A stretch of 40,776 bases of DNA from an uncultured Thiotrichales bacterium. Its GTDB lineage: Bacteria; Pseudomonadota; Gammaproteobacteria; CAIRSR01. Of this stretch, positions 1 to 40,776 are shown one piece after another (the stretch's first letter is position 1; each line of letters starts with the position of its first letter). Where the stretch lies: the NCBI GenBank assembly GCA_903824965.1, contig CAIJYR010000021.1, positions 1 to 40,776 of the forward strand. The letters run 5' to 3'. A program made the position numbers and the translations under genes. The notes under the pieces are model-generated. The model had not been told where the DNA came from. It was given only the letters and a program-made list of their open reading frames with translations, and ran no database searches.

Positions 1-31
1 ACAAATGGCTTTACGCCGTGCTCGGTTGCCT

Positions 32-80
32 TACGTTTTGTCTCAGCCCGCGATACGGCTGCGGACATCGACAAAACGTA
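32..80. repeat. nested inverted repeat near the window edge
   Basis: An 11-bp arm at 32-42 (TACGTTTTGTC) is the exact reverse complement of 70-80. Within the 27-base interval, CAGCC at 44-48 pairs with GGCTG at 57-61, so the element can fold as a nested stem or cruciform. The flanking bases CC (29-30) and GG (82-83) also match across one mismatch. It lies just downstream of the minus-strand gene ending at 112. No T-run follows on the minus strand, so it is not a standard Rho-independent terminator. It could be an intergenic repeat or the edge of a mobile element cut by the window start. Confidence 0.6.
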
Positions 81-111
81 CGGCCCTCACGGCTACGCGG
101 GGCTCGTCGCA

Positions 112-531
112 CTACGCTTCGCTCCATGTGCTCCTCGAGGGTGGCCTCGCAACGATGCCGCGTGCGGTCTGGATCAATTTGCCACACAGGAATACCGCAG
201 GGTGCTCACACACCACAATCTTAGGGTTCGTAAGCGATCCATCGACTTCGGCAGGCGCAATATTCTCAAAATCCAGCCTCCCTGCATGGTAGTCTTGTCC
301 GGTGAGATCACGGTACTCAATCGCATACTGCTCAAAAACCCGTTGCAGATCCAGTGCTGCGTTTTGCAAACGGCGTAAGATGCGCGGCGAGTCTACCATC
401 CGATCCATCCGATCCATCCGATCCAACTGCGCCAGGTGCGAAGCAAGCCGGAAATGTTCATTGCACAGATTTCTTGCGAACGCTTCTGGGATCGCATCGC
501 TGCGGGAGGTCTCTTGCTGCCCTGCCTCCAT
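112..531 (-). CDS. unrecognised small protein, possibly GrpE-like at its C-terminus
   Basis: The reading frame encodes about 139 residues from the ATG at 531. The frame stays open upstream to 693, so the start is uncertain, and no good Shine-Dalgarno sequence precedes either choice. The middle holds the tripeptide repeat DRMDRMDRM. Towards the end there is a segment with KIVVCEHPAVF and GKLIQTARGIV. That pattern (I...P.V...GKLIQ...IV) loosely recalls the C-terminal beta domain of short GrpE-like nucleotide exchange factors, but this is a weak resemblance from memory. The last ten or so codons look unlike a protein end, and the stop lies close to an inverted repeat, so the true C-terminus may have been replaced. 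It is co-directional with the chaperedoxin gene upstream, with about 190 bases between them (532-722) that hold no other feature I can support. Confidence 0.45.
   Translation of the reverse strand: MEAGQQETSRSDAIPEAFARNLCNEHFRLASHLAQLDRMDRMDRMVDSPRILRRLQNAALDLQRVFEQYAIEYRDLTGQDYHAGRLDFENIAPAEVDGSLTNPKIVVCEHPAVFLCGKLIQTARGIVARPPSRSTWSEA
395..427. repeat. 9-bp tandem repeat inside the small gene
   Basis: The 9-bp unit GATCCATCC occurs at 402-410 and 411-419, with partial copies on both sides (395-401 and 420-427). Because the unit is a multiple of three it adds three residues (DRM on the minus strand) per copy without shifting the frame. A second gene in this window, rlmB, carries another 9-bp in-frame repeat near its start. 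Confidence 0.85.
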
Positions 532-722
532 CGTCTTGCCAACACCCGCCAAGATCGCAACGATAGCGCAATGGGAAGACCGCTGCCACACCACAGCAAC
601 CGATGGAGTGATTCGAAAGGGGCCTGGAAAACGATGCTGGTACGCACACACCCACCACCGTCGAACGTAGGCAACTGTATACCGCAGCAACATACCGCCG
701 TTAGCCCTTACTGTACTGTTGA

Positions 723-1574
723 CTAGTGCAAAAGACTCAGCAGACGTTTACGGTAACGTACCACCAAAGGATCCTCTGCACCCAGGATCTCGAAAACCGT
801 GATGAGTGCTTTGCGGGCACCATCGTTGCGGAACATGCGATTCCGACGCACCCCCTCTAGCCAGTTTTCCATCGCCTCTGCATACTCTCCCGACAACGTC
901 TGCACAGCCGCTAAACGATAGCGTGCCTCCTCGTCCGCCGGGTTTTCCAGGAGCAGAGACTCTAACGTATGACGGTCTGCCTCTTGCGCGATCTCCGTAA
1001 GCGAGAGCAACGCAGTGAGGAGAGGAACCTCCGGTTGCGTGTCAGGGATGGCCTCTAGACACCGTTTTGCCTCGATTACATCGCCCTTCGCGAGGAACAA
1101 TCGCACCAAATCGCAGGGTATCGTTTTGTCCAACGGGTCTTGTTCCATGGCCTGGCGTAGGAACAGGAGCGCCGTATCCAGATCGCCACGCGCCTGTGCC
1201 AGCATCGCCTGTTCTCGCAACGGCGCAGTCGGACGTTCGAGGTGTCGATCCAGGTAGTTGCGTATAACAGTCTCGGATTGCGCACCCATAAAAGTGTCTA
1301 CCACCTTGCCATGAAGAAACAACTGCACCGTAGGAAGATTTCGTATCCCATATTGTCTGGCAAGCTCCCGCTCTTGATCCGTATTGACCTTCGCCAACAC
1401 GAACCTCCCCTTATATTCTTCGGCAAGCTTGGCAAGCATGGGCATCAACGTCCGGCACGGAGCGCACCAACTCGCCCAAAAATCCACCACCACAAGCAGC
1501 GTCCGAGAACGCTCAATCACCAAGTCCGAGAAGGTGTCCACCGTAACATCAACAATCAAAGGGCGCTCTGTCAT
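723..1574 (-). CDS. cnoX: thioredoxin-TPR chaperedoxin, CnoX/YbbN family
   Basis: The 283-residue product has an N-terminal thioredoxin domain (about residues 1-110) with a WCAPC active site (Cys37, Cys40) and the cis-proline segment RNLPTVQLF. A helical TPR-like region follows (about 115-283), ending in the GEYAEAMENWLE segment typical of YbbN proteins. CnoX proteins protect clients from oxidation and hand them to GroEL/ES or DnaK. E. coli CnoX lacks a CxxC motif, so this intact CxxC resembles the redox-active versions of other bacteria. The start at 1574 was chosen over 1646 because GGAG sits at the right distance before it and the extra residues upstream do not fit the family. About 140 bases separate it from mltD upstream (1575-1713), with no clear feature. 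Confidence 0.88.
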   Translation of the reverse strand: MTERPLIVDVTVDTFSDLVIERSRTLLVVVDFWASWCAPCRTLMPMLAKLAEEYKGRFVLAKVNTDQERELARQYGIRNLPTVQLFLHGKVVDTFMGAQSETVIRNYLDRHLERPTAPLREQAMLAQARGDLDTALLFLRQAMEQDPLDKTIPCDLVRLFLAKGDVIEAKRCLEAIPDTQPEVPLLTALLSLTEIAQEADRHTLESLLLENPADEEARYRLAAVQTLSGEYAEAMENWLEGVRRNRMFRNDGARKALITVFEILGAEDPLVVRYRKRLLSLLH

Positions 1575-1713
1575 CAATGTCTCCGAGAAACGCTGCCCTG
1601 AGGCGCGTGAAGGAAAGGAGACGGTTTTAGGGAGCCGTCCGTACAAGGTGCCGGTCTTTCCAGGCTGTCAGCCCGATCGGGCAGAGTGCTCAACACCATT
1701 GCTTGCCCCACCT

Positions 1714-3183
1714 TTAGGCAGGGTTGCTTGACGATCGTGCAGGATGATGTCGATTGTGGGACAGTGTCTCAGCAGAATGATGCCCTTTTGTGTGGGCAGA
1801 CGCCACCACGGCCGCTTTACCTCGCGCCTGTACCCCTGGCACAATTGTTAAACGCTGCCCAACCGAAAGGATGGTACGCGGCTTGAGATGGTTCCAAACC
1901 ATGAGCTCCTTCATCGGAACGCGGGCGACATGGGCTATGCTTTCTAGTGTATCGCCACGACGTACCACATACACCTTGCTAGACGAAACATGCAGGATGC
2001 TTGGGGTGCCTGTCCCTGCGGTGCGCGGATCCTCAGACCGCGCCTGCGGGTCATCGCGTGCGGTTGTGGAACGTACAAACGACACGGGAACCGCACGGGT
2101 GTCCGTCGGCAGTGACCGTTCTTGTGGGTCGAGTGCTGCCATATGTTCTTCAAAGACTTGGGCATGTTGAGCGGGTAGCAACAGATTGCCGCCACCCAGG
2201 TCAGTCGTTCCGTGGCGATAGCCAGGATTCAGACGCTGAATGTCTTTCAACGGAACCTCAGCCATGTTAGCCACCTGTGCCAAATCGATCTGGTGCCCAA
2301 CCCGGATGGATGTTACAGGGGCATCCCTGAGGGTTTTGAGTCGCACACCGTAGTTTTGCGGTTCGGCGATGACCGAGGCAAGACCCAAAATACGGGGTAC
2401 GAACAGACGGGTTTCAGCAGGAAGATTCAACGACCAGAAATCCGTGGATTTACCCAGGGCAAGGTTTCGTTCGATGGCATGGGTGACATTGAGTTCCCCA
2501 CAGTTGTAAGCGGCCATCGCAAGCAACCAATCGCCGCCAAAATGGTTGTTGAGTGTTTGGAGATAATCAAGCGCAGCATGGGTGGAAGCAGACACATCAC
2601 GACGACCATCGTAGCGTTCCGTCAACCCCAACCCCCATTGCCTTGCCGTTCCTGGCGCGAGTTGCCACAATCCAACGGCGTTGCGCGGAGAGGTGGCCGA
2701 AGGCTCGTAGGCACTCTCTATGACCGGCAACAGCGCAAGTTCCACGGGCATGTTACGCCGCTGCACTTCTCCGAGCACGAAGTTAAAATACGGCTCCGCC
2801 TGCTCCGACAGACGGTCTAGGAATCGTTGGTTGCGGGCGTAAAAATTAGCTTCCTTACGGATCGTGGGTCGGTTAGGATCGGTCAGTGTTACCTTGCCTC
2901 CCACAGTGTCCCATAAACTTGTACGTTCCTCGCCTGGTTCAGACGAGTCTGGGGGCATCGTCGCAAACCAACGGCCAAGCCCAGACCCAGTCATCCCCTG
3001 TTGGAATGGTTCGGGCATGGATTTTTTCCACCAGACGGTTAACCAGTCAATCCGATCGTTGTTGGCGTCCACCGTTCCCGATCCGGTGTCAGGGGTCGCG
3101 TCGCCTTGTAGCGTCGACTCGGCTGTACACCCAGCAAGGGCAATGATGACCAAAAGAGACACAATCCGTACAATGCTTCTCAT
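1714..3183 (-). CDS. mltD: membrane-bound lytic murein transglycosylase D
   Basis: The 489-residue protein starts with a lipoprotein signal ending LAGC (Cys19 would be lipidated). A family 1 lytic transglycosylase domain follows, with the catalytic Glu in LLPVIESAYEP (about residue 156) and the GLWQL and MAAYNCG motifs. At the C-terminus is a LysM domain starting YVVRRGDTLESIA, and before it a more divergent LysM-like segment (HQIDLAQVANMAEV). It cleaves peptidoglycan glycan strands from the periplasmic face of the outer membrane, forming anhydromuropeptides. The ATG at 3183 is preferred over the TTG just upstream; AGAGG lies about 8 bases before it. Beside it are a YafS-type methyltransferase and rnhA, as in E. 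coli and Pseudomonas, but gloB, usual in that cluster, is missing. Confidence 0.93.
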   Translation of the reverse strand: MRSIVRIVSLLVIIALAGCTAESTLQGDATPDTGSGTVDANNDRIDWLTVWWKKSMPEPFQQGMTGSGLGRWFATMPPDSSEPGEERTSLWDTVGGKVTLTDPNRPTIRKEANFYARNQRFLDRLSEQAEPYFNFVLGEVQRRNMPVELALLPVIESAYEPSATSPRNAVGLWQLAPGTARQWGLGLTERYDGRRDVSASTHAALDYLQTLNNHFGGDWLLAMAAYNCGELNVTHAIERNLALGKSTDFWSLNLPAETRLFVPRILGLASVIAEPQNYGVRLKTLRDAPVTSIRVGHQIDLAQVANMAEVPLKDIQRLNPGYRHGTTDLGGGNLLLPAQHAQVFEEHMAALDPQERSLPTDTRAVPVSFVRSTTARDDPQARSEDPRTAGTGTPSILHVSSSKVYVVRRGDTLESIAHVARVPMKELMVWNHLKPRTILSVGQRLTIVPGVQARGKAAVVASAHTKGHHSAETLSHNRHHPARSSSNPA

Positions 3184-3229
3184 CAAATGGCCTCTCGCTC
3201 CGATGGCGTGTGCTACGTCAAAATACTAC

Positions 3230-3235
3230 ATTATA
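3230..3235 (-). promoter_or_regulatory. candidate -10 box for mltD
   Basis: A perfect TATAAT is read on the minus strand at 3235-3230, about 47 bases before the mltD start. No good -35 hexamer sits 16-18 bases upstream, so this is a partial promoter call. The short divergent interval (3184-3248) must also serve the plus-strand methyltransferase gene. Confidence 0.4.
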
Positions 3236-3248
3236 TTGTGCAATATTC

Positions 3249-4082
3249 ATGTTTCAGGAGCAACCTCTGCTTGGAAAAGGTTTTTTTGCGCTTGGCTGGT
3301 TGAACGCTGCCCCCTCCCTCATGCACACTGACCCTGAAACGAACGAAAACCTGCCTAGCCAACTGCGGAGGTGGTACCGCTGTATTCCCGGTCGGCTGGT
3401 GTTGCAGGCAGAGCGCAACCAATTGGAGGCTCTCTTACCCTCCTTGATGGGGAATCGGATCGCACAAGTGGGGTGTGTAGGATCCTCTGCCCTCCTGACT
3501 GGGAGTACAATGCCGCACCGGATCGTGGTCGATGGAGACGTAAGGGCCACAGACATTGATCCAGATGTCTATGCACAGGCCGATGCACTGCCCTTCGAGA
3601 CAGAAAGCCTGGATGTCTTGGTGCTGCCTCATACACTCGAATGGTCAGGTGATCCACAAAAAGTATTGCAGGAGAGCCATCGTGTGCTGGCCCCTGAAGG
3701 GCATTTGGTGATCCTTGGTTTCAATCCATGGGGGCTATGGAGTTTTTGGCGAGGGTTGCGCAAGCGGCGCACAGAAGTCCCTTGGTGTGGCTCCTTTCGG
3801 AGTCCTTCCCAAGTGTGTGCTTGGATGGTCACGCTCGATTTTCATGTCGTCCGCACGCGGTACTTCTTTTTTCGTCCCCCATTACAACACGAAGCCTCGA
3901 TGCGTGCGCTGTCTTTCCTAAAAATACTAGAGGGTCGACACGGCATCCCGCTGAGTGGCCTCTATCTGGTAATGGCGCAGAAGCGGGTGGTGGCCATGAC
4001 ACCTATCAGCCTGCGCTGGAAGGGTACGCTGCGTCCCCGGATGTCCAGCCTATGCTGGGTTAAAAACAACACGAAGGATTAA
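3249..4082 (+). CDS. SAM-dependent methyltransferase, YafS type
   Basis: The product is about 277 residues from ATG 3249, or 253 from ATG 3321. The frame is also open to a GTG at 3210. No start has a good ribosome-binding site, and 3321 would give the spacing to the RRWYRCIPG segment usual for the family. The sequence shows a class I methyltransferase fold of the Methyltransf_11 kind: a short motif I region ([10 protein letters not shown]), the acidic [18 protein letters not shown] stretch with the post-motif Asp, and LKILEGR-like helices later. The substrate of YafS proteins is not established. It lies between mltD and rnhA, which is a conserved gammaproteobacterial order, and ends two bases before the rnhA start, so the two are probably cotranscribed. 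Confidence 0.82.
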
Positions 4083-4084
4083 GC

Positions 4085-4567
4085 ATGGCGGATGGCACGA
4101 CCACGACGACCACAATAGGTACCGATGCAGTAGAACTGTACAGTGACGGTGCCTGTCGAAAAAATCCAGGCCCGGGGGGGTGGGCGGCTGTTCTGCGTTA
4201 TCGAGGGCACGAAAAGCGACTCTCCGGCGCAGAAAAGCTCACAACGAACAACCGTATGGAACTGATGGGCGCTATCCAGGGTCTAGAAGCACTCCGCCGC
4301 CCCTCGCAGGTGCGCCTGTATACTGATTCTCAGTACGTACAAAAGGGCATCACCCAGTGGGTAAAGAACTGGAAGCGCAATGGTTGGCGGACGCGGGAAT
4401 CAACGCCCGTAAAGAACGCCGATCTGTGGCAACGCCTCGATGCTGCCTGTGCCCATCACCAAGTCGATTGGCAATGGGTGCGGGGACACGCAGGGAATGA
4501 AGGCAACGAACTCGCTGACCATACCGCCAACGGCGCGATCGATGCCCTCTTGGGAAGCCCCGCGTGA
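4085..4567 (+). CDS. rnhA: ribonuclease HI
   Basis: The 160-residue protein has the full RNase HI active site: Asp21 in YSDGAC, Glu59 in [10 protein letters not shown], Asp81 in YTDSQYV and a fourth Asp in NELAD, with the catalytic-loop His in [11 protein letters not shown]. The basic handle region [12 protein letters not shown] is present. It degrades the RNA strand of RNA-DNA hybrids in replication and R-loop removal. AAGGA lies about 8 bases before the ATG. A run of six Thr (residues 5-10) precedes the usual N-terminus. In many gammaproteobacteria dnaQ lies next to rnhA; here it is absent and a chemotaxis pair follows instead. Confidence 0.96.
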
Positions 4568-4593
4568 CGATCCGACGATCCGTGTTGATCCTT

Positions 4594-4621
4594 TTGACCA
4601 ACCGACCAGCTGTGCTATAGT
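4594..4621 (+). promoter_or_regulatory. sigma-70 promoter for cheY-cheZ
   Basis: TTGACC (4594-4599), a 16-base spacer and TATAGT (4616-4621) make a good housekeeping promoter in the 95-base gap between rnhA and cheY. Transcription would start near 4628, giving a leader of about 35 bases. This suggests that cheY-cheZ are transcribed by the housekeeping sigma factor rather than by FliA. Confidence 0.65.
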
Positions 4622-4662
4622 AAACCTGACGCAAGCAGAGGACTGCCCCCTTGGATAAGAAC

Positions 4663-5037
4663 ATGAAAATCCTTATCGTGGACGACTTCGCTACGATGCG
4701 GCGCATTATCAAGAATCTCCTTCGTGACCTCGGCTACACCAACATCACCGAGGCCGACGATGGCAACAGTGCCCTTCCCTTGTTGCAAACGGGGAATTTT
4801 GACTTTTTGGTGACAGACTGGAATATGCCAGGGATGCCGGGTATTGAGCTACTCAAGGCAGTGCGTGCCATGCCAAAAACCGCCAAACTGCCGGTGCTAA
4901 TGGTTACAGCAGAATCCAAACGTGAGCAGATCGTGGCCGCTGCCCAAGCGGGCGTGAGTGGCTATATCGTCAAGCCTTTTACTGCTGTGACCCTCAAAGA
5001 GAAGATTGACAAAATCTTCGAGCGCATCCAGGGCTAG
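4663..5037 (+). CDS. cheY: chemotaxis response regulator CheY
   Basis: The 124-residue single receiver domain closely matches gammaproteobacterial CheY. The acidic pocket is Asp7-Asp8 (IVDDF), the phosphoacceptor is Asp52 (TDWNMPG), the switch residues are Thr82 (MVTAES) and Tyr101 (SGYIVKPF), and the conserved Lys is Lys104. Phospho-CheY binds the flagellar switch protein FliM. Pseudomonas CheY begins at the same MKILIVDDF, so ATG 4663 is preferred; an in-frame TTG at 4651 would add four residues. No FliA, CheA or flagellar gene is adjacent, which is unusual for a CheY this close to the flagellar type. cheZ follows after 24 bases. Confidence 0.95.
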
Positions 5038-5061
5038 CACTGAACGAGGAATGCCACATTG

Positions 5062-5826
5062 ATGGAAAGTGCCGATTATGACCAGTGGCTTGGCCGTGCC
5101 CAATCGCTGGCGGATCACATCCAAAAGGGCAACGATGACGAGGTGAATCGTCTCCTGGATGAGATTTCTCGTGGACGTGAGCGCATGTTGTTCCAGGAAC
5201 TCGGGAAGCTCACGCGGGAGTTCCACGAGGCGCTCAACGGTTTCCGTCTTGACGCTCGGATCACCGATCTAGCCCAAGAAAATATTCCAGACGCCAAACA
5301 ACGCCTGAACTACGTCATTGTCATGACAGAGCAGGCCGCGAACCGCACCTTGACGGCGGTGGAAGAAGTCATGCCGCTGTCTGAGAGCATGGCAGCCCAG
5401 GCGAAGGTGTTGCGTGCACAGTGGGCACGATTTACGGGCCGCACCATGAGTGCCGCTGATTTCCGTCATTTGAGCCATGAAATTGAGCAGTTCCTCGATA
5501 AAACATCGACGGATGCCGATCATATTCGCAACAATCTCTCGGATGTGCTGATGGCTCAGGACTATCAGGACATCACCGGCCAGATATTGCAGCGTGTGAT
5601 CCGTCTGGTGAACGAGATGGAAGAGCACCTGGTGCGTCTCGTGCGGGGTTCGGGTACGCGTGTGATGCCTTCCACCGAAAAACCACAGGGTCTTACGGCG
5701 GCCCTGGTGGATGCGTCCGAGTCGGTGGCCGTTCATGGCCCCCACGTCCCGGGCACCGCCCCAGAAGAAGAGGTCATCCACAGCCAAGACGACGTAGATG
5801 CCTTGCTGTCCAGCCTTGGATTTTAG
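5062..5826 (+). CDS. cheZ: CheY-P phosphatase CheZ
   Basis: This 254-residue, mostly helical protein carries the CheZ catalytic signature MAQDYQDITGQ (near residue 167), which holds the Asp and the Gln that orients the attacking water. Its C-terminal peptide QDDVDALLSSLGF is the standard CheY-docking helix, joined by a flexible linker. It speeds dephosphorylation of CheY-P and so ends the tumble or reversal signal. AGGA at 5047-5050 serves either the ATG at 5062 or the TTG at 5059. With cheY it forms a two-gene unit behind the promoter at 4594-4621. Confidence 0.95.
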   Translation: MESADYDQWLGRAQSLADHIQKGNDDEVNRLLDEISRGRERMLFQELGKLTREFHEALNGFRLDARITDLAQENIPDAKQRLNYVIVMTEQAANRTLTAVEEVMPLSESMAAQAKVLRAQWARFTGRTMSAADFRHLSHEIEQFLDKTSTDADHIRNNLSDVLMAQDYQDITGQILQRVIRLVNEMEEHLVRLVRGSGTRVMPSTEKPQGLTAALVDASESVAVHGPHVPGTAPEEEVIHSQDDVDALLSSLGF

Positions 5827-5933
5827 TCGCACCTTGTCCCCACCAAGGGCGCCCTTGACGATTGGCTTCTCAACGAGAGACCGCGAAAATCCCATGGCTT
5901 TGGCCGTGGGGAGGTTTAGCCGGACACTGACCG

Positions 5934-7721
5934 ATGGTCGCCGATCAATCTGAGATGGGGCCAAGCCGTCGCCTGGCACTCGACGAGGTGCTCGACGATC
6001 TCGTTGCCGATGGTATGCTGGAGGCAGCATCGGCAAAAACCCTCCTGCGCACCATACCATCCAAGGATCGTGCGGATCGTCACGCTTTGGAGATCATTGC
6101 CAAAGCGGAACTACGCCACGCCAAACCACCCCACCGTGTATTGGCCCTAGAAGAGCTGACTTTCTGGTTGGCACGGCATGTGGGCCTTGAGTATTTACGC
6201 ATTGATCCGCTCAAGATCGATGCACCCAGCATCGGTGATCTGGTGAGTACGGCCTATGCTGCCTGGAACCGGATCTTGCCGATCCTGGTCACGTCTGAAC
6301 GGGCAGTCTTTGCCACCTCAGAACCCTATCTCACCGCCTGGGTCGACGAACTTCGTACCATCGTCAAACGCGACATTGAGCGCGTGGTGGCCAATCCGAT
6401 CGATATCGAACGCTACCGTAAAGAATTTTTCGGCGTTTCCCATTCGATCAAAGGAGCGACCGCAGGACCAGACGACCCGCATTGGCGCGACCTGCATAAC
6501 CTCGAAGCACTGGTGGAACTCGGTCAATCCGGAACGCTGGATGCCAACGACAGCCATATCATTCATATTGTCGATTGGTTGTTGCAGTATGCCTTTGATC
6601 AACGCGCAAGTGACATTCACATGGAACCCCGTCGTGATCTTGGCAACATTCGCTTTCGCATTGATGGCGTGATGCACCAAGCGTACCAGGTGCCCGCAAA
6701 AGTCATGATCGCAGTGACAAGCCGCGTCAAAATCCTTGGACGCATGGATGTGGCAGAGAAACGTCGCCCCCAAGACGGACGGATCAAAACCCGCACCAAA
6801 GATGGGCGTGAATTAGACATGCGCCTTTCGACTATGCCCACCGCGTTTGGTGAAAAACTCGTCATTCGTATCTTCAATCCGACGGTATTGCTCAACGACT
6901 TTGCTACGTTGGGATTTGGGCCAGAAGACATTGATCGATGGAAGGGGATGGTGGGCCAGCCACATGGCATCATCCTGGTCACAGGCCCGACCGGATCGGG
7001 AAAGACCACGACCCTGTACTCCACCCTCAAAACCCTGGCAACCCCTCGGATCAATGTGTGCACCGTGGAAGATCCCATCGAAATGGTGGAGCCAGCGTTT
7101 AACCAGATGCAGGTTCAGCATAGCATTGGGCTGAACTTTGCGAGTGGCATTCGTACCATGATGCGTCAAGACCCAGACATCATTATGGTCGGCGAGATTC
7201 GCGATCATGAAACGGCTGAAATGGCGGTACAAGCCTCCCTAACGGGCCATCTGGTATTGTCTACTTTGCACACGAACGACGCCCCTTCTGCGATTACAAG
7301 GCTTCTGGACATTGGGGTTCCACACTACCTGATCAAGGCAACCGTCATCGGCATTGTTGCTCAACGCTTGGTGCGTACCTTGTGCGTGCATTGCCGACAG
7401 CAGAAACCCCTAGACGTTGGACTGTGGGAATCGTTGGTCAAACCTTGGTCGCTGTCTACCCCTGCGGTCTCGGCGACTGCAAATGGGTGTCCCGAATGTC
7501 GAAACACAGGGTATCGTGGGCGGATTGGGATCTACGAGATGTTGGCCCTTGATCGGGATCTCCGCACCTTGATTACGCCCGACTTTGACGATAGTGCATT
7601 GCGACAATTGGCGTATCGCAAGGGTCTCCGACCGTTGCGTATCGGGGGAGCGTTGAAAGTGCTTGCAGGCGTAACAAGCCTCGAAGAGGTTTTTCAAGTC
7701 ACCCCCACGCGAACAGAGTAA
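5934..7721 (+). CDS. GspE/PilB-family secretion or type IV pilus ATPase
   Basis: The 595-residue protein has a variable N-terminal part (about 1-190) and then the GspE/PilB ATPase core: Walker A GPTGSGKTT (about residue 351), Asp box, Walker B DPDIIMVGEIRD (about 414) and His box (LSTLHTND). The C-terminal zinc site is CVHC...CPEC (about 485-519). Such hexameric ATPases power pilus extension or type II secretion pseudopilus assembly. The N-terminal third is not an obvious MshEN domain, and no pilC, pilD, gspF or pilin gene is near, so the machine it serves cannot be named. It follows cheZ by about 107 bases in the same direction. No strong ribosome-binding site precedes ATG 5934. The 135 bases after it (7722-7856) hold only a weak, T-poor hairpin between convergent genes. 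Confidence 0.9.
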   Translation: MVADQSEMGPSRRLALDEVLDDLVADGMLEAASAKTLLRTIPSKDRADRHALEIIAKAELRHAKPPHRVLALEELTFWLARHVGLEYLRIDPLKIDAPSIGDLVSTAYAAWNRILPILVTSERAVFATSEPYLTAWVDELRTIVKRDIERVVANPIDIERYRKEFFGVSHSIKGATAGPDDPHWRDLHNLEALVELGQSGTLDANDSHIIHIVDWLLQYAFDQRASDIHMEPRRDLGNIRFRIDGVMHQAYQVPAKVMIAVTSRVKILGRMDVAEKRRPQDGRIKTRTKDGRELDMRLSTMPTAFGEKLVIRIFNPTVLLNDFATLGFGPEDIDRWKGMVGQPHGIILVTGPTGSGKTTTLYSTLKTLATPRINVCTVEDPIEMVEPAFNQMQVQHSIGLNFASGIRTMMRQDPDIIMVGEIRDHETAEMAVQASLTGHLVLSTLHTNDAPSAITRLLDIGVPHYLIKATVIGIVAQRLVRTLCVHCRQQKPLDVGLWESLVKPWSLSTPAVSATANGCPECRNTGYRGRIGIYEMLALDRDLRTLITPDFDDSALRQLAYRKGLRPLRIGGALKVLAGVTSLEEVFQVTPTRTE

Positions 7722-7856
7722 ACATCTATCGTGTCTCCTAAACCACCCCATGGCTCTACGCCCTGGGGTTTCGAGGTTTATACATTGCTTCATGGAAGGT
7801 GGTGGATCAAATCCTGCCCAGTTAAGGTGGGTTGTAATCCTATGTTTAGCAATGTC

Positions 7857-10448
7857 TTAGAAGGGCCACAGCTTTGCCACGTTCTGTTTTACGGTCTGTT
7901 TGTTGAATGTCTTCCCTGTTGGCTTGGGAAGTCGGTCGCACGGTTGGTATCCGAGACGCATCGCTTCGAGATAGGCTGGGAAATCACTTTTGTCATCGGG
8001 TGTCTTGGGCGGATGCTGGTAGGCTGCTAGGTGCTGCGTCAGGGATGCAAATCGGTTTTCAACCACTGCCTGCCTTCGGTCGATTTCTTGCTGGTGACGG
8101 TTGCGAACGTCATGGAGGATTTGGTTCATCTCGCGGGCAAAATCCTCGCGGCGTTGTAGAATGGCGGCCAGTTGGGTACGCTGATCCGAGAGCTGTGCCT
8201 CCTGTTCAGACAGAACAGTGGCACGCTGCTTTTGGGCCATTTGATCGACCCAGGCAAGATCCTCCTCTTGGCGTGTGGTCAACTTCTCTAGAGAACGTCT
8301 TGCACTACGCGCCTGGCCGGACAAAATCACCTCAGCCAACACCACGGCCAAGACCACCGAGAGGAGGACAGCGACCACGATGGGAAGATAGCTTAGCATC
8401 CGATCGGAGGCATAGAAACGATCCCGTAGGATGGATTCTATCGACGTCAGATACTGAAAAGTGAACGCATTGGCAGCAGAAAAGGCAGAAAGCGAAATCG
8501 CGACCGAGGCCACCAGTAGACCAACCAACGGCAACGTGAATTGGACTGTCCGATGCATCGGTTCAAATTGTGCAAGCGCCTTGTGAGCTGCCCCCAACGC
8601 AGACGTCCAGCGTTCCGTGACGGTCGCACGCGCCACCGTCGAGCGTGCATCCACCTCAGCGAACCGAGGTTGGAAAACTGCTTCGATTTTTTGTACCTCT
8701 GCTCTCATCGCGCTTTCCAGTGGCGCGATCTCTTCGTCGAATCCCTTCATGCGTGTTTGACAATACCCTTGTTCCTGTGCAATCGCCTCCGCGCAGGCAG
8801 TCTCTAAGCGTTTTCGATCGCTATCTACGTCCGATCGGAAGCCTGCCACCAAGGTCGTGATCCGTTCCACCTCCGATTGCCTCTGATCACGAAGTGAGGA
8901 AAACGGTATCTTGCCCATGTGGAAGGTTTCTGCCAGTACAGAGCGTGGTATCAACACCTCTTCTGTGGAGGTAGTTGCACTCTTGCCAGAGGTCTCCTTG
9001 CGAACGGGCAGGAGGAGAGAGAACTCAGGATCGGCCCATTCCCCTGGCAAGAACCAGCATTCACTGGGATCGAGTTGTCGTGCATCCGAGGGGTTTTCGT
9101 AGAAGCGTCCATACAAATGCTCAAGGTACTCCCCACGGCGTCCCTCGATGGTTCGTTGCAACGGTGTCGACAGGGGCAGTGCCAAGAGGCGACGACAGAG
9201 AAGAATCAGAAGCAGCAACATTCTCCGAGGAAAGGGTTGATCCTCGACCACCTCAGGACCGATGCCCTCAAGCACCCTTTCCGCCAGGTTGTCGAATCGC
9301 ATCTCCGCCATGGTCATTTCGTCTACAGCGAATTTTTCTTTGATCTCCTGTGCCAATTGTTCGGCAGACTCTAGAATGGGCATCAGCCAGTTGCGCACCT
9401 CCTGCCAAGGACATTTCCGGTGCGGATGTTGATTGCCCAACTGCTGAATCAACGGATTCAGCCAAGCGTTCGCAACCTCTCGCAGCAGACCCACGGTAAT
9501 CGCCTGTTGGGTGGGGAGGTGAAAGAGGTTATTCCCAATCAGCCGCATTTGGCGTGCTGCATCCTCCATGCAGTCTGCCCCTACATAGGCCCGTAAGAGC
9601 GTTGCGTTGAAGGCTAGGATGGCGGCAGGGAGATCCTCACGTAAACTTTCTAAATGGGAGGGCTGTAATTGCGGATCATCAAGAATTGTGACACGTTCTT
9701 TGAGATATTCCCAGAATGCCGGATTTTCTGTGGTGGCTGCCCAATACTCAAACGATTTTCTCCAGTGTTCGTCTGCGCCTGCACGGTACACTTTGGTATA
9801 GGCGGGTTCATTCGCAGCGGAACCCAGGCTGAACTCAATGGCCAACGCACGATTGTGGTGGAGAATGGCCAGGGTATGCGTCCATAGTGCAGCCTCTCTC
9901 GGACTTGTTTCGTGCTGCACAACGGCGCTATCTGCCGTTGCAGACGGTGTGGACGAGAGGTCTTCCTCTTTCTGAGCCTTCTGAACGCGCACCTCGGAGA
10001 GTTCCCCTTCGCTCAGGCGCATAATATCCTTGACCGTGGTAATTTTTTCCGTTGCCGAGGATGCAGCATCCTTTTTGGGGATGTTCAAGATCCTGTCTGC
10101 GGAAATACGATCAAAAGTGTCCTGCGATACATGCGGCCAAAACAACTCCCATACCAGCCTTCGTTGTGGCTCGCACAGGTCATTTAGCAGTCTGAGATGG
10201 TCGCTGATCTCCACGAATTCTTCGTAGCCCAAGCGCAGCACATCCTTCAGTGCTGCTTCGGGACGTAGCTTGTACAAATTCCGAAACCGCTGGATGAGGG
10301 CATCCCGTTGCTCATCCCCCAACCACGCCGGTACCGCCAGCATACGGAACGGATTCCTCGCGTAGAGATCCATCGCCAATTCGATCCGGAGCAAACCCGT
10401 GCCAAGCGGGGTTGCCAACAGTCGGCGGTAGTCGCGCAGGGTACCCAT
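7857..10448 (-). CDS. large membrane-anchored coiled-coil protein, unknown function
   Basis: I do not recognise a named family. The 863-residue protein begins with a stretch resembling a degenerate J-domain-like module found in uncharacterised proteins (NPFRMLAVPAWLGDEQRD, then CEPQRRLVWELFWPH), but without an HPD motif. A helical region follows (about 190-480) with ALWTHTLAILHHNRAL and WEYLKERVTILDDP. A coiled coil (about 540-630) precedes two transmembrane helices at about 634-657 and 688-710, and a second Gln/Glu-rich coiled coil (about 715-810) follows. The two helices would form a hairpin with both long arms on the same side, probably cytoplasmic. The start at 10448 has CGGAGAC upstream and lies 19 bases after rlmB, so it is the last gene of a pabBC-rlmB operon. 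Confidence 0.8.
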   Translation of the reverse strand: MGTLRDYRRLLATPLGTGLLRIELAMDLYARNPFRMLAVPAWLGDEQRDALIQRFRNLYKLRPEAALKDVLRLGYEEFVEISDHLRLLNDLCEPQRRLVWELFWPHVSQDTFDRISADRILNIPKKDAASSATEKITTVKDIMRLSEGELSEVRVQKAQKEEDLSSTPSATADSAVVQHETSPREAALWTHTLAILHHNRALAIEFSLGSAANEPAYTKVYRAGADEHWRKSFEYWAATTENPAFWEYLKERVTILDDPQLQPSHLESLREDLPAAILAFNATLLRAYVGADCMEDAARQMRLIGNNLFHLPTQQAITVGLLREVANAWLNPLIQQLGNQHPHRKCPWQEVRNWLMPILESAEQLAQEIKEKFAVDEMTMAEMRFDNLAERVLEGIGPEVVEDQPFPRRMLLLLILLCRRLLALPLSTPLQRTIEGRRGEYLEHLYGRFYENPSDARQLDPSECWFLPGEWADPEFSLLLPVRKETSGKSATTSTEEVLIPRSVLAETFHMGKIPFSSLRDQRQSEVERITTLVAGFRSDVDSDRKRLETACAEAIAQEQGYCQTRMKGFDEEIAPLESAMRAEVQKIEAVFQPRFAEVDARSTVARATVTERWTSALGAAHKALAQFEPMHRTVQFTLPLVGLLVASVAISLSAFSAANAFTFQYLTSIESILRDRFYASDRMLSYLPIVVAVLLSVVLAVVLAEVILSGQARSARRSLEKLTTRQEEDLAWVDQMAQKQRATVLSEQEAQLSDQRTQLAAILQRREDFAREMNQILHDVRNRHQQEIDRRQAVVENRFASLTQHLAAYQHPPKTPDDKSDFPAYLEAMRLGYQPCDRLPKPTGKTFNKQTVKQNVAKLWPF

Positions 10449-10466
10449 GATTGTTCGCCGTCTCCG

Positions 10467-11237
10467 TTACCGATGCGCCGCTTGGCGTTGGCGCAATGCC
10501 TCAAAAAGACAGATACCGGCCGCCACGGAGACGTTCAGGCTTTCGATCGTCCCCTGCATGGGGATGTGGACGAGAAAATCGCAGCTCTCTGCCGTAAGTC
10601 GGCGCAACCCACGGCCTTCTGTCCCCATCAGCAACGCAAGGGGGCCAGTCAGGTTGGCCTCATAGAGCGATTGCGGCGCACGATCCGTCGTCCCCACCAA
10701 CCACACCCCACGTTCTTTGAGCAGCCGCAGGGTACGGGCAAGGTTGGTCACTTGTACGAAGGGCACGACCTCGGCCGCGCCACTTGCGACCTTGCGCACC
10801 ACAGGGGTGATGCCGACCGCCCGATCGCGTGGTGCAATGACAGCATGTACCCCCGCTGCTTCGGCGCTACGCAAACAAGCGCCCAGGTTGTGGGGGTCTT
10901 GTACGCCCTCCAACACGATCAAAAAGGGAGGATCCTGTACAACCTCTAGCAATGCGATCAAATCGTCTTCGTTCAGCGGCCTCTGGGCAACACAACGCGC
11001 CACCACGCCCTGGTGTCGGACGCCTGGCACCATCGCGTCCAAGGTACTGCGATCGGTATCCTGGTAGGGCGTACTCTCTCGGAGCGCCTGCAAGCGGGCA
11101 TCTTGACGCGCAGCATCCAACCACAAGGCACGTACCCGTCCCTGTAGCAGGGCTGCAGATACGGCATGTACGCCCACCACGAACCCTTCGGAATCCTTCG
11201 TATCCTGCCTATCCTGCCTATCCTGCCTATCCTTCAT
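10467..11237 (-). CDS. rlmB: 23S rRNA (guanosine-2'-O)-methyltransferase RlmB
   Basis: The 256-residue protein has the SPOUT (TrmH-type) knot with its three motifs: NLGACLRSAEAAG, LLMGTEGRGL and ESLNVSVAAG. A substrate-binding N-terminal domain beginning FVVGVHAVSAALLQ precedes it. RlmB methylates G2251 of 23S rRNA. The start was set at ATG 11237 because it forms an ATGA overlap with the TGA of the upstream pabBC gene, implying translational coupling; the frame is open further to 11282. The usual protein begins near GVHAV, so the first 17 or so residues, which include DRQDRQDRQD from a 9-bp tandem repeat, are an extra N-terminal tail. Confidence 0.93.
   Translation of the reverse strand: MKDRQDRQDRQDTKDSEGFVVGVHAVSAALLQGRVRALWLDAARQDARLQALRESTPYQDTDRSTLDAMVPGVRHQGVVARCVAQRPLNEDDLIALLEVVQDPPFLIVLEGVQDPHNLGACLRSAEAAGVHAVIAPRDRAVGITPVVRKVASGAAEVVPFVQVTNLARTLRLLKERGVWLVGTTDRAPQSLYEANLTGPLALLMGTEGRGLRRLTAESCDFLVHIPMQGTIESLNVSVAAGICLFEALRQRQAAHR
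11201..11233. repeat. 9-bp tandem repeat at the 5' end of rlmB
   Basis: TATCCTGCC is repeated exactly at 11201-11209, 11210-11218 and 11219-11227, followed by a partial copy. Read on the minus strand it codes for repeated DRQ right after the RlmB start codon. Copy-number change would alter the length of the N-terminal tail without a frameshift. Confidence 0.9.
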
Positions 11238-13012
11238 AGCACGATCGCCCGTCGCCAACCACGCACCGAATTGATGAGCCACACGACACTCCCCTGGGAG
11301 AGTTCCGACAAGAGAATGGTGCCCTCGCGGATCACGCCCTGTGCGAGGAGGGTACGCCGATAGGTGCCCGCCAGCAGACCTGCACTCACGGGCGGCGTGA
11401 TACGCTCGCCGTTTCGCTCAATGACCACGTTGGCGCGTGTGGTTTCTGTGATTTCTCCCCGTTCGTTCCACAAGAGCACGTCGTCTCCCTCGGGGGAGGC
11501 ACTTCGGATACGATCGTAGCCCACTCGATGGGTGGTTTTGTGGTAGAAAAAGGGGTCTCTGGAATCGATGGCTTGGGTGGCGATCATGAGGGAGACCTCA
11601 GTGGGTGGATCGGCTGCTTGATCGATGCCTTGATCTGCTAGGATCGCATATTCGGTCTGGAGGTGGCCTGCGTCGTCGAGCAGGAGTCGTACCCGATGAG
11701 GCAACGGAGGAAGCACGAGAGCCACCTGCGTCAACGCGTGACGTAGCGTGGGGGGATCGAGGGGATACCCAAAATAACGTGCCGATTCAGAAATCCGGTC
11801 GATGTGTTCTTCTAGCAGCGAAAAGCCCTCCACGGGCGTCCACAACAGGGTTTCTAGCAGGGCAAAGCGCGGTCTGTGCGACCACAAAACCTGTGCTTTG
11901 GCGAGGCACTCCGCATATTCTGCATTTTTCTCAGAATCCCACACAATGCCACCACCCACCCCGTATTCGACCACCCCTGTCGTACGATCGAGGATGGCCG
12001 TGCGAATGGCGACACTAAACTCTGCACGCCGTCTGGGTGCCATAAAACCAATCGCTCCAGTGTAGAGACCACGCGGTGTGGTTTCAAGGCCTGCAATCAG
12101 TTTCATGGTGTTTGCTTTGGGGGCACCGGTGACGGACGCTGCAGGAAACAGGGCACGAAAGATTTCCGTAACCGATGCGCGGGTGTTGGCTTCCACGGTA
12201 GAGGTCATTTGCCAAACCGTTGAATATCGCTCCAGGGCGAAAAGGCGCGAGACCTGTACGCTGCCAAGTTCTGCAATACGGCTGAGGTCATTGCGCATCA
12301 TATCGACGATCATGACATTTTCCGCACGATCTTTGCGCGAGGTCTGTAGGGTCTCTGCACGTAGCCGATCAGTCAGGGGGTCGGGATCTCGTGGTGCTGT
12401 GCCTTTCATCGGCCGTGTGATCAAGCTTCTGCCCTCAAGAGAAAAAAACAACTCAGGGGAGGCAGACAGGATGACAAAGCGCCCTGTATCCAGATAAGCC
12501 GCATGCTGTGTCATGCCCATCATGGAGGCAAACCAAAGAAGGGGATCTCCCGTAATGCGTTGGCGGAGCCGCCAGGTATAATTCACTTGGTAAGTATTTC
12601 CTCGTATAATATGTTCACGAATGGTATCCAGCGCCTGATCGTAGGCTGCGCGATCCACGGAAGGACACCAATTCTGTGCCGAGGTCTGTACAGAGGGCTG
12701 TTTGATCGACTGCGGATCAGGAAAAAGCCTAGAAGCGTGCAGGATCTCCGGTGCCGTGTAGAGTCCAAAAGAAAGCAACGGCAAGGAAGCAGCAGCACCC
12801 GAACTCACGACACGCAAAGCGCAGTCAAACCCGGGTGCAGCGTCGTAGGTCACGAACCCGACGGCATACCAGGCATTTTCTTCGACCAGGCGTTCGATCC
12901 TAGCGAGCGCGGGGAGCACCTCTTCTGGTGTGTGAGCTTCGATGGTTTGTTCGGGTGAGTGAAAGCGTTGCCAAAACCCACGCGAATGGTGTTGCAGAAA
13001 TACTTCCTTCAT
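11234..13012 (-). CDS. pabBC: fused aminodeoxychorismate synthase component I / aminodeoxychorismate lyase
   Basis: The 592-residue protein joins two enzymes of p-aminobenzoate (folate) synthesis. The N-terminal part (about 1-370) is a chorismate-binding PabB/TrpE-type domain, with PMKGTAPR, AENVMIVDMMRNDLSRI, PAASVTGAPK and the GVGGGIVWDS region. The C-terminal part (about 385-592) is a class IV aminotransferase-fold PabC lyase, with the PLP lysine in FYHKTTHR and the LWNERGEITETTRANVV motif. The glutamine amidotransferase PabA is not in the window. ATG 13012 begins a natural N-terminus (MKEVFLQ); an ATG at 13027 would add five residues and overlap the aroE start on the other strand. Its stop overlaps the rlmB start. 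Confidence 0.93.
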   Translation of the reverse strand: MKEVFLQHHSRGFWQRFHSPEQTIEAHTPEEVLPALARIERLVEENAWYAVGFVTYDAAPGFDCALRVVSSGAAASLPLLSFGLYTAPEILHASRLFPDPQSIKQPSVQTSAQNWCPSVDRAAYDQALDTIREHIIRGNTYQVNYTWRLRQRITGDPLLWFASMMGMTQHAAYLDTGRFVILSASPELFFSLEGRSLITRPMKGTAPRDPDPLTDRLRAETLQTSRKDRAENVMIVDMMRNDLSRIAELGSVQVSRLFALERYSTVWQMTSTVEANTRASVTEIFRALFPAASVTGAPKANTMKLIAGLETTPRGLYTGAIGFMAPRRRAEFSVAIRTAILDRTTGVVEYGVGGGIVWDSEKNAEYAECLAKAQVLWSHRPRFALLETLLWTPVEGFSLLEEHIDRISESARYFGYPLDPPTLRHALTQVALVLPPLPHRVRLLLDDAGHLQTEYAILADQGIDQAADPPTEVSLMIATQAIDSRDPFFYHKTTHRVGYDRIRSASPEGDDVLLWNERGEITETTRANVVIERNGERITPPVSAGLLAGTYRRTLLAQGVIREGTILLSELSQGSVVWLINSVRGWRRAIVL

Positions 13013-13025
13013 TAGAGCACATCCC

Positions 13026-13853
13026 ATGTCTGGCCTTGACCACTACGCAGTGATGGGGAATCCCGTTGGCCATAGCCGTTCCCCCTTCATTCATGCCGCT
13101 TTTGCAGAAGAAACTGGACAGGCACTGACCTACACCGCCCTTTTGGTGGAACAGGACGCATTTCCGAGTGCGGTGCACCGTTTCCGTGCGTCTGGCGGGA
13201 AAGGACTCAGTATCACGATTCCCTTCAAGGCGTCTGCCTATGACCTCGCCGAGGTACGCACCGACAGGGCTGTGCAAGCGCAGGCCGTGAACACGCTGCA
13301 TGTTCTCCCGAACGGAACGCTGTTGGGAGACAACACCGATGGCGTAGGTCTGTTGCGTGACCTGACCGATAACCTCGGCGCTGTACTGGCCGGAATCCGT
13401 GTCCTGGTCTTGGGCGCGGGTGGCGCCACACGAGGCATTCTGCACCCTTTGCTGAGCGCGGAACCTCGGTTGGTTTTTATCGCCAACCGTACGCCAATAC
13501 GCGCTAGGGAACTGGCCAATCGATTTGCCGACGTGGGTACAGTCAGGAGTGGGGGGTTTGAGGATCTCATAGGCGAATCGTTTGATCTGGTGATCAATGC
13601 TACCAGCGCGAGTCTGCAAGAAGAGATCCTACCCTTACCTGACACTCTACTCGCAGAAGGCGCATGGTGCTACGACCTCATGTACGCCGCTACCCCCTCC
13701 TCTTTCCTGCGGTGGGCCAGTGAGCATGGTGCGGCCAGAACGTCCGATGGTCTGGGGATGCTGGTCGAGCAGGCAGCCGAGGCCTTTTTTCTATGGCGTG
13801 GCATACGACCCACGACTGCCCCTGTCATCGATAGTCTCCGAGCGCACCTCTAG
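13026..13853 (+). CDS. aroE: shikimate dehydrogenase (NADP+)
   Basis: The 275-residue protein has the AroE substrate-binding Ser motif (GHSRSP, residues 15-20), the catalytic Lys68 (ITIPFK) and Asp105 (DNTDG), then the NADP-binding loop GAGGATR (130-136) and the NRT motif that recognises the 2'-phosphate. The C-terminal GLGMLVEQAAEAF is typical. It reduces 3-dehydroshikimate in the chorismate pathway, which supplies the substrate of the adjacent PabB. Its ATG is 13 bases from the pabBC start on the opposite strand, so its promoter must lie inside pabBC. No Shine-Dalgarno sequence is evident. Confidence 0.95.
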   Translation: MSGLDHYAVMGNPVGHSRSPFIHAAFAEETGQALTYTALLVEQDAFPSAVHRFRASGGKGLSITIPFKASAYDLAEVRTDRAVQAQAVNTLHVLPNGTLLGDNTDGVGLLRDLTDNLGAVLAGIRVLVLGAGGATRGILHPLLSAEPRLVFIANRTPIRARELANRFADVGTVRSGGFEDLIGESFDLVINATSASLQEEILPLPDTLLAEGAWCYDLMYAATPSSFLRWASEHGAARTSDGLGMLVEQAAEAFFLWRGIRPTTAPVIDSLRAHL

Positions 13854-13871
13854 AGAGAAACGCTCAATGGT

Positions 13872-14267
13872 CTACCGCTCTACCGTCACATCGCGCCGTG
13901 CGCTGGAGACGGTGATGATAAAGCCCGCCAACACGTCCAATAGAGACATCAACATCAGGATAAAGAAAGCAGGGGTACCGGCAGCACGCATCACCAGAAA
14001 CTCTGCAAAGAACCCAAAGAGCACGAGAAACGACAGGGAATGTTCGATGATGGTGGTCACGCCTGCATTGGTCGATTTTATCAACTCGATAAACATAGCG
14101 ACAATCCCCAAAATCAGCAATACATCAGACCACGTCGGTTCCCACGTAGCTCCTGAAGGCAGTGAGAAATGATGCAAAGGTTTCAGCATATCGATGCCGC
14201 TCAGTGCCACGGCATCGTAGGTCACCAACAAAAACAGGAACAACGGAATAAAACGAAGATACTTCAT
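13872..14267 (-). CDS. small multi-pass membrane protein, unknown
   Basis: This 131-residue protein has an N-terminal hydrophobic helix (LRFIPLFLFLLVTYDAVAL), possibly a signal or anchor, and then three further hydrophobic segments: VLLILGIVAMFIELI, HSLSFLVLFGFFAEFLV and FFILMLMSLLDVLAGFIITV. I recognise no family. ATG 14267 was preferred to 14276; GGAGTGTGG lies just upstream of either. It is the last gene of a minus-strand group with the acidic-repeat and VWA proteins, 122 bases after the former, and converges with aroE across 18 bases. Confidence 0.7.
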   Translation of the reverse strand: MKYLRFIPLFLFLLVTYDAVALSGIDMLKPLHHFSLPSGATWEPTWSDVLLILGIVAMFIELIKSTNAGVTTIIEHSLSFLVLFGFFAEFLVMRAAGTPAFFILMLMSLLDVLAGFIITVSSARRDVTVER

Positions 14268-14361
14268 TGTCCACACTCCAATGAGGGATTACAGGTGATC
14301 AAAATTTTCTATGTGTCCTAAAACAAAGGCACTGTACCATGATTGCCTGGTTTTTGTGTAG

Positions 14362-14387
14362 CCACGCGCCGAATCTTCAGGGCGTGG
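14362..14387 (-). terminator. hairpin just after the acidic-repeat gene
   Basis: CCACGCGCC (14362-14370) pairs with GGGCGTGG (14380-14387) with one bulged base, enclosing a 9-base loop. It lies one base beyond the stop codon of the minus-strand gene at 14389. The bases after it on that strand are not T-rich, so termination is only one possibility; it could also protect the mRNA end or limit read-through into the downstream membrane-protein gene. Confidence 0.35.
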
Positions 14388-14388
14388 T

Positions 14389-15633
14389 TTAGAAGGAACG
14401 CTTCCGCGTATTCTCAATACCTGTACCACGGAGACTTTCCTCTGCATTTTTGACCATGCCACGAAGGTTATCGCTCGACCCGAAGTCCGGTTTTGCGGGG
14501 CCACGTGCATCCAGGGATACTTCCTCCAGTTGTAAAACATCAAAATCGGAAGCGTCGGTCAGCAATGCATTGTCCCAGGAAAATTCTTCTGGATCTTTTG
14601 TCGAGGCGTCCTTATCAGATTCTGCAAGCATTTCTGAGAACGGATCCGTGTTTGGATCCATAATACCTTGCATGAGATCGTCAATGGAATGATCCTCGAT
14701 GGACAACTCTTCAGGAGGAAACGTTGTCGTGTGTTCCTCGCTGGAGGTGGACAAAAGATCATCCTGATCCAAAAAGCTCGAGAAATCATGCGATGCCGAG
14801 ACTATTCCTAGCATGTGGTCTTCCATCGGGTCTTCCATGGCATCTTCTGTGGAGTCTTCCATGGCACTTTCTGTGGAGTCTTCCAGGGGGTTTTCCGTGA
14901 GGTCTTCGATGTCAAAAACGGGTTCTGCCTCTTGGTCTGCTGCGTGGTGTGCCAGCGCAGCCATTTTCGGCACCAAGGGAGAGGGTATCTCGGATGCGTG
15001 TTGCTGTGGCGAACCATGAATCATCATCAATGCTTCCAGCAGCTGATCGCTGGTGGTGCGAGGCATGACAGAGGCATCTCTGCCATACATACTGGCATAT
15101 TCTTCGATAATCCGGTGCATGGTACCCAGTGTCACGCGGAGCTGATCTTTGAGTTTATCGCGTTCCTCACGCAGAGCATGCAATTCATGGGAGGAGGATT
15201 GCACCTCCTCCTCCCCTAAATAGGCAGTTGATTCTACGGACGCGGCTCCAGGCACAATGTTGGCCTGTAAAAGAATGGATCGATAAGACTCGCCCAGTAG
15301 ATCAACCAAATCTGGCAAGCTTGCAAATGCCTCGGCATCTCGATTCAGATACACATGAATCATGCGCTTATAGAAAGAACGTTCTTCTTCTAGGACGCGG
15401 TCAGCGATCTGCGTCGGATTTTGTCCTTGGATGACACGAGAAACAAAATCAATCATTTGCGAAAGACGTTCGGGATCATCGCGCCGAATACGATCGACCA
15501 AGGTTTGTGCAGCGGCTACGTCCCGTTGTCGACGACGCCATGAAAAGAAAGACCATACACCCACGACACCGACCAGGGCGAGTGATACCTCTACCAGAAC
15601 AGACAGCCACAGGGATTGCATAACGGCGTTCAT
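14389..15633 (-). CDS. membrane-anchored acidic-repeat protein, unknown
   Basis: The 414-residue protein begins with one transmembrane helix (LWLSVLVEVSLALVGVVGVWSFF) followed by basic residues, so the rest is probably cytoplasmic. A helical region with RLSQMIDFVSRVI and a heptad-like segment (HELHALREERDKLKDQL, near residue 180) suggests a coiled coil. The C-terminal half is very acidic and low in complexity, with repeats of the EDSTESAM/EDSTEDAM type around residues 250-275. No catalytic motif is seen. The ATG at 15633 is supported by CGGAGAC upstream. It starts 45 bases after the VWA gene, so the two are probably in one transcript and may act together; it might be an assembly or scaffold protein, but that is inference. 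Confidence 0.78.
   Translation of the reverse strand: MNAVMQSLWLSVLVEVSLALVGVVGVWSFFSWRRRQRDVAAAQTLVDRIRRDDPERLSQMIDFVSRVIQGQNPTQIADRVLEEERSFYKRMIHVYLNRDAEAFASLPDLVDLLGESYRSILLQANIVPGAASVESTAYLGEEEVQSSSHELHALREERDKLKDQLRVTLGTMHRIIEEYASMYGRDASVMPRTTSDQLLEALMMIHGSPQQHASEIPSPLVPKMAALAHHAADQEAEPVFDIEDLTENPLEDSTESAMEDSTEDAMEDPMEDHMLGIVSASHDFSSFLDQDDLLSTSSEEHTTTFPPEELSIEDHSIDDLMQGIMDPNTDPFSEMLAESDKDASTKDPEEFSWDNALLTDASDFDVLQLEEVSLDARGPAKPDFGSSDNLRGMVKNAEESLRGTGIENTRKRSF
14845..14885. repeat. 24-bp direct repeat in the acidic-repeat gene
   Basis: A 17-base sequence (TTCTGTGGAGTCTTCCA) occurs at 14845-14861 and again at 14869-14885, a period of 24 bases or eight codons. Diverged copies flank it. On the minus strand it codes for the Met-Glu-Asp-rich octapeptide repeats. 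Confidence 0.85.
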
Positions 15634-15678
15634 CACTGTCTCCGATTCGCCATGGAATGGCCCCAAAAGCACTGTTCA

Positions 15679-17499
15679 TCAGGCTGGAAAGGTAGGTGGT
15701 TCAATTTTCTCGACAAGATCAAGGAACATGGCAGCATTGCGTTGTTTGCGCCAACGCAAACCAAACCAGACCCCCAAAACGACCAAGGCGTTGAGCACGA
15801 CCAACACTATCCCAAGGGTTGTCCAAGAAACCGACGAGGCGGCAGGGGGAGCCACCACGGGAGGCTGCGACGGAGGCGGATGGGGTGCGGCGGGCGCGGG
15901 TGCGGCGGGTGCAGCAACGGGTACCGTCGCACCAGAAGAAGCATCGAATGTCAGCTGCGGAGGCAGAAAAGACAGTGGACGTCCTTGGGGGGTGCGACCA
16001 CGGGCTTGGAAGACCACGACACACCGTCCTCCCGTTGCCGAAATCGGGGCCGACCAAACGCCATCGGCACCACGGGTGAAAGCAAGGGGTTGCGCGGATC
16101 CAGTCGAATCGGTCAATGTGGCAGTCACAGCCAGGCTGCCCGGATCGACCACTTCGGGTACGGGTCGTGCCACGATGGTACGTGGCCCTCCTCCCTCGCC
16201 GCCCTGCACGCTGGTCTCCACGCCTGTTGGGTACAGGTGTATGGAGTAGTGCAGCTCCCGTTGGAAGGTCTCCCCTTCGATCGCCACCCGCAATTCTTGG
16301 TTGCCAGGACGCAGTAAATCATCCAAAGAGGTACTGAAAACACCATCGCCAGCCGTCACATCAGGTGTCACACCGTCGTCATGCAACTGGCGTGAGTCAT
16401 GATCGGCCGATTCCGTGGTACGTGTAACTGTAAAATTCAGTAGCCCCAGAAAATCATGATCTGTGACCACTTTGCCCTTTTCGCGCAAACGTGCTGTGAG
16501 ATCCAGGTGCTCTCCGACTAAGCCAGCGGTGGGGATAGGATCCATCTCCATGCTGATGTCTGTCACGACCATCACGCGGTTGTCCGGATCCGTACTGGCT
16601 TGTACCTGCCAAGAGCCAGGCGTTGGATTTTCGATCGTGATCATGTCATAGCCCTGTTCCGTGGCCCACCGTCCTTGTACAGGGGGGGTTTCATGGCTGT
16701 AACGTGTGCCATCGGGGGCGACGATACCCACCGGTTTGTCTCCGGTGCCATGAAACACCACCATCGTCAAATCATGGACTGTGCCATCCACCACAAAGCG
16801 ATTGTCCTTGAGGGGAAGCGTATCGCGCTGCACCGCCTGACTAAAGAGGCGCAGAAACAAACGTTGCAACAACCCTGCATCTCCCGCATGTTCGTACCAG
16901 CCATTGGTATCGGTTGCAAGTTTATGGAGCAATTCTTGGTCTGCTTCATCCGAGAGGGCGATGCTGTAGATAGAGGCACCTGTAGCGCGTACCTTGGGCA
17001 ACGTTTGGCTGAGGAGTTTTGCTTTGGCAGCCGCATTCACGGCCTGATCGGGGGAGATGTCTTCCATGCCATCGGACATCAAGAGGATTTTGCGCTGGGT
17101 ATCTCCTGGTGGCCCCTGCCAGTCGGCTGTCACTTTCTCTAAAGCGAGGCCGATGTCGGTCCACTGTCCCCGCGAATTGACACGGGAAGCGGCGCGTAGT
17201 GCAGACGCCTGCCACGCCGCAGTGATCTCTGCGGGTGGCATCACGTTCACGACACGCTCATCGAAGAGGTACACCCCCGCACGCGCCCCCTGGGGCAGCA
17301 AACCCACGACCAAACGCAAAGCAGGCACCCGCAAATTCAGGGGATCGGTGTGGTGCATGCTGCCCGAAGTATCGATGAGAATACGTAAATCAACCGAGGT
17401 ACCCGAAGAGGCCCTCGCTGCACCGCCAATCAAAAGAGTGCCAAGAAGCCAGAGGGCGGCAACGACACAAGCCCAGCTTTGCACGTTGTTGTTAGCCAT
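15679..17499 (-). CDS. secreted, membrane-anchored VWA-domain protein
   Basis: The 606-residue protein starts with a signal peptide (cleavage probably after ARA, residue 30). A von Willebrand factor A domain (about 36-230) has the MIDAS motif DTSGSM (Asp43, Ser45, Ser47) and the later SDGMED acidic residue. Beta-rich repeats follow (about 245-500), including a segment (DDGVTPDVTAGDGVFSTSL) seen in choice-of-anchor-type extracellular domains. A Pro/Ala-rich linker, a transmembrane helix (TTLGIVLVVLNALVVLGVWFGL) and a short basic cytoplasmic tail end the protein. It should expose a metal-dependent binding domain in the periplasm, anchored in the inner membrane. It is followed by the acidic-repeat protein gene and preceded by a small hypothetical gene. 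Confidence 0.85.
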   Translation of the reverse strand: MANNNVQSWACVVAALWLLGTLLIGGAARASSGTSVDLRILIDTSGSMHHTDPLNLRVPALRLVVGLLPQGARAGVYLFDERVVNVMPPAEITAAWQASALRAASRVNSRGQWTDIGLALEKVTADWQGPPGDTQRKILLMSDGMEDISPDQAVNAAAKAKLLSQTLPKVRATGASIYSIALSDEADQELLHKLATDTNGWYEHAGDAGLLQRLFLRLFSQAVQRDTLPLKDNRFVVDGTVHDLTMVVFHGTGDKPVGIVAPDGTRYSHETPPVQGRWATEQGYDMITIENPTPGSWQVQASTDPDNRVMVVTDISMEMDPIPTAGLVGEHLDLTARLREKGKVVTDHDFLGLLNFTVTRTTESADHDSRQLHDDGVTPDVTAGDGVFSTSLDDLLRPGNQELRVAIEGETFQRELHYSIHLYPTGVETSVQGGEGGGPRTIVARPVPEVVDPGSLAVTATLTDSTGSAQPLAFTRGADGVWSAPISATGGRCVVVFQARGRTPQGRPLSFLPPQLTFDASSGATVPVAAPAAPAPAAPHPPPSQPPVVAPPAASSVSWTTLGIVLVVLNALVVLGVWFGLRWRKQRNAAMFLDLVEKIEPPTFPA

Positions 17500-17553
17500 C
17501 GGTTTCTCTCACACTGTGTATCCAAGAGTAGGGCGACACACAGGTCGAGCAGC

Positions 17554-17907
17554 TTAATGGCGAAACAACCAGCGCACCTTTGAGGACTGGTCTGCAACCG
17601 CCTGCGCTGCTTCCTCTCGGGTGTAGAAGCGCCCCTCACGCACAAACCCCGCAACCACACTGGATTTTACCGCAGTAATACGGCCTATCCCATCTCGCTC
17701 TACCGCCAAGCTGGAGGGTAGACCCTCCAAAAGATGGCAAGTCGCTGGGGATCCATCTGCATGGCACGACTGGTAGACAATACCCGTGTCTGAATCGCGG
17801 AAGGCGGGTTCGAACTGGAATCGTCGGTTCCCCCGACTGACGCCACCCGTACCCTGAAAGCCCTTATTCTCCCGCCATAGGCCATACACGGTCAGCAATT
17901 GGTTCAT
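17554..17907 (-). CDS. small hypothetical protein
   Basis: The frame gives a 117-residue soluble protein from ATG 17907, preceded by AAAGG at 5 bases. Its frame is open to 18039, but the upstream part is Cys-rich and not convincing. The sequence contains NRRFQFEPAFRDSDTGIVYQSC and ends with GRFYTREEAAQAVADQSSKVRWLFRH. Two cysteines in a SCHADGSPATCH segment could form a disulfide or metal site. I recognise no family. It lies 54 bases before the VWA gene in the same direction and may be the first gene of that unit. Confidence 0.6.
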   Translation of the reverse strand: MNQLLTVYGLWRENKGFQGTGGVSRGNRRFQFEPAFRDSDTGIVYQSCHADGSPATCHLLEGLPSSLAVERDGIGRITAVKSSVVAGFVREGRFYTREEAAQAVADQSSKVRWLFRH

Positions 17908-18316
17908 AAAGCCTTTAATCACGCTGATTGCCCACCCAAAAAACGCGCTACAGTCGTTTTGTGCGCCAGCAATCCATGGGTTGATGGTAAGGTGCGCACA
18001 GCACCGAACAGCAAGGATGCTATGCGTCACCGCACGCACGAGAACCCGCCGCCTATCCGCATGGGGTGCCCGACAACGCTACACGGCCCGTCTCCCTTCC
18101 TGTGTTTATCTATGCAAATAACATGCCATTCGTTATTTGTCTCTCCTGACGGAGCGAGAATCCGATGACCATGCAGCCACGCCATTCTTCAACGTCAGCA
18201 ACAGATTTTCAATAGGGGGATTCCAAGGGATAAAAAACACGAGAGATAGGGATCTATCACCGAAGGAATCTCCCGAAGGAACCAGTTGTGCTGTGTCAAA
18301 TGCCAATATCCCGCCA
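17908..18316. other. 409-base spacer without a supported gene
   Basis: The gap lies between the small hypothetical gene and the end of gshA. It presumably carries the promoter of the VWA-group transcript, but I see no convincing -35/-10 pair. It contains a direct repeat of CCGAAGGAA near 18260-18285 and a short GATAG/CTATC hairpin near 18245. Open frames on both strands here have no protein-like features that I can support. Confidence 0.5.
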
Positions 18317-19636
18317 CTAATCAGGCCCTGGGTGCGTGTCCGTAAGAGATCGGGTTGTTGTGTGCTGTACAAGCTCGCGTGCTGCGGCAACCAACGCCAA
18401 ACGGGCAATCACCCCATAGGCATAGAAACGGTTGGGACAACAATCAGGGTGGCTGTCCTGATCGGGGGTAATGCACGATTCCTCGAAGGATAGCGACTCG
18501 AAGTGCATCCCGGGAGCATTGAGGTTTTCGTCTCTTCCCCGCTCGGTGTGCACACGATAAAACCCCCCCACCACAAAACGATCGATCAGGTAGACCACCG
18601 GTTCCGCCACGGCCCCGTTCCAGCTCTCGAAAGTATACACCCCTTCTTGAAGGATTACCCGAGAGACGTCTAACCCGCCTTTTCCCGTTGCCATGCGAGT
18701 GCGTTGCTTGCGGTTCAGGGCCTGAAGGTCGGCGACCGAACGTACGGTCATGATACCCATACCGTAGGTGCCTTGATCTGCTTTCACAATGAGAAAGGGG
18801 GTTTGGTCAAGCCCATATTCATCATACTTGCGTTGTATATCGGCCAACAGAACCGAAGCATGATCGGTCATGCAGTCTTCTCCCTGTCGAGTCATGAAAT
18901 TGACGGCGCCGCAATCCATAAACAGGGGATCGATGACCCAGGGGTCGATCTGGAGGAGACTCGCAAACTCGCGCACAACTTGACGGTATTCGGCAAAATG
19001 ATCCGATTTGAGTCGGTTCGACCAACCCAGTCCCAGGGGTGGTACGATCCACTGCGCCAGATTTTCCAAGAAAGCAGGACGCCCTTCAGCCATATCATTG
19101 TTGAGGAGAATCAGGCAAGGGGAAACCTCGCCTATCCAGAGGCGGTTTCCTTCGCGACGCAAGGGTTTGATCGAGAGACTGCTTCCTCCTGGGAGGTCAA
19201 TGGTACGCGGGTTCCCGTCTGGTAAAGCGCCGAGATGCACCTCAAAACCCGCTTTCGTCAACATTTCGCGTAGCCTGGCAAGGCTCTGGAAATAAAACTG
19301 ATTCCGTGTATGGTTTTCAGGAATCAGCAGAATGGTGCGGATCGAGGGATGTATTTGTTCGATGGCGTACTGTATCGCCTGAATACACAGCGGCAAAAAA
19401 GCTGGGTTAAGATTGTTAAACCCAGCCGGGAACAAATTGGTATCTACGGGTGCCAATTTGAAACCTGCGTTGCGTAAATCGACTGACGTATAGAAGGGGG
19501 GGCGGGTTGTCTGCCACTGTGCTCGAAACCAAGCCTCGATCGTGGCTTGTTGCCCCAACAGACGACGTTCGAGTTCCAGAAGGGGGCCGTCTAGGGCAGT
19601 GGTCAAACGCGGAACGTCGTACATTCGGCAGTTCAT
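18317..19636 (-). CDS. gshA: glutamate-cysteine ligase, A. ferrooxidans-type
   Basis: The 439-residue protein matches the proteobacterial GshA family first seen in Acidithiobacillus ferrooxidans (the TIGR02049 type), which is unrelated in length and motifs to E. coli GshA. Recognisable segments are [29 protein letters not shown] near residue 50, LIPENHTRN, the ATP-grasp-like [19 protein letters not shown] (about 285) and [10 protein letters not shown]. It makes gamma-glutamylcysteine, the first step of glutathione synthesis; gshB is not adjacent. ATG 19636 or ATG 19624 could start it. It is divergent from the RND pump gene with only 30 bases between start codons. Confidence 0.9.
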
Positions 19637-19666
19637 CTCTTGAATGGAAAAAACACACGGTATTGC

Positions 19667-22600
19667 ATGAATCCATCACGCATTTTCATTGTACGTCCGG
19701 TTGCGACCGCTTTGCTGACCCTGGCCTTCGTTCTTTTGGGAGCGATAGCCTATCGGTTATTGCCGATCTCTGCGTTACCCCAAGTGGAGTATCCGACTAT
19801 TCAGATAGTTACTCTGTACCCGGGGGCGAGTCCAGAGGTGATGACGTCCTCTATCACGGCCCCTTTGGAGCGTCAATGTGGACAGATGCCCGGACTGGAT
19901 CAGATGTATTCGATCAGTTCCGGGGGTGCGTCGGTGATTACCCTGCAATTTAGTCTCACTCTAGCCATGGATATTGCTGAACAGGAGGTGCAGGCGGCTA
20001 TCAACGCTGCGACCTCCTTTTTGCCCACGGATTTGCCTGCGCCGCCCATCTACAACAAGGTCAATCCGGCGGATGCCCCCATCCTGACGCTTGCCGTGAC
20101 TTCTGCGAGCATACCCCTCACCAAAGTACAAGACATGGTGGACACCCGCGTGGCCCAGCGCATTGCGCAATTGCCGGGGGTTGGGTTGGTCAGCCTGAGT
20201 GGGGGACAACGTCCTGCGATGCGCATCCAGGTCAACCCCGCTGCCCTGGCTACGACAGGACTCGGCTTGGAAGACCTGCGCATTGCGATTATGAACGGGA
20301 ACGTCAACCAACCCAAGGGTGGATTCGACGGTGTCGCACAAGCCTCCACGATCGACGCCAATGATCAGCTACATTCGGCCGACGACTACCGGCGTTTGAT
20401 CGTTGCCTACCGCAACGGTGCACCGCTACGGGTGGGTGACATCGCTTCGGTCGTAGAAGACGCTGAGAATGTCCATATCAAAGCCTGGGCGAATACGGTA
20501 CCTGCCCTGCTGCTCCATGTCCAGCGTCAACCCGGTGCCAACGTCATCGAGGTGGTGAATCGCATCCAGCGACTGCTCCCCCAACTGCGTGCTGCCTTGC
20601 CGGGGGACATTGATCTGCGTCTGCTGAGCGATCGTACCATTACGATTCACGCCTCGGTGTCTGATGTGCAACACACGCTGCTCATTGCGGTTGCCTTGGT
20701 GATTGCGGTGATTTTTCTCTTCCTGCGCAAGGTATCCGCCACACTGATTCCGGCGGTGGCGGTACCTGTGTCTCTGGTGGGTACTTTTTCTTTCTTGTAC
20801 CTGGCGGGGTTCAGCATCAACAACCTTACCTTGATGGCGCTCACCATTGCGACTGGTTTTGTGGTCGATGATGCCATTGTGATGGTGGAGAACATTGCCC
20901 GCCACATCGAACAAGGGGCTTCTCCACGACAAGCGGCCCTCGACGGCGCGGGGCAAATCGGTTTTACGATCATTTCTCTGACGTTTTCGCTGATTGCGGT
21001 GCTGATTCCTTTGTTGTTTATGGGGGATGTGGTGGGTCGGTTATTTCGGGAGTTTGCGATCACGCTCGCCGTATCGATTCTGATCTCAGCGGTTGTGTCT
21101 CTGACACTGACCCCAATGATGTGTGCCCGTTTGTTGCGCCCCTATACGCACGAGCGGGAAGGACGGCTGGGCAGTGCAGGAAGGCGTGCCTTTGATGCCC
21201 TCCTCGCCCACTATGGGCGTGCGCTGAACTGGGTGCTTGACCACCAACCGGCGACCCTGGTGGTTGCGGTTCTGACCCTTGTTTTGAGTGTGGCGCTGTA
21301 TTGGATGGTGCCGAAGGGTTTTTTGCCGATCCAGGACACGGGTATCTTGCAGGGAATCTCAGAGGCGTCGCCGTCCGTTTCGTTCGCAGGGATGGCGGAG
21401 TATCAGCGCACGTTGGACGAGTTGGTGGCCCACGATCCCGCTGTTGAAAATGTTTCCTCGTTTGTGGGGGTCGACGGCGTCAATATGACCCTCAACACAG
21501 GGCACATGCTCGTTACGCTTAAGCCGATCAGCGAACGTCACGAAAGTGCAGCGCACGTGATCCAAAGGTTGCAGGAAAAGGTCGCGACGGTTGCGGGCAT
21601 TAGCCTGTCCCTACAACCTGTGCAGGACATCACGATTGACGATCGGGTGAGTCGTACCCAGTACCACTTTACTCTAGAATCCCCCGATGCGACCGCCCTT
21701 GAGACCTGGACACCCCGACTCCTCAAGCAATTGCAGAGTACATCCGCGCTCACCCATGTGACGAGTGATCTCCAAAACAACGGTCTACAATCGTTTCTTG
21801 CAATTGACCGCGATACCGCCAGCCGATTTGGGGTCAGCGTTGCCGCCATCGACAACGTGCTCTATGATGCTTTCGGTCAGCGCCTGGTTTCTACCGTGTT
21901 TACCCAGTCGAACCAATACCGTGTTGTGCTGGAGGCGGATCCCGCTTGGCAGCGACAGGGTCTTTCTGCCCTAGCGCACCTATACGTGACCGGAGCCAGT
22001 GGAATCCAAGTGCCGTTGTCCAACATGACACACATCCAAGAAAGAAACGCGCCGCTTGCAGTGTATCACCTAGGACAGTTTCCGTCTGTGACCTTTTCGT
22101 TCGACCCTGTGCAGGGTGCCTCCCTTGGAGACGCGGTGCTCGCCATTGAGTCTGGGGTGAGTGCGTCGGGGATTCCTGCGAGTATTCGTGTACGTTTCCA
22201 GGGTGCTGCCGCTGCTTTCCAGGCATCCTTAAGCAACATGCTGTTGCTGATTTTGGCATCGATTATTACCATGTACATTGTGCTTGGGGTGCTCTACGAG
22301 AGTTATCTGCATCCTGTCACGATCCTGTCTACCCTGCCTTCTGCGGGGGTTGGGGCGTTGCTCGCACTGCATTTTTCCGGCACTGACATCAATGTACTCG
22401 CGATCATTGGCATTCTTTTGCTGATCGGCATTGTCAAGAAAAATGGTATCCTTATCATCGATTTCGCGCTACAAGCAGAACAAACGGCACACTCGCCACG
22501 TGATGCGATTTACCAGGCTTGTTTGTTGCGGTTCCGCCCTATTCTGATGACGACTTTGGCAGCCTTGTTTGCAGCACTGCCGCTGATGTTGGATACGGGC

Positions 22601-22738
22601 ATGGGTTCTGAGTTGCGTCGACCCCTCGGCATTACGTTGGTGGGTGGCTTGTTGCTGAGCCAACTCCTCACTTTGTTTACCACACCGGTCATCTATTTGG
22701 TTTTTGAGAGGATGGCGCGACGTTGGAAATTCGCATGA
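19667..22738 (+). CDS. RND efflux transporter, MdtB/MdtC (MuxB/MuxC) type
   Basis: The 1023-residue protein resembles MdtB/MdtC over its whole length: [14 protein letters not shown] at the start, [26 protein letters not shown], the TM4 proton-relay Asp pair in [11 protein letters not shown] (about residue 400) and the TM10 Lys in [12 protein letters not shown]. It should be the inner-membrane proton-driven pump of a tripartite exporter. MdtB and MdtC normally work as a pair with the adaptor MdtA, but here there is a single pump gene and no adaptor. ATG 19667 has the family's usual N-terminus but no clear ribosome-binding site. Its stop overlaps the start of the next gene (ATGA). Confidence 0.92.
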
Positions 22739-25296
22739 ACAAACACGAAGCGATCTGGCACGCTTGCAATGATGGTCTTCTGTTGGTAGATGCTACGACA
22801 GGTTGCCTCTTGGATGCCAATCCTTCCGCAGAGCGGCTGTTGGGACGTTCTCTTGCGAACCTACGAACCATGCGGTATGCCGATCTGCACCCTGTGGCAC
22901 AAGGTTCTTTGGCAGAACGTGCGTTTGGAACACCAGGCACGACGGTCAACCTGGACATCCTGCGGCCAGACGGTACACAGTTGCCTGTCCGTTTCTCTGT
23001 AAGCACGTTTATGGATCAAGATGATTGTGTGCGTGCGATTGGTCATTTCCAAGACAACCGCGTGTACCAAGATACCGAGAATGCCTTAGTGCGGTCAAAT
23101 TGGGCGCTGTCTGCCATCCGGCGAGCCAACAGTGCGGCTTTTGCGGCAGAATCCGAGATCGAAATCATGCGTTCGATCTGTGAAAGCATCCTCGACGATG
23201 TCTTTGTCCTGGCCTGGATTGGTCTCCCACAAAGCGATGCAGCAAGAACCGTTGCTGTCGCTGCCGCATCCGGTTGCACAAGCTATCTCAGAGACCTAGA
23301 AATCTCTTGGGACGATGTACCCTCAGGCTGTGGCCCAACCGGTTGTGCTATCCGACTCGGCACCACACAAGTCAATCACGATGCAATGACCAATCCGGCA
23401 TTTGCTCCTTGGGCAGAAAGAGCGCGTGAACACGGTATCGCTTCGTCCATTGCCATCCCCTTAAGGCACGATGGGAAGATCCTTGGGGCGATTACCATCT
23501 ACTCCACACAAATCAATGCGTTCGGGTCTGATGAAATTGTGTTGTTTGAAGAAATGGCGCGTGCCCTCGTTTTTTCACTGGACGCAAGACACGCCTTAGT
23601 GGCCGCCACGGAAAGCGAACAAAGCTATCGATCGCTGTTTGAAAATATGCGAGATGGGATCGCACACTGCGTAATGCACTACGAGAAAGAGGTGCCTGTT
23701 GATTTTACCTACCTCACGGTGAACCCTGCTTTTTACCGTTTGACGGGACTCACAGAAGTCATCGGGCAGCGGGTGAGTGAAGTCATTCCTGGCCTTCTGG
23801 AATCGAACCCGGAGATTTTCGAGAAGTATGGCAATGCTGCACGCATGGGTGTCGTGGAGACGTTCGAGACCCATATTCAATCGATAGGTCTATGGTTATC
23901 AATCTCTGTGTATGGCACAGGGAGAGATCATTTTATAGCACTCTTCGACAACATCACAGAACGCAAGCAGGCAGAAGAGAAAGCCATTTTCCTGGCGCAC
24001 CATGATCCCCTCACCCAGCTGCCGAATCTTCTGAACACCCGAGAACAATTTGAACAAGTCAAAAAATACTCCCTCCTGAAGCGAACCAAAGTAGCCTTTC
24101 TGTTTCTGGATATTGATCACTTTAAGGTCATCAACGACACACTGGGTCATAATGTGGGCGATCTTTTGCTACAACAAGTGGCCATACGCCTACACGAGTG
24201 TGTGCGTACCACGGATACTGTCAGTCGCCAAGGAGGAGATGAGTTCTTGATCATTTTGCCGATCACGAACAACCTGGAGGACATTACCACGGTTTCTGTA
24301 AAAATCTTAAAGATTCTGTCTGCGCCTTTTTTGATCGGTGATCGTGAATTATCGTCCTCGGCATCGCTTGGGGTGGCTGTCTTTCCTGACGATGGCGACG
24401 ATTTCGATACTTTGCTCCGAAAGGCAGACACGGCAATGTACCATGCCAAGGAATCGGGCCGCAATGGGATCCGTTTTTTTGATCGTCAGATGAACGTCCA
24501 TGCAGAGGATCGCCTCACCTTACGCAATGCCTTGCGTGTAGCGTTGGAACGAGGCGAGTTTCTGCTGCACTACCAACCACAAATCGACATGCACAGTGGT
24601 CTCGTGGTGGGTGCTGAGGCGCTGCTTCGTTGGAACCATCCGACGCTGGGTGCTATCCCTCCTGGGCGTTTCATTTCGATTGCGGAAGAAAGTGGTCTCA
24701 TTGTACCCATTGGAGAATGGGTACTGCATGAAGCCTGTCGGCAAGCCATGGCCTGGAGGAGAGCTGGTTTACCGGATATGGTCATTGCGGCCAACCTGTC
24801 TGCTGTGCAGTTCAGGCAGAGTGGTCTCGAAAAATCGGTCATCGCTGCACTAACGACCTCGGGTCTTGCGCCCTGGTTGCTTGAACTAGAACTGACAGAG
24901 TCTGTGCTGATTGGAGACACCGAAAGCGTTCTGTTGACGATGCAGCACCTAAAATCGTTTGGGATAAAATTGTCCATCGATGACTTTGGAACAGGCTATT
25001 CAAGCCTTGCGTATCTCAAGCGATTCGCGGTGGACAAACTGAAGATTGACCAATCGTTTGTCCGTGGATTGGAGAACAACCAGAGTGACGAAGCCATTGT
25101 TCGTTCGATTATTCAGATGGCACACAGTCTTGGGTTGAAAACGATTGCAGAAGGGGTCGAGGATGAACCAGTACAGAAATTATTGCATGCCCTTCAGTGC
25201 GATGAAGCACAAGGCTATCATATTGCCCATCCTTTGTCTGCAGAGGATTTCTTTACGTTCGCGAATCTTCGCATGTACCGCCCAAAGATAAAATAA
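22735..25296 (+). CDS. PAS-GAF-PAS-GGDEF-EAL c-di-GMP turnover protein
   Basis: The 853-residue protein has a PAS domain (about 5-110), a GAF domain (about 140-285), a second PAS domain (about 295-405), a GGDEF domain (about 420-580) and an EAL domain (about 595-845). The diguanylate cyclase site GGDEF (about residue 500) is intact and preceded by an RTTD inhibitory I-site. The EAL domain has EALLRW (about 625), ELTES and DDFGTGYSS, so the phosphodiesterase also looks active. No transmembrane segment is seen, so it is probably a cytosolic sensor. ATG 22735 overlaps the TGA of the RND gene; a TTG at 22723 is also in frame. Confidence 0.93.
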
Positions 25297-25348
25297 AGGC
25301 AGACTCTCGGCAGACGAGTCACCAGACCGCTAGGCTACCTTTGTGCGT

Positions 25349-26431
25349 TCAAGGGGACAGGGTTGATCCTCGCTCATACCAGATCTTCGATGCGTTGACC
25401 GCTTTGACAACGAACAGCATGACAGGTACTTCGATCAGCACGCCGACAACCGTTGCTAGTGCTGCCCCTGATTCAAAGCCGAATAAGCTGATGGCGGTCG
25501 CCACGGCCAACTCGAAGAAGTTGCTTGCTCCAATCAACGCCGAAGGACAGGCGATGCTGTGCTTTTCACCAACGACTCTGTTTAGCCAATAGGCAAGTGC
25601 AGCATTGCATAAGACCTGGATCAGAATCGGCACCGCAAGGAGAGCAATCACAAGCGGCTGCTGAAGAATCGCCTTGCCCTGAAAGGCAAAGAGAAGCACC
25701 AAGGTTGCCAACAGTGCTCCGATCGACCACGGCTCGAGTGCATCCATCGTTGCGTCGAAATGGGCCTGTCCGTGACCGAGTAGCCATTTACGCCACACCT
25801 GGGCAAGGGCGAGTGGGAGGACGATGTACAGGACAACAGACGTAAGCAAGGTCTCCCACGGCACCGTGATGGCGGAAATCCCGAGCAGCAGACCCACCAG
25901 GGGCGCGAAGGCAAACACCATGATCGTATCATTCAAGGCAACCTGCGACAGCGTGAAGAGTGGATCACCATGGCTCAAGCGACTCCACACGAAAACCATC
26001 GCAGTGCAGGGCGCAGCGGCGAGTAGGATGAGGCCCGCGAGGTAACTGTCGATCTGGTCAGGCGGCAACAGGGGAGTGAACAGGTGTCGCACGAACAGCC
26101 ATCCGAGGAAGGCCATTGAGAAAGGTTTGACGAGCCAATTCACGAACAGAGTTACACCGATGCCTCGCACATGCTGTTTTAGATCATACAATGCACCGAA
26201 GTCCACTTTGATCAACATTGGGATAATCATGACCCAAATGAGCAGCCCGACCGGAACATTGACCCGTGCAATCTCCATGGTACTCAGTGTGTAAAACGGG
26301 GCGGGCATGAATTGTCCGAGTCCAATTCCCGCCATAATGCAAAAGCATACCCACAGCGTCAGGTAACGCTCAAAGCGGCTCATTGGTAGGCCCGTTACGG
26401 TCTTTGCAACTACTTCGCACTGTGCAGACAT
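25349..26431 (-). CDS. acr3: arsenite efflux transporter, ACR3 family
   Basis: The 360-residue, roughly ten-helix membrane protein fits ACR3 by its start (RYLTLWVCFCIMAGIGLG), the conserved Cys motif AAAPCTAMVFVWSRLSHGDP, NDTIMVFAFAPLVGLLLG and the C-terminal ASNFFELAVATAISLFG. It exports arsenite (and in some cases antimonite) using the proton gradient. GAGGGG lies at a good distance before ATG 26431. No arsR, arsC or arsH gene is next to it, so how it is controlled cannot be read from the sequence. It converges with the c-di-GMP gene across about 50 bases and is divergent from dapA. Confidence 0.93.
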   Translation of the reverse strand: MSAQCEVVAKTVTGLPMSRFERYLTLWVCFCIMAGIGLGQFMPAPFYTLSTMEIARVNVPVGLLIWVMIIPMLIKVDFGALYDLKQHVRGIGVTLFVNWLVKPFSMAFLGWLFVRHLFTPLLPPDQIDSYLAGLILLAAAPCTAMVFVWSRLSHGDPLFTLSQVALNDTIMVFAFAPLVGLLLGISAITVPWETLLTSVVLYIVLPLALAQVWRKWLLGHGQAHFDATMDALEPWSIGALLATLVLLFAFQGKAILQQPLVIALLAVPILIQVLCNAALAYWLNRVVGEKHSIACPSALIGASNFFELAVATAISLFGFESGAALATVVGVLIEVPVMLFVVKAVNASKIWYERGSTLSP

Positions 26432-26530
26432 TTTTCCCCTCAGCAGTGGTGGCCCAGAACGGCGATGAGACCGTTCATCGTTGCATCAAACCCTTCGGAG
26501 GACAAGCCCCTATGGCAACCACCTACGGCC

Positions 26531-26559
26531 TTGTCATTGGTGCTTCTCCCCAGTACCAT
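26531..26559 (+). promoter_or_regulatory. candidate promoter for dapA-bamC
   Basis: TTGTCA (26531-26536), a 17-base spacer and TACCAT (26554-26559) precede dapA by about 40 bases. The -35 is good and the -10 matches the consensus in four of six positions. It is the best candidate in the 169-base interval between acr3 and dapA. Confidence 0.4.
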
Positions 26560-26600
26560 GCAAGGTCACTTACACGTACAAACGACGGAGTAACGACGAT

Positions 26601-27476
26601 ATGTTTCGTGGCAGCATGGTGGCCATTGTCACGCCTATGGCGGTGTGCGGTTCCGTTGACTACGACGCCCTGCGTCAACTGGTTGATTTTCATAGCTCGC
26701 GGGGCACCGATGCCATTGTCGTGGCAGGAACCACCGGAGAAGCCTCCACGCTGACCATGGAAGAACATGCCAAGGTCATTCGTGTGGTGGTGGAGCAAGT
26801 GAGAAACCGGGTGCCGGTGATTGCCGGAACCGGTTCCAATGCTACCCGCGAAGCCATTGAATTGACCCAGTACGCGCACGATGCTGGCGCGGATGCTTGT
26901 CTGCTGGTCACGCCCTACTACAACAAGCCGACCCAAGAGGGACTGTACCAACACTTTCGCGCCTGTGCGGAGGCGGTTGCGATTCCCTTGATCCTCTATA
27001 ATGTTCCGAGCCGTACCGCAGTGGATTTGTTGCCCGAAACGGTGGAACGCCTCTCGCACATTCCCACCATTGTCGGCATCAAAGAAGCGACAGGAAAACC
27101 AGACAGGGTGGTCGACATCCTAGAACGTTGTGGGGAGCATTTTGCCGTCTACAGTGGTGATGATGCCCTTGCACGAGAAGCAATGTTGTTGGGTGCGCAG
27201 GGTACTATCTCTGTGACGGCCAACGTTGCGCCCGAATTGATGCGCAACCTGTGTGCTCTCGCTCTAGCGGGGGATCGCGAGGGATCGCTTGCCATTGACA
27301 CGACACTGATGGCATTGCATCAACATTTGTTCATTGAAACCAATCCGATACCGGTCAAATGGGCGCTTCACGAGATGGGACTTATTCCGCAGGGCATTCG
27401 TCTACCGTTAACGCCGCTCTCCGAGCACCACCACGACACCGTACGCTCTGCCTTGCGCATGGTTGGCATACTCTAA
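26601..27476 (+). CDS. dapA: 4-hydroxy-tetrahydrodipicolinate synthase
   Basis: The 291-residue protein has the DapA active site: Thr44-Thr45 (GTTGEAS), Tyr133 and Arg138 (YNVPSRTA), and the Schiff-base Lys161 (GIKEATG). It condenses pyruvate with aspartate semialdehyde, the first dedicated step to diaminopimelate and lysine. ATG 26601 gives the standard N-terminus (MFRGSMVAIVTPM) and has GGAG 11 bases upstream; the frame is open much further upstream without family similarity. bamC follows after 19 bases, as in E. coli. Confidence 0.97.
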   Translation: MFRGSMVAIVTPMAVCGSVDYDALRQLVDFHSSRGTDAIVVAGTTGEASTLTMEEHAKVIRVVVEQVRNRVPVIAGTGSNATREAIELTQYAHDAGADACLLVTPYYNKPTQEGLYQHFRACAEAVAIPLILYNVPSRTAVDLLPETVERLSHIPTIVGIKEATGKPDRVVDILERCGEHFAVYSGDDALAREAMLLGAQGTISVTANVAPELMRNLCALALAGDREGSLAIDTTLMALHQHLFIETNPIPVKWALHEMGLIPQGIRLPLTPLSEHHHDTVRSALRMVGIL

Positions 27477-27495
27477 CAGAGACTGGAAATTGCCC

Positions 27496-28638
27496 ATGTT
27501 TCGCCAAGTGACTCTTCCCCGATCTTTTGTGTTGGCTTTGCTTGCGTGGATCGCGCTCTGTCTTTCAGGATGCAGCACCCTCAAAGAAATGTTTCCCGAC
27601 AAACGTGTGGAGTACGAAAAGGCCACCACACTGCCAACGCTCGACGTGCCCCCAAACCTGACGACCCCTGCGGGGGACGACGAAATGGCCGTTCCCAGTG
27701 TGCGTCCCAAGGCACCCACGCGCTATTCTGACTATGCGGCTGCGGGTGGACAAACGCCCGTGGGTAACACAACCACCGCAGGGGTATTGCCCACCCAAAG
27801 TGAGATCAAGGTTGTTCGCGAGGGTGACAAACGCTGGCTGGTGGTGCAAGGCTCGCCTGACCAGGTGTGGAACAAAGTCCACGACTTCTGGTTGGATCAA
27901 GGTTTTTTGCTCAAGATGGATGATCCGAAAGCGGGCATCTTAGAAACCGATTGGTTGGAGAACCGTGCCAATGTCCCCCAGAGTGGTATTCGTGCGCTCT
28001 TTGGGAAGATATTGGATGGACTCTACGATTCTTCGACACGCGATCGTTTCCGAGTACGCCTCGAACGGGGAGAATCAGGGGGGACTACCGAGATTTACAT
28101 CTCTCATTCGGGCGCTGAAGAAGTGACCAAAGGTGACAGTACGACGTGGCAATTGCGACCCAACGATCCAGAGCTAGAAGCAGCGATGCTTCAGCGGCTC
28201 ATGGTGTTTATGGGTGTGCAGGAGAAAAATGCCAAGACTATGTTAGCAGCGCGTGAAGGTCATGCGGATCGGGCGCGGATCACCTCGGAGGGCGGTGCGA
28301 CTGTGTTGACCGTAGACGAGGATTTCCAGCACGCTTGGCGCCATACGGGTCTTGCGCTGGATCGCGTGGGGTTCACAGTGGAAGATCGTGATCGTTCTGG
28401 CGGGATCTACTACGTGCGTTACAACGATCCCATGAGAGAAGAACCGAAGAAGCAGAGTTTCTTGTCCAAGCTTGCTTTCTGGCGCAGTGATGCGCCTCCG
28501 AGTGCTGAACAGTATTCGATTGTGCTGCAAGATCGGGGAGATCGTACCTTGATCATCGTGAAAACCAAGGCGGGTACGCCGGATACCTCTCCTACCGGAC
28601 AGCGTATCCTGACCCTGTTGAGCGAGCAGCTTCGCTGA
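27496..28638 (+). CDS. bamC: outer-membrane assembly lipoprotein BamC
   Basis: The 380-residue lipoprotein has a signal ending in LSGC, the conserved N-terminal segment around VEYEKA...LDVPPNLT that binds BamD, and two helix-grip domains (about 110-245 and 260-378). The second ends in a clear TLIIVKTKAGTP...ILTLLSEQL. BamC is an accessory subunit of the BAM complex that inserts beta-barrel proteins into the outer membrane. It is somewhat longer than the E. coli protein, mainly in the linker after the first 50 residues. Position after dapA matches the gammaproteobacterial order. Confidence 0.92.
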   Translation: MFRQVTLPRSFVLALLAWIALCLSGCSTLKEMFPDKRVEYEKATTLPTLDVPPNLTTPAGDDEMAVPSVRPKAPTRYSDYAAAGGQTPVGNTTTAGVLPTQSEIKVVREGDKRWLVVQGSPDQVWNKVHDFWLDQGFLLKMDDPKAGILETDWLENRANVPQSGIRALFGKILDGLYDSSTRDRFRVRLERGESGGTTEIYISHSGAEEVTKGDSTTWQLRPNDPELEAAMLQRLMVFMGVQEKNAKTMLAAREGHADRARITSEGGATVLTVDEDFQHAWRHTGLALDRVGFTVEDRDRSGGIYYVRYNDPMREEPKKQSFLSKLAFWRSDAPPSAEQYSIVLQDRGDRTLIIVKTKAGTPDTSPTGQRILTLLSEQLR

Positions 28639-28659
28639 TGGTTTCCTTGTCGTACGTAC

Positions 28660-28684
28660 CTACCCATGTGTTGAGCATGGGTAG
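28660..28684. promoter_or_regulatory. perfect hairpin between bamC and ffh
   Basis: CTACCCATG (28660-28668) and CATGGGTAG (28676-28684) form a perfect 9-bp stem with a 7-base loop. It ends just before the ffh ribosome-binding region (GCTGGGAG) and has no T-run after it. It could be an operator or an RNA stem controlling ffh translation, or a weak attenuator between bamC and ffh. Confidence 0.55.
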
Positions 28685-28699
28685 CTGGGAGTCTGCGCG

Positions 28700-30037
28700 A
28701 TGTTTGAGAACCTGACCGAACGATTGGGACGTACGCTCCGCACCCTGCGTGGTCAGGGTCGGCTCACGGAGGACAATATCAAGGACACCCTGCGTGAAGT
28801 CAGGATGGCGTTGCTGGAAGCCGATGTTGCCTTGCCTGTGGTGCGTGCGTTTATCGAGCAGATTAAGGCACGGGCCATCGGCCAAGAGGTGATGCACAGC
28901 CTAACCCCTGGCCAGGCCTTGATTGGCGTAGTGCATGGTGAACTCGTTGCCCTCATGGGGGCTGCCAACGAGGATCTTGACCTGACGGTACGTCCTCCGG
29001 CGGTGATCCTGATGGCGGGTCTGCAAGGGTCGGGGAAAACGAGCACCGTGGCCAAACTTGCCCGTTTTTTGCGGGAGCGGAAAAAGAAATCTGTGCTGGT
29101 TGCGAGCTGTGATATTTACCGTCCTGCGGCCATTGATCAACTGCGTACGCTGGCGACGGAAGTGGGGTGTGGATTTTTTCCGAGCACACCGAGCGATCGT
29201 CCTGTGGAGATTGCGCGTAACGCACTCGACCATGCACGGAAGCATGCCATGGATGTGGTCATCATCGACACTGCGGGGCGTCTGCACATTGACGCAGAGA
29301 TGATGCAGGAAATCAAGGACATCCACGCAAGCATCCATCCGATTGAGACCTTGTTTGTCGTAGACAGCATGACAGGCCAAGATGCTGCGAATTCTGCCAA
29401 GGCTTTCCATGAAGCTTTGCCCCTGACGGGGGTGATTGTCACCAAAACGGATGGCGATGCCCGAGGGGGTGCGGCGCTTTCTATCCGCCACATTACGGGA
29501 AAGCCGATCAAGTTTCTGGGTATTGGAGAAAAAACCGACGCATTAGAGCCTTTTCATCCTGATCGCGTGGCTTCGCGCATTTTGGGTATGGGGGATGTGC
29601 TCTCATTGATCGAAGAAGCGAGTCGCACGGTCGACCATGACAAAGCAATCCGCATGGTCGAGAAACTGAAAAAAGGCAAAGGTTTCGATCTGGACGATCT
29701 ACGAGACCAAGTGCGGCAGATGAAGAAAATGGGTGGCATGGCATGGATTTTGGACAAAATCCCTGGAATGGACAGTCTTTCCCAGAAAATGAAGGGCAAA
29801 GTGGATGAGAAGGAGTTTGTGCGCCTGGAGGCTATGATCAACTCGATGACGGCACACGAACGACGCTGTCCAGACGTTATCAAGGGGTCGCGTAAGCGAC
29901 GCATTGCCGCAGGTTCGGGCACCCAAGTGCAGGATGTCAATCGACTGCTCAAACAGTTCCAACAGACCCAGAAGATGATGAAGCAGATGAGCAAGAGAGG
30001 CGGTCTGATGGACATGCTGCGCTCCATAGGCAAGTGA
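28700..30037 (+). CDS. ffh: signal recognition particle protein Ffh
   Basis: The 445-residue GTPase has the N domain, the G domain with P-loop GLQGSGKTS (107-115), DTAGR and TKTDGD motifs, and the Met-rich M domain (about 320-445) that binds 4.5S RNA and signal sequences. It targets nascent inner-membrane proteins to FtsY. In many gammaproteobacteria rpsP-rimM-trmD-rplS lie beside ffh; here bamC precedes it and a GGDEF gene follows. Confidence 0.97.
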   Translation: MFENLTERLGRTLRTLRGQGRLTEDNIKDTLREVRMALLEADVALPVVRAFIEQIKARAIGQEVMHSLTPGQALIGVVHGELVALMGAANEDLDLTVRPPAVILMAGLQGSGKTSTVAKLARFLRERKKKSVLVASCDIYRPAAIDQLRTLATEVGCGFFPSTPSDRPVEIARNALDHARKHAMDVVIIDTAGRLHIDAEMMQEIKDIHASIHPIETLFVVDSMTGQDAANSAKAFHEALPLTGVIVTKTDGDARGGAALSIRHITGKPIKFLGIGEKTDALEPFHPDRVASRILGMGDVLSLIEEASRTVDHDKAIRMVEKLKKGKGFDLDDLRDQVRQMKKMGGMAWILDKIPGMDSLSQKMKGKVDEKEFVRLEAMINSMTAHERRCPDVIKGSRKRRIAAGSGTQVQDVNRLLKQFQQTQKMMKQMSKRGGLMDMLRSIGK

Positions 30038-30234
30038 CGGTAACTTGGCATCTTGCGCCCGTCAAATCGTCGACGGTTTCCGATTGCCCCCTCTTCGGTT
30101 TATACAATAGGATCGGAGGGGGTTGATTCTAAAAAAGAGTTTAAGAACAGTTTGTTAGATACGCCCTTTTCAGGTGGCACGGTTTTCGCATCTGTCATAG
30201 CACACCGGTGTTCCGGCGCAAAAGGGGTTATCTC

Positions 30235-31275
30235 ATGAACACGTCGCTTGATTTCGTAGGGAGGATGACACAGGAAATGCCTCCCGCTGTTGTGTTTTTC
30301 CCATCCATCGTCAACCAGGAACCACCTCCTGCAGCGCCTGTGTTTCCACCCACCGAGGAAGACTCTCAGGCAACGAGTCTTCCTGCCCTGCGGATTTCGG
30401 GGGTGCTCCAAACCAGCCTAGAGTTGGCGCAGGTTCTGCGTTTGTTTTCCGCCGAACTCGCAAGCCTTGTTCCCCACGAAGGTCTTAGCTTTTGCCCGCC
30501 CAACAAAGGGGATCATGTCGTATTGGGGCAGCGTGCTTCTCACAGCGTTGGCTATTGCATCACGTTGTATCGCCAAACGATAGGGACGCTGCTGGTGTAT
30601 CGGGATCGGCGCTTTGGCAAAGAGGAAGTGGAAACCCTAGAGGAGTTGCTGAGAGGACTGGTTTATCCCTTGCGTAACGCCATCCTCTACCAAGATGCGA
30701 TTGCAGCGGCTCTGCGCGATCCTCTGACGGGAATTGGTAATCGGGCAGCGCTGGATTTGGGTCTGGAACGAGAGATTAAATTGGCGCGACGCAATCAGAT
30801 TCCTTTGTCTCTGTTGATCGTCGATGCGGATCGTTTCAAACGGGTCAATGATACGTATGGCCATGCTGCCGGTGATTGCGTATTACGGGCCATGGTGCAT
30901 TGTGTCACTTCCTGCACACGCGGAACCGATTTGGTGGCGCGTTTTGGGGGCGAAGAAGTGGCCGTGTTGCTCAACAACACTGATGCCACGGGTGCCTACC
31001 ATCTTGCCGATCGCATCCGTATGACGGTCGAATCTACCCAAGTTCGGTACGAGGGCAAAAATATCCAAGTCACCGTGAGTATTGGGGTAGCGGATTTGCA
31101 GTCTGAGGACGATGCACACCGCCTGTTCTGTCGTGCCGATACAGCCCTTTATTGGGCCAAAGAGGCGGGGCGCAACCGTGTTCGTTACGGTACGCTTGCT
31201 GGCAACGCCGTTGCGATAGAAACGCCCCCCGACGAGACCACAACCGCATTGCAAGGTCATCGGCATGTGAATTAG
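30235..31275 (+). CDS. GGDEF diguanylate cyclase with N-terminal sensory region
   Basis: The 346-residue protein has a Pro-rich N-terminus, a GAF-like region (about 60-165) that includes CITLYRQTIGTLLVYRD, and a GGDEF domain (about 175-330). The active-site loop reads GGEEV (about residue 237) rather than GGDEF or GGEEF. The substrate-binding DPLTGIGNR and DADRFKRVND motifs and an RGTD I-site nine residues upstream of the loop are all present, so it may still make c-di-GMP under product inhibition. ATG 30235 follows AAGGGG; a GTG at 30208 is in frame. It lies 197 bases after ffh (30038-30234), in which I see no definite promoter. Confidence 0.88.
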   Translation: MNTSLDFVGRMTQEMPPAVVFFPSIVNQEPPPAAPVFPPTEEDSQATSLPALRISGVLQTSLELAQVLRLFSAELASLVPHEGLSFCPPNKGDHVVLGQRASHSVGYCITLYRQTIGTLLVYRDRRFGKEEVETLEELLRGLVYPLRNAILYQDAIAAALRDPLTGIGNRAALDLGLEREIKLARRNQIPLSLLIVDADRFKRVNDTYGHAAGDCVLRAMVHCVTSCTRGTDLVARFGGEEVAVLLNNTDATGAYHLADRIRMTVESTQVRYEGKNIQVTVSIGVADLQSEDDAHRLFCRADTALYWAKEAGRNRVRYGTLAGNAVAIETPPDETTTALQGHRHVN

Positions 31276-31349
31276 CGGGTTTCCGTTCTTCAGGACTTAT
31301 CCAAACCTGATCATGCGGTTTGTGCCTGATTTCTGCTTCACAGAGGCAG

Positions 31350-31510
31350 CCCAGGGAAGTGGCTTGGTTATCGCCAGTAAGATCCCCCTTGCGGGGAGTC
31401 TTACGCGGTGTGCGCCGCAGCCGACAGACTCCCCCAGGTCTCACGACCTCTCCACAGACTTGATATCCCGTGGAACTCACGGTACAACCGTATTCTCTGT
31501 CCTGTATTCT
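31350..31510 (-). pseudogene. probable decayed TnpB C-terminal tail (IS200/IS605 family)
   Basis: On the minus strand a short frame contains GYQVCGEVVRP followed by a basic stretch, which matches the ACGExVRP tail near the end of many IS200/IS605 TnpB proteins. The core nuclease motifs are absent and a stop lies just upstream in this frame. A strong stem at 31393-31434 lies in the same place as the right-end RNA structure of such elements. This is a family-pattern inference; no boundaries or target site could be defined. The rest of the 380-base gap between the GGDEF and tolC genes shows nothing else but the terminator. Confidence 0.4.
31393..31434. repeat. 9-bp inverted repeat with structured loop
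   Basis: GGGGAGTCT (31393-31401) pairs perfectly with AGACTCCCC (31426-31434). The 24-base loop has GCGG and CCGC arms that can pair in turn. It has no flanking T-run. It overlaps the TnpB-like fragment and may be its right-end stem. Confidence 0.65.
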
Positions 31511-31617
31511 GGTTTATGAGAGGCTTTGGTTGACCTCGTGGAATGCTGGACATGTAACGGAAGCAGGTTCTGTATTCTGTTACAAAAAAGCAATGCCCTT
31601 GATGGAAAGATAAGACG

Positions 31618-31647
31618 CACAAAACCCCTTCCCTGGCAGGGAAGGGG
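31618..31647 (-). terminator. Rho-independent terminator of tolC
   Basis: A 10-bp stem (31625-31634 with 31638-31647) around a 3-base loop is followed on the minus strand by a TTTTG run (31624-31620). It lies 12 bases after the tolC stop codon. Confidence 0.9.
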
Positions 31648-31658
31648 TCTGGTGTTTG

Positions 31659-33350
31659 TTACTTCTTTGGTGGGTGTTGCTTGGCGGCTGCTTCTTCTGC
31701 GCTGCCGGGCAGTGTCGTCATGTTCTGCAAGGTGATCTGGTTCTCACCGACAGCAGGATTGACCAATGTACCGGACTGATGACGCGCCTCAATCACAAGC
31801 TTGGCCAAAGACGCTTGGGCGATGATGTGATCCGCTTCTGCGTTCGTCCAGTAACGCTCCGTGTCAAATTGGCGGTAGGCATTGTCCAAGGTCTGCCGCT
31901 TGTCGGAGACCGCTGCTTCGACGGATTTTGCGTAGGTTGTTGCAGATTCACCAGCCGACTTTACTGTGGCCGCTGTAGAGGCTATCCGATCGGCGAGTCC
32001 TTTCAGATCGACACCCAGTTTACGGAGACCATTGTTGAGATCGATCTGTGCCTTCATCTTGTTCAAGGTTGCCTGGGTGATACGTCCCTTAGCGGCCGTA
32101 TTGCCACCCAGTTTCATATTGAACTGCAGCCCAACGGTGTACCCGAGGTTGCCACTGAAGTTCTCGACCGCATCGGCGAAACCAGGTTCACCGTTTTTAC
32201 CGAAAGTGGCCATCTGCTGGTGTAGTGCCATGATCAGGTTCAATTCCGGTTTTGCATAGTCTTCCATGCCCTGGAGCAGTTCGTCTGCTGCTTGCACCTG
32301 GGTATGCAGCGCCTTGATATCGAAGCGTCTGCTCAAAGCATCATCGCTCCATGCTTTGACATTGATGGCCTCTGCGTTGGCAACCGTGGGAATCGGATCA
32401 GTGGCGTCACCAATCTCTGTGGCTTTTTGCAGCGGGATACCGATCGCATTGGCCAGATTGGAACGACTCGTTTGCAACATGGTCTCCGCAGTTTTCAGAT
32501 CTTTTTGCTTCTCTTGCAGGAAAGCATCGAAACGACTGAGATACGCGGCATTTTGGGCACGCACCCCAGACGGATTGGACTGGTGATCAATGACGTAATT
32601 GATCCGGCCCATCCAAGCAGTGATGCGCTCAAACGATTTTTTGCGCAATTCATAATTAGCAGCCGCTGCGCGATTATCCCAATAGGCATACACGGCACTG
32701 GCCAGGATGCTAGAGATGGCATAATTCAGGTTGTCGATGGCAGCCGCGTGCAAAAGTTCTTTTGACTTGTAGTCACCGATGCCCTGGGCAAGGTCTCCGC
32801 GCCCCCAGAGAGGTATTCTGGTAATAAACTTGAGCACCCCATAGGTATAGGGGAAGTAATTGCTCATAGTGACATGCATCCCCCCATTGTTAAGCGCATT
32901 GAGCAGGGGGGAGGCACTGAGTTTGTCATGCTCGGAGCTTTTTTGTGTCTCCGTCAGCGTCAATTCCGTGTAAATCCCACTCAAGAACATCTTAGTCAGT
33001 GAGATCGACAAATCATCTTGGCGATAGTTGTCTGGCAAAAAGGCTACGACGGGGCTTGCACCTGTCGTCGATGCCAAAGCAACCCGTTCAATCTCCGGAG
33101 GATAGTCAAAACCACCGAGCTTGTTGGCCATCAGTGAAGAAGTGAGCTTGGGATCGAAAAACTGATAGGCAATGTCCTTATCGGCTCCCTTTAATTTGAC
33201 ATTGATGCCTTCGGTCATGATTTGCGGCGAGTTCTTGAGGGCCAAACCAGTGGCCTCTTGGAGGGTCAAGGCGTGGAGATCGCCGACGAGCAATGCAGAC
33301 AGTGCAAGCGTCAAGGCGCTGGACTTCCTTGGGAATTGGATCAGGTTCAT
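31659..33350 (-). CDS. TolC-family outer-membrane channel protein
   Basis: The 563-residue protein has a signal peptide (cut probably after LHA, about residue 27) and then LTLQEATGLALKNSP, the usual first helix of an outer-membrane efflux (OEP) repeat. The second repeat begins near the middle. Long helical segments (for example KKSFERITAWMGRINYVI and QAADELLQGMEDYAKPELNL) fit the periplasmic tunnel. It should form a trimeric export channel for type I secretion or an RND/ABC pump. No adaptor or inner-membrane pump is adjacent. GAAG lies before the ATG at 33350. The sorted surface protein gene is 105 bases upstream in the same direction, so the two may be cotranscribed. Confidence 0.85.
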   Translation of the reverse strand: MNLIQFPRKSSALTLALSALLVGDLHALTLQEATGLALKNSPQIMTEGINVKLKGADKDIAYQFFDPKLTSSLMANKLGGFDYPPEIERVALASTTGASPVVAFLPDNYRQDDLSISLTKMFLSGIYTELTLTETQKSSEHDKLSASPLLNALNNGGMHVTMSNYFPYTYGVLKFITRIPLWGRGDLAQGIGDYKSKELLHAAAIDNLNYAISSILASAVYAYWDNRAAAANYELRKKSFERITAWMGRINYVIDHQSNPSGVRAQNAAYLSRFDAFLQEKQKDLKTAETMLQTSRSNLANAIGIPLQKATEIGDATDPIPTVANAEAINVKAWSDDALSRRFDIKALHTQVQAADELLQGMEDYAKPELNLIMALHQQMATFGKNGEPGFADAVENFSGNLGYTVGLQFNMKLGGNTAAKGRITQATLNKMKAQIDLNNGLRKLGVDLKGLADRIASTAATVKSAGESATTYAKSVEAAVSDKRQTLDNAYRQFDTERYWTNAEADHIIAQASLAKLVIEARHQSGTLVNPAVGENQITLQNMTTLPGSAEEAAAKQHPPKK

Positions 33351-33455
33351 AGAAGCTTCTTCATGTGTGAGAATGGTAAATCCGTACGTTGTACGCGACC
33401 AGCGATCGCAGGGATCGTCGTACACCGCACGGAGGAAGCGAGACAGGCTTCTCGT

Positions 33456-35603
33456 TTAGGTTCTCCGTCCACGACGGCGAAGCAGCGGATAGCCCATGGC
33501 AGCCAGCACCAGCATCGGCAGGGTTGGGTCAAAATCTCCCCCGCTGCGGCTTATGCTGCAACCACCGCCGCCAAAACTGCCTGGACTTCCAATGCTGCCA
33601 GGTTTGCCGCTGTTGGCTTGCTGATACGCTGCACCATACGATTGCACCCCGTTGATGGTGTTATTCAGTAAGTCCTTCTGGTAGGTCTTGCTGAGTGCTT
33701 CCGTTTTCATATCATTCGTCACGTTGGTCAGCACTGCACCCGTGAAGCCGGTATTGCTCGGGGTATTCGCTGATTGTGTTCCGGCTGTGGGCGTTGCACC
33801 AGGATCACCATTCAGCGAACCATCCAACCAGTGCATCATATTCACGATGAACTGTTGATTGCTGGCTGCCATGGAGTTGTTAAATCCCATCTGTGTCTTG
33901 CCATCGGCTGTCATTTGGGCACTCCACATGCCCGCCTCTCCCCACAGCGCCAAACGCCCAGCACCCACCTTGGCCGTCGCACCTTGAAGGGTATATTGGG
34001 TATACGGTGTAACTGCCCCCCCCTGCGCATTCGTCGTGACCAGGAGAGGCTCTGTCTTGATCCATTGGGCGGTGTAGGCTGGAATCTTTTGGGTCGACAA
34101 AATGGAGGTAATCATATTCGTCGTGGAGTCATCACTTGTCGCGCCGACATAGGCATCGTCCGCGAGGGTGAGCACATTGAAGGTACCATAACCGAGTCTC
34201 AGCACATCGGACTCGGTGACCTGGTTGATCAAACTTTGATCCGCAGTGGAGGGCGTGTACGTAAAGCTAGTGCCGGTAAAGGTCGTCAGGAAGGGAATTG
34301 CGGTATTGGTGTTCGCCATTCCACGCACGACAGGGTGATCCACCAGCCAACCGTCACCATCAGCGAAACCATGACCACTGGTCGTATTGACGATACCATT
34401 GTCTGGTTGTGCGCTTGCAACGGGAGCCAAACCGGGGGTCGCCGGTTGGCCTGCCCAAAATACCATGCTATTGACCTCACCACCGAGTTGTACCAACAAC
34501 ATGCTGATGTACTGTTTCAGGTCGTCTTTCACGGTTCGCGGCTTCACCCCACAATAGGTCTGCCCGTTGATGACGACGGGGTTGTTGGGATCAGGCATAT
34601 AGCCACCAGCAGGTGCCGGAGTAGCAGTCGTCATTTGCTGGCCCATGATCTTCTCGGCAGCGTTGTAGGTATTAATGCCAGGTACCGGATTGGGCAAGAT
34701 GTCGTGCGTTACATCGTAGAGGGTAAGGTCGTTGTAATCAGGATCAAATCCATACCCATCTGCGATGGAGAAACCGAATTTCTGCGCCAGATCAGCAGCA
34801 GCGCCCGGGAAGGGGAAGTGATCGGCGATCAAGAGAAGTGCACCACCGGCTTTTACCCAAGCAACCACGGCATCCATCTCTGCACTGGTGAACGCGTTGT
34901 AAATGGGTGCGACCCACTCATGATTGGTGGATGATTTTGCGTACCCCTGCGGGGTCGCAGGCGCTGCGGGGTACGGATCTTTTGCATTACATTGTGGTAT
35001 CTGTTGATTGTTGGCCGTATTCAGGGGATTTGAAATCACCAACACGTCACCAGCTTTCAACTGGGCCAAGGTACCCGATGCAGGGATATTACCATTGGCT
35101 GGCGTGTAGGTAAACGCAAGGGTAGGATTGTTTGTGTCGAAAGTTGGATTAATCGTGCTCTTCACAACCGAGCTAAAATCCTTCACCTGATAATTATCAT
35201 CAACGCCCAACAGTACCGAGAAGGGTAGGAACCGGCCTGTCCTCACGTGAAATTCGTTGTGCGTATCATCAATATAGATGGTCTTGGCTGAATCCTGTGG
35301 ATTGGTAATGTTGATAAACAAACCAGCACTCGTGTTTATAGAAGTAATGTTCCCATTGGTGCTGTTTGTTCCTTTCTGAAGGAAGCATTGGTCGTTTACT
35401 TGATTGCCTGCGCAACCAGGAGCCACATTTGCCAAACAATCTGCATAAGAGGCTGCGGCGCTCACTTGCATCGATCCGCTTGTCCAACAACTCTCAGGGC
35501 TGTTGGGCTGCGAATCTGCAAGCGTGGCCAGCGGCATTGCAGAGGCCAGCAGAGACCACAGCAACCGTGCGCTGCAATGGTGTCGTAACAGTTTTATCAT
35601 CAT
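33456..35603 (-). CDS. secreted surface protein with JDVT-CTERM-like sorting tail
   Basis: The 715-residue protein has a signal peptide (MMIKLLRHHC...LATLADS) and, at its C-terminus, a GGGGC motif followed by DPTLPMLVLAAMGYPLL and RRRGRR. This Gly/Cys motif, hydrophobic helix and basic end is the layout of the JDVT-CTERM sorting signal, processed by a CAAX-like intramembrane protease (MrtJ) encoded elsewhere. The middle (about 215-300) has MDAVVAWVKAGGALLLIADHFPFPG, a DUF4350/ThuA-like Rossmann region. Several Cys residues lie near the N-terminus. It is probably displayed outside the cell; its role is unknown. The start is supported by CGGAGAC upstream. Confidence 0.85.
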   Translation of the reverse strand: MMIKLLRHHCSARLLWSLLASAMPLATLADSQPNSPESCWTSGSMQVSAAASYADCLANVAPGCAGNQVNDQCFLQKGTNSTNGNITSINTSAGLFINITNPQDSAKTIYIDDTHNEFHVRTGRFLPFSVLLGVDDNYQVKDFSSVVKSTINPTFDTNNPTLAFTYTPANGNIPASGTLAQLKAGDVLVISNPLNTANNQQIPQCNAKDPYPAAPATPQGYAKSSTNHEWVAPIYNAFTSAEMDAVVAWVKAGGALLLIADHFPFPGAAADLAQKFGFSIADGYGFDPDYNDLTLYDVTHDILPNPVPGINTYNAAEKIMGQQMTTATPAPAGGYMPDPNNPVVINGQTYCGVKPRTVKDDLKQYISMLLVQLGGEVNSMVFWAGQPATPGLAPVASAQPDNGIVNTTSGHGFADGDGWLVDHPVVRGMANTNTAIPFLTTFTGTSFTYTPSTADQSLINQVTESDVLRLGYGTFNVLTLADDAYVGATSDDSTTNMITSILSTQKIPAYTAQWIKTEPLLVTTNAQGGAVTPYTQYTLQGATAKVGAGRLALWGEAGMWSAQMTADGKTQMGFNNSMAASNQQFIVNMMHWLDGSLNGDPGATPTAGTQSANTPSNTGFTGAVLTNVTNDMKTEALSKTYQKDLLNNTINGVQSYGAAYQQANSGKPGSIGSPGSFGGGGCSISRSGGDFDPTLPMLVLAAMGYPLLRRRGRRT

Positions 35604-36085
35604 CAATGTCTCCGTTTTTGGCTTGCTTTCTTGCAATCCACGCCCCCAATGGAAGAATGAGGGCGATGAGGAAGGAAGGCGGTTTCCCGTCTCCATCGGT
35701 ACTACACAAGGCACCTATGCGCCGAGGGACAGAAGCTCTACAGCGTCCCCTTCCTCGTTAATGGTGAGGCACTCTATACCGTCCAGACAGGCCAACTGGC
35801 CTACCTGCATACGTCAAGACGCCCTGGTGGGGTGCACACAGGGCGCTGGGTCAAATTGGCTTGAAGGTTCAAGGGGCCGCCTGTGCGTTGGCAAAGGGAA
35901 TCGGTAAACAGCGGGGGGAAGTATACGACGCATGATCCACGCGTATCCCAGAAGAGCGATGGTTGGGGGGGCACACCCAGCAACGCCGCATTAGACCATG
36001 CGGAACCTAGTTTGTTCAATCCTTTCGAGCAGTCCCACGTGGGGGGTGCACGTATCTACAAGGAGATATTTGCGGGACGACCGAG
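35604..36085. other. 482-base spacer without a supported gene
   Basis: No frame here has convincing protein features. A plus-strand stretch at about 35735-35865 reads LYSVPFLVNGEALYTVQTGQ and then stops, which is protein-like but has no start and no recognised family, so it may be a gene remnant. A perfect palindrome CCCACGTGGG lies at 36034-36043. An AAGGAGATAT sequence near 36060 looks like a ribosome-binding site but leads only to a very short frame. The promoter of the sorted protein gene should be here, but I cannot place it. Confidence 0.5.
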
Positions 36086-36607
36086 CTATGTGCTTGCGCG
36101 TTCCGCAATCCATTGTGGAACAATGGTTTTACCCTGCTGGTATTCGTCACGGTAAAGCTTTTTAACGGATGCTTTGTCGAGGCTCAACAGCGTACCCCCT
36201 GATTCGAAGTGCTGCTGAAACACTTTTCCCACCGCGAAGACGGCAACGCCATTCGTCATCGAATAAATCGTAGCCGAGGCAAGATACCCAATCAGTGGGA
36301 TGGCTGTGACCGCTGCTCTGGAGTGGCTGGCCACGTAAATAGAGCCAACACTGCCCACCACAGACAAAAACATCTTGATGAGCGCAAGGCGATTGGGGAA
36401 GGGAAAGCCGTATATCCTTGCTAGATCATCAATCATCATGATTTCGATGGCCGCGACCCCTGCCGCGTCCACGAGTGGCATCGGAATCAGTCCGCAGCCA
36501 ACCGCGATGATCACATTATGACGAATGAGTTGTTCTGCTTTGGCACGGCGTGACGCTTGTTCCGCATAGGTTTCCTGTTCGTAGGGGACATCCGTTTGGG
36601 TATTCAT
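36086..36607 (-). CDS. DUF697-like membrane protein, paralogue B
   Basis: The 173-residue protein contains the DUF697/YcjF-type pattern: IIAVGCGLIPMPLVDAAGVAAIEIMMI, then LSVVGSVGSIYVASHS and AAVTAIPLIGYLASATIYS, giving about three hydrophobic segments. The C-terminal AVGKVFQQHFESGGTLLSLD is nearly the same as in the neighbouring paralogue. Such modules occur at the C-terminus of membrane-associated GTPases and as free-standing proteins; the function is unknown. ATG 36607 has CGGAGGG 6 bases upstream. It lies downstream of paralogue A across a spacer with a repeat array and a terminator-like hairpin. Confidence 0.8.
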   Translation of the reverse strand: MNTQTDVPYEQETYAEQASRRAKAEQLIRHNVIIAVGCGLIPMPLVDAAGVAAIEIMMIDDLARIYGFPFPNRLALIKMFLSVVGSVGSIYVASHSRAAVTAIPLIGYLASATIYSMTNGVAVFAVGKVFQQHFESGGTLLSLDKASVKKLYRDEYQQGKTIVPQWIAERAST

Positions 36608-36644
36608 CAAAAACCCTCCGACCGATTGGAATCGTTGCGAATAC

Positions 36645-36730
36645 AAAAAAGACCCCGTAAAGACTCCGTGGACTCAGAACGAATGACTCAAAACAAATGA
36701 CTCAAAAAACGAAAGACTCAGAACGGGGCC
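36645..36730 (-). terminator. terminator- or attenuator-like hairpin between the DUF697-like genes
   Basis: On the minus strand an 8-bp arm (36730-36723, GGCCCCGT) can pair with ACGGGGTC (36658-36651) through one G-U pair, followed at once by six T (36650-36645). The loop is long, about 64 bases, and contains the GACTCA repeat array. It lies 38 bases before the start of paralogue B, so it would stop most transcripts coming from paralogue A, or act as an attenuator. Confidence 0.5.
36671..36724. repeat. four-copy GACTCA direct repeat array
   Basis: GACTCA occurs at 36671, 36685, 36699 and 36715, spacing 14, 14 and 16 bases. The extended unit is GACTCARAAC with AAT or AAA between copies. The array lies in the spacer between the two DUF697-like genes. 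Confidence 0.85.
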
Positions 36731-36792
36731 TCTTAACGCGGTTTCTTGGGGTGTACAAGAACCAACCTCTAGGCATCGAGAGCCGTAGTCGG

Positions 36793-37293
36793 TTACGCTG
36801 CTTTCGTTCCGCTGACCACGGTTTTGCCTTCTGCCAAGGTAGAAGCAAAATATTCACGCACCTTTTCAGGCTTAAAAGTCAGAAAGGTACCACCGGATTC
36901 GAAGTGCTGTGTAAAGACTTTCCCAATGGCATAGGTCGAAGCGCCGCCCAAGGTGCCCATGCTGACCATGCCCGCCATTTGTCCAACCACCGGAATCATC
37001 TTGACGAGGCTTGCGGTCGTCGGGGCCATCGAGACGGGCGCAACACCGCCCACCAAGCCCGAAATCGCCTCTTTGCCAAGGTTTTTGGAGAATGGAACCT
37101 CATAGACCTTGCTCAGACTGTGTAACATTTTGAGCTGTACCGAAGTCAGCGCCACCAAATCAACCATTGGGATTGGGAGGAGACCCGGCAGCACGGATCC
37201 GAGACTGTACTTGCGTACAATCGAATTGGCCCGTGCCAGCTTCTGGGCGGGGGTCAGCACCACTGCTGCTTCTTCTGCTTTTTCAGTAGCCAT
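36793..37293 (-). CDS. DUF697-like membrane protein, paralogue A
   Basis: The 166-residue protein has LGSVLPGLLPIPMVDLVALTSVQLKMLHSLSKVY, the typical start of free-standing DUF697 proteins, then SMAPTTASLVKMIPVVGQMAGMVSMG and AIGKVFTQHFESGGTFLTFK. It is clearly related to paralogue B across its length, so the pair arose by tandem duplication. It has an Ala/Glu-rich N-terminus and a Lys-rich C-terminus, both probably cytoplasmic. GAGAGGAA precedes ATG 37293, and a near-consensus promoter lies about 50 bases further upstream. Confidence 0.82.
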   Translation of the reverse strand: MATEKAEEAAVVLTPAQKLARANSIVRKYSLGSVLPGLLPIPMVDLVALTSVQLKMLHSLSKVYEVPFSKNLGKEAISGLVGGVAPVSMAPTTASLVKMIPVVGQMAGMVSMGTLGGASTYAIGKVFTQHFESGGTFLTFKPEKVREYFASTLAEGKTVVSGTKAA

Positions 37294-37345
37294 CGATCGG
37301 TTCCTCTCGAAAACAGGAAAACTCACTTAAACACATACCACTGTT

Positions 37346-37374
37346 ATTATACCATTTGTACCATAACTGTCCAA
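37346..37374 (-). promoter_or_regulatory. strong sigma-70 promoter for the DUF697-like genes
   Basis: On the minus strand TTGGAC (37374-37369), a 17-base spacer and TATAAT (37351-37346) are close to consensus, with TG one base before the -10 (extended -10). It lies just after the PAP2 gene and about 52 bases before paralogue A. This is the best promoter seen in the window. Confidence 0.8.
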
Positions 37375-37390
37375 ACGCTCAGTCACTCCG

Positions 37391-37933
37391 CTAGAAAAAA
37401 CCTCTGACCAACGGTAGGGTGAATACGGCGATGAAAGCCCCAAAAGCAGCCCCAGCGAGGACGTCAGAGGGATAGTGTAGCCCAAGCACGACCCGTGAAA
37501 GGGCAACCAGCCCCGTAAAAGGGCCTACCAGCCACACAATCATCGGGTGGTAGCATACGGCAATGATGCTGAAGGCAACGGCGTGGAGCGTGTGACCTGA
37601 GGGGAAACTGTACTGGTCTAGGGGGATGCTTCCTAGTCGGATGCGTCCCTCCACTTGGTAGGGTCGTGGACGGGTGGTGCCCATTTTGACCCCTTTGTAG
37701 ATCGTGACGCAAAACAAACCCACAATCGACAGATGTAGCACGGAGGGCAGTTCCCGCACCCCATAGCAGATCGGAAGAGAGAGGATCAGGGTATACCAGA
37801 ACAGGCCATCTCCTAGCCGACTCACCGTGGTGAAAAGCCATAGCCCCAGTGGACGCTGGCTCACCCGGTTCGCGGCTAGGCACAAACGCAGCTCCCATGC
37901 AATCACATGGGACAGAGACAAGGAATAACGCAT
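37391..37933 (-). CDS. PAP2-family membrane phosphatase
   Basis: The 180-residue, five- to six-helix protein has the three PAP2 phosphatase motifs: KMGTTRPRP (KX6RP), FPSGHT and SRVVLGLHYPSD (SRX5HX3D). Enzymes of this kind remove phosphate from lipid pyrophosphates such as undecaprenyl pyrophosphate, or from phosphatidate, at the inner membrane. Which substrate applies cannot be read from the sequence. It is divergent from tatA; the 275 bases between (37934-38208) contain the tatA promoter and no supported gene. Confidence 0.93.
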   Translation of the reverse strand: MRYSLSLSHVIAWELRLCLAANRVSQRPLGLWLFTTVSRLGDGLFWYTLILSLPICYGVRELPSVLHLSIVGLFCVTIYKGVKMGTTRPRPYQVEGRIRLGSIPLDQYSFPSGHTLHAVAFSIIAVCYHPMIVWLVGPFTGLVALSRVVLGLHYPSDVLAGAAFGAFIAVFTLPLVRGFF

Positions 37934-38106
37934 AATGCCAATTCTCTACGGACTGCCGCATCCGTCGGTGTTTGAAGTAAGGTGTCGTGGCCAAGACCAG
38001 CAGGGTAACATGGAGCGGTCTCCTGTATCCCTACATAACGTACCAAATATTTGCGCCATCGTCCCGTGCCATTGGCTGGAGGCGTGCAACCTGTTCCGTG
38101 ATCCGG

Positions 38107-38135
38107 TTGCAATCCAGGGCACCCAGGTCTATAAG
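38107..38135 (+). promoter_or_regulatory. promoter of the tat operon
   Basis: TTGCAA (38107-38112), a 17-base spacer and TATAAG (38130-38135) form a good sigma-70 promoter. Transcription would start near 38142, about 67 bases before the tatA ATG. Confidence 0.6.
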
Positions 38136-38208
38136 GCTCTGGTGTCCCGTTCTTGATGCAAGGGATGCCACACTTCCCTTCCCCTTTCACTGTGATGGAG
38201 AACCAACG

Positions 38209-38511
38209 ATGGGTATCGGTGGAATACACATTTGGAACCTACTCATTTTGCTCCTGGTGGTTATCTTGTTGTTTGGTACGAACAAATTGCGCAACATCGG
38301 TGCCGATTTAGGCAATGCCATCAAGGGCTTCCGCAATGCCATGCGGGAAGGACACGACGCCGCCAGCCCTGCCAGCCCCCCTAGTTCTCCTAGCTCTCCC
38401 AATGCTCCAGCACCCGCAGACAAACCCGCACCCGCCGAACCCAGCGCGGCCACCGAAGCAGGTCGTGTCATTGAAGGGCAAGTGACTGCACGAGATGCAC
38501 CCAAGGCGTGA
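38209..38511 (+). CDS. tatA: Tat translocase subunit TatA
   Basis: The 100-residue protein has one N-terminal transmembrane helix ([16 protein letters not shown]), the FG hinge, and an amphipathic helix ([22 protein letters not shown]). A Pro/Ser/Ala-rich tail follows. TatA oligomers form the export path for folded proteins. GGAG lies 8 bases before ATG 38209; the upstream part of the open frame is not coding. tatB follows after 9 bases. Confidence 0.96.
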
Positions 38512-38520
38512 GTACAGACC

Positions 38521-38934
38521 ATGTTTGATATTGGTTTCTGGGAATTCATGATGGTAGGGTTGATAGCCCTCATTGTAGTAGGCCCGGAGCGTTTGCCTGG
38601 ACTTGCCCGCACGGTGGGTTTATGGGTAGGCAAGGCACGCTACTTCGTGAGCAGTGTCAAGGCCGAAATCGATCGAGAGATCCAAGCCGATGCTTTGAAG
38701 CGTATGCTCGAAGAGCACGCAAAGGTACCAGAAATCCACGAACTCCTCGAAGAGACGCATCAACACCTGACGGACGTTCAGGACGCCTTGCGTTTGCCAC
38801 TCGAACCGAGTTCGCATGCGACCCCGCAGGCGCTCCCAGCCGTTCAAAATTCCACCCCCCCTTCGGATGCCCTGGATACTGTGCCGGAAGCGTTGCACAC
38901 CGCCGAAGCACCCGACAAAACAGGCCACCCATGA
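38521..38934 (+). CDS. tatB: Tat translocase subunit TatB
   Basis: The 137-residue protein begins [31 protein letters not shown], which is characteristic of TatB with its GPERLP hinge. A charged amphipathic helix ([15 protein letters not shown]) and a Pro/Ala-rich tail follow. It binds Tat signal peptides together with TatC. Its stop overlaps the tatC start (ATGA), so the two are translationally coupled. Confidence 0.97.
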
Positions 38935-39761
38935 GTACGCACCCTGAGGGCGATCAGGCACAGTCCTTTATTTCGCACTTGATCGAACTGCGCGAACGAT
39001 TGTTGCGCATCATTCTGGCGGTATTGCTGGTGACGTTGGCGCTGCTCCCCTTCTCCAACCCCCTGTATACCTGGGTGGCCCACCCGCTCATGCACTTGCT
39101 CCCCCAAGGGTCGAGCATGATCGCAACCGAAGTCACCTCGCCCTTTATGGCACCGTTCAAGCTCACCATGGTGGCTGCCCTCTTTTTGGTCATGCCCTAT
39201 ATTCTATATGAAATATGGGCTTTCGTCGCACCGGGTTTGTACCGCCATGAACGTAAATTAATTCTGCCCCTTGTGGTATCGAGTGCCTTGCTCTATTACT
39301 TAGGCATTGCATTTGCGTATTTTGTGGTCTTTCCGTTGGTCTTCGGTTTTTTTGTCGCGACAGCCCCCCAAGGCGTGTCTGTCATGACTGATATTAATAA
39401 ATACCTTGATTTTGTGCTGACTCTGTTTTTTGCTTTTGGGGTCGCCTTTGAGGTGCCGGTTGCAACAGTCTTGCTGGTTTGGACAGGGGTATTGCATCCT
39501 GACACCTTGGCTGCAAAGCGCCCTTATATCATTGTAGGGGCTTTTGTCGTCGGCATGATCTTAAGTCCACCGGATGTGTTTTCTCAAACCATGTTGGCCA
39601 TACCGATGTGGTTGTTGTTCGAGGCGGGACTCTATGTCTCACGTCTTTTGTTACGCGCCCGAAGCAAGACCACAGACATCGTGCCGATAGTCTCTTCAGA
39701 GACGAAAGAGATTGATTACCCCGTTGGATCAGGTATAGAGCATAAGAGACTCGATGAATAA
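38931..39761 (+). CDS. tatC: Tat translocase subunit TatC
   Basis: The 276-residue protein has six transmembrane helices and the TatC N-terminal signature [12 protein letters not shown]. Further landmarks are the cap region with [44 protein letters not shown] and the LSPPDVFSQ loop. It is the signal-peptide receptor of the Tat system. The last 30 residues extend past the usual end, and the final eight bases overlap the next gene. Confidence 0.97.
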
Positions 39762-40608
39762 TCAACCAAGCATCCAATGTGACATGAACCCTGAAGTAAA
39801 GACAGACATTTTCCTAGGCGACTGTAGGGAGGTGCTACAGCAGTTGCCAGACAATTCCGTTGATTTGATTTTTACTTCGCCACCCTATGCTGATCAGAGA
39901 AGAAGTACCTATGGCGGTATCCATCCTGATGACTATGTCAACTGGTTTCTTCCCATCAGTGCAGACCTGTTGCGTGTCTTAAGAACGAACGGAACATTCA
40001 TTCTAAACATTAAAGAGAAAGTCGTGTCTGGCGAAAGAAGCACGTATGTGCTAGAACTCATTCTTGGGCTAAGGCAGCAAGGATGGTTTTGGACGGAAGA
40101 ATTTGTATGGCATAAGAAAAATTGTTTTCCTGGGAAATGGTCTAACCGTTTCCGCGATGCGTGGGAGAGGTTGTTGCAATTTAATAAAAGCAAGACATTC
40201 AATATGTACCAAGATTCCGTTAAAGTGCCCATTGGTGATTGGGCTGCAGGGCGCTTGAGAAATCTAAGCGAGACTGATAAAGTTCGTGATAATGCCAAGA
40301 ATGGTAGTGGTTTCGGAAAAAATGTATCTAATTGGGTTGGCAAAGAGACTGTCTATCCTACGAATGTGCTGCATTTGGCAACGGAGTGTAGCAATAAGAA
40401 TCATAGTGCTGCGTTTCCAGAAAGCCTGCCAGACTGGTTTATTAGATTATTCACAAAAGAATATGATGTGGTACTGGATCCCTTTGCTGGTTCGGGAACA
40501 ACCTTGGTCGCCGCGAAGCAATTGCAAAGAAGCTCAATTGGCATTGAGATACTGCCGGAGTATTATAAAATGATAAAAGACCAATCTATATTTAACCAGT
40601 TGTTTTAA
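39754..40608 (+). CDS. DNA methyltransferase, N4-cytosine/N6-adenine type (beta class)
   Basis: The 284-residue protein has its catalytic motif IV (TSPPYADQR) before the SAM-binding motif I near the end ([10 protein letters not shown]), the order of beta-class amino-methyltransferases. SPPY is typical of N4-cytosine enzymes. No target sequence can be read from it. It starts at ATG 39754, overlapping the tatC end, or at ATG 39784; neither has a clear ribosome-binding site. Its DNA is visibly richer in A and T than the rest of the window, with AT-rich codons, which suggests horizontal transfer. No restriction endonuclease is seen in the window, so it is either an orphan or half of a system cut by the window end. 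Confidence 0.9.
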
Positions 40609-40664
40609 CTTGGCGCGACGCGCAATGAAGAATCGATTAATCGTAACTGCTCAGGAGGGTGTTG

Positions 40665-40776
40665 TTGGGACGCTCCGGAGATGTTAGTTCATCAACTGAG
40701 GCGAGGTTGAGGCACGACCCCCTGGAAAGTCTGAACCAGTACCTGGAAGGGATTAACGCCCTGTTTGCGCATGGTA
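40665..40776 (+). CDS. partial gene start at the window end
   Basis: An open frame starts at TTG 40665 (or TTG 40662 or GTG 40659), and AGGAGG at 40653-40658 is ideally placed 6 bases before TTG 40665. It runs off the window after 37 codons, including HDPLESLNQYLEGINALFAHG. I recognise no family. The base composition has returned to that of the main window, so the AT-rich segment seems to end with the methyltransferase. Confidence 0.4.
   Translation, partial: MGRSGDVSSSTEARLRHDPLESLNQYLEGINALFAHG

Follow-up and report, generated by a model that had tools for sequence, protein, structure and literature searches.

Internal terminators are documented to reduce the expression of genes behind them, and terminators are also known to be read through (PMC10450193, PMC6131387). 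Terminator loops are held to 3-13 nt in TransTermHP, with a median of 4 (PMC12207403). A short loop is usual in an intrinsic terminator and not a strict requirement. In pil1 of Streptococcus gallolyticus, repeats together with a terminator form a phase-variable attenuator that acts via a translated leader (PMC3894217).

The locus considered here is in an uncultured Thiotrichales bacterium (contig CAIJYR010000021.1; the 40,776 nt analysed are called the window) and has two tandem genes, A and B, with a terminator-like hairpin in the 185 nt between them. It is probably best explained as an intrinsic (Rho-independent) terminator after A, kept in position in two relatives but with its loop swollen by duplication, B being expressed via read-through.

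The gene pair and its surroundings

The products of A and B match the DUF697 profile (PF05128) across most of the domain, with 42.0 and 55.7 bits, respectively, against a curated cut-off of 27.7, and are 32% identical over 146 amino acids, so that the tandem DUF697-like paralogues of the original prediction are upheld. Both are stand-alone proteins of 166-173 amino acids, in contrast to the other DUF697 matches in these genomes, which are within open frames of more than 500 amino acids. Neither has a sequence match in PDB, and the predicted, all-helical structure of A (mean pLDDT 72) gave no meaningful fold match.

Four genomes of the order were searched: this one, one of the same genus (G001), one of a sister genus (G002) and a third relative, in which the pair is missing. 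Orthologues of A are 80% identical in G001 and 73% in G002, and those of B 78% and 69%; as the pair is in both, the split between the paralogues predates that between these genera. Over the stretches searched, stand-alone homologues in Leucothrix, a Thiotrichaceae MAG, Roseibium and Chelatococcus lack a tandem partner.

Directly upstream of A and in the same direction is a gene for a PAP2-family phosphatase, which is not beside A in G001, where a divergent caspase-domain gene is found instead, and no PAP2-like frame adjoins A in the G002 stretch examined. The conserved block thus starts at A. B is followed by a gene for a protein with the C-terminal sorting tag JDVT-CTERM, which in the window has a weak DUF4350-like match and relatives of which follow the pair in G001 and G002; next after it, in the window and in G001 (there from frames read), is a gene for an outer-membrane-efflux-type protein. 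Between B and the JDVT-CTERM gene is a promoter-like site that 17 of 200 shuffles equalled, a hint that this gene may have its own transcript. Elsewhere, in three genomes, stand-alone DUF697 genes that are A-like adjoin an ABC exporter scoring above the cut-off for TIGR01194 (cyclic peptide export), a neighbourhood that is a possible functional link for DUF697. A further DUF697 copy in this genome (G000:C138:15687-16128, L066) is apparently split over two frames and may be a pseudogene or reflect a frameshift in the assembly.

Table 1. Features of the A-B locus (window positions) and of the DUF697 loci with an ABC exporter (own coordinates)
Feature	Position	Strand	Details
JDVT-CTERM protein gene	33456-35714	-	after B
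Promoter-like site between B and JDVT-CTERM gene	35990-36019	-	TTGAAC-18-TGnTCTAAT
Gene B, DUF697 protein, 173 aa	36086-36607	-	ATG 36607, end 36086; GGAGG upstream of ATG
Downstream arm of terminator stem with T6 run	36645-36658	-	ACGGGGTCTTTTTT
Two near-identical 11-mers: downstream arm and its loop copy	36648-36669	-	on +: AAAGACCCCGT, AAAGACTCCGT
Tandem array, units of about 14-16 bp, four TGAGTC copies	36671-36725	-	unit about CGTTYTGAGTCATT; most of the 64-nt loop
Upstream arm of terminator stem	36723-36734	-	AAGAGGCCCCGT
Small weak hairpin between A and terminator	36740-36763	-	folds at -6.8 kcal/mol; neither relative shows it
Gene A, DUF697 protein, 166 aa	36793-37293	-	ATG 37293, end 36793
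Promoter-like site before A	37346-37373	-	TGGACA, 16 nt, extended -10 TATAAT (TG before -10); 11/12 consensus
PAP2-family phosphatase gene	37391-37933	-	directly upstream of A
DUF697 gene with ABC exporter	L060:4688-6984		this genome; next to PKS-like gene
DUF697 gene with ABC exporter	L061:6096-8479		G001
DUF697 gene with ABC exporter	L035:4989-8386		Leucothrix arctica

The hairpin between the genes and its loop

The original prediction of a hairpin with a repeat-bearing loop, ending in six T, was confirmed. An inverted repeat of 12 pairs (arms 36723-36734 and 36647-36658) encloses a loop of 64 nt, and the T6 run (36650-36645), 37 nt ahead of B, overlaps the stem base, part of it being paired. 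Such a combination of stem and T6 arose in six of 2000 shuffles of the spacer and is found only once more when both strands of the 40-kb window are searched. The stem core has 9-10 pairs, six of them G-C, and in three folding contexts the stem prevails in the predicted ensemble, with pair probabilities of 85-99%; the whole spacer is no more stably folded than shuffles (z -0.92). The G+C-rich stem and the U-run directly after it are those of an intrinsic terminator, while the 64-nt loop is not short as are those in G001 and G002, and the element is accordingly classed as terminator-like with an atypical loop and presumed to terminate transcription.

Canonical intrinsic terminators directly follow A in both relatives, AAAGGGGTTCCGTTT-cgat-AAACGGAACCCCTTTTTT in G001 with a loop of 4 nt and GAGACCCCGTTT-ccaaa-AAACGGGGTTTTTT in G002 with one of 5 nt, and have T-runs that begin 53 and 51 nt, respectively, beyond the A stop codon. 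The G002 arms (GAGACCCCGTT / ACGGGGTTTTTT) are alike those of the window (GAGGCCCCGTT / ACGGGGTCTTTTTT), one difference being a change from an A-U to a G-U pair. As this likeness, 12 of 14 matches, is within reach of shuffled spacers, it does not prove the two terminators homologous; their common descent is likely from position. With the loop left open, the stem energy in the window (-15.5 kcal/mol) nearly equals that of the hairpin in G002 (-15.8), that in G001 (-22.9) being stronger, which makes partial termination plausible; termination could also be weak because the loop greatly exceeds the usual lengths. Of the spacer conservation that was looked for across relatives, then, the terminator has it, by position, and the repeats do not.

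The four predicted copies of GACTCA (TGAGTC on the strand of the genes) are present at 36671, 36685, 36699 and 36715, in an array of period 14 with 3.8 copies and a 79% match; not one of 5000 shuffles gave even three TGAGTC in 60 nt. The last copy extends 3 nt into the upstream arm, and the downstream arm is identical at 10 of 11 positions to the adjacent loop segment, which suggests that the loop grew by local duplication; the near copies of arm and loop, taken with the array unit that enters the other arm, make this the simplest history. That the array is itself structured was rejected, since 331 of 500 shuffles fold at least as well as the loop; a dispersed repeat was rejected, as the spacer and repeat pattern have no other place in this genome; and a known RNA family was rejected, there being no Rfam match in the window. 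The special role that had been envisaged for the repeats is not borne out by these results or by the absence of the TGAGTC array from both G001 and G002.

Transcription of the second gene

In place of the near-consensus promoter predicted ahead of A there is indeed a strong promoter-like site, its score being reached by one of 200 shuffles of the upstream region; no such site is recognizable upstream of A in G001 or G002. The A-B spacer of the window shows no sigma-70-like promoter, its best score being reached by 198 of 200 shuffles, and this includes the place right before 36607 where a separate promoter would have spoken against the original prediction. Since the promoter-like site before A is strong and the spacer has none that can be recognized, B message in this species most likely comes from read-through. 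Codon usage, for which A is at percentile 70 in this genome and B at 16, shows no such order in G001 or G002; it gives no clear signal of expression of A over B and does not discriminate.

A distinctly less probable arrangement is that A and B are transcribed as separate units, the terminator doing no more than ending A and B having a promoter of a kind that the scan does not recognize. Terminators of such strength are usual at transcription unit ends, and there would be room for a promoter after the T-run in the relatives, with 288 nt before B in G001, where B may have its own promoter, and 63 nt in G002, whose best spacer candidate scores above the shuffle mean (8.24 versus 7.2), though 55 of 200 shuffles reach it. 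In the window, however, only the 37 nt are left after the T-run, and they, like the rest of the spacer, are without a sigma-70-like site.

Regulation of the terminator, whether by translation of a leader ORF across the upstream arm or by a protein that melts the hairpin on binding UGAGUC repeats, is very improbable. The sole ATG ORF available, of 24 codons (36776-36702), does cross the upstream arm and stop in the array, and the U-rich single-stranded repeats could bind a protein, but the ORF has no Shine-Dalgarno-like sequence, its like occurs in 178 of 1000 shuffles and it is in neither G001 nor G002. The terminator fold has no strong antiterminator competitor, and neither an Rfam match nor conservation of the repeats points to a regulatory sequence, so that the attenuator of the original prediction is not sustained in its regulated sense. 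Just as little is to be expected of the array as a variable-number repeat, in which gain or loss of units would change the loop length and hence the A:B ratio, giving heritable variation among strains. A repeat of this type in the loop of an intra-operon terminator would make the ratio of two paralogous proteins evolvable, like a dial, with no need of leader translation, and the odds of this are similarly slight. The array does fall squarely in the loop, slippage can alter the number of tandem units of 14-16 bp, and modulation of a terminator by repeat number has its precedent in pil1 (PMC3894217). Against this, a single copy-number state is known, the array is absent even from the relative in the same genus, its units have already diverged, which would lessen slippage, and the pil1 mechanism requires a translated repeat leader, not found in the window.

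On the preferred reading, that of a constitutive terminator after A, RNA polymerase that initiates at the promoter ahead of A would mostly halt after A, and the fraction reading through would furnish B mRNA, with A expressed more than B. In this species only, local tandem duplication inside an existing terminator would have enlarged the loop from about 4-5 nt to 64 nt, and the array, rather than being a sensor, was most likely left behind by slippage, with a neutral or mildly tuning effect. How strongly polymerase would be stopped may depend on the loop, since a long loop may close more slowly and so lower termination. B, presumably lacking its own promoter, likely depends on read-through, or else on a promoter type invisible to the scan, and A is likely in excess. 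The idea that read-through sets the ratio of the two proteins remains plausible given a promoter-like site before A, a terminator between the genes and a spacer without a sigma-70-like promoter, while the part assigned in it to the repeats is unsupported.

If the terminator works, it explains how two old tandem paralogues could come to differ in amount, and its swollen loop offers a natural experiment on the effect of loop length on termination. Wider importance is limited by A and B being proteins of unknown function.

Relation to described terminators and attenuators

With pil1 (PMC3894217) the locus shares short tandem repeats and a stem-loop terminator ahead of a gene, but in pil1 the repeats are in a translated leader peptide, the length of which they alter, whereas those of the window are in the terminator loop and a leader ORF is unsupported. 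With the intra-operon intrinsic terminators of an archaeon (PMC10450193) and of E. coli (PMC6131387), where read-through is partial, it shares the stem, the T-run, the co-directional genes and the expected downstream polarity; the loops there are of about 4 nt, and here the loop is of 64 nt and filled with a tandem array. The element adds one modest case to a known kind, the intra-operon terminator, and is mostly an ordinary one.
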